Positions 1 to 64,000 of a stretch of 64,000 nucleotides of DNA are shown piece by piece. Below the pieces are notes generated by a model. That model was given only the letters and a program-made list of their open reading frames with translations. It was not told the DNA's origin and did not search any database. Numbering within the stretch: position 1 is the first letter of the stretch; the number at the start of each line of letters is the position of its first letter. Made by a program: the position numbers and the translations under genes. The DNA comes from Ignavibacteria bacterium. GTDB lineage: Bacteria; Bacteroidota; Ignavibacteria; Kapaibacteriales; UBA4661. The stretch covers positions 1-64,000 of the forward strand of contig JACVZY010000059.1 in the NCBI GenBank assembly GCA_014654705.1. The letters are read 5' to 3'.

Positions 1-45
1 GGCAGACTGGCTGCCGCTTTGATTGCTCTGATTTTTAACTTTTAA
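1..45 (+). CDS. Possible 3' end of an upstream gene (partial)
   Basis: Frame 1 is open from the window edge to a TAA at 43-45 and encodes 14 residues, mostly hydrophobic (Leu, Ala, Ile, Phe). The end of a membrane protein is possible, but so short a stretch can be open by chance. The acetyltransferase start codon lies 8 bases downstream, so the two could be co-transcribed. No function can be assigned. Confidence 0.2.
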   Translation, partial: GRLAAALIALIFNF

Positions 46-53
46 TTGGCATT

Positions 54-524
54 ATGATTCAATACCTTAGAACTGACTCCAGTAACACTGATTTCCGAAG
101 CCTTGTCGTGCTGCTAGACAAATACCTAAGCGTTATCAATGGCGAGAAGGATTCTTTTTTTGCCGCGTTCAACACCATTGATGCTCTTCAAAATGTTATT
201 GTCGCATTCGACCAAGAAAAACCTGTCGGATGTGGAGCGTTCAAGCCCTATTCCAAGGACAGCGCCGAAATCAAACGTATGTTTGTATTGGAAGAATATC
301 GGGGGCAAGGTATTGCACAAGGCGTTCTCACAGCGCTGGAAACATGGGCTTCCCAATCAGGATTTTCCACGTGCGTCTTGGAAACAAGCAAAACTATGCA
401 ACCGGCAGTGTGCCTTTACGAGAAATGTGGCTACGTGGTTATCCCGAATTACGGACAATATCAAGGTGTTGAAACCAGTGTTTGTATGCAAAAAACACTC
501 CATGACCACCCCAAACAAATCTAG
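54..524 (+). CDS. GNAT family N-acetyltransferase
   Basis: The 156-residue protein is a single GNAT domain that would transfer an acetyl group from acetyl-CoA to an unknown amine. The acetyl-CoA pyrophosphate loop is visible as YRGQGIA at residues 82-88, after the beta-4 strand containing IKRMFVLEEY. The C-terminal LYEKCGY signature at 121-127 is typical of the family. Length is normal for a stand-alone GNAT. The gene converges on hisIE and their ends overlap by 4 bases, with no room for a terminator between them. The substrate cannot be read from sequence; family membership is secure. Confidence 0.87.
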   Translation: MIQYLRTDSSNTDFRSLVVLLDKYLSVINGEKDSFFAAFNTIDALQNVIVAFDQEKPVGCGAFKPYSKDSAEIKRMFVLEEYRGQGIAQGVLTALETWASQSGFSTCVLETSKTMQPAVCLYEKCGYVVIPNYGQYQGVETSVCMQKTLHDHPKQI

Positions 525-1141
525 CTTTCTACCGGCTTTTTTGCCGCGTGGCGTTCGCGCAAAATATCCAAAACGCTCTCCAGCGAAATCTCCTTCGCTG
601 CTAAAAGCACAGTGAAGTGGAAGAGCAAATCGGCTGCCTCGCCCTTGAAAAGTTCATCATTACTATCTTTCGCCTCTATCACGAGTTCGACTGCTTCTTC
701 CCCGACCTTTTGCGCTACTTTGTTCATCCCACGCGCAAGGAGCTTGCTCGTGTAGGAATCCGGCGACGGATTTGCCTTGCGCTCAAGCACTATCCGCTCC
801 AGTTCGTGCAGAAATGACCCACGCGCAACATTTTGTTCGTCGAAGCACGTATCTGCTCCTGTGTGGCAGGTTGGTCCCTGGGGGTGTGCTTTGACAAGGA
901 GCGTGTCGTTATCGCAATCAGCAAGAATTTCGACTACACGCAAGAAATTTCCCGACGTTTCCCCCTTCGTCCAAAGCCTTGACTTTGAACGGCTGAAGAA
1001 TGTAACAACGCCTTCGCGCTGTGTTTTTTCGAGCGCTTCTGCGTTCATGTAGCCGAGCATAAGCACGGTCTGCGTGGTTGCGTCTTGGACAACCGCAGGA
1101 AGTAAGCCGTTTTGTTTATCGAAATTGAGATTGGTGAGCAT
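521..1141 (-). CDS. hisIE: Bifunctional phosphoribosyl-AMP cyclohydrolase / phosphoribosyl-ATP pyrophosphatase
   Basis: Catalyses the second and third steps of histidine synthesis in the cytoplasm: hydrolysis of phosphoribosyl-ATP to phosphoribosyl-AMP (HisE part), then ring opening (HisI part). The HisI half, about residues 1-110, shows the metal-binding DCDND cluster at 75-79 and the zinc ligands Cys92, His93 and Cys99. The HisE half, about 115-206, shows VGEEAVE at 147-153 and EAADLLFH at 168-175, the MazG-like metal helix motifs. Total length 206 fits the fused form. No other his genes are nearby, so the pathway is dispersed. It is separated by 43 bases from the Sua5 gene on the same strand and may share its transcript. 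Confidence 0.95.
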   Translation of the reverse strand: MLTNLNFDKQNGLLPAVVQDATTQTVLMLGYMNAEALEKTQREGVVTFFSRSKSRLWTKGETSGNFLRVVEILADCDNDTLLVKAHPQGPTCHTGADTCFDEQNVARGSFLHELERIVLERKANPSPDSYTSKLLARGMNKVAQKVGEEAVELVIEAKDSNDELFKGEAADLLFHFTVLLAAKEISLESVLDILRERHAAKKPVES

Positions 1142-1184
1142 TGGGCTGTGGTAATAGTAAGATTATTGCTTTGTAAATGCAAGA

Positions 1185-2177
1185 TTACTGCTCAGAAGCA
1201 GCTTTAGAAATACGATTCATCAGGGCGATATTATTTTGGACTTCGCTGTCGCACACCAGAATCACGGTTTGGAATCCTTCGCTATCCGCTTTGCGCAAAG
1301 CGCCATACAGCGATTGCTCGGAAAGCTCGTGAACAGTAGCGCCGTCGGCATATTCAGGGCGAGCCAGAATAAGTGCAGGGGAATTGGTCGTAGCGAGCAA
1401 TGACGCTTCTTCAAGCGAGGACGCGAGAAGAACAGTGGCATTGGGCGCATAATGTCGGTATTTCATGCCGGGCGAAAGCGGTGCGGCATTGTTCTCGCCA
1501 CTTTCTTTGCCCGACGCATAAACAAATGGCTGAAAACCTTGCTCCAAGGCTGTTTTGTCCAGTTGCTCTTTCGTAATACTTCCCGGGCGCAAGATAGTAA
1601 GCGATTCCGTGAGAATGTTTACTACCGTTGATTCTATGCCGACTGCACACGCACCACCATCAATCACCGCAGCAATGCGTCCAGAAAGGTCGTGCAGAAC
1701 GTGCTGTGCGGTTGTCGGGCTTGGATAACCGGAGCGATTTGCCGATGGTGCTACGAGTGGCTCGCCCGCCGCACGAATGAGTGCTTGAGCGATGGGATGT
1801 GCCGGAAAGCGTATTGCTACGGTATTCAGTCCCGCCGTTACCACATTCGGCACCGAAGAATGTTTCGGAAGCAGAACGGTCAGCGCACCAGGACAAAATG
1901 CCTCGTAGAGCGCATCAAAAAGTTGCTTACGGTTGCTGGGCAGTGGCTCCGAAACACGCATCAAATCTGCTTTTTCAGCGCAATGAACGATAAGCGGATT
2001 ATCAGACGGGCGACCTTTCGCTACAAAGATACGCCGCACAGCGCTTTCGTCAAAGACTCGTGCGCCCAAACCATAAACTGTTTCGGTAGGGAAAGCAACG
2101 AGTTCGCCGGAACGAAGGAGTTGTGCGGCTTCCTGAATGGATTGCTTGTTGTAAGAAAATCTCTGTGTGTCCATCAT
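1185..2177 (-). CDS. tsaC: L-threonylcarbamoyladenylate synthase (Sua5/YrdC/YciO type)
   Basis: Makes threonylcarbamoyl-AMP from threonine, bicarbonate and ATP, the first step of the universal t6A37 tRNA modification. The YrdC domain spans about residues 10-205, with [10 protein letters not shown] at 30-39 and the nucleotide/threonine-binding KGRPSDNP at 54-61; a later SANRSG motif completes the pocket. The C-terminal 100 or so residues form the extra Sua5 domain, so at 330 residues this is the long Sua5 form rather than the short TsaC form. Its ATG overlaps the aceB stop by 4 bases (ATGA), which indicates translational coupling to malate synthase. A second in-frame ATG directly follows the first. 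Confidence 0.93.
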
Positions 2178-3781
2178 CCCAAGCGTTCATACGCAGGAAG
2201 TGTAAGAAAATCTACATACTCCGGCGATGTAGCCAAAGTATCGAAGATTTCACGAGCTTCCGAAAAGCGTCCTTGTGCAAAAAGCGCATCCCCAAATGAC
2301 TGCTTGATGGTTTCCATTTCTTCGCCAATAATCTGACGAACAAGCTCCACCGTCACTTTGCGTCCGTCGTCCAGAACTCCCTTTGCATGATGAATCCATT
2401 GCCACACCTGCGTCCGCGAGATTTCTGCCGTTGCCGCATCTTCCATGAGATTGTGAATTGCCACCGCACCATTGCCGCGCAGCCATGCCTCGACGTATTG
2501 AAGTCCAACGTTGATGTTATTCCGCAAGCCAGCTTCGGTAATTTTTCCGTCCGGCACAACGAAATTGAGCAAATCTGCCGCTTTTACGCTCACTTCCTCG
2601 CGCAAACGTTCCTTTTGGTGGGGTTTGTCGCCAAGTTTTGCGGTAAACGGCTCTTTGGCGACGGCTACCAAGTCCGGGTGCGCCACCCACGAACCATCGA
2701 ATCCGTCGTTTGCCTCACGCTCTTTGTCCGCCCGTACTCGTGCAAGTGCTGTTTCGGTTACGGCGGGGTCTTTGCGGTTTGGAATAAATGCCGCCATGCC
2801 GCCGATAGCGTGTGCGCCGCGCGTATGGCAGGTTTTGACGAGCAGTTCTGTGTATGCTCGCATGAAAGGAACGGTCATGCTTACTTGAATGCGGTCGGGA
2901 ATCGGCGTTGGCATTTGGTTGCGGAATTTTTTTATCACGCTAAAGATGTAATCCCAGCGCCCAGCATTCAAGCCCGCAGCGTGGTCGCGGAGTTCATAGA
3001 GCAGTTCTTCCATCTCAAAAGCAGCCGGAATCGTCTCAATGAGCATCGTTACTTTCACCGAACCGTACGGTACGCCAAGCGTTTTTTGCGCCACCGTAAA
3101 GACATCGTTCCAAAGCCGTGCTTCTAAGTGGCTTTCCAGCTTGGGCAAATAAAAATATGGTCCTGAACCACGCGAAAGTAGTTCTTTGGCGTTATGAAAA
3201 AAGTATAACCCAAAATCGCACAGTGAACCCGACATCGGCTCGCCGTCAACGGTGATGTGCTTTTCCAGCAAATGCCAACCGCGTGGACGCACGAGTAATG
3301 TTGCTACTTCAGCGTTCAGCTTATAGTCTTTCCCTTCGGGCGACGTAAAATCAATCTGGCGGCGAATTGCATCGCGGAGGTTGATTTGCCCCTGAATGGC
3401 ATTTACCCACGTGGGTGAGTTGGCATCTTCAAAGTCTGCCATGAACATATTTGCACCGGAATTGAGCGCGTTGATAATCATTTTTCGCTCGACAGGTCCT
3501 GTAATTTCAATGCGCCGGTTCTGCAAGTCGGCAGGAATCGGTGCTACTCGCCAATCGCCGGAGCGCACGGACGCTGTTTCCGCAAGGAAATCCGGCATAA
3601 TTCCGGCATCAAAATCTTTTTGTCGTTCGATGCGTTTTGCCAACAATTCTTTGCGGCGAGCATTGAACGTGCGCTGTAAGAGGACGATAAAATCTATCGC
3701 TTCAGGCGTGAGGATTTCTAAAAATTGAGGCTGAATATCGCCTGTAACGGCAACACCCGCCGGAAGGGTGAGTTGTGGCAT
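2174..3781 (-). CDS. aceB: Malate synthase A
   Basis: Condenses glyoxylate with acetyl-CoA to malate, the second enzyme of the glyoxylate shunt, in the cytoplasm. The 535-residue length is typical of the A isoform (the G isoform is about 720). The family signature is present near residues 262-279: [16 protein letters not shown], matching the malate synthase PROSITE pattern. A conserved [10 protein letters not shown] segment lies further on. It is encoded downstream of isocitrate lyase on the same strand, but a hairpin terminator sits in the 209-base gap, so independent or attenuated transcription is likely. Its stop codon is embedded in the start of the Sua5 gene. Confidence 0.96.
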
Positions 3782-3896
3782 AATGAAAAGTTAAAAGGTT
3801 TGGAAACAATAGTTTGATAGATAATAGCTAAAATGCTGTTGATGGAATTTCAGTAGCTGCAGATAATCACACGAGAAGCAATATAGCACAAAAATG

Positions 3897-3935
3897 CAAA
3901 ACCCCGCAAAAAACAAGGTTTAATGCGGGGTTGTG
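3897..3935 (-). terminator. Rho-independent terminator after aceA
   Basis: Arms at 3900-3908 and 3924-3932 pair perfectly over 9 bp, rich in G and C, around a 15-base loop. Read on the minus strand, a T-rich stretch follows at once. It ends the aceA transcript about 60 bases past its stop and insulates aceB. Confidence 0.7.
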
Positions 3936-3990
3936 AAAGAGCTGTCACCATAATTTTTGTGAAAAGCACAAAAAACTATCGCTCGTATTT

Positions 3991-5268
3991 TTAGGTCTCA
4001 ATGTGGAATTGTCCAGCTTCGGTAGAGCCTGCAAGCGCTGTTGTGGAGGATTGTCCCGAGCTAATTGTTTCAGCTACCACGTCGAAATAGCCCGTGCCAA
4101 CTTCGCGTTGGTGCTTCACGGCGGTGTAACCTTGTGCTTCAGCTGCGAACTCAAGTTCCTGCATTTCGGAATATGCTGCCATGCCACGGTCGCGGTAGCC
4201 CTGAGCGAGATTGAACATGGAAAAATTCAAAGCGTGGAAGCCCGCAAGTGTGACGAATTGGAATTTGTAGCCCATTGCGCCCAGTTCACGTTGGAAAACA
4301 GCAATTTCAGCAGAACTAAGGTTTCGCTTCCAGTTGAACGACGGCGAACAGTTGTACGCAAGCATTTTACCCGGGAACTTGGCATGGACAGCTTCAGCGA
4401 ATTTTTTTGCTTCCTGCATATCCGGCGTAGCGGTCTCGCACCAAAGCACATCAGCGTAGGGACCATAGCTGAGAGCACGCGCAATAGCAGCATCAATACC
4501 CGGACGCAGACGGTAAAAGCCTTCGATAGTGCGCTCGCCCGTGCAAAATTCTTTGTCGCGGTCGTCCACGTCGCTAGTGAGAAGATCTGCCGCGTTTGCA
4601 TCGGTACGGGCGATAAGAACTGTCGGCACATCGGAAATATCTGCCGCCAAACGTGCAGCGGTTAATGTGCGAATGAAGTGTGAAGTCGGAATAAGCACTT
4701 TGCCGCCCAAGTGCCCGCATTTTTTCTCAGAAGCAAGTTGGTCTTCAAAGTGGACACCACCGGCACCCGCTTCAATCATCAATTTCATCAATTCAAAGGA
4801 GTTGAGCGGTCCGCCAAAACCAGCCTCAGCGTCCGCCACAATAGGAGCCATCCAGTGCGTGGAGGTATCACCCTCAGAATATGCTATTTGGTCGGCACGA
4901 CGAAGTGCGTTGTTGATACGTTTGACCACATCAGGAACGCTATTGGCAGGATAAAGACTTTGGTCGGGATACATCTGCCCGCCCAAGTTCGCATCAGCAG
5001 CGACTTGCCAGCCGGAAAGATAAATCGCTTTCAGTCCGGCTTTGACCATTTGCATTGCTTGATTGCCTGTGAGTGCACCAAGTGCATGGACATAATCTTC
5101 GGTGTTCATCAGCTCCCAAAGGCGCTTTGCCCCGAGTTCGGCAAGAGAATACTTGATTTCGACCGTGCCGCGCAACCGAATAACGTCATCGGCAGAATAC
5201 GTGCGTGTAATGCCGTCCCAACGTTTATTCTGCGACCATTCGCGCGAAAGTTCCTGTGCTGTTTTCAT
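3991..5268 (-). CDS. aceA: Isocitrate lyase
   Basis: Cleaves isocitrate to glyoxylate and succinate, the first glyoxylate-shunt enzyme, allowing growth on acetate or fatty acids. The active-site loop KKCGHLGGK, with the catalytic cysteine, lies at about residues 182-190 of this start. Conserved WQVAADAN and metal-site regions [10 protein letters not shown] precede it. The reading frame extends 4 codons further to a GTG at 5280, but the ATG at 5268 is preferred: a good ribosome site (GGTGGAGAG) lies just upstream of it and would fall across the GTG. That gives 425 residues, normal for bacterial AceA. The next gene downstream is malate synthase, so the shunt is complete here. Confidence 0.96.
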
Positions 5269-5703
5269 AACGCTCTCCACCTGTGAAATGTAAATGTAAG
5301 GGGGTGATTGGAGTGGTTTACACCGCTCTCACGTCGAGGCTTGAGAAAGTATGTTCGAGGGGAGGCAAAAAGCAGATAAGGAGCAACAGAGATAAGCTCA
5401 TAAACGTATCTTCAATACGTGGCTTTGTTTGTTTCTTCTTTGTTCTTCACACACCGCACACAAATCTTTCTTTAGCCGTTTTAGTGCTTTCATTGTAACA
5501 CTGACAATCGGCGTAAAAACGATATACCCAAAATACGTTTTTTTTTTACATCTCAAAGCGAAAATCTTCTGTTAGCGAATTTTTTTTATTTTTACGCTGT
5601 TGACATATCAACTATTTCTTTCTAAAAGACAAGAGATGTAGAACTCCAAACAAAGCACTACACCTCTTGCTTTTAGTTATTTTGATTTATACTGCCTCCA
5701 GAA
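5269..5703. other. Intergenic region between aceA and speA
   Basis: A stretch of about 420 bases upstream of aceA and downstream of speA. It should hold the aceA promoter and 5' leader, but I see no convincing promoter on the minus strand. It contains a run of 10 T at 5538-5547, other A/T-rich tracts, and the speA terminator. A short open frame at 5283-5498 has no recognisable features and is not called. Confidence 0.5.
5622..5669 (-). terminator. Rho-independent terminator after speA
   Basis: Arms 5630-5641 and 5658-5669 form a 12-bp stem on the minus-strand RNA, with one G-U pair, around a 16-base loop. A T-containing tail follows on the minus strand. It lies 35 bases past the speA stop. 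Confidence 0.65.
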
Positions 5704-7605
5704 TTATTCTTCCAAATATGTATAGCCGTACAGACCGGAACGATACATCGCTAAAAATTCCTTTCCTTGCGCCAGCGTAATTTTTGATTCTTTCACCGAT
5801 GTACTAACCCATTTTTCCATCGTCCGCACAAGTTCTTTGGGATTGAATTGCACATATTCGAGCACGTCAGCAACGGTCTCGCCTTCGATAATCTGCGCCA
5901 CCTCAAATTCACCTTTTTTGTTCAAGGTGATGTGTACTGCATTTGTATCGCCAAAAAGATTGTGTAAATCGCCCAAGATTTCTTGATATGCCCCCACTAG
6001 GAAGACCGCCAGATAGTATGGCTCGTCCTTCTTGAGCGGATGCACTGGCAGATACGAAGGGTAATCGTACATACCGATGTACTTTTCAATTTTGCCGTCA
6101 GAATCGCACGTTACGTCTTGCAATGTAGCCTCTTGTGTCGGGCGCTCAGTGAGGCGATGGACAGGGGTGATGGGAAAAATTTGGTCTATTGCCCACGCAT
6201 CAGGCAGGGACTGGAAAAGCGAAAAATTGCAGAAATACTTGTCTGCAAGTACCTTCTGGAGCTGTTCGAACTCATCAGGCGCGTTTTTCATTTTAGCGGC
6301 AATTTTCTGCACGGCGCGGGCGATTGTCCAGAAAAGTTTTTCCGATTTTGCGCGAGTAGGCAAGTCAAGAATCCCCAGCGAGAAAAGGTTGAGCGCCTCT
6401 TCTTTGAGTTGCTGTGCGTCGTGCCAGTTTTCGCCAAGATTACGCGGTGCAAGATTCTTGTAAATCGAAAACATATCCTGCACAATTTGGTGGTCTTCGG
6501 CAGCCACTTTGTCTTTTTCATCATCCCAATTTGGCAAACTCGTTGCCTCCAGTACATTCAGCACCAGCACAGAATGATGTGCAGTAAGCGCCCTGCCGGA
6601 CTCGGTGATGAGGTTCGGATGCGGCAACGAATATTTCTTACACGCTTCACAAAGTGTATAGACTGCGTCGTCGGCATATTCTTGCATTGAATAGTTCATG
6701 CTGTTCGATGCCATCGAAGCCGAACCATCGTAATCCACTCCCAAGCCACCACCAATATCTACATACTGTATATTGCAGCCGAGGCTCCGAAGTTGCACGT
6801 AAAAGTGCGATACCTCGCGCAAGCCTGCTTTTATGCGCCGAATGTTGGTAATTTGACTTCCCAAATGAAAATGAATCATACTCACACATTCCAGCAAATT
6901 ATTCTCGCGGGCAAAATCAATCGCCTCCAGTAATTCCGACGCATTCAAGCCAAATTTGCTTTGATCGCCGCCCGATTCCTCCCATTTCCCGCTACCGGAA
7001 TTGGTGAGTTTAATACGAATGCCGATGTTGGGACGCACATTATTCCGTTCAGCGACAGTCTTGATAAGCTTGAGTTCATTCAGTTTTTCGACGACAAGAA
7101 AAATTTCTTTGCCCATTTTCTGTGCAAGGAGCGCGAGTTCTATAAACTCTTCGTCTTTATAGCCGTTACAAATAATAATACTCTCAGGATTGTCCATAAT
7201 CGCCAGAACTGCTTGCAACTCAGGTTTTGAGCCTGCTTCCAGTCCAATATTAAATTCGCGTCCGTAGCGAACTATTTCTTCTACGACATGCTTTTGCTGA
7301 TTGACTTTAATGGGATAAACACCGAAATAGCGCCCTTCAAAGCCGTACTCCTGCGCCGCAGTTTTGAAACATTGCGAAATCTGCCCGATACGGTCTCCAA
7401 TAATATCAGAGAACCGAACCAAAATTGGCAACGCAAGGTCTTTAAGGATAAGATCGTCAACCAGCTCCTTGAGGTCAACGGCAGGACCCTCAGTACGCTG
7501 CGGACTGACGGTGATATTGCCTTTTTCGTTGATACCGAAATATCCGGCACCCCAACCGTTCATATTGTAAAGTTCGTAGGAATCGTCGGTGGACCAAGCT
7601 CTCAT
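5704..7605 (-). CDS. speA: Biosynthetic arginine decarboxylase (PLP-dependent)
   Basis: Decarboxylates arginine to agmatine at the head of a polyamine (putrescine/spermidine) pathway. This is the fold-III, alanine-racemase-like PLP family. The PLP lysine is K100 in YPIKVNQ, and the phosphate-binding glycine loop appears as GGGLGVDYDGS about residues 280-290, followed by ESGRALTAHHS. Length 633 matches the SpeA family (about 630-660), and a helical insertion and C-terminal barrel are present. It is divergent from the Fur-family regulator across a 211-base intergenic region and is followed by its own terminator, so it is probably monocistronic. The next polyamine enzyme (agmatinase or deiminase) is not in the window. 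Confidence 0.95.
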   Translation of the reverse strand: MRAWSTDDSYELYNMNGWGAGYFGINEKGNITVSPQRTEGPAVDLKELVDDLILKDLALPILVRFSDIIGDRIGQISQCFKTAAQEYGFEGRYFGVYPIKVNQQKHVVEEIVRYGREFNIGLEAGSKPELQAVLAIMDNPESIIICNGYKDEEFIELALLAQKMGKEIFLVVEKLNELKLIKTVAERNNVRPNIGIRIKLTNSGSGKWEESGGDQSKFGLNASELLEAIDFARENNLLECVSMIHFHLGSQITNIRRIKAGLREVSHFYVQLRSLGCNIQYVDIGGGLGVDYDGSASMASNSMNYSMQEYADDAVYTLCEACKKYSLPHPNLITESGRALTAHHSVLVLNVLEATSLPNWDDEKDKVAAEDHQIVQDMFSIYKNLAPRNLGENWHDAQQLKEEALNLFSLGILDLPTRAKSEKLFWTIARAVQKIAAKMKNAPDEFEQLQKVLADKYFCNFSLFQSLPDAWAIDQIFPITPVHRLTERPTQEATLQDVTCDSDGKIEKYIGMYDYPSYLPVHPLKKDEPYYLAVFLVGAYQEILGDLHNLFGDTNAVHITLNKKGEFEVAQIIEGETVADVLEYVQFNPKELVRTMEKWVSTSVKESKITLAQGKEFLAMYRSGLYGYTYLEE

Positions 7606-7715
7606 GATGGATTACGTATTATTGAATGTGGAATGTAAGAATTACAGGAAAAGAAGTGCAAAAATAGTCAGATTCTACTAACTTTCGCAGTGTTTTACGT
7701 GAATAGATTTCGCTT

Positions 7716-7769
7716 TTGACAAGTATTTTGATAATTTTACATTTATCGGTTAATCATTCTGATAAACCG
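7716..7769 (+). promoter_or_regulatory. Candidate promoter and palindromic operator upstream of the Fur-family gene
   Basis: TTGACA at 7716-7721 and TACATT at 7738-7743, 16 bases apart, resemble a sigma-70 promoter reading toward the regulator. Directly downstream, TTTATC (7742-7747) and GATAAA (7761-7766) form an inverted repeat, interleaved with a second one, CGGTT (7747-7751) and AACCG (7765-7769). The position, overlapping a likely start site 50-75 bases before the ATG, suits autoregulation. This is inference from position and symmetry. Confidence 0.33.
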
Positions 7770-7816
7770 ACCCGTTTCTCCGCGCTTTCCTGTCTGCGCA
7801 TCCAACTTCACGAGCC

Positions 7817-8353
7817 ATGAAACCAGTATCAATCATTTCATTACCTGTTCTCCCACATCACAACGGCACTGCACCGATGCAAACCGCTCAGGATAAAGCT
7901 CCCGACGCAATTCGTATCAAAGAGCAGTTTGTTGAATTTTTACGCGAAAAAAAATATCGTAATACCCAAGAACGTTATCTCGTGCTTGATGGTGTTTTGG
8001 AATGTGAAGAGCATTTCAGTGCTGATGAACTCTATCTTGCGCTCCGCACAAAGAATGTGCAAGTCTCGCGTGCTACGGTCTATTCGACTCTTGACCTTCT
8101 GACGCGCTGTAATATCCTTGTCAAACACAGATTTCAAGGCGATAGTGCTCGTTTTGAGCTTGCCGATAAAATGCCAAACCACGACCATCTTATTTGTACC
8201 GAGTGCGGGTATATTGTAGAATTTCAAGAAGAAACACTGAATGAAATTCAAGACCGTGTGGCAACGCAAAACGGCTTCAAACCCCTTAAACACTCATTGC
8301 AAATTTTTGCTGTCTGCCAAGATTCGCGCAATTGTGAGCATAACCGTTCATAA
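7817..8353 (+). CDS. Fur-family metal-responsive transcriptional regulator
   Basis: A 178-residue Fur superfamily repressor. The winged-helix DNA-binding domain is at about residues 35-105, with the recognition helix around SRATVYSTLDLL (84-95). The dimerisation/metal domain follows, with HDH at 122-124 and the structural zinc cysteines C127, C130, C167 and C173. An N-terminal extension of about 20 residues precedes the usual start, and the ATG at codon 21 is an alternative. Whether it senses iron, zinc or peroxide cannot be decided from sequence. The gene is divergent from speA and is closed by a strong hairpin. The upstream palindrome suggests autoregulation. Confidence 0.9.
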   Translation: MKPVSIISLPVLPHHNGTAPMQTAQDKAPDAIRIKEQFVEFLREKKYRNTQERYLVLDGVLECEEHFSADELYLALRTKNVQVSRATVYSTLDLLTRCNILVKHRFQGDSARFELADKMPNHDHLICTECGYIVEFQEETLNEIQDRVATQNGFKPLKHSLQIFAVCQDSRNCEHNRS

Positions 8354-8440
8354 GCATAATTCTTATAAAGGGGAATCGCTCGGTAAGCATAACCACTCAA
8401 AGGTACTACTACTCGAAAACAAAAGCCGATACTCAACAAA

Positions 8441-8492
8441 CCAGAAAGAGGCATCCAAACAATGGGTTTGGATGCCTCTTTCTGGTTTTTCT
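8441..8492. terminator. Strong bidirectional terminator between the Fur-family gene and cheB
   Basis: Arms at 8441-8460 and 8466-8485 pair perfectly over 20 bp with a 5-base loop, followed by TTTTT on the plus strand. Outer CAACAAA/TTTGTTG segments could extend the stem. It lies between the convergent ends of the regulator (8353) and cheB (8520) and could serve both. Confidence 0.8.
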
Positions 8493-8519
8493 GTTTGTTG
8501 ATTTCTTACTGCTACAAAA

Positions 8520-9761
8520 TCACGCTTTAGCCGCGACAGCATGAACGCCAACGGCAGCAGCAATAGCATCGGCAAGGTGATCAAGGGATTGTATTTCATC
8601 GGCGATACCTTCGTCCACAACTGCTTTTGGCATTCCATAGACCACACATGATTCCTCGTCTTGCGCAATCACATATCCGCCCTTCGCATTAAGCTTTTTC
8701 AGACCCGCTGAGCCATCACGCCCCATACCTGTCATAATCACACCGACGGCATGACCGCCAAAAGCATCTACAACTGACTCGGCAGTAATATCTACTGACG
8801 GACGATGAAGTGTTTCGGAAGGTTCGGGCGTAACGTGGATTGTGCGTTGGTCTTTGGCAATTTTCAAATGAAATCCTCCGGGAGCAATAAGAACAAGCCC
8901 CGGTTCCAAGACATCGCCTTCCTGCGCCTCGCGCACCGTAACGTGCGAAAGCGTGTTCAGACGGTCTGCAAGAGATTTAGTGAAATGGGCAGGCATATGC
9001 TGCACGATAAGCATACCGACAGGAAAATCCTTCGGCAGACGAGGTACTACTTGATGCAAAGCAAGTGGTCCGCCGGTAGAGACACCTAGGACGACAACTT
9101 TTGCGTGTCCGGGCGAAGGACGTTTTCTTCCAGTAAGGCGCACTTCATGTAATTGCTTGGGTTGTGAGGGTGCCGCACCAGCTGGCGTAGGCGAATCGCT
9201 TCCACCATCTTGCATGGATTGTTGACGACGACGTGCAATACGTTCTTGCAGGGAGAGACGCTCGGTAGAATCATCGGGTTTTGCCGGAGAACCGACCAGC
9301 GAAGAGGATTTACGAAATCCTAATCCGCCAAGCAAAGACGGACGGCTCAGTCGCGACTTCACTCCGACGCTTTGGGTAATTGCCTTGACCTTGCCGACAA
9401 GCTCATCACGCATTGTTTGCTGAATGGTCAGCGTCGATTGCTTTGAGATAAAATCGACTGCTCCTAAGGAAAGGGCGTCTATTGTTGCTTCCGCACCTTC
9501 TGTCGTAATACTACTGACCATGAGGACAGGGGTGGGGTTCTGCTCCATAATTATTCTCAATGCTTCCAAGCCGTTCATGATGGGCATTTCTACGTCCATC
9601 GTTACAATATCCGGCTTGAGTTCGGCAACTTTTTCGACTGCTTCCTTACCGTTGTTGGCAAGTCCGACAATTTCAATGTCCGGCTCACTTTGAAGCATTG
9701 TAGAGAGTGCCTTACGCACAAATGCTGAATCGTCAACAATTAAAACCCGTATTGGTTTCAT
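8520..9761 (-). CDS. cheB: Chemotaxis protein-glutamate methylesterase/glutaminase CheB
   Basis: Removes methyl groups from chemoreceptor glutamates and is activated by phosphorylation from CheA. The N-terminal receiver (about 1-120) starts KPIRVLIVDDSAFVRKAL and has the phospho-acceptor Asp in VTMDVEMP. A charged, proline-containing linker follows. The C-terminal esterase domain (about 220-405) shows the catalytic serine in GVSTGGP, histidine in QHMPAHF and aspartate in GMGRDG. The frame is open 15 codons further upstream to 9806, but the ATG at 9761 aligns with the conserved start of the receiver and gives 413 residues. It is the last gene of the chemotaxis run, 33-79 bases after cheA. Confidence 0.95.
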   Translation of the reverse strand: MKPIRVLIVDDSAFVRKALSTMLQSEPDIEIVGLANNGKEAVEKVAELKPDIVTMDVEMPIMNGLEALRIIMEQNPTPVLMVSSITTEGAEATIDALSLGAVDFISKQSTLTIQQTMRDELVGKVKAITQSVGVKSRLSRPSLLGGLGFRKSSSLVGSPAKPDDSTERLSLQERIARRRQQSMQDGGSDSPTPAGAAPSQPKQLHEVRLTGRKRPSPGHAKVVVLGVSTGGPLALHQVVPRLPKDFPVGMLIVQHMPAHFTKSLADRLNTLSHVTVREAQEGDVLEPGLVLIAPGGFHLKIAKDQRTIHVTPEPSETLHRPSVDITAESVVDAFGGHAVGVIMTGMGRDGSAGLKKLNAKGGYVIAQDEESCVVYGMPKAVVDEGIADEIQSLDHLADAIAAAVGVHAVAAKA

Positions 9762-9839
9762 GATAATTTGATAGTAAAATCTTCTCTCATTTGTCAAATC
9801 AATCAAGGAGAAAGCACTTGATTGCTCGTTTTCAGGAAA

Positions 9840-11909
9840 TTATCCTTGTTGCTGCCATACCGAGGCAGTAATAGTGTGTGCTGCTTGGATAAGCTCTTCA
9901 ATATCCAGAATCATAATTACTCGCCCGTCACCCAAAATAGTGGAACCGGACATACCGCGAATATGACCAAGGTACTCGCCAAGCGATTTAATGACAATCT
10001 CCTTCTGCCCCAGTAGTTCATCCACTACCAAGCCAAGGCGCTTATCTGCAAGCCCGACAACAACAACATAGCGGTTCTCAAGCGTGTCATCGGCTGGGGC
10101 TTTGTTCGCTTTGTCTGCATCTGCTACAGGGGTGTTCAGGACTTTATCCATCCGAATAAGTGGGAACACCTGATTACGGATACGGATAACTTCGTTTTGA
10201 TTGACACTGTAAATTTGGTTTAAGTCGGTATTGACTACCTCCACGACAGCACTGAGCGGCAATGCGTAGATTTCTGAGTGAACCCGTACTAGCAAGCCTT
10301 GGATAATTGCTAGGGTGAGCGGTAGTTTAATGGTAAAGGTTGTACCGGCACCAATTTTGGAATCAACTTCAATAATTCCTTTTAACTTTTGGATATTGGT
10401 ACGTACAACGTCCATGCCCACGCCGCGACCAGAAACACTGGTTACTTTCTCGGCGGTACTGAAACCGGGCATAAAAATAAGGCTAAAGGCATCTCTATCG
10501 GTCATCGTCTGGAGCTGCTCATTTGTAATCAAGCCCTTTTCTAATGCCTTGCGCTTGAGCATCTCAGGGTCAATACCCTTACCGTCGTCAATAATACTCA
10601 CGACAATATGATTACCTTCATGTTGCGCATCCAGAATCAGCGTACCTTTATTATTTTTTCCGGTTTTTTCTCGTTCACCCGGATGCTCAATGCCATGATC
10701 ACATGAATTACGAATCATGTGCACGAGCGGGTCGTTCAGTTCTTCGATAATACCTCGGTCAAGCTCGGTTTCTTCGCCACGCAAGACAAGTTCAATATCT
10801 TTACCAAATTCTTTAGAAAGGTCGCGAACAATACGTGGTGCTTTTTGAAAAATCTTAGAAATCGGCACCATCCGAGTTTTCATAATTGCCGATTGCAATT
10901 CTGTCGTAATGAAGTCTATTGTAGAACTGGTCTCTTGCAACTCACGCAAAAAGTCGTGGTTTTCATAGCGTTGCATAAGCTCTTGAGTTACCTGAGCGAG
11001 ACGGTTACGACCAAGTACCAACTCACCCGACAAATCCATAAGAGTTTCTAAGCGATTGACATCAACGCGAATGGTTGTCTCTGTTGCTGCGGCGACTGCC
11101 TTCTTGTCGTCCGGCGCGGGAGCATCTTTCGCTATGGGTGCTGCTGGCGGGGCTTTCTTAGCAGCTATCGGTTCGGCTGCTTTTGGGGCAACGGAAGCAG
11201 GGGCAGTAACGATAGGTTCTGGCTGTTTTGCTGATTCGGGTGCAGAAGTCACAGGAGGCGTTACTACAGCAGATGCGGTATCATTTGCCGCAGCCGGAGC
11301 AGATGGTTGCATCGCTTGGTTAATTTCAGCAAAAGCGTTTGCAATCATCAAAAGCTCATCGTCAGTAAAGTAGTCGCCCTGAGTACCAAAGGATTTGTCG
11401 TTTAGAATATTGTCCACAAGCGTTGGCGAACCCGCCGAAGGTGCTGCTGCGGGAGTTGTTGTCGGTGCAGCGGCAGGTGCTGATACGCTCGTGGCAGTTT
11501 TAGGGGCTGCATCGGGGTGCCCAATTTTCGTGAGTTTCTCCATTGTTTTGGAGTAATCTACCGGCTCAAGATCGGCGGCTTGTGCCTTTTTGAGAAGCAT
11601 TTTTAGCCAATCGTACACTTCCAAAAGTGCATCAACAATTTCAGCATTAACCTTGAGCTCAGCCTTGCGGAGTTTGTTGAGAATATCCTCGGCGTGGTGT
11701 GTAATCTCCGTTATCTGCTCAAACCCCATGAAGGACGACGTTCCTTTAATGGTGTGAAAACTGCGAAAAACGGAGTTCAGCAGATCAAAGTTTTCCGCTT
11801 GTGACTCCAATTGCATCAAGTCTTGGTCGAGGGTATCGAGAATTTCTTGAGTTTCAATAAGAAAACTGTCAAGAAGTTCCTTCATTTCGTTATCGAGAGC
11901 GCCTGACAT
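9840..11909 (-). CDS. cheA: Chemotaxis histidine kinase CheA
   Basis: The receptor-coupled kinase that phosphorylates CheY and CheB. The P1 Hpt domain (1-110) has the phosphorylated His52 in FRSFHTIKGTSS. Residues about 130-285 are an alanine/proline-rich linker with one short helical, acidic segment at about 163-203; no ordinary P2 CheY-binding domain is evident. Dimerisation (P3) and kinase (P4) domains follow, with the N box IRNSCDHGIEH, DDGKGIDP and GRGVGMDVV. The C-terminal P5 domain is CheW-like. The 689-residue length is typical. It is preceded by the CheZ-like gene (88-base gap) and followed by cheB on the same strand. No chemoreceptor gene is in the window. Confidence 0.96.
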   Translation of the reverse strand: MSGALDNEMKELLDSFLIETQEILDTLDQDLMQLESQAENFDLLNSVFRSFHTIKGTSSFMGFEQITEITHHAEDILNKLRKAELKVNAEIVDALLEVYDWLKMLLKKAQAADLEPVDYSKTMEKLTKIGHPDAAPKTATSVSAPAAAPTTTPAAAPSAGSPTLVDNILNDKSFGTQGDYFTDDELLMIANAFAEINQAMQPSAPAAANDTASAVVTPPVTSAPESAKQPEPIVTAPASVAPKAAEPIAAKKAPPAAPIAKDAPAPDDKKAVAAATETTIRVDVNRLETLMDLSGELVLGRNRLAQVTQELMQRYENHDFLRELQETSSTIDFITTELQSAIMKTRMVPISKIFQKAPRIVRDLSKEFGKDIELVLRGEETELDRGIIEELNDPLVHMIRNSCDHGIEHPGEREKTGKNNKGTLILDAQHEGNHIVVSIIDDGKGIDPEMLKRKALEKGLITNEQLQTMTDRDAFSLIFMPGFSTAEKVTSVSGRGVGMDVVRTNIQKLKGIIEVDSKIGAGTTFTIKLPLTLAIIQGLLVRVHSEIYALPLSAVVEVVNTDLNQIYSVNQNEVIRIRNQVFPLIRMDKVLNTPVADADKANKAPADDTLENRYVVVVGLADKRLGLVVDELLGQKEIVIKSLGEYLGHIRGMSGSTILGDGRVIMILDIEELIQAAHTITASVWQQQG

Positions 11910-11997
11910 AATGGTACTTTGGACGATAAACGGTAGGTGTGTCGTGAGTTAAAACTAGAAAGCGTAGAGGTTTGAAAAGGGGCAAAAGGTATTGATG

Positions 11998-13119
11998 TTA
12001 TTTGAACAATGCATCAATATCATCCTGCGATGCCGCCTCATTAGCTTTGCCTCCGCCGAAAAGTGCGTCGATATCATCTTGCGAAGCAGGGTCAACAGAC
12101 GGCGTTGGTGTGCTGGATGGCGCAGCGCTTGGCGAAGGCGTTTGGGCAGAATTTATCTGGCTTAGAAGTGCGTCAATATCATTTTGTGATGAAATGCCCC
12201 TTGGTGAGGGTGCTGAAGCAAGTGCTGAAGCGCCACCACCATCGTGAAACGACGCGAGAATAGAATCTACGTCATTTTGACGATTGGGGTCGCCGGAAAG
12301 TGCAGAGCCGACATCAGAGTCATATGCAATGGCTCGGTGTAGCGACGAAACTTGCGTAGCATGAGTTTCTTCCTGTATCGGGCGGCGGGTAGAGGCGGTG
12401 ATAAGTTCACCAATTTCCGTATTACGGAAATGCACCATAATCTCGCCGAGCTTGTTCTGTACAGTTTGAAGCAAACTATTGACAGCCGCAAGCTGCTGAG
12501 AAGTAATATCTTGGACTTGCAGAGACATCATAATCTGTGTAGAGTCCATGCGAATACTTTCGAGAAGTTTTTCGGAATTATTCACTAACTCTTCTGAAAC
12601 TTCAGGCTTTTGCAGTACTGCTACGGCAGATTTGATATTATCCACATAGTGTGCTGAGGAGTGGCCGCCTTCGCGGTTTTCGATTTTCCGAATCACGTCA
12701 ATGATACGTGAGTACACAGAATCTTTCTCTTCCGTTGCTATGGTTTCATTTCTTTGAAGCTCATTCACGGCTTCAATAATCTTTTCGTGCTCGGAACGGT
12801 TTTGGCGCTGCATCTGGATAAGTTGCTTCATGTTTGAACTTATCACATCAGCTTTGTAACTCAGACCATCAAGCGTATCCAATATTTCAGTCGTCGCAAG
12901 TTCCGTAGCTTTCGTTACCGAAGAGAGTTGCTGTGCCGCCTTGGGCATCTTGGAGAGATTTTCTTCAATAGAAGCATTGATATTCTCCAGCAACGGCGTT
13001 ACCTCCCTGATAAAAAGGAATACCTCTTCTAAAAAAGGGATGACGCGCTGTCCGAACACAAAGAGTGCTTTTAGCTCTTCGGTTTTGTGCAGCATTTCAT
13101 TAATTTCACCTACACGCAT
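11998..13119 (-). CDS. cheZ: CheZ-like CheY-phosphate phosphatase with four FliM-like C-terminal peptides
   Basis: Predicted to dephosphorylate CheY-P. Residues 1-240 are almost wholly helical, as in CheZ. They contain LQVQDITSQQL at 200-210, matching the CheZ catalytic motif D-x-x-x-Q (here D204 and Q208; D143 and Q147 in E. coli CheZ). The protein is 373 residues against about 214 in E. coli, because residues 245-373 form a disordered Pro/Ser/Ala tail. This tail has four copies of a short peptide like the FliM N-terminus: QNDVDSILA, QNDIDALLS, QDDIDALF and QDDIDALF. In FliM that motif binds CheY-P. The gene lies between cheY and cheA. Catalytic role is inferred; the motif copies are plain in the sequence. 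Confidence 0.8.
   Translation of the reverse strand: MRVGEINEMLHKTEELKALFVFGQRVIPFLEEVFLFIREVTPLLENINASIEENLSKMPKAAQQLSSVTKATELATTEILDTLDGLSYKADVISSNMKQLIQMQRQNRSEHEKIIEAVNELQRNETIATEEKDSVYSRIIDVIRKIENREGGHSSAHYVDNIKSAVAVLQKPEVSEELVNNSEKLLESIRMDSTQIMMSLQVQDITSQQLAAVNSLLQTVQNKLGEIMVHFRNTEIGELITASTRRPIQEETHATQVSSLHRAIAYDSDVGSALSGDPNRQNDVDSILASFHDGGGASALASAPSPRGISSQNDIDALLSQINSAQTPSPSAAPSSTPTPSVDPASQDDIDALFGGGKANEAASQDDIDALFK
12001..12279 (-). repeat. Four FliM-type (Q-[ND]-D-[IV]-D-[AS]-[LI]-[LF]) peptide repeats in the CheZ-like tail
   Basis: In the CheZ-like protein the peptides fall at residues 281-289, 312-320, 347-354 and 365-372, the last ending one residue before the stop. Spacing is uneven (31, 35 and 18 residues) and the linkers are Pro/Ser/Ala-rich. 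The FliM N-terminal CheY-binding peptide has the consensus SQ-[AD]-EIDALL. Confidence 0.75.
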
Positions 13120-13496
13120 AATGGACAGTCTCCGGTGTGATGCGGGTACAGAAATGAAGGCAAAAGAGTGAAAACAAGCAACAGTGTTCTACGCAATAGA
13201 CAAGGGAACACGTACTGAGAAGTTGAGCGGTTCAAACAACGCAGGTTTCTGACATTCTTTTTGCATCCAAAGTTGATTTGTTGGTGCAATTAATTCCTCA
13301 ATTACTGTGCCGAATCACTTCCTAGAAAGCGATAAGACATCAATTGATCAAGTAAAAAGATTGCATCGCAGATAATCCAGGCTATGCCTCTTTGAGAGAC
13401 AGGCTCATAAAGAAAAGCGAAAAGATTAGATTATACAAGTCTAATTCGTGCAGAGCCGAAGCTCAAGCATGAGTAGAACCTGATACGACCATCATC
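13120..13496. other. Intergenic region between cheY and the CheZ-like gene
   Basis: A 377-base gap, by far the largest in the chemotaxis block. No open frame or RNA gene is recognisable. A weak inverted repeat, ATTAGA/TCTAAT, lies near 13424-13444. A promoter for the downstream cheZ-cheA-cheB set is expected here but I cannot place one with confidence. Confidence 0.4.
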
Positions 13497-13865
13497 TTAC
13501 GCATTTGGCACAATAGCCTGAATCTTTTCTTTGAGGACAGCCGGCGTAAACGGCTTTACAATGTAGTTATTCACTTTAGCTTGAAGCGCTTGCACAATAT
13601 CTTCTTTGATACCGCGCGTCGTGACCATCAGAACAGGAAGAGTACCAAAGGTCGCATCATTACGAATCGCTTTTGTTAATTCCAGACCGTTCATATTTGG
13701 CATATTCCAGTCCGTAATTACAAAATCAATTTTTTCCGTATAGAGAATTGCAAGCGCGTCTTGCCCGTCGCTCGCCTCAACCACATCATTGTAGCCAAAA
13801 CTGTGAAGCGCATTGATTACAATGCGGCGCATCGTTGGCGAGTCATCAACAACAAGAAATTTCAT
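13497..13865 (-). CDS. cheY: Chemotaxis response regulator CheY (copy 1)
   Basis: A single receiver domain of 122 residues with no output domain. Its phospho-acceptor is Asp52 in ITDWNMPNMNG, almost the same as the classical enterobacterial CheY segment. The acidic pair Asp7/Asp8, the switch threonines at 82-83 and Lys104 in IVKPF are all present. Phosphorylated by CheA, it would bind the flagellar switch or another motor and the FliM-like peptides of the CheZ-like protein. Of the two receivers here it is the better match to motor-binding CheY. It follows the second receiver gene by 104 bases on the same strand. Confidence 0.92.
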   Translation of the reverse strand: MKFLVVDDSPTMRRIVINALHSFGYNDVVEASDGQDALAILYTEKIDFVITDWNMPNMNGLELTKAIRNDATFGTLPVLMVTTRGIKEDIVQALQAKVNNYIVKPFTPAVLKEKIQAIVPNA

Positions 13866-13923
13866 AGCAACTCGTTAGTAAATAAGTTGATAGATATAAG
13901 AAGTCTGTTTATTCTTCAGTAAT

Positions 13924-13942
13924 TGTGTACGAAGTGTACACA
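13924..13942. repeat. Short perfect inverted repeat between the two cheY genes
   Basis: TGTGTAC (13924-13930) and GTACACA (13936-13942) form a 7-bp palindrome with a 5-base centre, about 60 bases upstream of the cheY copy 1 start. There is no T tract, so an operator or mRNA hairpin is more likely than a terminator. No function is known. Confidence 0.3.
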
Positions 13943-13969
13943 GTAATATAAAAGCAGGAAAAGAATTTA

Positions 13970-14332
13970 TCAAATGTATTTTGATACCTCGTACTGAATC
14001 TTTTTCATATTGAACGGTTTAACGATATAAGAATTTGCCCCTGCTTGCATTCCGCGTTCAATATATTGCACGTCTGCCAAGGACGATAAGATAATTATTG
14101 GCAAATCGCTATACATCGGATTATCACGAATTGTTCGTACTAATTCAAAACCATCAACATTGGGCATATTTAGATCGGTAATTACCAAATCCACTTTTTC
14201 TTTAGGTAGAATCTCCAGCGCATCCATACCATCCACAGCCGAAATAACCCGGTAGCCACCAGATTTCAGCGACAATGCGATAAACTTTCGCACCGACATG
14301 GAATCATCCACTGTAAGAATTGTTTTTTTCAT
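13970..14332 (-). CDS. CheY-like single-domain response regulator (copy 2)
   Basis: A second stand-alone receiver of 120 residues. The phospho-acceptor is Asp53 in ITDLNMPNVDG, with Asp9/Asp10 for metal binding, Ser83/Ser84 at the switch position and Lys105 in IVKPF. It has TDLNMP where copy 1 has TDWNMP, a feature often seen in receivers acting as phosphate sinks or in non-motor branches, though this is only suggestive. It lies between cheR and cheY copy 1, on the same strand. One copy may compete for CheA phosphate or regulate a different target. Confidence 0.88.
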   Translation of the reverse strand: MKKTILTVDDSMSVRKFIALSLKSGGYRVISAVDGMDALEILPKEKVDLVITDLNMPNVDGFELVRTIRDNPMYSDLPIIILSSLADVQYIERGMQAGANSYIVKPFNMKKIQYEVSKYI

Positions 14333-14420
14333 AATAATCTTTTAACATTCCAAACGGGAAACGGTATTGCGTGATTTCATCTACTTACAAAGTATCTGCA
14401 CATACGACAATTTCAACCTG

Positions 14421-15521
14421 TCACTCTTTTTTGTATGCAATGGTCTTTGGAAAATGAACAAGTTTGAATGCTTTCGATACGCCATGCAGGGACTCGGAAT
14501 AACCAATAAATAAATATCCCGTTTTATTCAGCGCGTCGTACAAATCGGCAACGACTTGCTGCTTGGCGATAGTATCGAAGTATATGAGGACATTACAGCA
14601 AAAAATCACATCAAACCCCGTCATCGTACGCATGGTAGGAGTATCATAGAGGTTGATGCACATGAATTTTACTTGGCTGCGTACTTCGGGCGTAAGGACG
14701 TATTTATCGCCCTCGCGGGTAAAATACTTGTTCAGATAATGCGCGGGCATGTTCCGAACAGAATACTCTTTGAACACCCCTGTACGGGCTTTTTCCAGTA
14801 CAGCCGTATTAATATCGCTACCAACAATTTCAAAAGTAAATCCCGGAAACTGTGGTTTGATGCGCTCCAGAATAAGCATAGACATCGTATAGGCTTCTTC
14901 GCCCGATGACGATGCCGCACTCCAAATACGGAGCTTTTTATTACCCTGCGCCTGTTTTGCTTTCAAAATTTCCGGTAGAATAACTTGCTCTAACGCCTCG
15001 AACTGTGGTGGATTGCGAAAGAAATATGTCTCGTTAATTGTTACCACCTCAAAGAGGCTTGGTAACTCTTCTCGTGCTGCTGCCGAGGTTGAAATAAGAC
15101 GAAAATACTCATCGAAGGTCGAAAGATTATGCGCTTCAAGGCGTTTTGCAATGCGCCCCTCAAGCAGATATTTTTTGTTCTCGGTAAAAGAAATTCCACA
15201 CTGCTCATAAATAAAATCCCTGAACCGCTTAAACATTGCCTCATCCATCTTCGGCGCATTACTATTGTCAAGGTTTAACAGCGACGGCGGGATAAAAATC
15301 TGCCCCAATTGGCTTTTATCGAATGTGCTCCCGGCTCGTACTGCGTTCCCATCTGCTGTCCCAGGTACCGTCCCGGCAGTGCCGGGTGGCAACGCAGACG
15401 CACCAGTACCCGATTCTGAAGAATCCGGCTGCGGGGCGGAAGGACGATGATTTGTACCTCCCTGTCCAAAACGAAATTTATCGAACAAGTCTGATGCCAT
15501 GGTGGTGTAATGCGTGAACAA
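14421..15521 (-). CDS. cheR: Chemoreceptor glutamate methyltransferase CheR
   Basis: Methylates receptor glutamates with S-adenosylmethionine, opposing CheB. The helical CheR-N domain starts near residue 92 (MDEAMFKRFRDFIYEQCG) and the SAM-binding domain follows, with LRIWSAASSSGEEAYT and later FDVIFCCNVLIYFD. At 366 residues it is longer than E. coli CheR (286) because of an N-terminal extension of about 90 residues rich in Gly, Pro, Ala and Ser. Two ATG codons are possible, at 15521 and 15500; the second begins MASDLFDKFRFG, and neither has a clear ribosome site. It follows the HEAT-repeat gene by 22 bases, so the two are probably one operon. Confidence 0.92.
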   Translation of the reverse strand: MFTHYTTMASDLFDKFRFGQGGTNHRPSAPQPDSSESGTGASALPPGTAGTVPGTADGNAVRAGSTFDKSQLGQIFIPPSLLNLDNSNAPKMDEAMFKRFRDFIYEQCGISFTENKKYLLEGRIAKRLEAHNLSTFDEYFRLISTSAAAREELPSLFEVVTINETYFFRNPPQFEALEQVILPEILKAKQAQGNKKLRIWSAASSSGEEAYTMSMLILERIKPQFPGFTFEIVGSDINTAVLEKARTGVFKEYSVRNMPAHYLNKYFTREGDKYVLTPEVRSQVKFMCINLYDTPTMRTMTGFDVIFCCNVLIYFDTIAKQQVVADLYDALNKTGYLFIGYSESLHGVSKAFKLVHFPKTIAYKKE

Positions 15522-15543
15522 GCATGAGTAGGGACAATATCAT

Positions 15544-16839
15544 TTAGGGAAGCACAACTTCCCGTACATTATAGAACCGCACAAATTGCACGGCATCTTC
15601 GACACGATGCTCTTCATCTGAAATAATCTCGTCTGAAAGCAGATGAATAGCCGCGTCTCGACTGACAGCAAGCAAGAATTCAATAATATCGCGGCGGTGG
15701 TCTTGCACAACTGCCGAGTACTGGCGCATAACAGCCTGAATAGCAATAGCACCATTTTCACCATGCACAGGTGGGAGTAATTCTGCTAAAAAGCCCAGTA
15801 TTTCAGTCATCTGTACATTTGATTCATCAAGAACCTGAAACAAACGATCGAAAAACTCTCGTGCCACAGCCGGAGTAGAGTTCACAAGCACTATCGAAAG
15901 AATATGCTTTTGCGTCTCAGGATTGTTACGAGTGATTTCGTGGAGAAGCGCAGGCACATCATCTTCGTCGTACGACTTGCCAAGTGCCAATAAGCCTGCA
16001 ATGCGCGTATCTGGCTCGTCGTCTAAGAGTGCTTGGTATGCAATGTTCCTGAGTTCATCGGGCAGTTCGACGGCAATTTGTAAACGAAAAGCAATACTGT
16101 ATATTGTCCTGAGCAATACAGATTGAACATCGGCACTCACTTTGGGCAGAAGTACGAGAAGTTTATGAGCAATCCCAATTTCGTCGGCGCAAACGGCAAG
16201 TGCATCAATTGCACTAATCTGAACAAACTCATCCGGCTCATCCATGAGTTTGAGCAAAAATTCTTGAGCCTGCTTGCCGCCTAAGTTACCAATAGCAGCA
16301 ATCACGTAGGGGCGTACAATCTCGTCGTCATACATCGCCACGATGTCGCCCAGATGCTCCACCGCTTTCAAGAAACCGAGGGATTCTACGGCGGCGCATC
16401 GTACATTGTCATCTACATCGCTCAGGAGTTTGCGTACGTGCGGTATAGCGGCAGGATTATTGCTCAACCCAATAATATCACATGCAAACTTTCTATTATC
16501 TTCCTTCGGGTCGGATAAATACGGATATAGCGCATCTACGGCGGCGGCACCGAACTTGAGCAGCACATCGCCGGCAAGGTTTCGTACTTCAATATCTTCC
16601 TTGGTAATAAGGGGTGCAACAGCCTCAGCCCGAATAGGTATAGGAACATTATTCGCCCGCTCTAAGGCGAGTGCGCAAATATCCCGCACACCTTTGTCGG
16701 TATCGGTCAGTCCTTTGGCGAAGGCAATAATGACTTCGCGGTCGGAGAGATTCAACCCTATTAATTCCTCTGCCGCGCGACGACGAACAGAGGCATCACT
16801 AGCTGTCAACATCAATGAAATACGGTCTTGTGCGCTCAT
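15544..16839 (-). CDS. HEAT-repeat protein of the chemotaxis locus
   Basis: A 431-residue soluble protein made of roughly ten tandem helical HEAT/PBS-lyase-like repeats, for example segments starting DIEVRNLAGDVLLKFG, DNVRCAAVESLGFLK and EFVQISAIDALAVC. No signal peptide, membrane segment or catalytic motif is seen. Such solenoids normally serve as protein-binding scaffolds. Its place between cheW and cheR, 22 bases from cheR, suggests a role in the signalling array, for example in adaptation or localisation of Che proteins. HEAT proteins are not standard Che components. The fold is confident; the function is unknown. Confidence 0.8.
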   Translation of the reverse strand: MSAQDRISLMLTASDASVRRRAAEELIGLNLSDREVIIAFAKGLTDTDKGVRDICALALERANNVPIPIRAEAVAPLITKEDIEVRNLAGDVLLKFGAAAVDALYPYLSDPKEDNRKFACDIIGLSNNPAAIPHVRKLLSDVDDNVRCAAVESLGFLKAVEHLGDIVAMYDDEIVRPYVIAAIGNLGGKQAQEFLLKLMDEPDEFVQISAIDALAVCADEIGIAHKLLVLLPKVSADVQSVLLRTIYSIAFRLQIAVELPDELRNIAYQALLDDEPDTRIAGLLALGKSYDEDDVPALLHEITRNNPETQKHILSIVLVNSTPAVAREFFDRLFQVLDESNVQMTEILGFLAELLPPVHGENGAIAIQAVMRQYSAVVQDHRRDIIEFLLAVSRDAAIHLLSDEIISDEEHRVEDAVQFVRFYNVREVVLP

Positions 16840-16986
16840 GGCTACAGTTCACAGTGGTAGAAAAAACATCAGTACCCACCAATAGTAATAGTAGCTGTTT
16901 TTAGATATGCTGTGCTCTCTTCTTCAAGTCTTTGTGCAGCATATTGTAACAGATATTACCTCTTTATCATATTCGAGACATTATTC

Positions 16987-17481
16987 TTAAAGCGCCTGCA
17001 GCTCTGCTGATGAGAGAGCTTTCTCAAGGTTGAGCAGAATAAGAAGGCGGTCATCCATTTTGCCCACTCCTTCGATATAGTCAGAGCTAATGCCGGCTAC
17101 GATTGGCGGTGGTGGGTCAACCACACTTTGGGGAATCCGCAGCACTTCCCGCACTGAATCTACGATAAAGCCGACCGTCTTGGAGAGAATCTCAACGACG
17201 ATAATGCGCGTGTTTTTGTCATGTTGTGATGGCGGCATTCCAAAACGCTTCCGTAGGTCAACAATCGGTATCACCTTGCCGCGCAAGTTAATTACGCCTT
17301 CAATAAAATGCGGTGAATTCGGTACGCGCGTCACCGATGTAGTGCGGTTAATCTCCTGTACTCGGAGAATATCAATACCAAATTCTTCTTTGCCTAACGT
17401 GAAACTAACGAGCTGCAGCACTTCTTCGCTGCTGCTGCCCTGCTCACGTTTGTCGGTGCTTTTGTCAAAAGCTGTTTGCAT
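16987..17481 (-). CDS. cheW: Chemotaxis adaptor protein CheW
   Basis: Couples CheA to chemoreceptors. The 164-residue protein is one CheW (SH3-like double barrel) domain, with LVSFTLGKEEFGIDILRVQEI near residues 25-45, an IEGVINLRGKVIPIVDLRKRF block, and IPQSVVDPPPP near 117-127. The first 20 or so residues are charged and Ser-rich. It is flanked by the sigma-54 regulator upstream (137-base gap) and the HEAT-repeat gene downstream (147-base gap), all on the minus strand. It is the only CheW in the window apart from the CheA P5 domain. Confidence 0.94.
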   Translation of the reverse strand: MQTAFDKSTDKREQGSSSEEVLQLVSFTLGKEEFGIDILRVQEINRTTSVTRVPNSPHFIEGVINLRGKVIPIVDLRKRFGMPPSQHDKNTRIIVVEILSKTVGFIVDSVREVLRIPQSVVDPPPPIVAGISSDYIEGVGKMDDRLLILLNLEKALSSAELQAL

Positions 17482-17618
17482 AGACGTATTCCTCGCTCAA
17501 GAGTGTGGTCGGGTGCAATAAAAATCGCGTGAAAAAAGGTTGAGTTTTAATATACAATTTTGTTCTTTTACCCACAACGTTCTTGCAGGAAAATTCTTTG
17601 TTACGAGGGGAGAAATGC

Positions 17619-19025
17619 TTAGTCAGCTTCCACTGCCAAGCCGGACTGCTCCATCCGCGTTTTCAGAACAGCCCGCGTGATGCCCAGCATCTTTGCCGCT
17701 TGCGTTTGATTGCCTTCTGCCAGTTTCAGTGTCTGCTCCAAAAGATCTCGCATTACTGCTTCGAGCGTAGCACCTTGTTTCGATATATTCAACGTGTGAC
17801 CGCTGGCAAGTGGCTGCCCAGTGGCTGATTGCGACCCCATACCAACACGCAAAAAGCGAATGGAATCCTTTGTAATCATTTCGCCCGATTCCAAAAGCGT
17901 AATACGTTCAATGGCATTGCGCATTTCGCGGACATTCCCTTTCCACTCGTAGGACTCCAATGCCTCTATTGCATCGCTGGTAAAGCCTCCCATGCGCTTA
18001 CCGAATTTTTTATTAAACTCATTCAGAAATGCTGTTGCCAGCAGCATAATATCTCCTCTTCGTTCCCGCAAAGGTGGCATCATTACTGTACCAACATTAA
18101 GCCTGAAAAATAAATCTTCACGGAATTTTCCTTCTTCCACCATTTTCTCCAAATTTCGATTTGTCGCGGCAATCACGCGCACATTCACGGATACTTCTTT
18201 TGCACCGCCCAGACGATAGAAACTACGTTCTTGCAGGACACGCAGGAGCTTGATTTGCATTTCATAGCTGAGTTCGCCCACCTCATCCAGCAAAATCGTA
18301 CCGCGATGCGCCATTTCAAAACGCCCCAATTTTACCTTTTCTGTTGCACCGGTAAATGCTCCGCGCTCGTAACCAAAAAGCTCGTTTTCTGCAAGCTCAC
18401 GCGGAATAGCACCACAATTAACCGATACAAATGGTCCCGCCGAGCGTGGCGAGCGCTGGTGGATATACCGCGCCATTAACTCTTTGCCGGTACCTGATTC
18501 GCCCAGAATGAGGACGGTGGTGTCGTCGGTCTGCGCAAAAATATCGGCAAACTGCTTGACGTGCTGCATCGTCTCAGAATTGCCGAGCAATTCATTTTGC
18601 TCTTCTTCCTGCAAGCGCTCTTGCAAAATATCCATCTGTCGGCGCAAATCATAGTTCCGAAGCGCTCTTTGCACAGCAGACTCCACCTGAATTGGGTCGA
18701 GAGGTTTAACGATAAAATCTTCAGCGCCGGACTTTAAGGCGTGAACAGCGATGCGCATATCCGAAGAGCCGGTCATAATAATTGCCGGTATTTTTAGCCC
18801 GCGGTCGTGTAGCATATCAAGTGCATCGAAGCACATTTTATCGCCCATGTACACATCCAATAATACGAGGTCGGGGCGCAGTTTTTCGACGTTTGCAAAT
18901 GCCTTAGCATAATCGGGTTCATTGAAAAACACGACCTGCTCATAGTTTTCGCTAAGAGCACTGCACGCCGCCTGTACAGCGGGGTCGTCGTCAACAATCA
19001 GAATGGTGTATTTTTGTTTTGCCAT
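17619..19025 (-). CDS. NtrC-family sigma-54-dependent response regulator
   Basis: A 468-residue transcription activator. The receiver domain (1-125) has phospho-acceptor Asp57 in LVLLDVYMGDK and Lys107 in IVKPLD. The AAA+ domain (about 150-385) has Walker A GESGTGKE at 175-182 and the sigma-54 contact loop GAFTGA at 222-227. A Fis-type helix-turn-helix closes the protein, with QTQAAKMLGITRAVLKTRM. It would open sigma-54 promoters when phosphorylated. No histidine kinase adjoins it, so the partner is unknown; CheA or the distant kinase at 40.9 kb are possibilities. It stands at the head of the chemotaxis genes and next to a PspB-like protein. Confidence 0.94.
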   Translation of the reverse strand: MAKQKYTILIVDDDPAVQAACSALSENYEQVVFFNEPDYAKAFANVEKLRPDLVLLDVYMGDKMCFDALDMLHDRGLKIPAIIMTGSSDMRIAVHALKSGAEDFIVKPLDPIQVESAVQRALRNYDLRRQMDILQERLQEEEQNELLGNSETMQHVKQFADIFAQTDDTTVLILGESGTGKELMARYIHQRSPRSAGPFVSVNCGAIPRELAENELFGYERGAFTGATEKVKLGRFEMAHRGTILLDEVGELSYEMQIKLLRVLQERSFYRLGGAKEVSVNVRVIAATNRNLEKMVEEGKFREDLFFRLNVGTVMMPPLRERRGDIMLLATAFLNEFNKKFGKRMGGFTSDAIEALESYEWKGNVREMRNAIERITLLESGEMITKDSIRFLRVGMGSQSATGQPLASGHTLNISKQGATLEAVMRDLLEQTLKLAEGNQTQAAKMLGITRAVLKTRMEQSGLAVEAD

Positions 19026-19092
19026 AAAATGTTTGGTTTTTCGCCATGATGCACAAAGATAAAGATAATGCGTCGGAAGAAAGCTGTTTTTT

Positions 19093-19365
19093 CTACTTCA
19101 GCTGTTGTTGTGCTTTTTCTGAAGCGTCGGCACTTTCTCCGCGCTCTAATTGACGAATTTCAAGCTCAAGTTTGTAAATTTCCAATTCGCGTTCGCGTTC
19201 TTCCAATATCAAACGGCGCTCTGCGACTTCCAATTCTTGCTGTTGGATTTCCGTGCGGCGCTCAACGATTCCGAGAAATCGCTTACCCAACGACCAGCCA
19301 ACAATGATAGTGGGAAGCCCTAAGAACATAGAGACAATCGCCACCATAGGAATAAAATCTCCCAT
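19093..19365 (-). CDS. Small membrane-anchored coiled-coil protein (PspB-like architecture)
   Basis: A 90-residue protein with one N-terminal membrane segment (about residues 5-28) and a highly charged Glu/Arg/Leu coiled coil (33-78), ending in a short polar tail. The layout and length resemble the phage-shock protein PspB, which is a small inner-membrane protein with a cytoplasmic coiled coil, but sequence similarity is not strong enough to name it. It lies 67 bases upstream of the sigma-54 activator gene on the same strand; in proteobacteria the psp genes are driven by the sigma-54 activator PspF. The ATG at 19365 gives the hydrophobic N-terminus. Function unknown. Confidence 0.7.
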   Translation of the reverse strand: MGDFIPMVAIVSMFLGLPTIIVGWSLGKRFLGIVERRTEIQQQELEVAERRLILEERERELEIYKLELEIRQLERGESADASEKAQQQLK

Positions 19366-19438
19366 TACCAGCCAATCCTTTCTTTTTCGTAAAAGGTAAA
19401 AGACAATTCAACAACTATTTTCTAATGCCTGCATTTTT

Positions 19439-21523
19439 TTACTGCCTGCGCCGCATTGGTGCTCCTGTCTGCACAGTTGCCCCTGTTGTAGTCAGGCTTG
19501 TATTGCCGCCCGTCGTCTGAAGTGTTGCCATCGTCGAGCTTGTCGCAACAGGCAGTTTGGGCAGTGATTTTAACGAATCTTGCAATCGGCGTTCTTGTAA
19601 GAGCGCATCAAGACTCGGCTTCACATCTTGAGCAAACGACGATTGTGGATATTTTTCAACCAATCGGCTGTACCAATAGACCGCGCTGTCGCGTTTACCC
19701 AGTTCGCGCTCGTACAACCAGCCCTGAGCATAGAACGCACGTGGGGCGTACTTTGAATCGGCATAGCGTCCGGCAACAAGATTGTACTTTTGCATCGCTT
19801 TGCTGTACTGCTTGATTTGGCGAAAACGGTCGGCAGACTGCATAATATCTGCAAGTGAATCTACCAAAAATTGCTCCGTGTAGCCAAGGCGAATACGAGC
19901 ATCAATTCCCTGCTGTGTGAGCGGATAGAGCCGTACAATCGTTTTGAGAAGCGAGTCGGAAAGACGAGATTTCGCTGCTTCGCTGGAATCCGTGGTGCCG
20001 CCGACTCTATTGGCTACTTTTGAAGAGGCTTTCGCCGCATGGCGGTCTAAGCCCACCACAGCAGCTTCAGCATATAAATACCGGGCTCTATTCGTGTCTG
20101 CGTCGGGACAAATTGCGACGGCAGCCTGATAATATCGTGCCGCTGAGTCCGGCATTCCTAAGCGCTCGTGAATACGACCGATGCGATAGATATTGTTTGC
20201 TGCTATGCGCCGTGCGCTGTCTTGTGCAGGAAGTGTGTAAGCGGCGGTGTCGGAGCGAAGCAGTGTATAGAACTTGATGCTATTTACTGCTTCGGGCATT
20301 TGCGTTTTCCAATCCGTCAGAAGCCTTGCATAGAGCGAGCCGTAGAAATACGTGGGTGCGGTTTCCACTAAGGATTTTGCAAAAAGCGATTGTGCACCGT
20401 CGTACTCATGCTGCTTGAATAGGTCGAGCGCTTGGCGATACCGCGCTGTTGCGGGGGCTTCCTTGAATTTAAGCGTGTCGGTGAGAGCAAAGATACTGTC
20501 TATGCCCGGTCTCGTACTCAGACGCAAAAATGCTATGTATTCACTGTATGAAAAAGAACGCCATTCCGCAAAGTTACGGTTTGCAAGCACTTCTTTGAAT
20601 GCTTTTTCTGCTTCGTTAAAGCGCCCTAATTGCGCCAGTGATGCTGCTTTATACAACTCTGCTTCAAAACGGGTAAGGGCATCGGGAGCAAATTCCAGAA
20701 CCTTCGTGAATTCCTTCACGGCATCTCCAAACTGGCGCTTGCGGTAATAAAGCAGCCCGATTTCCAGTTGCCAACGGGATTGCTGTACGCGGTCATCTGC
20801 TTGCGTAATAGCGCGGCGATAAGGTTTGACAGCATCTTCGAGGTTGCTGAAGTGCATTGCCAGTTCCGCTTGAATCCGAAATGCCTCCGAAAGCGCGTCA
20901 TACCTGTGCTGCCCCCATGCAATGTCAATCGCCCTCAAAAGCGCTTTTTCGGCTTGCGAAAACTTTGTTTGCATGAGCAGCGTTTCGGCAAGAATAAGGT
21001 GCGCGTCCGGCGAGAGTTTGCTGTACGGATAATTGTCAATCAGTTCTTGGCATTTCATCTGCGAATTATGCCACTCACTGCGGTAAAAATATGCTTTCGC
21101 CATCAAATACAACGTCTGGTCTATCAACTCAGACTCTGTATGGCGTACAAGCAACTTCGAGCCTTTGATTAACACCGAATCTATCCAAATACGCGCTTTA
21201 TCCAGTTTTTCCGGCTTGACCACCAGCGACTTGATGAACTGCGGCACCTCGCGGTCGTCGGGTTTATCGTCCAAAAGCGTTGGCTCTTCGATGACAATAA
21301 TACGTGGCGTGGTCCGCTGCTGCTCATCGTAAAGAAAGAACTCGTCTTCGCTTACCACCATAAGGCGGTTTGCATTGTAATAGGTGTTGAAATATGCCAA
21401 GCCGTTTTTGAGAGGCTGCGGAAGCGTTTTGCAAGCAGAAAATGTGAGTGCGAAGGCAGAAAGAATTAGCGCCGCCGAGAAAAGACGTTTCTGAAAAGTG
21501 GACTTCATCGAAGTATTGGTCAT
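19439..21523 (-). CDS. TPR-repeat lipoprotein, PorW/SprE-like (type IX secretion associated)
   Basis: A 694-residue lipoprotein. The signal peptide ends in a lipobox, LTFSAC, with the lipidated Cys at 31. Right after it comes a LAYFNTYYNANRL segment, resembling the conserved start of PorW/SprE, a periplasmic lipoprotein needed for type IX secretion and gliding in Bacteroidota. The rest is many tetratricopeptide-like helical hairpins with repeated alpha-helix pairs rich in Ala, Tyr and Arg, then a Gln/Thr-rich tail. The presence of a T9SS sorting domain on the protein at 43.2 kb agrees with this assignment. It is divergent from polA. The TPR lipoprotein call is firm; the PorW identity is moderate. 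Confidence 0.72.
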   Translation of the reverse strand: MTNTSMKSTFQKRLFSAALILSAFALTFSACKTLPQPLKNGLAYFNTYYNANRLMVVSEDEFFLYDEQQRTTPRIIVIEEPTLLDDKPDDREVPQFIKSLVVKPEKLDKARIWIDSVLIKGSKLLVRHTESELIDQTLYLMAKAYFYRSEWHNSQMKCQELIDNYPYSKLSPDAHLILAETLLMQTKFSQAEKALLRAIDIAWGQHRYDALSEAFRIQAELAMHFSNLEDAVKPYRRAITQADDRVQQSRWQLEIGLLYYRKRQFGDAVKEFTKVLEFAPDALTRFEAELYKAASLAQLGRFNEAEKAFKEVLANRNFAEWRSFSYSEYIAFLRLSTRPGIDSIFALTDTLKFKEAPATARYRQALDLFKQHEYDGAQSLFAKSLVETAPTYFYGSLYARLLTDWKTQMPEAVNSIKFYTLLRSDTAAYTLPAQDSARRIAANNIYRIGRIHERLGMPDSAARYYQAAVAICPDADTNRARYLYAEAAVVGLDRHAAKASSKVANRVGGTTDSSEAAKSRLSDSLLKTIVRLYPLTQQGIDARIRLGYTEQFLVDSLADIMQSADRFRQIKQYSKAMQKYNLVAGRYADSKYAPRAFYAQGWLYERELGKRDSAVYWYSRLVEKYPQSSFAQDVKPSLDALLQERRLQDSLKSLPKLPVATSSTMATLQTTGGNTSLTTTGATVQTGAPMRRRQ

Positions 21524-21869
21524 GGTTGTACGAAACAGTTTGGCGTGTGGGCGAACTAGATATTTATGCTCGTCCGCCTAAAAAACGCTAAACCCGTTGA
21601 TGTGAAACCGTACAAAGTGATTCAGACGATTGCCTTTTTCTGATTGGTAATACAATGCTCATCAATAAAATATTTTCTTGAAAGGCAAAAGTACGCAATT
21701 TCTTTGGGACTACGAAGATTACAAGGGTAGTTTGTCCACATTTTTTGAAACTTGTGTAATCGCTCGTGCCGTTGTATTTTGTGTGTACGATGCTGCCAAG
21801 CGTGTTTCAAAGCGCTTTTCCAGCGTATTTTTTCTCTTTCTCGTGTGTTTTTCTCTTTTTCCTGACGCT
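21524..21869. other. Divergent promoter region between the PorW-like gene and polA
   Basis: A 346-base region between two divergent starts. The polA frame stays open through its right part (from 21678), but that stretch encodes a low-quality hydrophobic leader unrelated to polymerases. T-rich pyrimidine tracts lie at 21820-21860 just before the polA ATG. I see no clear promoter pair. Confidence 0.4.
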
Positions 21870-24746
21870 ATGAAATTTTTTCTTTTCGATGCAATGTCAC
21901 TCGTCTTTCGCGCATTTCATGCTATGTCCAAAATGGGCTTGCAAGCGCCAAACGGTGAACTCACGGGCGCAGTCTATGGTTTTGCGAATATCTTGGCAAC
22001 TATTTTGAACAAGGAAAAGCCTGATTACGTCGGCATTGCCTTCGATACTGCCGCGCCGACGTTTCGGCATGAAATGTTCGATAAATATAAGGCGCATCGT
22101 CCCGAATTTCCGCAAGAACTCGTGCCGCAGCTTGCTCGCATCAAAGAAATGATTTCACTTCTGAATATTCCGCAAGTCGAACTTGCCGGCTACGAAGCCG
22201 ATGACATTATCGGCACATACACCAAACGCTTTAGTGCTGCGGGAAATGTGGATTTGTACTGTATCACCAGCGACAAAGATTACTGCCAGCTTGTCAATAA
22301 TCATGTGCGGCTCTTCCGTCCGGGCTTTTCGATGGGCGAATATGATGTTCTGGACATTGCGGGTGTTCACACAAAATTTGGCGTTGCGCCGGAGCAGGTC
22401 ATTGATGTACTGGCTCTTATCGGCGATGCATCCGACAACGTGCCGGGTGTGAAGGGCATCGGCGAGAAAACTGCTATCCCGCTCATTCAGCAGTACGGCT
22501 CACTTGAAGGAGTGTACGATCATCTTCCTGAACTCAAAGATTCCGTCCGCAAAAAACTCGAAGCCGACCGCGACATGGCGTTTCTGTCCAAAGAGTTGGT
22601 AACAATTGACACCAACGTTCCCGTCACGCAGACATTGGAGGACTTTGTTCGCAAGGAGCCACAAGCCGAAGCGCTCAAAGAATTTTTCCTTTCGCTCGGC
22701 TTTCGCACGATTGTCGGCAAGTTTTTGGTGGGCAGCTCTCCAGAATTTGCTTCCGGTAAAAAGAGCAATGATGCACCTTCCACACAAGCAAGCGCAACAC
22801 CCCTCAAAACCTTGAAAGACCTACCGCATTCCTACATTTTGGCAGACACGAGAGAAAAAGTGAGCGCTATGGCTCTTGAGCTACAAGCCTCGCCAATGCT
22901 TGCCTTCGATACCGAAACCGATGGCTTAAACGCAATGACGTGTCATCTCGTAGGTTTGTCATTCTGCGGTGCGGAAGGGCGTGCATTCTACGTGCCAATG
23001 GCAGCATTTTCTGCAATTCCAGAAGCCGCAGCGACAGAAAGTGTACAATCGGACAATCTACAAACAGACTTGTTCTCCAGTGCTCCTCTACCTGCAAAAA
23101 CACCTACTCAAGCATCTGCTCCTACGCCGCAAGACTGGATTTTCCCGGAAGCACTTGCACCCATTAAGCACTTGCTTGAGAATCCTAACCTGCCGAAGTG
23201 CGGACAAAATGCCAAATTCGATACACTGATTTTGAAGCGCTACGGCATAGACGTCGCGCCGATTGGCTTTGATACCATGCTGGCAAGCTATACGCTCAAT
23301 TCCGATATGCTGCATGGCATGGATGCACTCGCCCAACGATGGCTTCAATACGCGCCCATACCGATTTCGGCGCTCATCGGAGAAAAGAAAAAAGACCAAA
23401 TCTCCATGACCGACGTACCTGTGGAGCGCGTGGCGGAGTATGCTGCTGAAGATGCCGATGTTACCTTCAGGCTCTACAATAAATTGCACGAACAGCTCCA
23501 ACAAGACCAATTACAGGATTTTGCCGAACGGGTCGAATTTCCGATGGTAGAGGTGCTGACGGAAATGGAGTTTAATGGCATCGCAATAGATTCTGAGGCA
23601 CTGGGTAATATTTCCGCTCTTATTCGTGTCGAAACCGAAGCGCTCAAACGCAAGATTTGGGAAGATGCAGGCGGCGAATTTAATGTAGATTCCCCAAAGC
23701 AACTTGGCGAAATTTTGTTCGACAAAATGCAAATCCCGCCCGTCAAAAAGACGAAAACCGGGTACAGCACCGATTCATCAGTCTTGGAAGAACTCTCCTC
23801 AGAACATCCGATTGCAGAACGAGTGCTGGAGTACCGACAGCTGGCAAAGCTCCAGTCCACTTACGTTGAATCATTGCCGCGCCAAGTCAATCCTTACACG
23901 GGACGTATTCATACCACTTACAATCCCACCATTGCCAGCACAGGGCGCTTGTCTTCGACCGACCCCAATTTGCAAAACATACCCATTCGTACTGAATTGG
24001 GCAGAGAAATCCGCAAAGCATTTATTGCCGACACGCGGCAGAATCCCGATATGAAGCTGCTTTCGGCGGATTATTCGCAAATTGAACTCCGCATTATGGC
24101 GTACATCTGCAAAGACGAAACGCTGCTGAGTGCATTCCAACAGGGATTGGACGTACACGCTGCCACTGCATCGGTGCTTTTTGGTGTGAGAGTGGAAGAC
24201 GTTGACCGCGATATGCGCCGCATTGCCAAGACTGTTAATTTTGGTGTGATGTACGGTCTGGGTGCCTTTGGACTGGCACAACGCCTCAAAATCGGGCGTG
24301 GTGAAGGCAAAACGATTATTGACAATTATTTCGCAAAGTACCCGCGCATCAAGGAATATATTGACGGTACTATTGAATCCACTCGCAAAAATGGCTTTGC
24401 TACGACACTTCTGGGGCGTCGCAAATACTATCCGGGCATCACGAGCGCAAACCGCGTTGACCGCACGGCAGCAGAGCGGGCTGCCATCAATATGCCGATT
24501 CAGGGCACAGCCGCCGAGATGATGAAACTTGCCATGACAACCATACACCGCGAGATGAAACGGCTCGGCTTCAAGTCTAAAATGCTTTTGCAAATACACG
24601 ACGAGTTGGTTTTTGAGATGCACCCAAGCGAGCGGGAGAAACTGCCCGCACTTGTCAAAACCTGTATGGAAGGCTCATTATCACTCGGCGAAGTACCCGT
24701 CGTGGTGGAAATGGGTGTCGGTGGGAACTGGGCGGAGGCGCATTAA
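21870..24746 (+). CDS. polA: DNA polymerase I
   Basis: A 958-residue repair and primer-removal polymerase with all three domains. The 5' nuclease (about 1-290) starts MKFFLFDAMSLVFRAFHAM. The 3'-5' exonuclease keeps its metal ligands in FDTETDG, QNAKFDTL and YAAEDADVT, so proofreading should be active. The polymerase domain has motif A SADYSQIELR, motif B RRIAKTVNFGVMYG and motif C LQIHDELVFE. A proline/alanine-rich insert of about 50 residues interrupts the exonuclease domain between its first and second motifs. The frame is open 64 codons upstream, but the ATG at 21870 matches the conserved N-terminus and the upstream part resembles no polymerase sequence. Confidence 0.97.
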   Translation: MKFFLFDAMSLVFRAFHAMSKMGLQAPNGELTGAVYGFANILATILNKEKPDYVGIAFDTAAPTFRHEMFDKYKAHRPEFPQELVPQLARIKEMISLLNIPQVELAGYEADDIIGTYTKRFSAAGNVDLYCITSDKDYCQLVNNHVRLFRPGFSMGEYDVLDIAGVHTKFGVAPEQVIDVLALIGDASDNVPGVKGIGEKTAIPLIQQYGSLEGVYDHLPELKDSVRKKLEADRDMAFLSKELVTIDTNVPVTQTLEDFVRKEPQAEALKEFFLSLGFRTIVGKFLVGSSPEFASGKKSNDAPSTQASATPLKTLKDLPHSYILADTREKVSAMALELQASPMLAFDTETDGLNAMTCHLVGLSFCGAEGRAFYVPMAAFSAIPEAAATESVQSDNLQTDLFSSAPLPAKTPTQASAPTPQDWIFPEALAPIKHLLENPNLPKCGQNAKFDTLILKRYGIDVAPIGFDTMLASYTLNSDMLHGMDALAQRWLQYAPIPISALIGEKKKDQISMTDVPVERVAEYAAEDADVTFRLYNKLHEQLQQDQLQDFAERVEFPMVEVLTEMEFNGIAIDSEALGNISALIRVETEALKRKIWEDAGGEFNVDSPKQLGEILFDKMQIPPVKKTKTGYSTDSSVLEELSSEHPIAERVLEYRQLAKLQSTYVESLPRQVNPYTGRIHTTYNPTIASTGRLSSTDPNLQNIPIRTELGREIRKAFIADTRQNPDMKLLSADYSQIELRIMAYICKDETLLSAFQQGLDVHAATASVLFGVRVEDVDRDMRRIAKTVNFGVMYGLGAFGLAQRLKIGRGEGKTIIDNYFAKYPRIKEYIDGTIESTRKNGFATTLLGRRKYYPGITSANRVDRTAAERAAINMPIQGTAAEMMKLAMTTIHREMKRLGFKSKMLLQIHDELVFEMHPSEREKLPALVKTCMEGSLSLGEVPVVVEMGVGGNWAEAH

Positions 24747-24990
24747 ACCCTGCTCGCGCTTTCTCATGCCGATAGGGGAATGATTTTACAGACCCTCCCA
24801 AGTCGGTTCTCCAGTTCTTGTTAAACATTTTGTTCATTTTGACTATCTTTCTTTGCGGTGTCTCTAGCTACATGTTTCTATGCAACAACATAAACTCTGC
24901 GGCTTCTTCTGCGGTTAAGAAGGAATGAAATACTATCAAAAAAGCCCTTGTGCAATGTTGTGAGTAAACCCTAAATGAAGGAGAAATCCT

Positions 24991-25515
24991 GTGCAGCACA
25001 ACCTCTCACTGTTGCTTGCCCTTGTTCATAGCAATAGCTCAACCGTCCTTGCCCTTGATAATGCCCTCCGACGTGTCTGTATGCCAGTCTCGCGTGATGT
25101 ACGGCGATGGCGTAATCCTGCCACATTTCTTGGTGAAAAATTCTTCAGAAAGTCTTTGTCCCACTATGCACCAAGCATCGTATTTGCCGATGCTTCTGCT
25201 CCTTCCACTCCCGTACTGCTCGAAACGCACCCGCACGATGATTCTGTCGTTGTGCTCTGCACTACGCCCGAGACGTTGGTGGCGGACGCGAATGTGCGCC
25301 GTCTGCATGAACGCTTTGGGGTGGATATGCTATTTTTACCTTGCACCGATGAGGCAGTGCAGAACGTCGTGGAGCGCTCGCGGAATACGTTGAATGTAAA
25401 AGCGTTGCTGCACACAGTGGAGAACGAATTCAATTATTTACTGATTCTTATTTCCCCCGCGAAACAAAGCGATTCCCCGCCACAAAGAACCGAAGCGGCA
25501 AGTCCGCAGCTTTAG
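24991..25515 (+). CDS. Hypothetical protein
   Basis: A 174-residue cytoplasmic-looking protein that I do not recognise. The start is a GTG at 24991 with a good ribosome site, AAGGAGA at 24978-24984, which supports it being a real gene in a genome where such sites are often weak. The sequence alternates beta-like (DDSVVVLCTT, NYLLILIS) and helical stretches, with no signal peptide or membrane segment and no clear catalytic motif. Its last 68 bases overlap the convergent glycosylase gene. It stands alone between polA and the repair operon. Confidence 0.6.
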   Translation: MQHNLSLLLALVHSNSSTVLALDNALRRVCMPVSRDVRRWRNPATFLGEKFFRKSLSHYAPSIVFADASAPSTPVLLETHPHDDSVVVLCTTPETLVADANVRRLHERFGVDMLFLPCTDEAVQNVVERSRNTLNVKALLHTVENEFNYLLILISPAKQSDSPPQRTEAASPQL

Positions 25516-26041
25516 AAATACCTACACGAGCGGAAATACTGACCTCAGGCGGAGTTGCGGGAGGAAGAAGGAATAACTCTTGCTGCAAGAATGAAGCACC
25601 ATTGTCCGAAGGGCTGAAAGCAAGCGCCTGTGCGAGTTTGCCGGGACCACTGCATAATGCCTGAATAGCATTTGTGCCGCGCTGCTTTTGCATCCATTCT
25701 ACGCCCGCAAGTGGCTCTAATGCTCGCAGTAGCACTGCCGCTCCGCGTCCTGTCTCTTCAGTAACGATATTTGCGCACAGGTGAATCCCGTAGATACGGT
25801 AAACGTAGAGTGTTCCTGCCGCGCCAAACATGGCTTCATTGCGCCGCGTGCGTCCGCGAAAGGAGTGACTTGCTGCGTCGTCTTCTGCCAAATATGCTTC
25901 GGTCTCAACGATGCGCCCCGCAAGCACGATATCGCCTACACACCGCACCAGTACTGCTCCAAGCACATCACGGGCAATATCCGCAGTCGCCCGTGCAAAA
26001 AATTCGCGGGGAAGTGCGCTCTGAAAAGGGAAATCAATCAT
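25448..26041 (-). CDS. mpg: DNA-3-methyladenine glycosylase (AAG/MPG family)
   Basis: Excises alkylated and deaminated purines to start base-excision repair. The 197-residue protein is a single Aag domain. Recognisable blocks are ARDVLGAVLVR near residue 25, GRIVETEAYLAEDDAASH near 43-60 with the catalytic Glu, and the nucleotide-flipping region TLYVYRIYGIHLCANIV. A charged AFSPSDNG segment lies towards the C-terminus. The length is typical of bacterial family members. It ends the operon metallophosphoesterase-bcp-mpg (11-base gap to bcp) and overlaps the 3' end of the hypothetical gene on the other strand by 68 bases. Confidence 0.93.
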   Translation of the reverse strand: MIDFPFQSALPREFFARATADIARDVLGAVLVRCVGDIVLAGRIVETEAYLAEDDAASHSFRGRTRRNEAMFGAAGTLYVYRIYGIHLCANIVTEETGRGAAVLLRALEPLAGVEWMQKQRGTNAIQALCSGPGKLAQALAFSPSDNGASFLQQELFLLPPATPPEVSISARVGISKAADLPLRFFVAGNRFVSRGK

Positions 26042-26052
26042 TGGCTCAAGGA

Positions 26053-26520
26053 TTACTTCACAGAAGAGATCACTGCAAGCACTTCATCGACATGACCCGA
26101 AACCTTGACTTTGCGCCACTCGTGCGCAAGAATGCCTTCGGAGTTGATAACAAACGTCGAGCGCTCCACGCCCATATACTTGCGTCCGTACATCGATTTT
26201 TCGACCCACACGCCATAGCTCTCGCAGATTTCGTGCGACTCATCGCTCACAAGCGCAAAGTTCAAGTCGTACTTTTGTTTGAATTTATCGTGTGATTTTG
26301 GGCTGTCGGGGCTAACGCCCAGCACGACTGCGCCCGATGAGGTGAGGCGCTGCATATTATCGCGGAAGTCGCAGGCTTCAGCCGTGCAGCCGCTTGTATC
26401 GTCTTTGGGGTAAAAATAAAGAACAACCGTTTTGCCGCGTAAATCTTTGAGGGAAATTGTTCCACTACCGTCGGTGTTGGCGCTAAAATTGGGGGCTTCC
26501 GAGCCGAGTATTGCTGTCAT
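26053..26520 (-). CDS. bcp: Thioredoxin-dependent thiol peroxidase (Bcp/PrxQ)
   Basis: Reduces hydrogen peroxide and organic hydroperoxides in the cytoplasm with electrons from thioredoxin. The 155-residue peroxiredoxin shows the catalytic segment FYPKDDTSGCTAEACDF with peroxidatic Cys45 and resolving Cys50, the atypical 2-Cys arrangement of the BCP group. It also has the FALVSDESHEICESYGVW region, and the usual family length. It lies between the metallophosphoesterase (46-base gap) and the glycosylase (11-base gap), forming a small repair and oxidative-stress operon on the minus strand. Confidence 0.95.
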   Translation of the reverse strand: MTAILGSEAPNFSANTDGSGTISLKDLRGKTVVLYFYPKDDTSGCTAEACDFRDNMQRLTSSGAVVLGVSPDSPKSHDKFKQKYDLNFALVSDESHEICESYGVWVEKSMYGRKYMGVERSTFVINSEGILAHEWRKVKVSGHVDEVLAVISSVK

Positions 26521-26566
26521 AACTAGGGAAATGAAGTGAGAAGAAGTGAGGTGGAGAAGTGAGCTG

Positions 26567-28018
26567 TTATGCTTTTCGCAGCGTTAGAAGCGTAATTTCC
26601 GGCGGAACGCCCAAGCGCACCGGAATACCGGTCGTGCCGATGCCACGATTGACATAGATATGTTGTCCAAGTTCGTAGTCATCTGCATACAAGCCCGCGA
26701 CCTGTTTGTACATAAGCGCTGCCGGGGTGATATCCATTCCGAGGATGTTTAGCCCCATTTGTCCGCCGTGTGTGTGACCGGAAAGGGTAAGGTCAACAAG
26801 TATATTTCCGTATGCCGTTTCATGCGGCTTGGCGTGTATTTTTTTATCCCAGAACGTGGGGTCGTGAGCCATCAAAATCGTGGGATGCTCTGGCGATAAG
26901 CCCGCAAGCGCCTCATCAAGATTGCCGAAATTTTGCCGCAAGCCCACATTATCTATTGCTGCCATTTGGAGACTCGCACCATCAATGCGGAACGTAGTGT
27001 TTTGGTTTACCATGAGATTCACACCGGATGTGCGAATCATGGACAAAATTTCTGCGTGCGCCGCGCCGCTTGAATAGTGGTCGTGGTTGCCTAGCGAACC
27101 CCACAATCCTAAGCGTGTCTGCTTGGTCGCAAAATTTGCCAGCCGTACAATTTGTGGCAAAATCATCGGTAATTCAAGTGCTCGCCAATTTACCCAGTCG
27201 CCCGTAACCAGTACCATGTCTGGCTTCAGCGATTCCACAATGCGGCAGACTTCTTCCATCGGCTTTTCGGAGAAAAACGAGCCTGCATGAATATCGGATA
27301 ACTGCGCAATCGTCAACCCCTCGAATTGACGCGGAAGATTTTTGATGGGAACTTCCACTCGATGTACTTCAAAATCGTAGAGCGTAAAAAGTGCATCAGT
27401 ACCCAAAGCAGCAACGGGAACGGCTGCAAGTGCATAACCACCAGCATTGACGGCTTTGGTGAGAAACACGCGGCGTGAAAGCGAGATTTGCGGCGGTGCC
27501 GAAGGAGTATTGTCAGTGCGTTGTTGTTGTATTTCGTTGGAGGAAACCAGACGAAGCGCAAAACCACGAAAAAAATGCGCACGAAGCATAGTGGATTGTA
27601 AGCACTGAAGGGCGAAGATTTTTGTGGTTTCAAGCGCCTTGGGTGTATGCTCCAGAAAGCGCATAATGGCATTGACCGCCCACACGCTAAAGCGCTCTTG
27701 CAGCCAGCGCACAAAGACTCTGCCGCCTAAGAAGACCACAACGGCAATTTTGGGTAAATACCAGTACGCAAGCGCTTTGTGGAGGAATTTGTTGAGTTGG
27801 CTGGGATACCATTCCACCTGCCGCAAATACACCGTAAGGGGAAAGACAAAAAACATGACTATGCCGAGTGCTATCGGAACCATGTACCAAAGCGGTTTCC
27901 AACCACGCTTGCGAACAAACGAGCGCCACGCAGAAAGCACAATCACATCCAGCGCGGTCTGCAGTACGCCGACCACGAGGAAAAAGAAAAGCAAACGCCA
28001 TGTAAATTCGACGAACAT
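26567..28018 (-). CDS. Membrane-anchored metallophosphoesterase (YaeI/YkuE type)
   Basis: A 483-residue protein with about three membrane segments in its first 120 residues, followed by a twin-arginine-like RRVFLTKAVNAGG stretch near 185 and a calcineurin-like phosphoesterase domain from about 230. Metal-binding motifs are all present: LSDIHAG (D and H), VTGDWVN, GSLGNHDHYSSG and LSGHTHGGQ. Relatives hydrolyse phosphodiester or lipid pyrophosphate bonds at the membrane, for example UDP-diacylglucosamine or cyclic nucleotides, but substrate cannot be told here. It is the first gene of the operon with bcp and mpg and is divergent from the CHASE2 gene. Confidence 0.88.
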   Translation of the reverse strand: MFVEFTWRLLFFFLVVGVLQTALDVIVLSAWRSFVRKRGWKPLWYMVPIALGIVMFFVFPLTVYLRQVEWYPSQLNKFLHKALAYWYLPKIAVVVFLGGRVFVRWLQERFSVWAVNAIMRFLEHTPKALETTKIFALQCLQSTMLRAHFFRGFALRLVSSNEIQQQRTDNTPSAPPQISLSRRVFLTKAVNAGGYALAAVPVAALGTDALFTLYDFEVHRVEVPIKNLPRQFEGLTIAQLSDIHAGSFFSEKPMEEVCRIVESLKPDMVLVTGDWVNWRALELPMILPQIVRLANFATKQTRLGLWGSLGNHDHYSSGAAHAEILSMIRTSGVNLMVNQNTTFRIDGASLQMAAIDNVGLRQNFGNLDEALAGLSPEHPTILMAHDPTFWDKKIHAKPHETAYGNILVDLTLSGHTHGGQMGLNILGMDITPAALMYKQVAGLYADDYELGQHIYVNRGIGTTGIPVRLGVPPEITLLTLRKA

Positions 28019-28225
28019 TGCTGCACTTCAAAAAGTGAGAAGAATCAGTCTTTGCAAAAATACGGAATTTTGGATTGATAGTTACGCATTGAATTTGGTG
28101 TGGCACTGATAAAGGCTTCAACGCTCTTTGTTTATTCGGGAAAGTTTCGGTAGATTTTCATCTCTCAGCGTATTCATATGGATAGGATGTTCAAAAGTCT
28201 ATTTTTTTCTCACGGGGAAATTACT

Positions 28226-29449
28226 ATGACCGTCAAACGAATGTTTATCAATGTTCATGCCTTTGTCGTGACTGGATTGATTATTGGGATTATGCTGTTT
28301 CTTGTCTGGCTGCCGGTGAATGCAGATTTCCTTAATCTTTTTTCAGAAACGCTTGGTGATTTTGATGTGAGCGATGTGGTACTATCGCAATTGCACGACG
28401 TCAATGAACCCGACACGAGCATTGTGCTTGTAAATATCGCTCATTTGCCGAAGCAACTCATCGCTTCACAAATAGAGCGTTTGAGCGCATTTCATCCCAA
28501 AGTGATTGGGCTGGACGTTTTTCCTCTCGTGCCGAATCCTTACAATCCCGAATATGATTCTCTCTTCATGGCAACACTACGGCGTAATCCCAATGTTGTT
28601 TTGGCAAGTAAACTGTCCGATTGGAATAAAGCAATGGGTCGTTACGAAAGTCTGTACAAAGCGCCGGCTCAATTTTCAACGTTGGCTCAGTCCGGTTACG
28701 TAAATCTTATTGTGGATGATAATAAACCTTACCGTGTGGTGCGGGAGTGCTCAATGCGCGAACGTGCTGGAGATTCGATAGAACTTTCCTTTGCGGCAAA
28801 ACTTGCGCTGCTATCGTATCCGTCGGAGCATAAGTATTTGTTAGAGCGGGATAACAAAAAGGAAATCATTAATTATCGAGGCAACATGAGGAGTTTTTAT
28901 ACACTTGAATCGTCGGATGTCCTTGATTCTTCCTTTGATTTGGCTATCGTCCACAATAAAATTGTGCTGATGGGATATTTAGGCGAGGATATTTCACAGC
29001 CTACCCAAGCCACAGAAGACCGCTTCTTCACGCCGCTTAATGAGCGCTATATCGGGAAAGCTGATAGAGATATGTTCGGCGTTGTGATTCACGCCAATAT
29101 CGTCTCAATGATTATTCACAAAAACTATATTGATGAGATGTCTCTCTGGTTGAGTTATGGCATTGCGTTTCTTTTCTGCTATTTTTATGTTGTCTTTTTG
29201 GAGTATATGAACGAGCGGTTTTCACGGTTTTATGAGGTTGTTTCGCTTGGTTCTCAATTATTTCTTGGCATTAGTTTGCTCTTTCTGACGCTTGGCGCTT
29301 TTTCGTATTTCCGCTATGATGCCAATTTGAGCCTTGTTCTGCTGATTGTGGCAATAGCGCCAAACGCAGTTGAAATATATCTGACATTTGTGCCAAGTGT
29401 ACTCAAGGAACTACACCATCGGATCTCGCGCTCTCACTTGCAATCGTAG
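28226..29449 (+). CDS. CHASE2-domain membrane protein without output domain
   Basis: A 407-residue protein with one N-terminal membrane segment (about 10-32), a large extracytoplasmic CHASE2 sensor domain (35-300) and three C-terminal membrane segments (about 310-390). CHASE2 hallmarks are seen: IVLVNI, KVIGLDVF, INYRGNM, HNKIVLMGYLG, and GVVIHANIVSMI. In most CHASE2 proteins the last membrane helices lead to a kinase or adenylate cyclase; here only about 20 residues follow, so the signal must go to a partner. The frame opens 16 codons earlier (28178), but the ATG at 28226 has a GGGGAAA stretch upstream and a better membrane start. It faces the envelope operon tail to tail. Confidence 0.82.
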   Translation: MTVKRMFINVHAFVVTGLIIGIMLFLVWLPVNADFLNLFSETLGDFDVSDVVLSQLHDVNEPDTSIVLVNIAHLPKQLIASQIERLSAFHPKVIGLDVFPLVPNPYNPEYDSLFMATLRRNPNVVLASKLSDWNKAMGRYESLYKAPAQFSTLAQSGYVNLIVDDNKPYRVVRECSMRERAGDSIELSFAAKLALLSYPSEHKYLLERDNKKEIINYRGNMRSFYTLESSDVLDSSFDLAIVHNKIVLMGYLGEDISQPTQATEDRFFTPLNERYIGKADRDMFGVVIHANIVSMIIHKNYIDEMSLWLSYGIAFLFCYFYVVFLEYMNERFSRFYEVVSLGSQLFLGISLLFLTLGAFSYFRYDANLSLVLLIVAIAPNAVEIYLTFVPSVLKELHHRISRSHLQS

Positions 29450-29475
29450 GATTGCGCAGATGAGAGCGCGAGGTA
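29425..29475. terminator. Compound hairpin at the convergent ends of the CHASE2 and lipoprotein genes
   Basis: Arms 29425-29436 and 29461-29472 pair perfectly over 12 bp and enclose a second hairpin (29440-29445 with 29450-29455). The left arm lies inside the last codons of the CHASE2 gene, whose stop is at 29447-29449. The T tail is weak, so termination is likely but not certain; the symmetry could serve both strands. Confidence 0.6.
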
Positions 29476-29481
29476 TTTGGG

Positions 29482-30090
29482 TCACTGTAAGCGTACCCGA
29501 ACTCGGCAAACAATATCAATCTGGGAGTTAATACGGGTGAAATACGGTGTCCCTCCTGATGAAGTCAACGCACCATAATACGATATAATCGTGACAGTGC
29601 GACGTTCTTTCAATGCTCTGCCGATGGCAGCACTCACCTCAGAAGAAATTTCAATCGGCTGCGGAACACGAATGTACTCACGAAGAACAGCATTCGGAAA
29701 TACAGCCGCAACGTATTCGCTTGATTCTCCATCAATCCGAAAGGAGAACCGAATAAGGCTTGATTGCATTGATGCAATATTGACGGGAGCCGTGTTGTAT
29801 TGAGCTACCTGCGCCGATAAATCCAAAAACATAAAACTCATCTGATAGAGTTCGATGCTGATAATATTTGAACCTTCGTACACAAGGGATTCGCTCAGTA
29901 TTACTTTGTCCGTATTTGTTTTAGGCAGTGGTCCGAAGGAATTTGTAATAATTGTAATCGGTACTTGAAGCGTTACCTCTTGAAAAGGGCTTATGACAGT
30001 TTTATCGGAACAGCCGGATATGAAGAGTAGGCTTAAGAAGGTAATAGTGCCGGAAAAATAAATTACAGTCGTGACTAAAAGCGGTTTCAT
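29482..30090 (-). CDS. Hypothetical lipoprotein
   Basis: A 202-residue secreted lipoprotein: a hydrophobic signal of about 26 residues ends in a lipobox, FISGC, with Cys27. The mature part is mostly predicted beta strands with repeated Thr/Val/Ile patterns and no catalytic motif that I can recognise. A beta-sandwich structure is plausible. It is the last gene of the four-gene envelope operon (gaps of 88-91 bases) and converges on the CHASE2 gene. No family can be named. Confidence 0.7.
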   Translation of the reverse strand: MKPLLVTTVIYFSGTITFLSLLFISGCSDKTVISPFQEVTLQVPITIITNSFGPLPKTNTDKVILSESLVYEGSNIISIELYQMSFMFLDLSAQVAQYNTAPVNIASMQSSLIRFSFRIDGESSEYVAAVFPNAVLREYIRVPQPIEISSEVSAAIGRALKERRTVTIISYYGALTSSGGTPYFTRINSQIDIVCRVRVRLQ

Positions 30091-30178
30091 CGCGTACCGT
30101 CCTTTCTCTGCTTTGCTGTTGGTCTTTTGAGTAATAGTTTTATAGTTTTATTGTGCCGGTCAGGTGTCCTTGAAAAGA

Positions 30179-31210
30179 CTAGAATATCCAGAATGTTAGC
30201 CCAGCTGATGCAAACGGTTGAGCGGTATAACCTGCCTCAAGGTGGAATTCAAAAAGGAGTAACCGCAACGAAAAGCCTGCCACAATGCGATATGAATTAA
30301 AAACGTCTATGTCGAGTTTTAGCGGTTGCAGCAACCGTATTTCTTGGTACGGATTCGAGAGTAATTGTACAGAAGTACTACGTTTTGCCTCGAGCATACC
30401 TGAAGTACGTTCAAATTGTGCGCCAATATAGCCTGTCAAAAAATCCAGAGACTTGCTTGCATGAATACCGCCGGCAAAAAGTGTCATTCCGCCAACGCCG
30501 GAAATTGTCAGGCGTTGGTATGCTGCATGAAGCGCTATTCCGCCAGTTTTATCGTCAGTGTTGCCGAAAAGTTTATCTATCTGTTGGTTCACCCCAATTG
30601 AGTAATAGGTCAGTTGATATGTGTTGTCGATTGTGAATGGAATAAAGCGTAGTCGAACTTGTGTGCGCGTTGGTATTCCAAGAAGCAGTTGCAGATTGGG
30701 TACGGAAATAACAGTGTTGAGATTCGCACCTTCAAGAAAGGTAACAGGCGTAATAAATCCTGTTTGTGCGGCTGCGAAGACAGGTGTTGCCTTGCCGCCA
30801 TAAATGGTCGGTTGCTGTGTTGTTGGTGTGTTTCCCCGTGCTATTGAGGCATCACGAATTTCGGCAATGTTATAATTTGCAAATGCTTGGGGCAATTCAG
30901 CATCAAAAACTTTATGCTCTTTCGGAATCAGCATCATCTGAGCCGAAGCATCAATGCCAAGGGAAAATTTTTCCGAATAGACGGCACTGGTGAAGTAGTT
31001 CGAGTGTAACCCCTCCGAAAGGGTTGTGATAAGTGGCTTGAAATACCCGGTCATATTGCGTGAAGTGAATGTACTCAACTCCTTTGGAAGTTGGTATTGT
31101 GTGTCGCTGCTCTGTGCCCAAGCGGTGCAGCCGCCAATTCCCCAATCAAGAATTATTGCCAGACCATAGCCTAAGCCAAGCATCAAACCTTTTTTCCTGT
31201 TCGTTTTCAT
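30179..31210 (-). CDS. Outer-membrane beta-barrel protein (unassigned family)
   Basis: A 343-residue protein with a signal peptide (cleavage about residue 32, after TAWAQ) and an almost wholly beta-stranded body: alternating strands such as QLTYYSIGVN, GGIALHAAYQ, GGMTLFAGGIHASK and RIVAGFSLRLLLFEFHLEAGY. It ends in LTFWIF with a terminal Phe, the usual recognition signal for outer-membrane insertion by BamA. It resembles uncharacterised Bacteroidota outer-membrane barrels of similar size. A run of 9 C lies 80 bases upstream of its start. It sits between the lipoprotein and the FecR/TPR-like gene in the same operon. Confidence 0.75.
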   Translation of the reverse strand: MKTNRKKGLMLGLGYGLAIILDWGIGGCTAWAQSSDTQYQLPKELSTFTSRNMTGYFKPLITTLSEGLHSNYFTSAVYSEKFSLGIDASAQMMLIPKEHKVFDAELPQAFANYNIAEIRDASIARGNTPTTQQPTIYGGKATPVFAAAQTGFITPVTFLEGANLNTVISVPNLQLLLGIPTRTQVRLRFIPFTIDNTYQLTYYSIGVNQQIDKLFGNTDDKTGGIALHAAYQRLTISGVGGMTLFAGGIHASKSLDFLTGYIGAQFERTSGMLEAKRSTSVQLLSNPYQEIRLLQPLKLDIDVFNSYRIVAGFSLRLLLFEFHLEAGYTAQPFASAGLTFWIF

Positions 31211-31289
31211 AAAATTTTTCCCTCACGTTCCTGTTGATGAAAAACTACAATTCATCTTGTTCTATGGTGTTTTGCTGTTGTCGGGGATT

Positions 31290-31298
31290 CCCCCCCCC
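31290..31298. repeat. Homopolymeric C9 tract
   Basis: Nine consecutive C on the plus strand, so nine G as read by the local genes. It lies between the end of the FecR/TPR-like gene (31302) and the outer-membrane barrel start (31210). Such tracts slip during replication and can vary in length. Confidence 0.8.
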
Positions 31299-31301
31299 GT
31301 G

Positions 31302-32342
31302 CTATCTTTTTAAGGAGAAAGCAAGCCGCGCAATATCATCTTCATTCAAGCCGAGTTTTACCGTAAGCACATTGAGTGCTTCGTTATAGTCATAAACAAA
31401 AGGTGCATTGTGAATTGCTGTCTTGTAGTGCTGTATTGCTTCGGTGTAACACTCGTAACGCTCAAAGAGCATCGCTTGGAGAATATGCCCAAGCGGCGAA
31501 GCAGTATCCGGAAATTCTTTCTGAATTGTGGCAAGAGTATCGGCGAGTGCCGTGGCATCGTCTTGAGACAACCAGCGAACATTATATTCCTGCCGTACTT
31601 TTGAACCAAGAAGATTCACCGTCCATCGAATAAGATTCCCACGCTGAATACCAATTAGGGCGGGCTTGAGTATCAGCGATGTATCGGTTGTTTCGAGAGC
31701 ATGAAGGATTTTCCCCTGTTCGCTTTTTATTTCTATTCTGTACACAACTGCCTTGGGGCTTTGCGGTACTTGTTTTGGAGTTTGTGTGGGTAGCACTAAG
31801 CCTGTACCAGTTTGACTACCACCCGTAGCGTCACTATACCACTGCAAGAATACAGCCGAGTCCGTTACACTGCCCATACGTGGTACAAGCACAGTTACTT
31901 CCTTGTCATCACCAGTGGACATCCGCGCAACTGCTCCAAGAGTATTCATGTTCTCCCGATGGGAATCGGATTTGTTTTTTTGTCCCATAGCATTGAGGAC
32001 AAATGTGGCTACTTTTTGCGTAGAACTCGCCTGTCCTTGTGCCAGCCGTTGTTCCAATTCGGTGCTTTTGTATGTTCCCGCATTGCGTAACTCTAATGAT
32101 TTGCCAGTGTAGTGCACAAGAGCAACATAGCCGCCTGCATCGATACGCAACATGGTTTCCGTACGAAGCACTATGCCTGCACGAGCTGGACGTTGAGTCG
32201 TAGCGTCAAGAACGAATACATTTTTTGCTCCGAGGATTTTGAAAAGTTCCTGCGAACTTTGGCTCCACAGTGCTGTAAAAGCGGCACTCTGCAGCGCAGA
32301 GACAATCATGCTCATCCAAAATATATTTTTCCATGTCCACAT
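31302..32342 (-). CDS. Secreted FecR-like / TPR-containing protein
   Basis: A 346-residue protein with an N-terminal hydrophobic signal (about 5-27). Residues 30-110 have the pattern LRIDAGGYVALVHYTGKSLELRNAG, similar to the FecR-like fold often found beside CHASE2 proteins. A central segment has beta strands and a Thr/Gln/Pro-rich linker. The C-terminal 70 residues (about 275-345) look like one or two tetratricopeptide repeats, with HYKTAIHNAP. It is the second gene of the envelope operon, 89 bases after the protease gene and 91 before the barrel gene. The FecR and TPR calls are by pattern only; function is unknown. Confidence 0.65.
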   Translation of the reverse strand: MWTWKNIFWMSMIVSALQSAAFTALWSQSSQELFKILGAKNVFVLDATTQRPARAGIVLRTETMLRIDAGGYVALVHYTGKSLELRNAGTYKSTELEQRLAQGQASSTQKVATFVLNAMGQKNKSDSHRENMNTLGAVARMSTGDDKEVTVLVPRMGSVTDSAVFLQWYSDATGGSQTGTGLVLPTQTPKQVPQSPKAVVYRIEIKSEQGKILHALETTDTSLILKPALIGIQRGNLIRWTVNLLGSKVRQEYNVRWLSQDDATALADTLATIQKEFPDTASPLGHILQAMLFERYECYTEAIQHYKTAIHNAPFVYDYNEALNVLTVKLGLNEDDIARLAFSLKR

Positions 32343-32431
32343 GGCAACCTCAACTGGTAGTAGTTAGTAGATTCTGAAACGTTCTTTGGTTCTTACCGGG
32401 TATCATGTGTATCAAATTATATTGCCACTGA

Positions 32432-33781
32432 TTACCATTTTGCAAAGTCTATTCTGATAGCCGCCCCAAGTTGTGCGCGAAAGATAATTTTATCGGCAAA
32501 ACATCCTGTGAGCGTCGCGTCAAGGCTTAAGAAATCCAAGAGATTGAGTGTATAACCCAAGGTACCGGTATAATACCCAGCATCCTGAATTCCTAAGCCG
32601 CCACTCAGACGCAAGTATTCACCAAAGACAAAGCCAATTTCAGCTTCAAAATACAATGGATTTCCTGTTAGGGTTTTGAGGGATGGCATTCTGCCCAAAG
32701 CGACAAATGCGCCTAGAATTGTGCCTCTATCTCCCGGTCGGTTTACTCCTGTGCGTAATCCAAAAGCGACATTTGCTTGCCAAAAATCTACAAAACCGGC
32801 AGTGGGATCTGTCCATTCATAGTCCGCAGTGGTTTTTACCAGACTGCCTATATGCGGCGTGATTGCGCCACCTGCCCGTATCAGAAGCCGTGTCGGTGTG
32901 TTTCGTTCCCATTCGCGCTTCTCGGCAAGTCGTTGAGCATCGGCTATACTGTCGAGCTTTGCTTGCTGTTTTTGTGCCACGCTGTCCTGCCGTGCTGTTA
33001 AGCGCTCTTCGCGGGCTGCATTTTCATCCGCTACCAAGATACTATCATGGAAGCTAATCCCAGCATTACCCAGAGCTTCACGCAAAGCACTGGCTTTGAT
33101 TGCTAGGTTAAAATTTTGAACTGTTCTGCCCTTCGTGTCGCGGTCAATACGTGCAGCCACCATACCGACCACCTGCCCGAATTTATTGAGCAGCGGTCCG
33201 CCGGAATTACCTGGATTTGTGGCTGCATCGTAGGCGAGGTAAAAAGGCAATTGCGGAAGCGGAGAGAGATTCGAGACAATGCCTTGGGTGATATTGAAGG
33301 GTATATTGTTCGGATTGCCGAACGCCACAACTGCATCGCCCGCACTCGTATTTCCTTGTGCAATCATTGGAAGTGCCCGCCGCGCGGTTTGAGATGCAAT
33401 CTTGAGAATTGCGATATCCCGTGCAGCATCCTCGTAGAGAATGCTATCGCAAGTGAAAAGAGCATTGTCCGCGAAACGTATTTGGATGCTTTGTGTAGAA
33501 TCGCGGTTTTGTATCACATGAGCATTGGTCAGAATATAGCCCCGGTTATTGATAATGAACCCGGAGCCATTTTCGCCTCGAGGGTTGGGGGTGATAATGA
33601 CAACGCCTTGTAATGTTGCCTCACGGACTTTTTTGGCATCAATTCCTTGTGCCGATACACTAAGCACTGCAAGGAAATAAACGATTCCAAGGCTAACCAT
33701 TGCTTTAACCATTACCCATCGGCATGGCGGTGCTGGTGATTTTTCAGGTATCGTATTCATGACGTTGAAGGGAAAGGTCAT
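32432..33781 (-). CDS. HtrA-like serine protease fused to a beta-barrel-like domain
   Basis: A 449-residue envelope protein. A signal segment lies at about 24-45. The trypsin-like protease domain (about 50-245) has an intact triad: His88 in LTNAHV, Asp122 in RDIAIL, and Ser193 in PGNSGGPL. Unlike DegP it has no PDZ domain. Instead a charged coiled-coil linker (about 252-293) leads to a C-terminal domain (298-449) with repeated amphipathic strands, FVFGEYLRLSGGLGI and LLDFLSLDATLTG, ending in IRIDFAKW with a terminal aromatic residue. That resembles a small outer-membrane barrel, so the protease would be tethered there. Alternative starts are at codons 8 and 24. It heads the envelope operon. 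Confidence 0.83.
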   Translation of the reverse strand: MTFPFNVMNTIPEKSPAPPCRWVMVKAMVSLGIVYFLAVLSVSAQGIDAKKVREATLQGVVIITPNPRGENGSGFIINNRGYILTNAHVIQNRDSTQSIQIRFADNALFTCDSILYEDAARDIAILKIASQTARRALPMIAQGNTSAGDAVVAFGNPNNIPFNITQGIVSNLSPLPQLPFYLAYDAATNPGNSGGPLLNKFGQVVGMVAARIDRDTKGRTVQNFNLAIKASALREALGNAGISFHDSILVADENAAREERLTARQDSVAQKQQAKLDSIADAQRLAEKREWERNTPTRLLIRAGGAITPHIGSLVKTTADYEWTDPTAGFVDFWQANVAFGLRTGVNRPGDRGTILGAFVALGRMPSLKTLTGNPLYFEAEIGFVFGEYLRLSGGLGIQDAGYYTGTLGYTLNLLDFLSLDATLTGCFADKIIFRAQLGAAIRIDFAKW

Positions 33782-34060
33782 TTGAAGGAGGATTATGTTT
33801 TTGTATTTAAGCTATTCGTGTCTTAAAATACGTTTTTTGTAAAAGAATACCAAAAAAAACAAACTTTATGCTTGGGGGTGTTGTGCGATATAGTCTTAAC
33901 CCTACAGCTCTTCGGAAAAGAGTTCAATGGGTCGTGAGCGCGGCAAAAATGAGCAACGTAATTGATATGGCTTTCTCCTAAGAAAATCGTAGTTTTGTGG
34001 TCTTTACGACTTTTGAAATCAAGACTTTCCTTTTCTTCTTTACCACGAGGATTTGACACT

Positions 34061-35047
34061 ATGTCAGCAAAAAAAACAGCCCTTGTCTGCGGTGCAGGCG
34101 GATTTATCGGCAGCCATTTGGTGCGCCGTTTGAAACGTGAAGGATTCTGGGTTCGTGGCGTTGACTTGAAAGCGCCTGAATTTTCCGACACTGCCGCCGA
34201 TGATTTTATTATTGGCGACCTTCGTGAGCAGTCCGTCTGCCGCAATGTCGTCGATATGCCGTTTGACGAGGTGTACCAGCTTGCCGCCGATATGGGCGGT
34301 GCAGGCTATATTTTCACCGGCAACCACGATGCCGATGTGATGCACAATTCTGCAACGATTAATCTCAACATCGTTGATTTGGCGCACCATCAAGGTGTAA
34401 AGAAAATTTTCTATTCGTCCTCCGCGTGTATGTATCCCGCTTACAATCAGGAAGACCCCGACAATCCTAAATGCGCAGAAGATTCCGCCTACCCCGCCGC
34501 ACCCGATAGCGAATACGGTTGGGAGAAACTTTTTAGCGAGCGTCTGTATCTGGCATATCAGCGCAACTATGGCTTAAATGTGCGTGTGGCGCGGTATCAC
34601 AACATTTTTGGACCTGAAGGCACGTGGACGGGCGGCAAAGAAAAAGCTCCTGCGGCTATGTGCCGCAAAGTAGCCGAAGCCGAAGACGGCGGTACCATTG
34701 AGGTGTGGGGCGACGGCAAGCAGACGCGCTCGTTTCTCTATGTGGACGAATGCTTGGAGGCAATGCGCCGCTTTATGGATTCGGATTTTATGGGACCGGT
34801 CAATATCGGTTCCGAAGAAATGATTTCCATTAACGGCTTGGCAGAAATGGTTATCGGGCTGTCCGGTAAGAGCATACGCATCAACAACATTCCTGGTCCG
34901 ACGGGTGTGCGCGGTCGCAATTCCGACAATACACTCATACGAGCAGAACTTGGCTGGTCGCCATCCGAGCCTCTGCGCTCCGGCATTGAAAAAACCTACG
35001 CGTGGATAAATGCCCAAGTGAAGGCTAAAAGCCTCGTAGCTGCCTAA
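34061..35047 (+). CDS. GDP-D-mannose 3,5-epimerase homologue (NAD-dependent, SDR family)
   Basis: A 328-residue sugar-nucleotide enzyme of the extended SDR family. The NAD-binding GAGGFIG lies at 11-17 and the catalytic Tyr152-x-x-x-Lys156 in EYGWEK. In plant GDP-mannose 3,5-epimerase the acid-base pair is a Cys in SSACIYP and a Lys in GGREKAP; both are kept here as C123 (SSACMYP) and K195 (GGKEKAP), and the HNIFGPEGTW block also matches. It may make GDP-L-galactose or a related sugar for a surface polysaccharide. The ATG at 34061 is chosen over an open stretch from 33962 because the Rossmann fold starts there. It is isolated from other sugar genes. Confidence 0.85.
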   Translation: MSAKKTALVCGAGGFIGSHLVRRLKREGFWVRGVDLKAPEFSDTAADDFIIGDLREQSVCRNVVDMPFDEVYQLAADMGGAGYIFTGNHDADVMHNSATINLNIVDLAHHQGVKKIFYSSSACMYPAYNQEDPDNPKCAEDSAYPAAPDSEYGWEKLFSERLYLAYQRNYGLNVRVARYHNIFGPEGTWTGGKEKAPAAMCRKVAEAEDGGTIEVWGDGKQTRSFLYVDECLEAMRRFMDSDFMGPVNIGSEEMISINGLAEMVIGLSGKSIRINNIPGPTGVRGRNSDNTLIRAELGWSPSEPLRSGIEKTYAWINAQVKAKSLVAA

Positions 35048-35072
35048 AAATTTTCAAAAGTTTTCTGCCGCT

Positions 35073-35137
35073 AAAAAAAACGCCCCAATTATTCGCTACG
35101 GAGTTGAGCGAACAATCGGGGCGATATTGTTTTTGAT
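35073..35137. terminator. Bidirectional terminator between the epimerase and pyrimidine phosphorylase genes
   Basis: Arms 35081-35096 and 35108-35123 pair over 16 bases with two mismatches that can wobble. An A run lies before (35073-35080) and a T-rich tail after (35128-35134), so it works on both strands. It sits between two convergent genes. Confidence 0.8.
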
Positions 35138-35158
35138 AACAGCCTGGAAGCGTGATTC

Positions 35159-36466
35159 TTACTGTGACGAATCCCATTCGTCCAGCACCATCTTGGGTTT
35201 GGTATAGCTTGTGCGTTCGATGGTGATTGCCTCCAGAATATGCGTCGTCGCCGACTCGAACGTTTCTGTGCGTGTACCTTGCACGTAGCCTATTTCCTCG
35301 CCCTGTTTTACCTCCGCGCCGCATTTTTTGTGAAAGACGATGCCTGCACCAAAGTCTAGCACGTCCTCTGTGCGCTGCCTGCCTGCGCCCAGCATAATGC
35401 CTGCTATTCCAACCATTCGAGCATGAATACCCGTAATCACGCCGTCCTTCGGCGCAAGAATTGCTTTTTTCGGTAGGTTTGCGTATTTGATTGTACTGCC
35501 CTCAAGGTCGCCATGTTGTTCTTTGATGAGCGCATGAAAGATTTCAAGCGGCTTGCGGCTTGCCCATGCGGTGTGAACGACGTTCAGCGCGTCATTCACA
35601 TTCGGCGCAATACCGCCTGCAATCAGCATTGCTGCGGCAAGTCGGGCGGTGAGTTCGGAAATGTCCTGCGGCGACGTATGTTGGTTCTCAAGCGTGTTCA
35701 GCGACTCCTCAACTTCCAGCCAATTTCCAATTTTTGTGCCAAGCGGTTCTTCCATGCTGGTAAAAAGAATTCTCATGCGCAATCCCACTTCTTTTGCCAC
35801 GCCAATCATCGTTTCGGCAAGCGCCTGCGCTTTGTCCAGCGAGTCCATAAATGCGCCTTTGCCGACCTTGAGATCAATCACAAGCGCGTCTAGGTCTTCC
35901 GTAAATTTTTTGCTCAGAATAGATGCCGTGATTAGTTCTTTCGATTCCACCGTGCCCGTTACATCACGCAGGTGGTAGAGAATACGGTCGGCTGGGGCAA
36001 TATCACTTGTTTGTTTTGCGAAAAAGCCGCCGTATTTTGTCAGCAATTCTGTGCCGCGTTTGTTGTCCACGTCCATATTCACGCCTGCTGATTCGAGCTT
36101 ATCCACTGTACCGCCCGTGTGTCCAAGTCCGCGTCCGGAAATCATTGGCACAGCAACGCCACAGGCTGCCACGAGTGGCAGAAGGGGAAGAGAAATTTTA
36201 TCGCCCACCCCACCTGTGGAGTGTTTATCTACCTTAGGTTTGGGTGCAGTGGTGAATTGGTAGCGTGTGCCGGAATCTCGCATTGCCAATGTCAGAGCAG
36301 CCGTTTCTGCTGCCGAAAGCCCGCGAATAAACGATGCCATCAAGAATGCTGCGGCTTGCGGATGCGTAATATCGCCCGCAGTCAAGCCCTTGACGAACCA
36401 CGAAATTTCGTCGTGGGAGAGTTCTGCGCCATCGCGCTTTTTGCGGAGAAGTTCGGCTGGAATCAT
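35159..36466 (-). CDS. pdp: Pyrimidine-nucleoside phosphorylase (thymidine phosphorylase family)
   Basis: Cleaves thymidine or uridine with phosphate to the base and (deoxy)ribose 1-phosphate, for nucleoside salvage. The 435-residue length and three-domain layout are standard. The family signature SGRGLGHTGGTVDKLE is present near residues 108-123, preceded by the phosphate-binding KHSTGGVGDK. A C-terminal PYNP domain follows. Whether it prefers thymidine only (deoA) or both nucleosides (pdp) cannot be decided; the symbol follows the broader type. It is the third gene of a minus-strand operon with the fumarylacetoacetase-family enzyme and the kinase-like gene, 55 bases after the latter. Confidence 0.92.
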   Translation of the reverse strand: MIPAELLRKKRDGAELSHDEISWFVKGLTAGDITHPQAAAFLMASFIRGLSAAETAALTLAMRDSGTRYQFTTAPKPKVDKHSTGGVGDKISLPLLPLVAACGVAVPMISGRGLGHTGGTVDKLESAGVNMDVDNKRGTELLTKYGGFFAKQTSDIAPADRILYHLRDVTGTVESKELITASILSKKFTEDLDALVIDLKVGKGAFMDSLDKAQALAETMIGVAKEVGLRMRILFTSMEEPLGTKIGNWLEVEESLNTLENQHTSPQDISELTARLAAAMLIAGGIAPNVNDALNVVHTAWASRKPLEIFHALIKEQHGDLEGSTIKYANLPKKAILAPKDGVITGIHARMVGIAGIMLGAGRQRTEDVLDFGAGIVFHKKCGAEVKQGEEIGYVQGTRTETFESATTHILEAITIERTSYTKPKMVLDEWDSSQ

Positions 36467-36521
36467 TGGGAGAAATGATGAATGTTGAGTTTGGAATATT
36501 GAATTGTGTACACGTCAGCTA

Positions 36522-39500
36522 TTACCGTTGAACTTTTGAAATATTGATATTACGGCTATCAGTGGTAGCGAGGAACTTGCCATCAGGGCTGAACGCTGCC
36601 GGAGTGCCTTCGCAGGAAACGCCGGGCGAGCGCTGAAGCGCTTCACCTGTGGAGGCATCCCAGACGCGAACGGTTTTATCTTTGCCACTGGAAATGAGCG
36701 TTTTACCGTCGGGGCTGAAAAAGACCGACGTTACAGTGCCGGAATGTCCACGCAGCGAGCGCAAAATCGTACCCGTAGCAGCATCCCAAATTTTTACAGT
36801 TTTGTCATCGCTGCCGCTTGCAATCGTTTTGCCGTCTGGGCTAAAGGCAACTGACCGTACCGCGCCGATGTGTCCGCGCAAGATGAGAAATGGTTCTACG
36901 TTTTTTGCCTTGCGGGCTGCGTTGGTCAGTTCTGTTGTGCTTGGGTCAACGGTGTTTGGCGATTCGGCGACGGGATTTGTTGCCGGAGCATAATTGTCGT
37001 CGCGGTTCGAGCGAGGCGCTTTTTTGTTCATGTCCTTGAGCGCATCGGGTGTAGCTTTGCCGGAAGGCTCATCAGTGCTTGTTGAGAACGGAGTGTTGGT
37101 CGCAAGAGTGCCCGACTTGTTACTTTTGTTCTTCAGGTGCTCCGCATACTTCTGGCGAATCCGCTCCCGCGCCGCCTCACGCTCTGCGGCACTTTGCGAG
37201 TTCGCCTCAGCCAGAGAGCCGCTTTTGGATGTTGTTTTTGTTGTGGCGGTATTTGCCGGAGCACTGCTTGCTGTCGTTTTTTCCGTTGAACGTTTTGCCG
37301 TGGCGCTCTCATTTGTCATGCTTTCCGAGCCGGCATTGCTGCGAGATGCGCGTTTTTGTGTTTTTGCTCCATTGGCAGAAGCAGGTGTTTCTCTTGCAAG
37401 TCCGCTTTCTGAAGCACTTGTTTGCTTGCGTTGAGCGGTCTTTTGAGGAATTGCTTCAGCCATAGAATTGTCTTGCGCTGCTTGCTGTGCTGCAGATTTA
37501 CTTGCTGCAGTTGGGCTGCTTTTGGTAGAGTTGTTATCTGCTAATTTTGATGCCGGAGCACTTTTTTTCTCTACAGGAATAGCCTTTTCCGATATGGGAC
37601 TGTTTTTTTTCTCAGGGGTTTTGACTGGTTCGCGGGAGTCAGGAATACGCGGCTTTTCTGTGCTTGCGGGAGAATTTTGAGCAGTATTTTTACTGGCAGA
37701 TGGGCTTGTCGTTTCATCGGGTACAGTGTTCTCTGCAGCTTGGTTTGTGCTTGTCGTCGGGTTATTCGTCGCAGCCGGAAACGCATTGGTCGTATCGGCT
37801 TTTTCGTTGCCGCTGTTGTCGTCGGCTTGTTTTCCATTCTCAAGCGGTGCGCCGTTTTGCGCGTTTGGATCTTGCTCCGCATTTTTTTCTGATTTGGCGA
37901 GAAGCGAGTCGTAACGCCGCTCTTTCTCGTCGTTAGAGAGTTCGCGCTGCGTTGCTTGTGTGCTGTTGTCTGCGCCCTTATTTTTGAGGGCAACGTAATA
38001 AATGCCGCCACCCAATGCCACTGCGCCCATGACCAACCACGGTAGTACGGCACGTTTTTTCTTTTCTTCATTTTTCGCAGCAGGTTTGATGGGTTCTGCG
38101 GGCGTAAGCTGTGCTTTAATGGCTTCGGGTGAAGGCGGAGTAGAAGCGCCGCTTCCTTGTGTGGAATAAGGAGCGCTGCTCAAGGGCGCATCATTGCTCG
38201 CTGCGGAAGATGATTGCAAACGTTCTTGCTCGGCGGCACTTTGCAGAGACGCTTCTTCGGCGGCTCGTTGCGCTTGTTCCGCTCGCATTGCCTGCATCCG
38301 GCGCTCTACCTCAAGCTGCATCGGCGATTGCGCAAGCGTCGGGGTGGTGAAGACCGTTGGCGTGTCAGGTGCTTGGGCTGCTGCTGACGGTTTGCTGAAA
38401 AAGGCACTCAGACCTGATTTTTCCTTTACTATCGGACTTTCCTCAGGCTCATCATCGGATGTTCTGGCTGCTTCATCGCTTGCTGCTAGTGGGACAGGTT
38501 GTGCGGCGGCAAACGTCGAGGCTTGTGGCGGAGGAAATTGTGCCACAGCAGGGCGTGTGGTCTCTTCTGATGCTGCGGTAATCGCAGCGCCCGTAGCTGC
38601 AGCGCCTGCTGCTACGCCGGCAATGACTGCTGCTGTTCTTGCACCAATACCTGTGGCTTGTGTGCTACTCGCTTGATTCGGTGTGGCGGCGATAATTTGC
38701 TGCACTTCGGGCTGTACCTTTTGCAGAAGACGAGCAAATTCGCGCGTTGTGGGGATGCGCTCGCGGCGGTCTTTTGCAATGGCGCGGTGAACGAGATTGG
38801 CAAGATGTGGTGGAATATTGAGTTCCGGCATCGTATCGGTAATATTCGGGGCTGTTTGCTGCAAAACTGCTTGCCGTAAACGGGACTCTGAGTCGCGGTC
38901 ACTCACGCTAAAGGGCATTGTACCCGTAATCATGCGGTAAAGAATGACCCCTAAACTGTACACATCGCTGCGCTCATCCACGCTCTCACCTCGCACTTGC
39001 TCCGGTGCCATATAAGCGATTTTTCCCGTCCGTCCTGCCGAACGCACCAGTGCAGCATTACTGAGGTGGTGCGCAATGCCGAAGCCGCTGATTTTCACGG
39101 CATTATCACCCGAAATAATGATGTCGCTGGGCTTCAGGTTGCCGTGCAGAAAACCTTTGGAATGGGCTGCCTGAGCGCCACGCAATGCCTGATTCAGAAG
39201 CTGAACCGCGTTGTCATATGGCATGGGGCGGGATTTTTTGCTGAGAAGGTTGTCCAAGCTGCGCCCGGGGGCGTATTCCATGATAACGTGCATCGTGTCG
39301 CCGCTTTCGACCACATCCAGCACACGCACAAGGTTTTCTTGTCGGGGCATGGACTGAAGCGATTTTGTTGCTTCCTTGAGGCGCTTGCGTACTTGCGGTT
39401 CACGCACAAGGTCGGCGTTGAGGGACTTTACGGCTACATCGGTTTTGGTTTCGGTTTCCCGTCCTCGGCGCACAATGCCCGTTCCACCAGTACCAATGCG

Positions 39501-39536
39501 GTCGGAAACGGTATAGTTCTGTATCTTCTCAGGCAT
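36522..39536 (-). CDS. Pseudokinase-type Ser/Thr kinase homologue with transmembrane segment and C-terminal WD40 repeats
   Basis: A 1004-residue protein. Residues 8-275 have the bacterial Ser/Thr kinase (PknB-like) fold, with glycine loop GTGGTG at 15-20, Lys37 in VAVK, and MAPEQ and SDVYSLG kept. But the catalytic residues are changed: HRD is HGN (131-133), the metal-binding Asn of KPxN is Asp138, and DFG is GFG (151-153). A catalytically dead kinase is therefore predicted. One membrane helix lies at about 496-517. A low-complexity Ser/Thr/Ala/Lys linker runs from 520 to about 880. Three WD40 repeats (887-1004) with GHIGAVRSVAFSPDG and WDAATG close the protein, too few for a closed propeller. 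It lies between pdp and the FAH-family gene, same strand. Confidence 0.85.
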   Translation of the reverse strand: MPEKIQNYTVSDRIGTGGTGIVRRGRETETKTDVAVKSLNADLVREPQVRKRLKEATKSLQSMPRQENLVRVLDVVESGDTMHVIMEYAPGRSLDNLLSKKSRPMPYDNAVQLLNQALRGAQAAHSKGFLHGNLKPSDIIISGDNAVKISGFGIAHHLSNAALVRSAGRTGKIAYMAPEQVRGESVDERSDVYSLGVILYRMITGTMPFSVSDRDSESRLRQAVLQQTAPNITDTMPELNIPPHLANLVHRAIAKDRRERIPTTREFARLLQKVQPEVQQIIAATPNQASSTQATGIGARTAAVIAGVAAGAAATGAAITAASEETTRPAVAQFPPPQASTFAAAQPVPLAASDEAARTSDDEPEESPIVKEKSGLSAFFSKPSAAAQAPDTPTVFTTPTLAQSPMQLEVERRMQAMRAEQAQRAAEEASLQSAAEQERLQSSSAASNDAPLSSAPYSTQGSGASTPPSPEAIKAQLTPAEPIKPAAKNEEKKKRAVLPWLVMGAVALGGGIYYVALKNKGADNSTQATQRELSNDEKERRYDSLLAKSEKNAEQDPNAQNGAPLENGKQADDNSGNEKADTTNAFPAATNNPTTSTNQAAENTVPDETTSPSASKNTAQNSPASTEKPRIPDSREPVKTPEKKNSPISEKAIPVEKKSAPASKLADNNSTKSSPTAASKSAAQQAAQDNSMAEAIPQKTAQRKQTSASESGLARETPASANGAKTQKRASRSNAGSESMTNESATAKRSTEKTTASSAPANTATTKTTSKSGSLAEANSQSAAEREAARERIRQKYAEHLKNKSNKSGTLATNTPFSTSTDEPSGKATPDALKDMNKKAPRSNRDDNYAPATNPVAESPNTVDPSTTELTNAARKAKNVEPFLILRGHIGAVRSVAFSPDGKTIASGSDDKTVKIWDAATGTILRSLRGHSGTVTSVFFSPDGKTLISSGKDKTVRVWDASTGEALQRSPGVSCEGTPAAFSPDGKFLATTDSRNINISKVQR

Positions 39537-39577
39537 AATCGAAATGAAAATCGTGAAAAAAGAATTCTGTCGGGGTA

Positions 39578-40573
39578 TTATTCGGCAAGTTTTATTCGGT
39601 TTTTGAGCGCACCAATGCCTTCAATGGCACATTCTACTTCATCGCCCACTTGGAGCCAGCGTGGAGGGGTGAAGACTTTACTGCCGTTCAGTTCCAGTAA
39701 GCATCCCGTACCGCAGGTGCCGCTTCCAATCACCTCGCCGGGGTGTATTTCCACACCATAGCTTATGCGCTCTATGATTTGCGCAAACGTCCAGTGCATA
39801 TCCTTCACATTGCCGCGCGAGACCGTTTCACCATTGATGGAGGCGGTCATTGGCAAATCATAATGGTTGCCTTTGGGCGTTGTAATGATGCGGTCTTTGA
39901 GGGTTTCTTTGCTGACAAGGCATGGTCCGAGAGACGTGGCAAAATCTTTGCCTTTTGCCGGACCCAAGCTCATTTGCATTTCTTGCATTTGCAGGGCGCG
40001 GGCGCTCCAGTCGTTCATCACGGTTAAGCCGTAGATGTGCTCGTCGGCACGCTCGGCAGGAATATTTTTGCCACCTTTGCCAATGACGATTGCACATTCC
40101 AACTCAAAATCTAAATTCTGCAAGTGCATATCCTGTACAAACACATCGCCGCCGCCGGTAACGGTGAGGTGATTGGTAAAATAAAAAATCGGGATTTGGT
40201 CGAACACATCAATCATTTCCAAACCACGATTGCGCCGTGCCGTCTCGACGTGTTGCCGAAAAGCATAGCCATCGCGCATAGATACAGGGCGGGGTACGGG
40301 CGAGAGTATTGTCACCGACGAGGTTTCGATAACCGTTCCTTCCGGAGTGGGCGCATGATGATTCGATGCGTACCACGCCTCAAGTTTGTGTGCTTCGCGG
40401 TGTGCGGCCTCGCCAAGACGAAGATAGTCCAGAATACCGGACGGCATCGTCTCCAAATGCCCGTGAATAGTCGGCTTGGCAAAACTGTACACGCGCTCAA
40501 GGTCAAGAATTTGATGGTGCAGATGCAATCCCAAGCGCTCCTCGCCTTGCACGAGATAAGTAACCAAACGCAT
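39578..40573 (-). CDS. Fumarylacetoacetate hydrolase (FAH) family enzyme
   Basis: A 331-residue member of the FAH superfamily, which includes fumarylacetoacetase and related hydrolases and decarboxylases of aromatic breakdown. The metal-binding cluster is seen as the acidic LDFELECAIVIGKGG and VMNDWSARALQ segments, followed by KDFATSLGPCLV and the C-terminal GTGCLLELNG. Substrate cannot be fixed. The reading frame opens 29 codons upstream (40660), but the ATG at 40573 begins MRLVTYLVQGEERLG, the usual family start. It is the first gene of the operon with the kinase-like protein (41-base gap) and pdp. No other aromatic catabolism gene is near. Confidence 0.88.
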   Translation of the reverse strand: MRLVTYLVQGEERLGLHLHHQILDLERVYSFAKPTIHGHLETMPSGILDYLRLGEAAHREAHKLEAWYASNHHAPTPEGTVIETSSVTILSPVPRPVSMRDGYAFRQHVETARRNRGLEMIDVFDQIPIFYFTNHLTVTGGGDVFVQDMHLQNLDFELECAIVIGKGGKNIPAERADEHIYGLTVMNDWSARALQMQEMQMSLGPAKGKDFATSLGPCLVSKETLKDRIITTPKGNHYDLPMTASINGETVSRGNVKDMHWTFAQIIERISYGVEIHPGEVIGSGTCGTGCLLELNGSKVFTPPRWLQVGDEVECAIEGIGALKNRIKLAE

Positions 40574-40891
40574 ATCGTAGCCCTCGCTGGTAAAAATGAA
40601 AAAAAGAAATGCCATGAACAGTGTGTCAACATCGGCAAAGATACGCAAAACGTTTTGCACGGCGCAATATCGTTTTCATGGAATCCTTCGGAGAAGCAAT
40701 TTTTTTGTGTGGATTTGCCAATGCGGGAAGTAAATTACGAGGAATGAAGTGGGTAGTGTTCGGTTTTGAATGTTGAGTGTTAAGTTCAAAAGATTACAAC
40801 GCTAGTAATGAAGAGCCTTTTACCACAATGCACTCACCCTTCATCGCTACCATAAATTGTTGTTCTTGTGTGTTCATCGGAGAGTTTAAGT
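40574..40891. other. Divergent region between the FAH-family and histidine kinase genes
   Basis: 318 bases between two diverging genes. The only clear site is a purine-rich GGAGAG at about 40879-40884, the likely ribosome site of the histidine kinase. I see no reliable promoter pair. Confidence 0.4.
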
Positions 40892-43015
40892 ATGACGCTG
40901 TTCCTCCGTTCCGTACATTTGGTCGTATTTGTTGCGTGCATGGTGTTCTTCACCCAAAGCTTCGTATTTGCTTCGCCCATGCCGCAGACCTTGACCCAAG
41001 AATTTCTGTCCGGCACGCCGCTTGGCGCAACGGTCGAAATTTTGGAAGATTCTTATGCCCAAATGACTCTGCAAGCCGTTCTGACTGCGCCGGATGGTGC
41101 GTGGAAACACTCCGAAAAAATTACGCCCGCGTTTGGTTTTACCGCATCGGCATATTGGGTGCGCTTTACGGTAGTGAACCGTCAGCCATACCCGCTTGAC
41201 TGGCTCTTGGAAGTGGGCTATCCGATGATTGATTCGGTAACGGTCTTTATTCCTGAGTCCGGTGTGTATGTGAGCAAAAAGACGGGCGACCACTTCCCTT
41301 TTTCTCAACGCGAAATTGAATATCGGAACTGCATTTTCAGCCTTCAGGAAAAACCTGCTTCGGAACGCACGTATTACCTGCGCTTCCGCACGACGAGTTC
41401 GATGAACCTTCCGCTCAATGCGTGGTCGCCCACAGCCTTCACGCAATTTCTGAGCCGTGAGCAAATTGTCATCGGACTTTATTACGGTGCAATGGCAGTA
41501 ATGCTGCTCTACAACCTCTTTTTGTTTATGGGCTTGCGCGATGTCAATTATCTCTACTATGCGCTGTTTATTGCGGGGCAAATTATGTATCAAGCCACGC
41601 TCAATGGCTTATCGTTCCAGTATCTCTGGCGTGATGCGCTCTGGTGGGGGAATGTCTGTTTGCCGCTTTTTATGGGGTTCGCTACCTTCTGGGCGGTTTT
41701 CTTTGCGCGGTCATTTCTCGGTAGCAAAACAAATGCTCCTTTGTTCGATAAGATTTATCAGGTCTTGCTGCCACTCACAGCTCTCAGTGCTGTGCTGGCG
41801 CTCTTTCTGCCGTATTCGTTCAGTATTCGCATCATCACATTTTTGGCAATGGTTGCTTCGCCGCTGCTGGTGACTAACGCTGTTTTGGAATGGCGTAGTG
41901 GCTATTTGCCGGCGAAGTATTTTTTCATTTCGTGGCTTGCCTTTATCGCCGGGGTGGTCTTGTACACGCTCAAAACCTTTGGTGTGCTGCCCTCGAACGG
42001 GTTTACCAATTTGACCATACAGATTGGTTCGCTTGCACAAGTCGTGCTGCTATCCTTAGCGCTGGTGGGCAAGTACAATGTCATGCGCCGAGAAAATTAC
42101 AAATCGCAGCAAGACCTGATTAAGGCGCAAATGAAATCCTACGAAGCAGACCGCGCTCGGCAAGATGCGGAAATCTATCGTCTTCGCAACGTCGAACTGG
42201 CACACGCTTACCGCGAAGTGGAAGCGCAGAAAGTGGCGGTAGAAGCGCAGAAAAGCGAGATGGAAATGCTCAACGAGTCCCTTCGTGAGCTGAACAACGA
42301 GAAGAACGAATTTTTGGGCATTGTGGCGCATGATTTGAAAAATCCGCTCTCGAATATTTCCATGCTGGCAAAGGTGCTGCACGAAGAGGCGAACACACTG
42401 GCTCCCGTGGAAGTGAAAGAGTTTTCGGGTGACATTCAGACGACATCCAAGCGTATGTTTGATTTGATTACCAATTTGCTGGACGTGAACGCTATCGAAA
42501 ACAAGGCTGTGCGCCTCACGCCGATTCCCTTTGACCTGATGGAAGTGGCGCAGTACGTGGCGAGCGACTACCGAGGGCGGGCTGAAGCAAAGCAAATCTC
42601 TATGCACGTCGAAATTCCGCCGGACAACACGATGGTCTTTGCCGATAAATCCTCAACGCTGCAAATACTGGACAATTTGGTTTCCAATGCGATAAAATAT
42701 TCGCCGCCGGAGAAGCGCATCTTTATTCGCGTGAGCAAGCACGACAACGCCGTGCTTTTTGAGATACAAGACGAAGGGCAGGGCTTGACCGAGTCGGATA
42801 AACAAAAGCTCTTCGTCAAGTTTGCTCGGCTTTCGGCGCAGCCCACCGGTGGCGAACATTCCACAGGGCTGGGGCTTTCTATCGCCAAAAAGCTGGCTGA
42901 GGCGATGAATGGGGATATCTGGTGCGAAAGCGAGGCGGGCAAAGGTGCGAAATTTGTGGTGAAGCTGCCTGCGGTGAGTGCGGCGTTTGATGAGTACGAA
43001 GAGAAGGAAGGTTGA
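40892..43015 (+). CDS. Sensor histidine kinase with 7TMR-DISM sensory region
   Basis: A 707-residue membrane kinase. After a signal peptide (about 1-25) comes a 7TMR-DISM extracellular domain (about 30-175), related to carbohydrate-binding modules. Seven membrane helices follow at about 185-395. A coiled coil of about 60 residues leads to a HisKA domain with the phospho-acceptor His480 in FLGIVAHDLKNPLSN. The ATPase domain has the N box DNLVSNAIKYS, DEGQGL and GLGLSIAKK. No partner response regulator adjoins; the NtrC-type regulator at 17.6 kb is the only unpaired candidate in view. The ATG at 40892 is preferred over 40868 because of the ribosome site before it. Confidence 0.92.
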   Translation: MTLFLRSVHLVVFVACMVFFTQSFVFASPMPQTLTQEFLSGTPLGATVEILEDSYAQMTLQAVLTAPDGAWKHSEKITPAFGFTASAYWVRFTVVNRQPYPLDWLLEVGYPMIDSVTVFIPESGVYVSKKTGDHFPFSQREIEYRNCIFSLQEKPASERTYYLRFRTTSSMNLPLNAWSPTAFTQFLSREQIVIGLYYGAMAVMLLYNLFLFMGLRDVNYLYYALFIAGQIMYQATLNGLSFQYLWRDALWWGNVCLPLFMGFATFWAVFFARSFLGSKTNAPLFDKIYQVLLPLTALSAVLALFLPYSFSIRIITFLAMVASPLLVTNAVLEWRSGYLPAKYFFISWLAFIAGVVLYTLKTFGVLPSNGFTNLTIQIGSLAQVVLLSLALVGKYNVMRRENYKSQQDLIKAQMKSYEADRARQDAEIYRLRNVELAHAYREVEAQKVAVEAQKSEMEMLNESLRELNNEKNEFLGIVAHDLKNPLSNISMLAKVLHEEANTLAPVEVKEFSGDIQTTSKRMFDLITNLLDVNAIENKAVRLTPIPFDLMEVAQYVASDYRGRAEAKQISMHVEIPPDNTMVFADKSSTLQILDNLVSNAIKYSPPEKRIFIRVSKHDNAVLFEIQDEGQGLTESDKQKLFVKFARLSAQPTGGEHSTGLGLSIAKKLAEAMNGDIWCESEAGKGAKFVVKLPAVSAAFDEYEEKEG

Positions 43016-43198
43016 TTTTGTGCGGGTTTTGAATATGTTGACTTCATCTCCTGAATGGAGTGTTAATAGTTGTAACCCTTGAGTAAAGTAGTATATTGCA
43101 AGTTCTCTAGCTATCTTGTCATAATTTCTAAGGCATTTTTTGTGAATTGCTATCTCCGTAGCATTTTTCAGTATTGAACCCTCATTGCTCCTTTTACT

Positions 43199-45730
43199 AT
43201 GCGTACCATATTCAGTTTTAGCATCCTATTCTTTCTTGCGCTTTTCCCAAGTAAAGCGCAAAGCACATTTCCTCTTTGGACACCGGATGGTACTGTTAAA
43301 GCCCTTGCCGCAACGGGCAATACTCTCTATGTCGGTGGAAGTTTTACGGCATTTGTGCCGAAAGTGCATCCTCTTGCAGGGAGCAGAGGTGTTGTTTTCA
43401 CAACCCCTTCCGGCAATGCAGATACTCTCTTTCCTAAATTCTCCGGTTCTTCTGGTCTTGCCGCTGTTGTCCCTGATGGACAAGGCGGTTGGTATGTCGG
43501 TGGAGGCGTTGAGAATGTTGGTCAAAATAAGCGTAATTTGGCTGCACGTGTTTCTTCACAGGGCAAGGTATTTGACTGGCAAGTACCACAAGGAACGGAA
43601 AAAGTACAGCTTATCGCTGCTACCGATTCTTCTGTCATTATTGCTGGGAACATATCTGTTCAAGGGAAACCATATCATCTTTTTGCTGTTGATGCCGAAA
43701 CAGGGCAAACCATACGATGGAAATATTTGATGGAAGGAAAAATCCATAGCATCGTTGCTCGAAATAATATCCTCTATGTTGCGGGTGAGTTCACGACCAT
43801 TGCCGGACAATTTCGTAAAGGACTGGCTGCGCTTGATGCCCGAACGGGTCGTCTGCTTCCGTGGAATCCTTTTGATGAGTCCTACAGTCTTCGAGATTTT
43901 TACTGCACTTCGCTTGCTCTGGGTGATTCGACTTTGTATGTATGTGGGATGTCTTCTTTTCTTCAACAGTCCCAACGGTTCTCGTTTCTTGGGGAAATAT
44001 TCTTAGCAACAGGTACGTTTACTTCGTGGCAACCAACTCTGGGCAATAATGTTGTTTCTTCTATCGCTGTGGTAAACAATAGAATAGCGGCTTCCGGATA
44101 CAAACGGAATATCAACTTCAGTTATAGCGGACCCCTTTTTACATTATTTAATCGTTCCACCGGCGCAGTTGCTGATTCTTCAATCGTTCCTAATGGTGAA
44201 ATTTACACGATGGCGGTGCAAGACTCCATTCTATATCTTGGAGGTTCCTTTTCGGCAATCAATAAAATAAAACGATTTGGTCTTGCCTCTCTTCACTTAG
44301 CGAGCGGTAAACTCACGGATTGGGCACCATATACCAATGGAGGTGCTCGATGTCTCAGCTTTGTCAACAAACGGTTGTTTGTTGGGGGCGGTTTTTCTCT
44401 TTGCGGTGTTCCCTATTTTCAACGCGAAAGTTTGGCTGCACTTGACACTAAAACAGGCGAGATATTACCGTGGAATCCGACAGAAGGAGACCAAGCGTCC
44501 ATTTCAGTGGATGCTTTCCAGTTGAGCCTCACCCGTCTTTATGTTGGTGGAAAATTTTCTGCTATGAGCGGTCGCTCACGGCGTTCTCTTGCTGCTTTTG
44601 ATGTTGCCAGTGGAAAGATACTGGAGGATTTTACCTCGCCTTTTACCGCTAATACTCCACAGATATTTTCAATGGCATTAGATGACAAGAGATTATTTAT
44701 TGGCGGAGCAGGTTTTATCTATCAGCTTGACGCTACCACAGGTTCGCTCATTTATGTTCGTGATACATCGTCCTTTGGTCAAGTACGTCAGTATCTTTGG
44801 GAGGTTGGTACTCAATATGTTCACACACTTGCTATTCATAATCGAACACTTTATATCGGAGGCGGATTTCTAAACTTATGGACACCCAAATATCCAAGCA
44901 GGTTTACAGAATATCGCCCTAACATTGCTGCTATTCATATTGACAGTCTCACCATTTTAGATTGGAATCCCAAACTGGGGGGCGTGGGAAGTAGTTTAGA
45001 CACTGATTATGGTATCTATTACAATGCCTTTGTTGGAAAAATTAGTATCATAAGGAATCTTGCATATATTGCTGGTGGTTTTAGGGTTCCTTCTTCACGT
45101 GGTGATGGGAAAAGAGGTTTTGCCGCCATTGATGTTACAACAGCAGAATATAGCTCGTGGTCACCGATAGATTCAGTACAAACGGCAATAAATCTAGCAA
45201 TAGCCAGAGATACTGCTTATCTTGGGGGATATCCATTTACCTTGGATAATGGACTTATTTACTCGGGTGGTTCTCGCCCGTATGCCATTGATACGGCAGT
45301 AGGGGCGAGAATTGTATGGAATGCTGATACCATTCAAAATATAGGACAGGCGAATGCTCTTCTTGTCCACAATAACATTCTCTACGTTGGAGGCAACGGT
45401 CTTGCTGCTTTCAAAGCCTATACCCGACCGCTAGCCACTTCTGTTGCTCGTGCCCAAGAATCTCTTACTAATGCGCCGCTTTTATCTGTACATCCTAACC
45501 CTACAAATGGGGTAGCCATTACATCATATCTCCTTCCCACTCCCTGCCGTGTGCGGCTGGAACTTTTTGATATTCTGGGTCGTTCTGTGCGGGTATGTGT
45601 GCAAGAAGCACAAACAGCAGGAGATCACACTGCTTTGATTCAGACATCTGACCTTCCTGTAGGTGTGTATTTTCTTGTGCTGGAATCGGCTTCGGGAAAA
45701 AGTATGCAGCGTTTGGTGGTAGGGCGGTAA
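43199..45730 (+). CDS. Secreted beta-propeller repeat protein with T9SS C-terminal sorting domain
   Basis: An 843-residue secreted protein. A signal peptide ends near residue 21 (PSKAQS). The body holds at least ten repeats with the core [LI]-Y-V-G-G-x-F, such as LYVGGSFTAF, LYVAGEFTTI, LYLGGSFSAI and LYVGGKFSAM, typical of propeller proteins of the delta-60/DUF5122 type. The last 80 or so residues (about 763-843) have the type A sorting signal: VHPNPTNG, LELFDILGRSV, and DLPVGVYFLVL, ending in QRLVVGR. Such a domain directs passage through the outer membrane by type IX secretion and attachment to the cell surface. Function of the propeller is unknown. Confidence 0.85.
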   Translation: MRTIFSFSILFFLALFPSKAQSTFPLWTPDGTVKALAATGNTLYVGGSFTAFVPKVHPLAGSRGVVFTTPSGNADTLFPKFSGSSGLAAVVPDGQGGWYVGGGVENVGQNKRNLAARVSSQGKVFDWQVPQGTEKVQLIAATDSSVIIAGNISVQGKPYHLFAVDAETGQTIRWKYLMEGKIHSIVARNNILYVAGEFTTIAGQFRKGLAALDARTGRLLPWNPFDESYSLRDFYCTSLALGDSTLYVCGMSSFLQQSQRFSFLGEIFLATGTFTSWQPTLGNNVVSSIAVVNNRIAASGYKRNINFSYSGPLFTLFNRSTGAVADSSIVPNGEIYTMAVQDSILYLGGSFSAINKIKRFGLASLHLASGKLTDWAPYTNGGARCLSFVNKRLFVGGGFSLCGVPYFQRESLAALDTKTGEILPWNPTEGDQASISVDAFQLSLTRLYVGGKFSAMSGRSRRSLAAFDVASGKILEDFTSPFTANTPQIFSMALDDKRLFIGGAGFIYQLDATTGSLIYVRDTSSFGQVRQYLWEVGTQYVHTLAIHNRTLYIGGGFLNLWTPKYPSRFTEYRPNIAAIHIDSLTILDWNPKLGGVGSSLDTDYGIYYNAFVGKISIIRNLAYIAGGFRVPSSRGDGKRGFAAIDVTTAEYSSWSPIDSVQTAINLAIARDTAYLGGYPFTLDNGLIYSGGSRPYAIDTAVGARIVWNADTIQNIGQANALLVHNNILYVGGNGLAAFKAYTRPLATSVARAQESLTNAPLLSVHPNPTNGVAITSYLLPTPCRVRLELFDILGRSVRVCVQEAQTAGDHTALIQTSDLPVGVYFLVLESASGKSMQRLVVGR

Positions 45731-45953
45731 GTGGGGCTAAGGGCAAAAATTCGGTTGAGCAAAAAGCAGCCAAATGTGGAAAATTCAAAATCGTCCTTTG
45801 CAGTTCCCTGTCGGTTGAGTATTTTGTGGTGCGATTATGAAACCGCCCCCGATGCTGCACCATTGTTTTTGCCCTCCCGGGGCTGAATTGAAGACCACTA
45901 CAAATTAGATGTGAACTAGGTAATCATACTTTACGCTACAAGCAGGAATAGTT

Positions 45954-46310
45954 ATGCTCGAAACCTACATACCGATTCTCGGAACCATTATTGTCGGCGC
46001 AGTGTTTGGTATTGTGATGATAAAACTGCACGAATGGCTCGGACCTCGCCGCGCAAACGTAGAAAAAGCAAGTCCATATGAAAGCGGCATGGAGCCTATC
46101 TCCTCCATCAAAGAGCGCCACACGGTGAAGTTTTATCTCGTGGCTATTCTCTTCATTCTCTTCGATATCGAAATTGTCTTTATGTATCCGTGGGCTGTAC
46201 AATTCAAGCAACTTGGCGCTCAGGCACTTGTCGCCATGATACTGTTTATGATACTGCTCTTTGTCGGGTTTATCTACGTCGTCAAAAAAGGAGCCTTAAA
46301 ATGGGACTAA
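45954..46310 (+). CDS. nuoA: NADH-quinone oxidoreductase subunit A
   Basis: A membrane-arm subunit of complex I. The 118-residue protein has three membrane helices and the conserved loop between the first and second: [15 protein letters not shown], near residues 37-51, part of the quinone-access region. The second and third helices contain [15 protein letters not shown]. The length is typical. Its stop overlaps nuoB by 10 bases, so the two are translationally coupled. No nuoC or other complex I gene follows here. Confidence 0.95.
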
Positions 46311-46828
46311 ATGAAACATTGGAGCGCGATGGCTTTGTGCTAACAACCGTCGAAGCTGTTGCCAAATGGGCGCAACGCAATTCCGTGTGGCCCATGCCGC
46401 TTGGTATCTCGTGCTGTGCTATTGAGATGATGGCATTTGCCGGACCCCGCACCGACAGTTCGCGTTTCGGGTCGGAAGTGTTCCGCTTCTCGCCACGCCA
46501 GGCAGACCTGATGATTGTTGCCGGAACGGTAACCTACAAAATGTCGTGGGTCGTCCGCAAAATCTACGACCAGATGGCTGACCCGAAGTGGGTAATTGCG
46601 ATGGGCGTTTGCACTTCGACCGGTGGAATGTTTCGCAGTTATCCTGTGGTGCAAGGCATTGACCAGTTTTTGCCGGTGGATGTGTATATTGGCGGTTGCC
46701 CACCTCGACCAGAAGCCCTACTCAAAGGGCTAATTACCATTCAAGAAAAAATTGACCGCTCCAAGCCAACCATCATTGATGCTTCTCCAACGACTTTATC
46801 TACAACGACTTCGCTGGAGATGGCATAG
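46301..46828 (+). CDS. nuoB: NADH-quinone oxidoreductase subunit B
   Basis: The hydrophilic subunit of complex I that carries iron-sulfur cluster N2, the electron donor to quinone. The 175-residue protein has the four cluster-binding cysteines: Cys38-Cys39 in ISCCAIE, Cys104 in GVCTSTG and Cys133 in GGCPPRPEA. The frame opens earlier at 46190, but the ATG at 46301 has AAGGAG at 46288-46293 and the conserved start. A low-complexity Thr/Ser tail closes the protein. It overlaps nuoA by 10 bases and ends the pair; the next gene is a cytochrome c 275 bases on. Confidence 0.96.
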
Positions 46829-47047
46829 TTGCTAAAGGTTCGTTTGTAAAACCAAGTGTTTTGTTTTGCAAAATTGCATTTGTTCTGACGCAACTTTTCA
46901 GTAACATTGCAATCTGTTTTTGCATTTTGCCAACATCCTGTGAAGTGTGTGGTGTATGCTGGAAAGATAAAACGAAGACAGCAGGCACGAGATTTTATGC
47001 TTTTCACAGATTTATGCTTTTGTAAAGCACTTCACTTCTTTCTATAC

Positions 47048-47077
47048 TTGACGATAATCAGATAATAATATTATAAA
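47048..47077 (+). promoter_or_regulatory. Candidate sigma-70-type promoter of the cytochrome c / oxidase operon
   Basis: TTGACG at 47048-47053 and TATAAA at 47072-47077 are 18 bases apart, and each matches 5 of 6 consensus bases. It would start transcription about 20 bases before the cytochrome c ATG at 47104. The whole 275-base gap after nuoB is A/T-rich and also contains two imperfect copies of AGATTTATGCTTTT (46990-47004 and 47008-47021). Confidence 0.35.
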
Positions 47078-47103
47078 TTTTTCATCTAGCTGAGGTTGAA
47101 AAT

Positions 47104-47658
47104 ATGAGCCAGTTGTTTCCCTTTATGCGCGTAACGATAGTATTCGTTGCGGTTTGCATTGGTTTCATCTTTTTGTCGAATATGTCGGGCTTTTTCACAA
47201 GCTATAAAGATGACCCGACATGGAAAGAACCATATTCCGCGAAAGCTGCTGATGCTGCAAGCGCTAATCCCGATGCAGCGAAGGGTCCGGGCGCAGGTGT
47301 ATTTAATCAAAAATGTGCTGCTTGCCATCAAGGAAATGGCAAAGGATTGCCAGGCGTTTATCCGCCGCTTGCAGGATCTGACTTTGCTCAAAACGCTGAC
47401 GTTACCATTCCGATTCGTATTGTCCTTCATGGCTATCAAGGAAAAATTCAACGTGCGGGCAAAGATTACAACGGTGTGATGACTCCGTGGAAAGATGCTC
47501 TTTCTGACCAAGAAATTGCTGATGTTCTGACAACGGTGCGCTCTAGCTGGGGGAACAACGCTCCGGCGGTTGATCCGAAAGATGTAGCCGATGTTCGTGC
47601 TAAAACGCTTGCCCGTCCGGGTGCGTTTACTGAAGCCGAACTTTTGAAGCCACTGTAA
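47104..47658 (+). CDS. Monoheme cytochrome c, membrane-anchored
   Basis: A 184-residue c-type cytochrome with an uncleaved N-terminal membrane anchor (about 9-28). The heme site is CAACH at 71-75 and the probable axial Met is M126 in GVMTPW. A helical C-terminal tail follows. It probably carries electrons between alternative complex III and the oxidase, being encoded directly before coxB (82-base gap) in the same operon. In caa3 oxidases this kind of domain is fused to subunit II; here it is separate. Confidence 0.92.
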   Translation: MSQLFPFMRVTIVFVAVCIGFIFLSNMSGFFTSYKDDPTWKEPYSAKAADAASANPDAAKGPGAGVFNQKCAACHQGNGKGLPGVYPPLAGSDFAQNADVTIPIRIVLHGYQGKIQRAGKDYNGVMTPWKDALSDQEIADVLTTVRSSWGNNAPAVDPKDVADVRAKTLARPGAFTEAELLKPL

Positions 47659-47740
47659 TAGTAGTTTTGAATTCATAATGTATTCACCACATCTGCTTAC
47701 GATATAATTTTTACTTTCACTTTGTTTTTGTGGAGCATTT

Positions 47741-48589
47741 ATGTTTGACTTTTCGTGGAATATGCTGACGTATTTCCCGCCGGGAATTAGCACATATAGC
47801 GAAGCCCATGACGACTTGTTTCGTCTTGTGTATTGGATTTCTGCTGCTATTTTTTTGCTCGTGCAACTCACACTGGTCGTTTTTATCTTTCGGTATCGTG
47901 CTCGTCCGGGACATAAGTCTATTTACTACCATGGCAACAACGTTGTAGAATTTGTCTGGACGCTTGCGCCAACAGTTCTTTTTGCGGGCTTGGGTTTGTA
48001 TAGCGACGAAATGTGGAAAGTGATGAAGTATTCATCGCGTATTCCTACTCCGGATATGGAAATTGACGTTGTAGGTCAGGCGTTCAACTGGCACGTTCGC
48101 TACCCCGGTGGCGACGGTATCCTAGGCAAGCGTCATGCACGTTATCGCTCTGCGCAAAACCTTTTTGGCATTGATCCTACCGATTCGCATGGTAAGGATG
48201 ATATTGTTATGACGGGCGAATTTAATCTCCCCATTAACAAAAATGTCGTCGTTCACCTTTCATCGGTGGATGTTTTGCACAGTTATTTCCTTCCGAATTT
48301 CCGAATTAAGCAAGATGCTGTGCCGGGCTCGTGGATTGAAGTTTGGCATAATGGCACAAAATCCGGCAAGTATGAACTTGCGTGTGCAGAACTTTGCGGC
48401 AGCGGTCACTATGCGATGCGGGCTGTATTGAATATGCAATCTGACGCTGATTTTGCAAAATGGATGGAAGGGAAGATTACAGCGAAGAAAGCTGTCTTGG
48501 CTGCCGAAGCTGCTAATCCGCAACCCGTTGCCCCAGCTCCTGCCGAAGCAGCAGCTCCTGCGGGTGAACATCATGGCAGTTCGCACTAA
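47741..48589 (+). CDS. coxB: Cytochrome c oxidase subunit II
   Basis: Holds the CuA centre that receives electrons from cytochrome c. The 282-residue protein has two membrane helices (about 28-50 and 68-88), then a cupredoxin domain. CuA ligands are complete: His180, Cys215, Glu217, Cys219, His223 and Met226, in VDVLH and CAELCGSGHYAM. A proline/alanine-rich tail ending GEHHGSSH extends beyond the family core. No lipobox or signal peptide is seen. It lies between the monoheme cytochrome c and coxA. Confidence 0.96.
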   Translation: MFDFSWNMLTYFPPGISTYSEAHDDLFRLVYWISAAIFLLVQLTLVVFIFRYRARPGHKSIYYHGNNVVEFVWTLAPTVLFAGLGLYSDEMWKVMKYSSRIPTPDMEIDVVGQAFNWHVRYPGGDGILGKRHARYRSAQNLFGIDPTDSHGKDDIVMTGEFNLPINKNVVVHLSSVDVLHSYFLPNFRIKQDAVPGSWIEVWHNGTKSGKYELACAELCGSGHYAMRAVLNMQSDADFAKWMEGKITAKKAVLAAEAANPQPVAPAPAEAAAPAGEHHGSSH

Positions 48590-48662
48590 AAACTAGGATT
48601 TGTGCGTCCGATACTCGAAATCAAACAGAAATTTTTACAACACAATTTTAACGGTGAACGCT

Positions 48663-50501
48663 ATGTCAGCAGTTGCAACACAGCATGACCATGCTCACGT
48701 CGGGACACACGACGAAAGCCATGCGCACGACCACGCACATCACAGCGTGTCGTTCATTCGCAAATATATTTTCTCTACCGACCACAAAACGATTGCAAAG
48801 CAGTTTCTTGCCACATCAATGTTTTTCTTGCTTGTCGGCGGTGCATTTGCTCTTTTCATTCGGTGGCAGCTTGCCTATCCGGGCGAGCCAATTCCGCTTG
48901 TGGGCAAATGGTTGCCTGATAGCCTTGTTTCCAATGGTGCTGTACAGCCGGGTTTCTATACTCAGCTTGTAACCATGCACGCTACGGTCATGATTTTCTT
49001 TGTAATTATCCCGATGGCAACCGGTGCATTTGCAAACTTCTGTATTCCGCTCATGATTGGCACCGACGATATGGCGATGCCAACGGTGAATATGGTTTCT
49101 TTTTGGCTTGTACCTATCGCCGGTCTTACCATTATGTCGGGCTTCTTTGTAGAAGGCGGTACGGCGGCGGCGGGGTGGACTAATTATCCTCCACTAAGCG
49201 CCTCGGGTACGGGGCATATGCTCTGGGTAATTGGAGTGTTTCTGGTAGGATTTTCCTCCATTCTTGGCGGGATGAACTATCTTGCCACAACGCTCAACAA
49301 GCGTGCAAAAGGTATGCGAATGTTCGATATGCCTTTGACCGTGTGGGCACTTTTCATTACATCCATTCTTCAAGTTTTGGGTACGCCCGTACTTGCTTCT
49401 GCGATGTCCTTGCTTTTTGTTGATCAAGTATTCCATGCTGGTATTTTTATTCCTGAAAATCTTCTTACAGCCAATGGTGGTTTGTATCCATCCGGTGCTA
49501 ACGTTGGCGCAGGTGGTGGTGGTCAGCCGGTACTCTGGCAGCACCTTTTTTGGTTCTATTCGCACCCTGCGGTTTATATTATGATTGTGCCTATCATGGG
49601 TGTTGTATCGGACATTTTGGCAACGTTTGCCCGCAAGGCAATCTTTGGCTATAAGGCAATGGTTTTTGCTATTATGGCTATCGCATTCTTGGGATTTGTT
49701 GTCTGGGGACACCATATGTTCCTCTCTGGCATGAGTCCGCTTTTGGGTACGACATTTATGCTTTCCACGATTGTGATTGCTGTGCCATCGTCCATCAAAA
49801 TTTTCAACTGGCTTGGGACGGTTTGGAAGGGAAATATCCACTTTACGACTCCGAATTTGAACGCCCTCGGCTTTATCTCAACGTTTGTTTGTGGTGGCTT
49901 GAGCGGTGTGTTCATGGCTATCGGTCCAATTGACGTGTACATACACGACACCTATTTCATTGTGGCGCACATCCACTATGTTCTTTTTGGTGGTTCGCTC
50001 TTCGGCATTTTCGCGGGTATGTACTATTGGTATCCGAAGATGTTCGGTAAGATGTACAATGAAACGCTTGGCAAATTTCACTTCTTCCTTACGTTCATTA
50101 CATTCAATCTCTGCTTCTTCCCGATGCATATGATTGGTGTGGGTGGTCATATGCGCCGCATATACGACCCCTACGTGTACGAATTCCTGAAGCCTTTCCA
50201 GCCAATCAACCAGTTCATTACGATTTTTGCTATCGCAATGGGCTTCGCACAGCTTATCCTTATTTTCAATCTTCTCTGGAGTTTGAAGTTTGGTCGTAAA
50301 GCTCCCCGCAATCCTTGGCGTGCAAATACCTTGGAGTGGGCTGCTCCTGCGCACCCCGGTCACGGTAATTTCGACCGCGATATCACGGTTTATCGTGGTC
50401 CATATGAATTTGCTTCGCCGGAATCTAAGCGCGATTATCTTCCGCAGTGGATTCGTCCTGCACACATAGAGCAGGAAACTGCTGTCGCAGAAAAGCACTG
50501 A
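48663..50501 (+). CDS. coxA: Cytochrome c oxidase subunit I (A2-type heme-copper oxidase)
   Basis: The 612-residue catalytic subunit that reduces oxygen and pumps protons. Heme a ligands are His106 (TMHATVM) and His438, CuB ligands His301, His350 and His351, the heme a3 ligand His436 in HDTYFIVAHIHYV, and the His-linked Tyr305. The D-channel glutamate found in A1 oxidases (HPEVY) is replaced: the sequence is YSHPAVY at 299-305, the Tyr-Ser pattern of A2-type enzymes such as those of Thermus. The first 27 residues hold 9 histidines. The ATG at 48663 is chosen over a TTG at 48600. A strong hairpin follows the gene. Confidence 0.96.
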   Translation: MSAVATQHDHAHVGTHDESHAHDHAHHSVSFIRKYIFSTDHKTIAKQFLATSMFFLLVGGAFALFIRWQLAYPGEPIPLVGKWLPDSLVSNGAVQPGFYTQLVTMHATVMIFFVIIPMATGAFANFCIPLMIGTDDMAMPTVNMVSFWLVPIAGLTIMSGFFVEGGTAAAGWTNYPPLSASGTGHMLWVIGVFLVGFSSILGGMNYLATTLNKRAKGMRMFDMPLTVWALFITSILQVLGTPVLASAMSLLFVDQVFHAGIFIPENLLTANGGLYPSGANVGAGGGGQPVLWQHLFWFYSHPAVYIMIVPIMGVVSDILATFARKAIFGYKAMVFAIMAIAFLGFVVWGHHMFLSGMSPLLGTTFMLSTIVIAVPSSIKIFNWLGTVWKGNIHFTTPNLNALGFISTFVCGGLSGVFMAIGPIDVYIHDTYFIVAHIHYVLFGGSLFGIFAGMYYWYPKMFGKMYNETLGKFHFFLTFITFNLCFFPMHMIGVGGHMRRIYDPYVYEFLKPFQPINQFITIFAIAMGFAQLILIFNLLWSLKFGRKAPRNPWRANTLEWAAPAHPGHGNFDRDITVYRGPYEFASPESKRDYLPQWIRPAHIEQETAVAEKH

Positions 50502-50517
50502 TAATAAAAAGAAAGTG

Positions 50518-50568
50518 TTCCCAAACAGGCTGGTCACGCTGATGTTACTTTCCTGTTTGGGAATTTTC
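50518..50568 (+). terminator. Hairpin between coxA and ctaB (terminator or attenuator)
   Basis: Arms 50518-50529 and 50552-50563 pair perfectly over 12 bp around a 22-base loop, followed by TTTT. It lies 16 bases after the coxA stop and 59 before the ctaB ATG. It may limit expression of the downstream genes or protect the upstream mRNA. Confidence 0.68.
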
Positions 50569-50626
50569 TATCTGAGACAAAAAACAGCGCTTGTATTTAC
50601 ATCTGAATAAACTTTATCTGAATTTC

Positions 50627-51574
50627 ATGGAAACGCTCCACACGGAATTGGCACTCACCGATAAGAAAGTCCCCGTTCAAGAGTCTGTGCAAGCAAGTCT
50701 TTTGGCAACGTTGGCATCATACTACGAAATGACCAAACCCGGTATTACCCGAATGGTTGTTTTGAGTGCCGCCGCCGGATACTATTTGGGCGTTCCAAGA
50801 GCAGCCGAGCACTTTGCAGTTGCCCAAAACGTCATGAATTTTTTCCTTGCAATGCTTGGCACGGCACTTGTTTCTGCTGGAAGTTGTGTGCTGAATAACT
50901 TCATTGAGCGTGACTTTGATAAATTGATGAAGCGCACGATGCTTCGCCCCATACCTGCCGGAACAATCGCCCCAAAAGCGGCATTAGGTTTTGGTTTGGC
51001 ACTTGGCGCGTTGGGCGTTCTTGCTTTGTTCTTTGTGAATATACTGACTGCTGCTCTGGCGGTGCTGACATTTGTCCTCTATGTCAACATTTACACACCA
51101 CTCAAGCGCAAAACAACATTGTCGCTTATCGTTGGTGGTTTGCCTGGAGCGCTTCCGGCACTCGGCGGTTGGACTGCTGCAACGGGATCAATCGGGCTTG
51201 GCGGTCTGATGTTTTTTGCTCTCATGTTCTTCTGGCAAATGCCGCATTTTTTAGCGCTTTCATGGATGTACAAACAAGACTATGAACGCGGCGGTTATGA
51301 AATGCTCGCTGTATATGACAACACGGGCAAAAAACTGGCTTTGCAAACAGTTTTATACATTGTGCTTCTCATTCCCTGTACGCTTGCATTAACATTTGTG
51401 CGAGAAACGGGAATGGTGTATCTTGCGGGCGCTTCAGTCCTCTGTGCTGTTTTTCTCTATTTTGCACTCCAGCTTTTGCGCAATGTCAGCATCGTAAATG
51501 CACGAAAAGTATTGTTGTCATCATACTTGTATCTTGTTGGAATATTTGTGCTTATTTTTATTGACAAGGTGTGA
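50627..51574 (+). CDS. ctaB: Protoheme IX farnesyltransferase (heme O synthase)
   Basis: Adds a farnesyl group to heme B to make heme O, the precursor of heme A for the oxidase. The 315-residue UbiA-family protein has about nine membrane helices. The first prenyl-diphosphate motif is NNFIERDFDKLMKRT near 100-114 (N-x-x-x-D-x-x-x-D type), and the second loop holds YTPLKRKT. The ATG at 50627 is preferred over an earlier TTG at 50591. It is the first gene after the coxA hairpin and precedes coxC by 82 bases. Heme A synthase (ctaA) is not in the window. Confidence 0.94.
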   Translation: METLHTELALTDKKVPVQESVQASLLATLASYYEMTKPGITRMVVLSAAAGYYLGVPRAAEHFAVAQNVMNFFLAMLGTALVSAGSCVLNNFIERDFDKLMKRTMLRPIPAGTIAPKAALGFGLALGALGVLALFFVNILTAALAVLTFVLYVNIYTPLKRKTTLSLIVGGLPGALPALGGWTAATGSIGLGGLMFFALMFFWQMPHFLALSWMYKQDYERGGYEMLAVYDNTGKKLALQTVLYIVLLIPCTLALTFVRETGMVYLAGASVLCAVFLYFALQLLRNVSIVNARKVLLSSYLYLVGIFVLIFIDKV

Positions 51575-51656
51575 TTACACCGCCAATATGTAAGCCTTCG
51601 TTATACCAAATCCTTTTGAATGAAACATTGTTCCATCTTCACGAAAGTTATACTCT

Positions 51657-52244
51657 ATGTCGTCCGCTCTTTCTCTCGCGCATGAGCCGGTAACAGGCAT
51701 CCGCCATGGAAAACTCGGTATGTGGATTTTCCTTGCATCAGAGGTGATGTTCTTTTCCGGTTTTTTCACAGCGTTTATTATCCTTCGCAATACCAACCTT
51801 CCTGTTTTCGCGCACGGCGCGTCGGAGTTGAACTGGCAGCTTGCAGCACTCAACACCGTGAACCTTATCGTCAGTAGTCTGACGATGGCAATGGCGATTC
51901 TTTCCCTTGAGCATGGTAATAAATCCCGATTCCAGTTGTATATGGGCATCACGTTCTTGTGTGCTTGTGGCTTTCTGGTTATCAAATATATCGAATACAC
52001 CACAAAGTTTAGCCACGGTATTTATCCGGGAACAAGTTCATTTTTTGGTCTTTACTTCACCATGACCGGCTTTCACGCAATGCACGTTATTGGTGGTATG
52101 ATTCCTATTGGCTGGATGCTTGCAAAATCATTCACCAAGCGCGGTTATAGTGATTGGGAGCGCGTGGAAATACTTGGTCTTTACTGGCACTTTGTTGACC
52201 TTGTGTGGATTTTCCTCTTTCCGGTTCTTTATCTCATTTTCTGA
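51657..52244 (+). CDS. coxC: Cytochrome c oxidase subunit III
   Basis: A structural membrane subunit of the oxidase. The 195-residue form with five membrane helices is the short bacterial type, lacking the first two helices of the mitochondrial-type protein. Conserved blocks are GMWIFLASEVMFFSGFF near 22-38 with the buried Glu, the FTGFHAMHVIGGM-like segment TMTGFHAMHVIGG, and GLYWHFVDLVWIFLFP near the end. It sits between ctaB and coxD in the same operon. Confidence 0.95.
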   Translation: MSSALSLAHEPVTGIRHGKLGMWIFLASEVMFFSGFFTAFIILRNTNLPVFAHGASELNWQLAALNTVNLIVSSLTMAMAILSLEHGNKSRFQLYMGITFLCACGFLVIKYIEYTTKFSHGIYPGTSSFFGLYFTMTGFHAMHVIGGMIPIGWMLAKSFTKRGYSDWERVEILGLYWHFVDLVWIFLFPVLYLIF

Positions 52245-52295
52245 TAATTACCACGAATTTACTACTACTGAAACTTTAATTTTACGAGGTGAGTT

Positions 52296-52610
52296 ATGGG
52301 CGCTGGTTTATCGGCAGAAGAAATGCAAAAAAGCTATTTGAAAATCTTTGGCGCATTAATGGTGTTTACACTGTTGACGATTATTGCCGCAAAATTTGTC
52401 CACTTCCCAGAAAGCTGGGGCGGGCTTTCCACAACGTTGCACGTAACAATCGGTCTTATTATTGCCGTTGCCAAAGCATGGATGGTTGTGTATGTATTTA
52501 TGCACATCAAATTCGACAATCCTTACATCCGTGTCTTTATCTATATTCCGCTCTTTCTCTTTTCCGTGTTGGTATTCGCTCTCACAGTTTTGGGCGGTCC
52601 GACGCTGTAA
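52296..52610 (+). CDS. coxD: Cytochrome c oxidase subunit IV (prokaryotic)
   Basis: A small accessory membrane subunit. The 104-residue protein has three membrane helices, with the conserved VAKAWMVVYVFMHIKFD segment in the second and third. A strong ribosome site, GAGGTGAG, lies 4-11 bases before the ATG. It follows coxC by 51 bases. Its role in stability of the oxidase is inferred from the family. Confidence 0.9.
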   Translation: MGAGLSAEEMQKSYLKIFGALMVFTLLTIIAAKFVHFPESWGGLSTTLHVTIGLIIAVAKAWMVVYVFMHIKFDNPYIRVFIYIPLFLFSVLVFALTVLGGPTL

Positions 52611-52654
52611 TTGTGCTTGAGTTTTACATTTATCAACATCAATCTTTGCTTGCT

Positions 52655-52939
52655 ATGAAGACACTTCGTCATTATGCGCAGCGAATGCTGCTCTGTACGC
52701 TTCTTGGGATGATGCTCATGCAGAATCTCGCGTTTGCGTGTCCGAATTGCAAAGACAATTTTGACCTGAATACTACCAGTGGTGGCATTGGTATTGCCTA
52801 CGGCTACACGATTTATCTTATGATTCTTCTGCCCGTAGCCATTATTATTACGCTGGTGGTGAAGGTAAAGCGCCAGATGGATGCGAACGATAAGACGCAA
52901 TTCTATCGCGAAGCCGGAAACAATGCGGCTGGCGTATAA
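52655..52939 (+). CDS. Small membrane protein with a CPNC motif, between oxidase and Act genes
   Basis: A 94-residue protein with an N-terminal signal or membrane segment (about 9-27), then a CPNC motif at about 29-32 directly after the likely cleavage site, a Gly-rich segment, and a second membrane helix (about 50-70), ending in a charged cytoplasmic tail. The CPNC pair could bind metal or undergo thiol exchange on the outer face of the membrane. It lies 44 bases after coxD and 48 before actA, so it belongs to the respiratory operon. I do not recognise the family. The ATG at 52655 is chosen because the signal segment begins there. Confidence 0.75.
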   Translation: MKTLRHYAQRMLLCTLLGMMLMQNLAFACPNCKDNFDLNTTSGGIGIAYGYTIYLMILLPVAIIITLVVKVKRQMDANDKTQFYREAGNNAAGV

Positions 52940-52987
52940 CAGTACGAATAATTTTAACAGACCGTTTCACATTTTCTTTTGTTTGCT

Positions 52988-53740
52988 ATGTTTACCGCAA
53001 AGACAAATCAAAAGACCAAGAATACAATCTTGGCGGGTATTGCGCTTCTGGGGTTTATTGGCATTGTCAGCTATTTTGGCTTTGACAATCTCGTTACCGA
53101 TGTGGGCTATCGCCCTGAGCAGCCGATTCCTTTTTCTCACAAACTCCATGCGGGCGACCTGCAAATCAAGTGTATGTATTGCCATACATCGGTGGAGAAG
53201 TCCAAACACTCGACCGTTCCTGCTACCAGCACTTGTATGAACTGTCACGTGGCGGTGAAAGCAGAAAGCCCTAAAATTGCGAAAATCAAGGAAAGCTGGG
53301 AAACCGGCAAGCCGCTTGAATGGCGCAAAGTTCACAAACTCCCCGATTATGTCAATTTTAGCCATGCCCGTCACATTCGCGCTCGCGTTGACTGTGCCTC
53401 CTGCCATGGTGAAGTTGAGAAAATGGGCGTGGTTACTCAGATGAAGCCTCTTTCTATGGGCTGGTGTTTGGATTGTCATCGTAACCCTCAAGCAAACGTT
53501 GTACCTGCACGCGAGATTTCGGGTATCTTTACCGGTCTTGATTCCTACGAGGAAACAGCAAAGAAAATCAAGAACGATGCTCCCTCGCGCGGGGAAGGTA
53601 AATGGATTTCGATGCGCGAATGTGCTATTGAGGGCGCAGGTGTGTACGAACATGAAGTTGGTAAAGCAAGCGTTGCGGGACTGGTAATGCCGAAAAAATT
53701 GGCTCTTGGACCCGAAAACTGCGGTGCGTGTCATTATTAA
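52988..53740 (+). CDS. actA: Alternative complex III pentaheme cytochrome c subunit A
   Basis: A multiheme c-type cytochrome of the quinol:cytochrome c oxidoreductase (ACIII). The 250-residue protein has an N-terminal membrane anchor (about 13-31) and five heme sites: CMYCH (62-66), CMNCH (83-87), CASCH (136-140), CLDCH (160-164) and CGACH (245-249), the last at the very C-terminus. This heme count and the fold match ActA of known ACIII complexes. The ATG at 52988 is preferred to the TTG at 52979. It heads the act cluster. Confidence 0.95.
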   Translation: MFTAKTNQKTKNTILAGIALLGFIGIVSYFGFDNLVTDVGYRPEQPIPFSHKLHAGDLQIKCMYCHTSVEKSKHSTVPATSTCMNCHVAVKAESPKIAKIKESWETGKPLEWRKVHKLPDYVNFSHARHIRARVDCASCHGEVEKMGVVTQMKPLSMGWCLDCHRNPQANVVPAREISGIFTGLDSYEETAKKIKNDAPSRGEGKWISMRECAIEGAGVYEHEVGKASVAGLVMPKKLALGPENCGACHY

Positions 53741-53866
53741 ATTAGGTGAAGAATAAAAGAGAAGAAGGTGCAGCGCTGCCTGCGTTTGCAAGTTGCTTTT
53801 CAAGTTTATTCCCACTTTCTACCAAAGCGAAATTGAATATTCCTTAAACTCTATCACGAAGACACT

Positions 53867-56800
53867 ATGGAGCGTAAATACTGGAAAAGTCTCGATGAAT
53901 TGTCTGCCAAATCGTCGCTCTCCGAAGAATATTCCTCTGAGATGAATGCCGAGTTTGCCGATGGCAGTGCAGACAACATCATGGAGAAAACAAGCGGGCT
54001 TAATCGCCGGAGTTTTATCGGCATTTTATCCGCTTCGATGGCGTTTGCAGCCACAGGTTGCCGCCGCCCCGACACAACAATTGTGCCGGTGGTCAAAGCA
54101 AGCGAATATCTCACACCGGGACTCTCGACCTTCTATACAACGGTCTTTTCGCACGGTAATGCAGCCGTAGGGCTTCTTGCCAAAACACGCGATGGACGAC
54201 CGATAAAGTTGGAAGGTAACGAAAAGCATATCGCTTCAGGCGGGTCGTCGTCCGCGTGGATACAGGGTTCTCTCTTGTCTCTCTACGACCCAGACCGCAT
54301 GAAAAACCCCTTTGTCAATAAAGGTGGCTTTACGCCCAGCACAGCCAAAAAAACTGCTCCGGGATATGTGTCTATCGGTACTGCAATTGGTACAATGGCA
54401 GAGGAAATTACCAAAGCCGCTGCTAATGGTAAAACTGTGCGTATTCTTGTCGGTGAACACGCTTCGCCCAGCTTTGATGCACTCGTAAAAGAGATTGAAA
54501 CAGCAATTCCGAGCGTGAAATTTGTCGTTATGTCTGCCTTGAATGGCGGCAATATAGCCGAAGCAAACAAGCAAGTTTTGGGGATAGATGCAGAATTTGT
54601 TATTGATTACTCCAAAGCGGATGTCATTCTTAGCGTTGATGCTGATTTCTTGGGTACGGATAAAAATGCTGTCTTTAATATTCGTCAATTCGCGAAGAAC
54701 CGTAAGCCTTCATACGATAAACCCGCTATGAGCAAACTCATCGTTGCCGAAGGTATGATGTCGCTCACGGGCATGAACGCCGACAAACGCGTGAAGGGTA
54801 CGCCGGAGCAGCTTATGGCATTTCTTGCAGCAGTTGCAAAAGGTGTTGGCGCAAGTGTTTCAGGCGATGATTCCTCGCTTTCTGCCGAGCAAAAGGAAGA
54901 AGCTAAAAAAGTTGGTGAAGAACTCAAAGCCGCAGCGGGTAAAGCAGTTGTGGCTGTTGGCGACCACCTTCCGGCGGGCGCACACGCGCTCGGCATTGCA
55001 ATTAACGCTGCCATTGGTGCATTTGGCGCGGACAAACCGATTAATACAGCCCATCAGTTCCCCTTTAGTACCAGCAAAAAATCTGCTCTTGCTGCTTTCC
55101 GTGAAGAGTTAAAAGGCGGAAAAGTGGGCGCTGTCGTATTTGCTGGTGTGAATCCAGCTTATTCTGCTGATGCAGAAACGCAAGAATTACTGAAAAAAGT
55201 AGAGCATCGCTTTGCTTTTTCGCTCTATGAAGAAGAAACAACTGCTATGTGTACGGCATATGTGCCAAGCGCTCATTATCTTGAATCGTGGGGCGATGTA
55301 CAGGCATTCGATGGTTCGCTCTCCGTGCAACAGCCGCTTGTCGCACCGCTTAATCCGAATAGCGCCTCAATCGCTGACTTACTGATGATGCTCACCAAAG
55401 CAGTGAAAGCAGACGCTTTTGCTGATTTGGGTGAAAAAGTGGCATATATAGAATTTGTTCGCAAGCGCTGGACAAATGTTTACAATACAACTTCCGGCGA
55501 AAAACCGACTACTTTCGATGCTTTCTGGGCAAAAACTCTCCGTGATGGTGCAATTGCAGGTACTCCGGCATCTGCTCCGGCAGCAAGTGTTAATGCAAGC
55601 GTTGCAAGTGCACTTGTGGCTCAGGCAAAAATAGCAAAAGGTGATTTTGTTGCTCTTGTAACGCCCTCATATGCTCAATATGATGGTAGTCTCAGCAATA
55701 CGAGCTGGTTCATGGAACTGCCCGACCCTGTTACGAAAATGACATGGGATAATGCAGCACTTGTCAGCCTAAACACTGCTAAAAAAATTCTTGGCGAGAA
55801 AGAAGCAAAAGATCTCGCTGAGGAAAAGCCCCCGTATGAAAATACGGTACTTGTGCGTGTGAAAAGCGCTCACGGTGTGGTGGAGCTTCCGCTTTGGATT
55901 CAGCCGGGTATGCAAGATGGCGTTGTGGCAACAACAACGGGTTTTGGTCGTGGTAAAATTGGGGAAGTAGCTACCAACGTTGGTGCAAATGCCTTTTCGC
56001 TTATGCCGGCGGAGCAATCATTTGGTTATGTGCCTGTAACGGTCGAGTTGACGGGCAAATCCTACCAAGTGGCTACAACACAGAAACACACAGACCTCAT
56101 TGGTCGTAAGCTGGCACTGGAAACAACGGCAAGCCAAATCAAAGCCAAAGACGAGCATCTTTTTGAAAAAGAGCACGTCCCAGGCAAGAAGACCCACAAA
56201 AACGAAGAACTTCCGCAAAGCATTATACCAAGCTTTGCATACAAGGGCCACCGTTGGGGTATGACGATTGATATGTCGGCGTGTGTTGGCTGTGCAGCGT
56301 GCGTTACTGCTTGTCAAGCGGAAAACAACATCGCTGTTGTCGGCAAATCAAATGTCCTTAATGCCCGTGAAATGCACTGGATTCGTATTGACCGCTACTA
56401 CGATCACTCCAATCTTGATAATCCGAACGTTACACTTCAGCCCATGCTTTGCCAGCACTGCGAAAGTGCGCCGTGCGAGAATGTCTGCCCTGTTGCAGCG
56501 ACCACGCACAGCCCTGAAGGTCTCAACGAAATGACCTACAATCGCTGCGTCGGTACGAAGTATTGCGCTAACAACTGTCCGTACAAAGTACGTCGCTTCA
56601 ACTGGTTCAACTTCCACAAAGGAAAGCGTACACCGACGGAATTTGTCTATAACCCTGATGTGACAATGCGTATGCGTGGTGTGATGGAGAAATGTTCCTT
56701 CTGCACCCAGCGTATTACCGAAGCGCGTCAGAAGACCAAAGATGCAGGTGAACTTTATATCGCAGACGGTTCGTTCCAAACGGCTTGCCAGCAGGCTTGC

Positions 56801-57001
56801 CCAGCTGGTGCGATTACCTTCGGCAATACGAACAATCCCGAAAGCGTTGTCTCGAAATCGCGCAAAAGCGAGCGTGGATTCTTGGTCTTGGAAGAACTGA
56901 ACGTTCGCCCGCAAATCACCTATCTCGCTAAAGTTCGTAATCAAGAAGCGAAACATGGTGCGGAGCACGGTAAAGAACACAGCGAAGAAAAGCACGGATA
57001 A
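53867..57001 (+). CDS. actB: Alternative complex III iron-sulfur/molybdopterin-like subunit B
   Basis: The large peripheral subunit of ACIII, a fusion of a molybdopterin-oxidoreductase-like part (about 60-780) with a ferredoxin-like part (about 795-985). In known ACIII structures the first part has no molybdenum cofactor. The cluster sites are CVGCAACVTAC, CQHCESAPCENVCP, CVGTKYCANNCP and CSFCTQRI with a later CQQACP, enough for three or four Fe-S clusters. Near residue 46 an NRRSFIG twin-arginine-like motif precedes a hydrophobic stretch ending in ATGC, a possible Tat lipobox. The 1044-residue length fits. The C-terminus is rich in His and Glu. Confidence 0.95.
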   Translation: MERKYWKSLDELSAKSSLSEEYSSEMNAEFADGSADNIMEKTSGLNRRSFIGILSASMAFAATGCRRPDTTIVPVVKASEYLTPGLSTFYTTVFSHGNAAVGLLAKTRDGRPIKLEGNEKHIASGGSSSAWIQGSLLSLYDPDRMKNPFVNKGGFTPSTAKKTAPGYVSIGTAIGTMAEEITKAAANGKTVRILVGEHASPSFDALVKEIETAIPSVKFVVMSALNGGNIAEANKQVLGIDAEFVIDYSKADVILSVDADFLGTDKNAVFNIRQFAKNRKPSYDKPAMSKLIVAEGMMSLTGMNADKRVKGTPEQLMAFLAAVAKGVGASVSGDDSSLSAEQKEEAKKVGEELKAAAGKAVVAVGDHLPAGAHALGIAINAAIGAFGADKPINTAHQFPFSTSKKSALAAFREELKGGKVGAVVFAGVNPAYSADAETQELLKKVEHRFAFSLYEEETTAMCTAYVPSAHYLESWGDVQAFDGSLSVQQPLVAPLNPNSASIADLLMMLTKAVKADAFADLGEKVAYIEFVRKRWTNVYNTTSGEKPTTFDAFWAKTLRDGAIAGTPASAPAASVNASVASALVAQAKIAKGDFVALVTPSYAQYDGSLSNTSWFMELPDPVTKMTWDNAALVSLNTAKKILGEKEAKDLAEEKPPYENTVLVRVKSAHGVVELPLWIQPGMQDGVVATTTGFGRGKIGEVATNVGANAFSLMPAEQSFGYVPVTVELTGKSYQVATTQKHTDLIGRKLALETTASQIKAKDEHLFEKEHVPGKKTHKNEELPQSIIPSFAYKGHRWGMTIDMSACVGCAACVTACQAENNIAVVGKSNVLNAREMHWIRIDRYYDHSNLDNPNVTLQPMLCQHCESAPCENVCPVAATTHSPEGLNEMTYNRCVGTKYCANNCPYKVRRFNWFNFHKGKRTPTEFVYNPDVTMRMRGVMEKCSFCTQRITEARQKTKDAGELYIADGSFQTACQQACPAGAITFGNTNNPESVVSKSRKSERGFLVLEELNVRPQITYLAKVRNQEAKHGAEHGKEHSEEKHG

Positions 57002-57055
57002 TATAGTGGCTTACTAAACTTGAACTAAATAATTATACAACTTCATCCAAAAGGT

Positions 57056-58579
57056 ATGGCAATGGAAGCAAAAGAACAAGTTGCGACAGCCACTGCGGGA
57101 CATACGAATGGGGCGGCATTGAATGGCTATCACGACAGCCCATCGGCAAAGCCCGTCCGTGAGCCGCTCGTGCTGGGCAATAAAACCATACACCAAATTA
57201 CCGAAGACATCTGCGGTGTGGCAGAACAAAAAGCGACCCCAAAATTCTGGGCAGCGCTTCTGGCTTCAATGCTTGTGGCAGGAGCTGGTATCGGTGCTCT
57301 TGCCTACACTATTGCGGTCGGTATCGGCGTGTGGGGATTGAATAACACTATCGGTTGGGGCTGGGACATCACAAATTTCGTCTTCTGGGTCGGTATCGGT
57401 CATGCTGGTACGCTCATTTCGGCGGTGCTGTTCCTGTTCCGCCAAAAATGGCGTACTGCCATTAACCGTTCGGCAGAGGCAATGACAATTTTTGCCGTTA
57501 TTAACGCTGCGGTCTTTGTATTGACCCATACTGGTCGCCCATGGCTTGATTACTGGCTTTTGCCGTATCCGAACCAAATGAAAATGTGGGTAAATTTCCG
57601 TTCTCCGCTTGAGTGGGACGTGTTCGCAGTGAGTACATATTTCACTATTTCGCTGCTTTTCTGGTTCACGGGGCTTGTTCCCGACCTTGCATCGCTGCGC
57701 AATCGTGCGAAATCGAAAATTGCTAAAGCTGGTTATACTATCTTCAGCTTGGGCTGGACAGGTTCTACCCGCAGCTGGCATCACTACGAATTTGCATATA
57801 TGATATTTGCCGGTCTTTCTACGCCGCTCGTACTTTCGGTACATTCTATCGTATCTTTTGACTTTGCGGTTTCTATTCTTCCGGGCTGGCACACGACAAT
57901 CTTCCCTCCGTACTTCGTTGCGGGCGCTATTTTCTCCGGTTTTGCGATGGTGTTGACGCTTATGCTTGTTGCACGGGAAATTCTCGACTTGCATGATTAC
58001 ATCACGCTTAAGCACATTGACAACATGAATAAAATCATTTTGGCAACAGGTATGATTGTCGGTTATGCGTACGCAATGGAGTTTTTTATTGCATGGTATA
58101 GCGGTAATCCCTACGAGCGCTTTGTGTTTATCAATCGTGCAACGGGTGATTATGCTTGGTCATATTGGATGATGATGACGTGTAATGTGTTTTCTCCGCA
58201 ATTCTTCTGGAGCGCTAAGCTACGCCGAAATGTTTGGTTTACCTTTGGACTCTCTATCGTGGTGAATATTGGTATGTGGTTCGAGCGCTTCACGATTATT
58301 TCGACCTCGCTGCATCATGGCTACTTGCCCTCAAGTTGGCACTACTACACGCCGACCTGGGTGGAAATTACGATTTTCGTCGGCACGTTTGGCTTGTTTA
58401 TGACGTTCTTCTTGTTGTTTGCTAAGTATCTGCCAATCATCGCGCTTGGCGAGATTAAATCAATCATGCCGGGTGCGCAGCCGAGTCATCACCATCACGA
58501 TGACCATGGTGAACATGGTGATTACTACCAAAGTGGACACTATGTTGATAATGAAGATGCGGTCAAAAAGCATAATTAA
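57056..58579 (+). CDS. actC: Alternative complex III integral membrane subunit C (NrfD-like)
   Basis: A 507-residue membrane subunit of ACIII of the NrfD/PsrC family with about ten membrane helices. It forms a quinol-oxidising and possibly proton-translocating half. Typical segments are [35 protein letters not shown] and [11 protein letters not shown]. The C-terminal 35 residues are unusual in being rich in His, Asp and Gly: [19 protein letters not shown]. It follows actB by 54 bases. A second ATG lies 2 codons into the frame. Confidence 0.95.
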
Positions 58580-58613
58580 CCATTAGAGACGAAACCATAA
58601 ATTTTTCAGAACT

Positions 58614-59177
58614 ATGAGTACACTTGCACAAGGAAATGTTATCGCTGTGATGGGCGATTTCAAAGATCCTAACAAAGTAACAGCTGCCGCTAAAGGCATC
58701 CATGAAGCAGGCTTTACGAAATTTGATATTCATACGCCATACCCGGTTCACGGATTAGAAAAAGCAATGGGTATGCCGAAGACAAGCCTTCCCAAGTTTG
58801 CTCTTGCGGGCGCTCTTTTCGGTCTTGCTAGCGCTTTTGCCCTTCAATGGTGGACGGGCGCATACGAATATAAACTCAATATCGGTGGAAAACCGCTCTT
58901 TGCACCGCAATTCGGTACACCGGTGTTTTTTGAATTGACTGTATTATGTACTGGTCTGACAGTGTTCTTCACGATGTTCGGCTATCTTTGCCGTCTTCCG
59001 AATTGGCACTCAAAGTATCAATACGATGCGGGATTTCAAGCAGCCACCGATGATAACTTCTGCGTTGTATTGGAAGCTGACGACCCACGTTTTACCACCG
59101 AAACCGCGCAAGCACTACTTGCCAAACTTGGTGCGGCAGATGTGCGCGTTGTCCACGAAGCTATTGAACAAGACTAA
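58614..59177 (+). CDS. actD: Alternative complex III subunit D (DUF3341)
   Basis: A 187-residue subunit with two membrane helices (about 62-80 and 105-125). The N-terminal soluble part VIAVMGDFKDPNKVTAAA is typical of the DUF3341 family, in which a small alpha-beta domain packs on ActB. The C-terminal part LEADDPRFTTETAQALL is also conserved. It sits between actC (34-base gap) and actE (31-base gap), the usual order in ACIII clusters. Confidence 0.93.
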   Translation: MSTLAQGNVIAVMGDFKDPNKVTAAAKGIHEAGFTKFDIHTPYPVHGLEKAMGMPKTSLPKFALAGALFGLASAFALQWWTGAYEYKLNIGGKPLFAPQFGTPVFFELTVLCTGLTVFFTMFGYLCRLPNWHSKYQYDAGFQAATDDNFCVVLEADDPRFTTETAQALLAKLGAADVRVVHEAIEQD

Positions 59178-59208
59178 TTTTCCACCCTAACACCGTACAA
59201 TAACAATC

Positions 59209-59868
59209 ATGGCTACAAATAAACGAAAATTTGGCTTTTGGTCGGTTGTGGGAATTATCGTATTCTCCCTCTTCTGGGTGGCATTACTCTCCGGTAATAT
59301 CCTCTGGACTTCCGATACGCCACCGCTTCAGATAATTGATGATATGGACAATCAGCCAAAGGTAAAAGGACAAGCTCCGTCTTCGTTCTTTGCTGATGGC
59401 AAAGCCACACGCGATCCGATCGAATATACCGTTCCGCGTACCGGCACAAAATACGATGTCTCTTTGGACGAAGCCGATACCAAAAATATCAATACCGTTC
59501 CGGCAACGCCCGAAGTGCTTGCTCGCGGTAAAAACCGCTTTGAGACAATGTGTACACCTTGCCACAATCACGATGGTAAAGGTAATGGCTTGGTCGTGCA
59601 GAAAGGTTTTGCGAATCCGCCAAGTCTTGTGCGCCCCGAGGCAATTGCTTACACGGACGGGAAGTTTTTCCATGTGATGAGCGCGGGACAAAATATCATG
59701 TCTTCGTATGCTGACAAACTCTCAGAACTTGACCGTTGGTGTATCGTGCATTACATTCGTGTTATGCAAAAAGGTGGAACTGTTCCGGCGGTTTCGCAAT
59801 CTACCTCCTCGTCTGATAAACAAACAACTGCCCAAGCAGGTACAGCTAAAACTGCATCCGCTCAATAA
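59209..59868 (+). CDS. actE: Alternative complex III monoheme cytochrome c subunit E
   Basis: The 219-residue cytochrome c of ACIII that would pass electrons towards the soluble carrier or oxidase. It has a non-cleaved N-terminal membrane segment (about 9-31) and one heme site, CTPCH at 115-119, followed by GKGNG and a MSAGQNIMSSY block with candidate axial Met residues. A Ser/Thr/Ala tail follows. No lipobox cysteine is present. It lies between actD and actF. Confidence 0.93.
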   Translation: MATNKRKFGFWSVVGIIVFSLFWVALLSGNILWTSDTPPLQIIDDMDNQPKVKGQAPSSFFADGKATRDPIEYTVPRTGTKYDVSLDEADTKNINTVPATPEVLARGKNRFETMCTPCHNHDGKGNGLVVQKGFANPPSLVRPEAIAYTDGKFFHVMSAGQNIMSSYADKLSELDRWCIVHYIRVMQKGGTVPAVSQSTSSSDKQTTAQAGTAKTASAQ

Positions 59869-59907
59869 ACAGGCTTGAATCTGAAACTTCTAACCAATGA
59901 ACTTTCT

Positions 59908-61104
59908 ATGAATACCGTTATTATTGCTGATTCGAGCTTCGTGCAGAAACTGCGTATGTATTCGCTGATTGCTCTGGGCGTTGGCGCTCTGGGCTTGGCG
60001 GGTGCGGCATTTTTTGATATGGGGCGTTTCTTGCAAGCATATTTGCTTGGCTATATTTACTTTGCCGGCATAACGATTGTTTCTATGTTCTTCTCATCCT
60101 TGCAGTTCCTTGTGAACGCAGGGTGGAGCGCGATGGTACGTCGTATTCCCGAAATTTTTGCCGGATTTTTGCCTGTCGTTCTCATCGGTCTGATTCCGAT
60201 GATTGTGGATGTTTGGTTCTCTCACAAACTCTATCACTGGGCTGACCCTTCACTCTACGTGCCGGGACCACACTTCGACGAGGTATTGGCTACGAAGCAT
60301 AGCTTCTTGAACCCGACCTTCTTCACGATTCGTCTTGGCATTTACGCCCTTATATGGTTCGTTACCTATCGTCTTATCATCGGGAACTCCTTTAAGCAAG
60401 ATGAAAGTACAACAGATTACACGCCGACACGTGTAAATATGAAGCGCTCTGCGCCAATGGTTCTGCTCTTTGCTATGTCGCTTACCTTTGCAGGTTTTGA
60501 TTTAGTAATGTCGCTTGACCCGCACTGGTTCAGTACGATGTTTGGTGTTTATTTCTTTGCCGGAAACTTCGTCTCGACGCTCTCGCTTATTGCTATTTTC
60601 ATTGTGAACCTGCGCCGACAAGGGCATTTGAAAGGCATTACCGACGAGCACTATCATGATATTGGCAAATTCATGTTTGCTTTCACCGTGTTCTGGACGT
60701 ACATCACTTTCTCGCAATACTTTCTTATCTGGTACGGCAATTTGCCTGAGGAAACGCTCTTCTTTATCTTGCGTGCGCATGGTAACTGGCAGTTTCTTGG
60801 CTATGCACTGGTCTTCGGACATTTCATCGTGCCGTTTGTAACGCTGCTCACGCAGAACAATAAGCGTAATCCTGCCGTGCTTATCGGTGTTGGTTGCTGG
60901 ATTTTGTTTATGCACTTTATTGATTTGTCGTTCATTATTCTGCCGAACTTTAGCCCCACGCTGCGCATCGGTTGGCAGGAAATTACTGGCTGGCTCTTCT
61001 TTGCCGGTTTGTTCTTCTTTATGGTTACTCGCCAGCTTGCGACCCGCTCTATCGTTGCGGTGAACGATCCGTACTTGAAAGAATCGCTGGAATTGGTTTC
61101 ATAA
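59908..61104 (+). CDS. actF: Alternative complex III integral membrane subunit F
   Basis: The second large membrane subunit of ACIII, of 398 residues and about ten helices, related to ActC but more diverged. Blocks include FDLVMSLDPHWFSTMFGVYFF, TVFWTYITFSQYFLIWYGNLPEET and FGHFIVPFV. The ATG at 59908 is preferred to a TTG at 59875, which falls 6 bases after the actE stop. It is the last gene of the cluster and is followed by a strong terminator. Confidence 0.94.
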   Translation: MNTVIIADSSFVQKLRMYSLIALGVGALGLAGAAFFDMGRFLQAYLLGYIYFAGITIVSMFFSSLQFLVNAGWSAMVRRIPEIFAGFLPVVLIGLIPMIVDVWFSHKLYHWADPSLYVPGPHFDEVLATKHSFLNPTFFTIRLGIYALIWFVTYRLIIGNSFKQDESTTDYTPTRVNMKRSAPMVLLFAMSLTFAGFDLVMSLDPHWFSTMFGVYFFAGNFVSTLSLIAIFIVNLRRQGHLKGITDEHYHDIGKFMFAFTVFWTYITFSQYFLIWYGNLPEETLFFILRAHGNWQFLGYALVFGHFIVPFVTLLTQNNKRNPAVLIGVGCWILFMHFIDLSFIILPNFSPTLRIGWQEITGWLFFAGLFFFMVTRQLATRSIVAVNDPYLKESLELVS

Positions 61105-61130
61105 ACCATCCCATCTTATTCGTACTAATG

Positions 61131-61170
61131 AAAAGCTGCCTCCCAACATATTTGAGAGGCAGCTTTTTTT
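61131..61170 (+). terminator. Rho-independent terminator after actF
   Basis: Arms 61131-61142 and 61156-61167 pair perfectly over 12 bp around a 13-base loop, with a run of T at 61164-61170. It ends the oxidase/ACIII operon 26 bases after the actF stop, just before recX. Confidence 0.87.
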
Positions 61171-61183
61171 GTCAAAGCCTGCT

Positions 61184-61894
61184 ATGAAAAATATTGCCGA
61201 GAAGTCTGTAAAATCAGCACTTCAAGAGCCTTTTATTATCACATCTGTTGCTGCACAAAAGAAAAATCCTGCGCGTTGCTCGGTGTTTTTGAATGGCGAG
61301 TTTGCTTTCGGCTGCACGATAGATACCGCAGTGCGCTTCAGTCTGACTAGAGGACGAGAACTTTCTTCGCAAGAATTGGCGCGGTTGCAAGAGCAAGAGG
61401 ATATTATTGCGCTGAAGCAAACTGCTCTCCGCTACGCCACGTACAAATCGCGAACAGCCGAAGAAGTACGCCGTAAGATGCTCGAAAAAGACTTTGCACC
61501 CGAAGAAGCCGAATACGCCATACAATTTTTGGAAGAATTTGGTTACGTGGACGACCGCAAGTACGCACTGGCATTCATCCACGAGACCATGAAGCGCAAG
61601 CCTGCGGGCGAAAGCCGTTTGCGTCAAGAACTGATGAAGCGCGGAGTCAGCAAACACGATATAGCTGATGCCTTTGCTGAAGCGTTTCCACCGGAAACTT
61701 CACGCGAAACCGCGCTGGAGTCTGCTTTGGAAACCGCGCAGAAAAAGATGCGTTCTCTGGAGCGGAAAGACCCCGAAAAGCGAAAACAAGCCCTTGTGGG
61801 CTACTTGCAGCGCCAAGGCTTTTCGTGGGATGTCATTAAAAAAGTGCTTTCGGACGTGCTGCCTTCAGGCGGCAATGGCAATGAGGACGAGTAG
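61184..61894 (+). CDS. recX: Regulatory protein RecX
   Basis: A 236-residue helical modulator of RecA. The three-helix repeats are seen: YATYKSRTAEEVRRKMLEK, FLEEFGYVDDRKYALAFI, and ESRLRQELMKRGVSKHDI, then a fourth further on. These are the RecX family core. The ATG at 61184 is preferred to the TTG at 61169, which would lie inside the preceding terminator. The gene is longer than E. coli RecX (166) because of an N-terminal segment of about 60 residues, common in Bacteroidota and Firmicutes. RecA is not encoded nearby. Confidence 0.9.
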   Translation: MKNIAEKSVKSALQEPFIITSVAAQKKNPARCSVFLNGEFAFGCTIDTAVRFSLTRGRELSSQELARLQEQEDIIALKQTALRYATYKSRTAEEVRRKMLEKDFAPEEAEYAIQFLEEFGYVDDRKYALAFIHETMKRKPAGESRLRQELMKRGVSKHDIADAFAEAFPPETSRETALESALETAQKKMRSLERKDPEKRKQALVGYLQRQGFSWDVIKKVLSDVLPSGGNGNEDE

Positions 61895-61916
61895 AATCAC
61901 GAGCTGTCGCAAGGTT

Positions 61917-62705
61917 TTACCGCCCTACGAACGTCGGCGCTTGCTTATTGGCAAAGGCAGCCAGTCCTATCATGCAATCTTCGCTTGTTCCGGCGATTTC
62001 CTGCATTTCCGCTTCGAGATTGAGCATATCCTCCAGTGAGCTATTCATTGCACGTTGGAGCATTGACTTCACGAGACCAAGTGTTTTGGTCGGTGCAGCA
62101 GCAAGGCGTTCACCCATTGTTTTGAGAGCTGCTTCAAACTCTGTTGCCGCTACAACACGATTTACCAAGCCCATTTGAAGCGCTGTCGGTGCATCCATCG
62201 GTTCATTGAGCGCGATAAATTCAAATGCCTTGGGGTAGCTCATCATTCGTGCAAAAAAGTACGTGCCGCCCGAATCCGGCACAAGCGCTATTCCCGTAAA
62301 ACCTTCCACCAAACGCGCATCGGCACTCATAATGCGCATATCCGCCGCCAGACCAAGTGCCAGTCCAGCGCCTGCCGCTACGCCGTTGATTCCCGCCAAA
62401 ATAGGTTTCGGAAGGTCACGCATTGCGCGGATGATTGGATTGTAGCCGTGCTGAATCATTCCTTGAAAATCAATTTTACCATTTTTACTCAGCCCAACTG
62501 CTTCTTTCAAATCCTGTCCTGACGAAAATGCTTTGCCGTTGCCCGTCAGCACGACAGCGCGTACGGCATCATTTTTGCCGGATTCCTGAATGGCATGGAG
62601 GAGATCTTTTTTGAGTTGCCCATTCAGTGCGTTATACACATCGGGGCGGTTCAGCGTGATAGTTGCCACGCTGTTTTCAATCGAATACGTGAGTGTTTCG
62701 TACAT
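61917..62705 (-). CDS. Enoyl-CoA hydratase/isomerase family protein
   Basis: A 262-residue crotonase-fold enzyme. The oxyanion-hole segments are AFSSGQDLKE near 60-70 and INGVAAGAGLALGLAADMRI near 105-124. The active-site region has GIALVPDSGGTYF, which resembles the PaaG/PaaB ring-isomerase group of phenylacetate breakdown more than classical enoyl-CoA hydratase, whose Glu in PEI is not seen here. Substrate is unsure. The frame opens 30 codons earlier, but the ATG at 62705 has an AGGAGA ribosome site about 8 bases before it. It converges with recX. Confidence 0.88.
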   Translation of the reverse strand: MYETLTYSIENSVATITLNRPDVYNALNGQLKKDLLHAIQESGKNDAVRAVVLTGNGKAFSSGQDLKEAVGLSKNGKIDFQGMIQHGYNPIIRAMRDLPKPILAGINGVAAGAGLALGLAADMRIMSADARLVEGFTGIALVPDSGGTYFFARMMSYPKAFEFIALNEPMDAPTALQMGLVNRVVAATEFEAALKTMGERLAAAPTKTLGLVKSMLQRAMNSSLEDMLNLEAEMQEIAGTSEDCMIGLAAFANKQAPTFVGR

Positions 62706-62819
62706 ACAAATTGGTCTCCTTGCCTTGGGAAAAGAAGGTCGGAAAATGGTGGATAATGAGACGGGAAAATTAGAGAAAAGCCACATCAATTCCAACGGTC
62801 ATCATCGAAAAGCCAAAAA

Positions 62820-63479
62820 TCACTTTTCACCGAGAACAAGCGACACATTCAGTGCCACAAAACTACGGCTGATTTCGTTGGGGTCGCGTAGGAGCACATT
62901 TGCCCAGTAATACCGCATTGACACGTCCGCACCAACGCCGAAAATAGTCGCTTCGACGCCGAGTGCCGCACTGCCACCTATTCTGCCGAGGGTGGCTCTG
63001 TTACTCGTTAGTCCGCTTGGCTGCCCGTAATCGTTACCTGCGAGAATGAGGTTGTAGCTTGCCTCTCCGGCAACGTAGGCGTGAAGAATAAGCAAGGATA
63101 AAAAGCGATATTCAAATCCGATACCAAGCGGAATGAAGGTTTGGGAGACCTTCACGGAAGTAGGGATGGTGGGCTGTGAGGGGTCATAGACAGAAAAAAT
63201 TGGCGTTTCAAACTGATGCAGTCCGCCCGAAAGTGTGATTCCACGCCCTTTGTCCAGCGAAAGCAGATAGCGAGCCGAAATATGATAACCAACATTTTGT
63301 GCCTGCGAGACGGGATAGATAAACACTCCGCCCTGTGGCAGAGCAAAGCGTACTGCCACAATCTGTTCGTACGGTGCAGAAATACCACCACCAATGCGCA
63401 AACTTTGTGCGGGGGCGAGGAGTGGTAAAAGTGCGAACGAGAGAACTAATGCGGTCTTGAGAGCGAGAGAAATTTTCAT
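62820..63479 (-). CDS. Outer-membrane beta-barrel protein (hypothetical)
   Basis: A 219-residue secreted protein with a signal peptide ending near residue 25 (LLAPAQS). The rest alternates amphipathic strands and short turns, for example [21 protein letters not shown] and [22 protein letters not shown]-like blocks, consistent with an eight- to ten-strand barrel. The end [11 protein letters not shown] lacks a terminal aromatic residue. No family is recognised. It is divergent from the ABC ATPase gene at 63581 and 114 bases upstream of the enoyl-CoA hydratase gene. Confidence 0.7.
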
Positions 63480-63580
63480 CTGGTTTATCCTTTGCGGCTT
63501 GTGGAAGAAAATCCGATATTTGTGCCGGGTATTCTAAGAAAGCCCGTGGAATTGTTTTCGTTACAAACCGAGCAAGAATC

Positions 63581-64000
63581 ATGCCTACGCTTCTTTATGC
63601 AGAAAACCTTATCAAATCATATTCCTCAAACACCAATGGTGAGAAAACGCCCGTTCTGCGGGGTGTTTCGCTGGCGATTGAGCAAGGCGAGATATTAGCT
63701 ATTGTTGGCTCTTCGGGTGCAGGCAAAAGTACGCTTTTGCATTTACTCGGAGCGCTGGATGAGCCGGACGAGGGGAGCATTACGCTGACGTATCATCTGG
63801 AGGCGCAAGAGGGCACGACGAAAAGTCCCATTCGGCATAATTACGGTCAGTTGAGCGATACGGGTTTGGCGGGTCTGCGTAACTCCATGCTTGGCTTTAT
63901 TTTTCAATTTCATCATCTCTTGCCCGAATTTACGGCTCTGGAAAATGTGATGATGCCCTCACTCATAGCGGGAGAATCGCACGCCAAAGCCCGTGAGCAA
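63581..64000 (+). CDS. lolD: ABC transporter ATP-binding protein, LolD/MacB type (partial)
   Basis: The first 140 codons of an ATPase cut by the window end. Residues 1-30 have the typical beta strand [11 protein letters not shown], Walker [10 protein letters not shown] is at about 44-52, and the Q loop with [19 protein letters not shown] at about 112-130 is characteristic of the LolD/MacB/FtsE group. Its likely role is lipoprotein release or efflux with a FtsX-like permease. A charged insert of about 20 residues lies between Walker A and the Q loop. The signature motif and Walker B are beyond the window. Confidence 0.85.

Follow-up and report, generated by a model that had tools for sequence, protein, structure and literature searches.

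A remote CheZ-like protein with a multiplied tail of CheY-binding-type peptides in an Ignavibacteria lineage without detected FliM

The cheZ-like gene and its chemotaxis cluster

We identified in a 64,000-nucleotide stretch of an Ignavibacteria genome (the window; GenBank assembly GCA_014654705.1, contig JACVZY010000059.1) a gene for a CheZ-like protein that lies among other chemotaxis genes (Table 1). The cluster runs in the order NtrC-type regulator, cheW, a HEAT-repeat gene, cheR, a lone receiver (RR2), cheY, cheZ, cheA and cheB, and the order cheR-RR2-cheY-cheZ-cheA is kept in relatives. The assembly (5.72 Mb, 99% complete) has Candidatus Kapaibacterium MAGs as its nearest named relatives. 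The adjacent CheY, the likely partner of CheZ, is 98-100% identical among close relatives and retains K92, I95, Y106, V108, K109, F111, T112, L116 and K119 (E. coli numbering), which we take to be the residues of the peptide-binding face.

Table 1. Coordinates of the cheZ-like gene, its parts and neighbors (window positions), and of peptide arrays at other loci (prefix L)
Feature	Coordinates	Strand	Basis or remark
cheZ-like gene, 373 aa	11998..13119	-	ORF; PF04344 30.9 bits; PDB profile match 1kmi_Z
Catalytic helix, residues 173-233, D204 and Q208 (QDITSQ)	12421..12603	-	Relatives' alignment; structure model; QDLTGQ of E. coli CheZ
Linker element, residues 260-289	12253-12342		Contains copy 1
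Peptide-like copy 1, QNDVDSIL, residues 281-288	12256..12279	-	Family-conserved RQxxVDxI element, probably another motif
CheY-binding-type peptide QNDIDALL, residues 312-319	12163..12186	-	Conservation 0.84
CheY-binding-type peptide QDDIDALF, residues 347-354	12058..12081	-	Conservation 0.91
Terminal CheY-binding-type peptide QDDIDALF, residues 365-372	12004..12027	-	Conservation 1.00 within lineage
CheY, likely CheZ partner	13497..13865	-	PRK10610 CheY 148 bits; E. coli peptide-binding face kept
Second single-domain response regulator	13970..14332	-	Face residues T112, L116, K119 missing
CheA kinase	9840..11909	-	Adjoins cheZ in nearly all relatives (synteny); product from sequence
CheB	8520..9806	-	Synteny; product from sequence
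CheR	14421..15521	-	Synteny; product from sequence
CheW	16987..17481	-	Synteny; product from sequence
Zinc-ribbon loci with peptide arrays	L039:4764-6026, L031:4764-5912, L029:4731-5921, L032:4452-6713		PF13717
DUF2497 loci	L046:4609-5361, L043:4770-5522		PopZ-like

A Pfam scan assigned the protein to the CheZ family by a narrow margin over the cut-off (30.7 bits; E 3.2e-7), and the gene was not listed by a six-frame CheZ search of the genome. The scores against the NCBIfam CheZ equivalogs PRK11166.1 and NF041271 (16.3 of 257 and 10.1 of 350 bits, respectively) did not reach their cut-offs, so the protein lacks orthologue status in the narrow sense. The top PDB match of a profile of 24 relatives was E. 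coli CheZ, in two collinear segments (E 0.012), and this alignment placed QDITSQ on the QDLTGQ of 1kmi_Z with the catalytic pair superposed. D204 and Q208 lie within LQVQDITSQQ and are invariant across the 24 relatives, which bears out the catalytic D-x-x-x-Q motif named in a preliminary description of this DNA. Its proposal of a CheZ-like phosphatase with several CheY-binding-type peptides is likewise supported. Against alphaproteobacterial CheZ the profile reached 99.1% probability (E 9e-19), a score to which the repeats contribute. The residues preceding the catalytic pair read SLQVQ here and ALQFQ in Neomarinimicrobiota relatives; the AxxF(Y)Q motif before D-x-x-x-Q has been described for Proteobacteria only (PMC7750401). 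An AlphaFold model, too weak to settle the fold (pTM 0.38), contains long helices at residues 2-124 and 173-233, and its fold comparison returned generic long-helix matches, with no CheZ chain among the matches listed.

Composition and conservation of the tail

The pattern Q-x-D-[IV]-D-x-[LI]-[LF] occurs four times in the tail, as QNDVDSIL (residue 281), QNDIDALL (312) and QDDIDALF (347 and 365), and nowhere in the protein outside residues 235-373. In 100,000 shuffles of these residues the mean was 0.00049 matches and the maximum 1. The AlphaFold model gives this tail low confidence (pLDDT <50 at residues 239-257, 294-314, 323-346 and 353-361) and places short helices in it at 278-292, 313-322 and 365-371. 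Thus, four non-random pattern matches in a disordered-looking tail, as initially described, were recovered, and their equivalence had to be given up for copy 1. This copy falls within a linker element, LHRxIAFDPDAV...RQxxVDxI, an older element whose general form (FDxxA...RQxx[AV]Dx[IVL]) is kept even in relatives without the terminal peptide, and its third position is not reliably acidic (D, S, A or Q in close relatives). Because copy 1 belongs to a separate element and lacks a conserved acidic position, we count three near-consensus peptides and one look-alike. Copy 1 resembles the QDQVDDLL of E. coli, so that it may also have a CheY-binding role.

The three near-consensus peptides are more conserved within the lineage than the linkers (0.45, 0.42 and 0.57), which differ in both sequence and length, and the terminal SQDDIDALF (residues 364-372) is near-invariant among relatives. 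The copies differ in codon use and are therefore not the product of a recent duplication. As conserved islands written in different codons within variable linkers, the peptides point to selection rather than recent slippage.

The tail had been read as a FliM feature foreign to CheZ and as a mimic of the motor switch. E. coli CheZ itself ends in a like peptide: residues 200-214 are ASQDQVDDLLDSLGF (chain 1kmi_Z; residues 176-214 confirmed from PDB), and SQDDIDALF agrees with ASQDQVDDLL of this chain in position and pattern at the sequence level. Hence, a canonical part of CheZ has been amplified here, rather than a FliM trait borrowed. The C-terminal peptide of CheZ and the N-terminus of FliM use the same face of CheY. 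They share a short pattern, and the FliM of a related genome (G009) starts with MNDILSQNEIDNILSGM, so the shared pattern is valid in this group too. The FliM peptide is, however, N-terminal, whereas the CheZ peptide here is C-terminal and repeated, in a protein that gave no match to the FliM domain PF02154 in the Pfam scan. The CheZ C-terminus was named a CheY-binding domain in 1996 (Blat and Eisenbach, PMID 8639527, as relayed by PMC7750401), and Azorhizobium keeps this domain (PMC7750401). Most of the affinity of CheZ for CheY-P has been assigned to a short helix at its C-terminus, which a flexible tether holds (PMC1447658). E. coli CheZ (PDB 1KMI) thus shares with our protein the D-x-x-x-Q motif in a long helix, the flexible linker and the C-terminal peptide (SQxxVDxLL), but it carries one peptide in 214 residues instead of three in 373, identity is low, and E. 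coli possesses the FliM that this genome lacks.

We consider it probable that the protein is a true, if distant, CheZ, that it acts as the phosphatase of the adjacent CheY, and that its multivalent tail raises the local amount of CheY-P. D204 and Q208 would be offered to CheY-P on a helical hairpin, and the disordered tail would hold three near-consensus versions of the CheY-P-binding helix that is canonical at the C-terminus of CheZ, beside the older RQxxVDxI element. Serving as several tethers, the copies would catch CheY-P via its alpha4-beta5-alpha5 face, concentrate it around the pair of active sites in a CheZ dimer and hand it on to them. The lifetime of CheY-P would be shortened; the simplest account would be the E. 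coli scheme at higher valency. Homology, the motif, peptide conservation, the face of the partner and the gene neighborhood form the basis of this mechanism. Phosphatase activity and the dimer are predictions, and the peptides would be expected to bind CheY, with a putative gain from the extra copies. Alternatively, the tail could act as a multivalent scaffold in which CheY-P bound to the tail of one dimer engages the active site of a second dimer, creating a network or cluster with cooperative or localised phosphatase activity. Bridging of this kind was proposed for the E. coli protein, each chain of which has a single peptide (PMC1447658); three peptides would strengthen it, and the long low-complexity linkers are compatible with it. 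Oligomerisation of CheZ in E. coli, however, is stated not to have been supported by subsequent experiments in vitro and in vivo (PMC2673030), and we regard a scaffold as rather unlikely.

CheZ tails and FliM across relatives

All 9 CheZ-bearing genomes searched in the family (eight of the genus plus G001) encode exactly three copies of the ID type. In the class-wide set, CheZ proteins carry 0-4 copies: most relatives carry a single terminal SQ[DE]EID[KR]LF, others lack the peptide altogether, and the range within this order is 1-4. The extra copies are not a result of flagellum loss, as two flagellated, FliM-positive relatives have four (G015) and three (G113). One flagellated relative encodes a second CheZ paralogue (L100; G107:C74:33509-34447) with extra peptides ending in DDIDALFAN. 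In another family of the class (f9), four genomes without FliM (G042, G187, G198 and G098; L096-L099) carry two adjacent cheZ-like genes, none with a terminal CheY-binding-type peptide.

Tails with several copies occur repeatedly, in Kapaibacteria as well as in the CheZ of Alphaproteobacteria. The proteins of Asticcacaulis, Terasakiella, Kordiimonas and Ponticaulis also match PF04344 and carry, in a tail that is disordered, 2-5 peptides of the QDDIDALF type; those scanned exceed the Pfam cut-off, with scores of up to 50 bits. They differ in the reported AxxFQ motif, which is [SA]xxVQ here. As far as tested, common descent with our CheZ holds for the core only, and the extra copies, judged without a tree, look independently gained in the two groups. 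Across CheZ homologues the copy number is therefore unusual without being unique. The preliminary description had known of no CheZ with such a tail; a single peptide is in fact established for the family, and in the open-access literature, covered in part, we found neither a description of a multi-peptide CheZ nor a paper with the tail peptide strings. The novelty that is left lies in the multiplication of the tail, in a recurrence in Alphaproteobacteria that looks independent, and in the retention of such a tail by a lineage that lacks FliM.

Genome searches found neither FliM nor FliG in this genome, in the other genomes of the genus or in G001, and the search of this genome for PilB/PilT-type ATPases gave two sub-threshold matches and nothing more. 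The genome encodes 47 chemoreceptor signalling domains and a 2541-aa SprA-like ORF. Among 197 genomes of the class (raw counts, kin included), 56 have both CheZ and FliM, 11 CheZ only, 11 FliM only and 119 neither. Co-occurrence of the two is thus strong, and the lineage studied is one of the exceptions, with CheZ and no switch. Other families of the order have FliM, which makes its loss in this lineage the likelier event, as judged without a tree. Since the genome lacks FliM, a "motor switch" here would have to be something other than the FliM C-ring, and the mimicry once suggested for the tail is not supported.

A relaxed pattern gave two matches outside cheZ in the genome, neither convincing as a second motif protein, although more divergent peptides could escape it: one lies inside a CysN-like GTPase, and the other sits immediately behind a signal peptide in a TPR sensor kinase, so that both are doubtful as cytoplasmic CheY sites. 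CheZ could therefore hold most such sites, and the extra peptides might form a CheY-P sink that competes with some effector instead of aiding catalysis; from CheY-FliM structures, effectors use the same CheY face. The terminal copy, however, occupies the position of the catalytic tether in CheZ, and the catalytic residues are invariant, so we hold a sink to be improbable. That the tail array is the main CheY-P docking platform of the FliM-less lineage, with CheZ as both off-switch and effector that would steer gliding or another non-flagellar output, for example, by binding CheY-P multivalently, is a long shot.

Peptide arrays outside CheZ and outlook

The assumption that every tblastn match was a CheZ proved wrong, as zinc-ribbon proteins accounted for several matches with 5-7 copies and DUF2497 proteins for two matches with 2 copies. 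The zinc-ribbon proteins come from Cohaesibacter relatives and a Nitrospinota MAG and carry QDDIDALF-type peptides, which in L039 form near-perfect tandem repeats. Because these carriers are not CheZ, the array is a portable module. The DUF2497 proteins of Magnetospirillum and Methylopila, PopZ-like with the N-terminus MEDILASIRRIL, have two QDDIDALF peptides in a disordered-looking middle region, a possible polar docking site for CheY. From such arrays in non-CheZ proteins it follows that CheY may not be what the peptide binds in every setting. It is very improbable, even so, that the CheZ tail serves localisation by binding a non-CheY partner such as a polar or cytoskeletal protein, because CheZ presence tracks FliM across the class and hence the chemotaxis pathway, the adjacent CheY retains its binding face, and the N-terminal and bundle regions of Azorhizobium CheZ are enough for polar localisation (PMC7750401).

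With a multivalent tether on a remote CheZ as the preferred reading, CheZ proteins with one, three and up to five peptides are natural variants with which to ask whether the kinetics of the phosphatase depend on the valency of the tether. The interest of the lineage lies mainly in its retention of CheA, CheY, CheZ and 47 receptor domains, where searches recovered neither FliM and FliG nor ATPases of the pilus type. The peptide offers a handle on this pathway, as any protein that binds the same face of CheY would be a candidate output.
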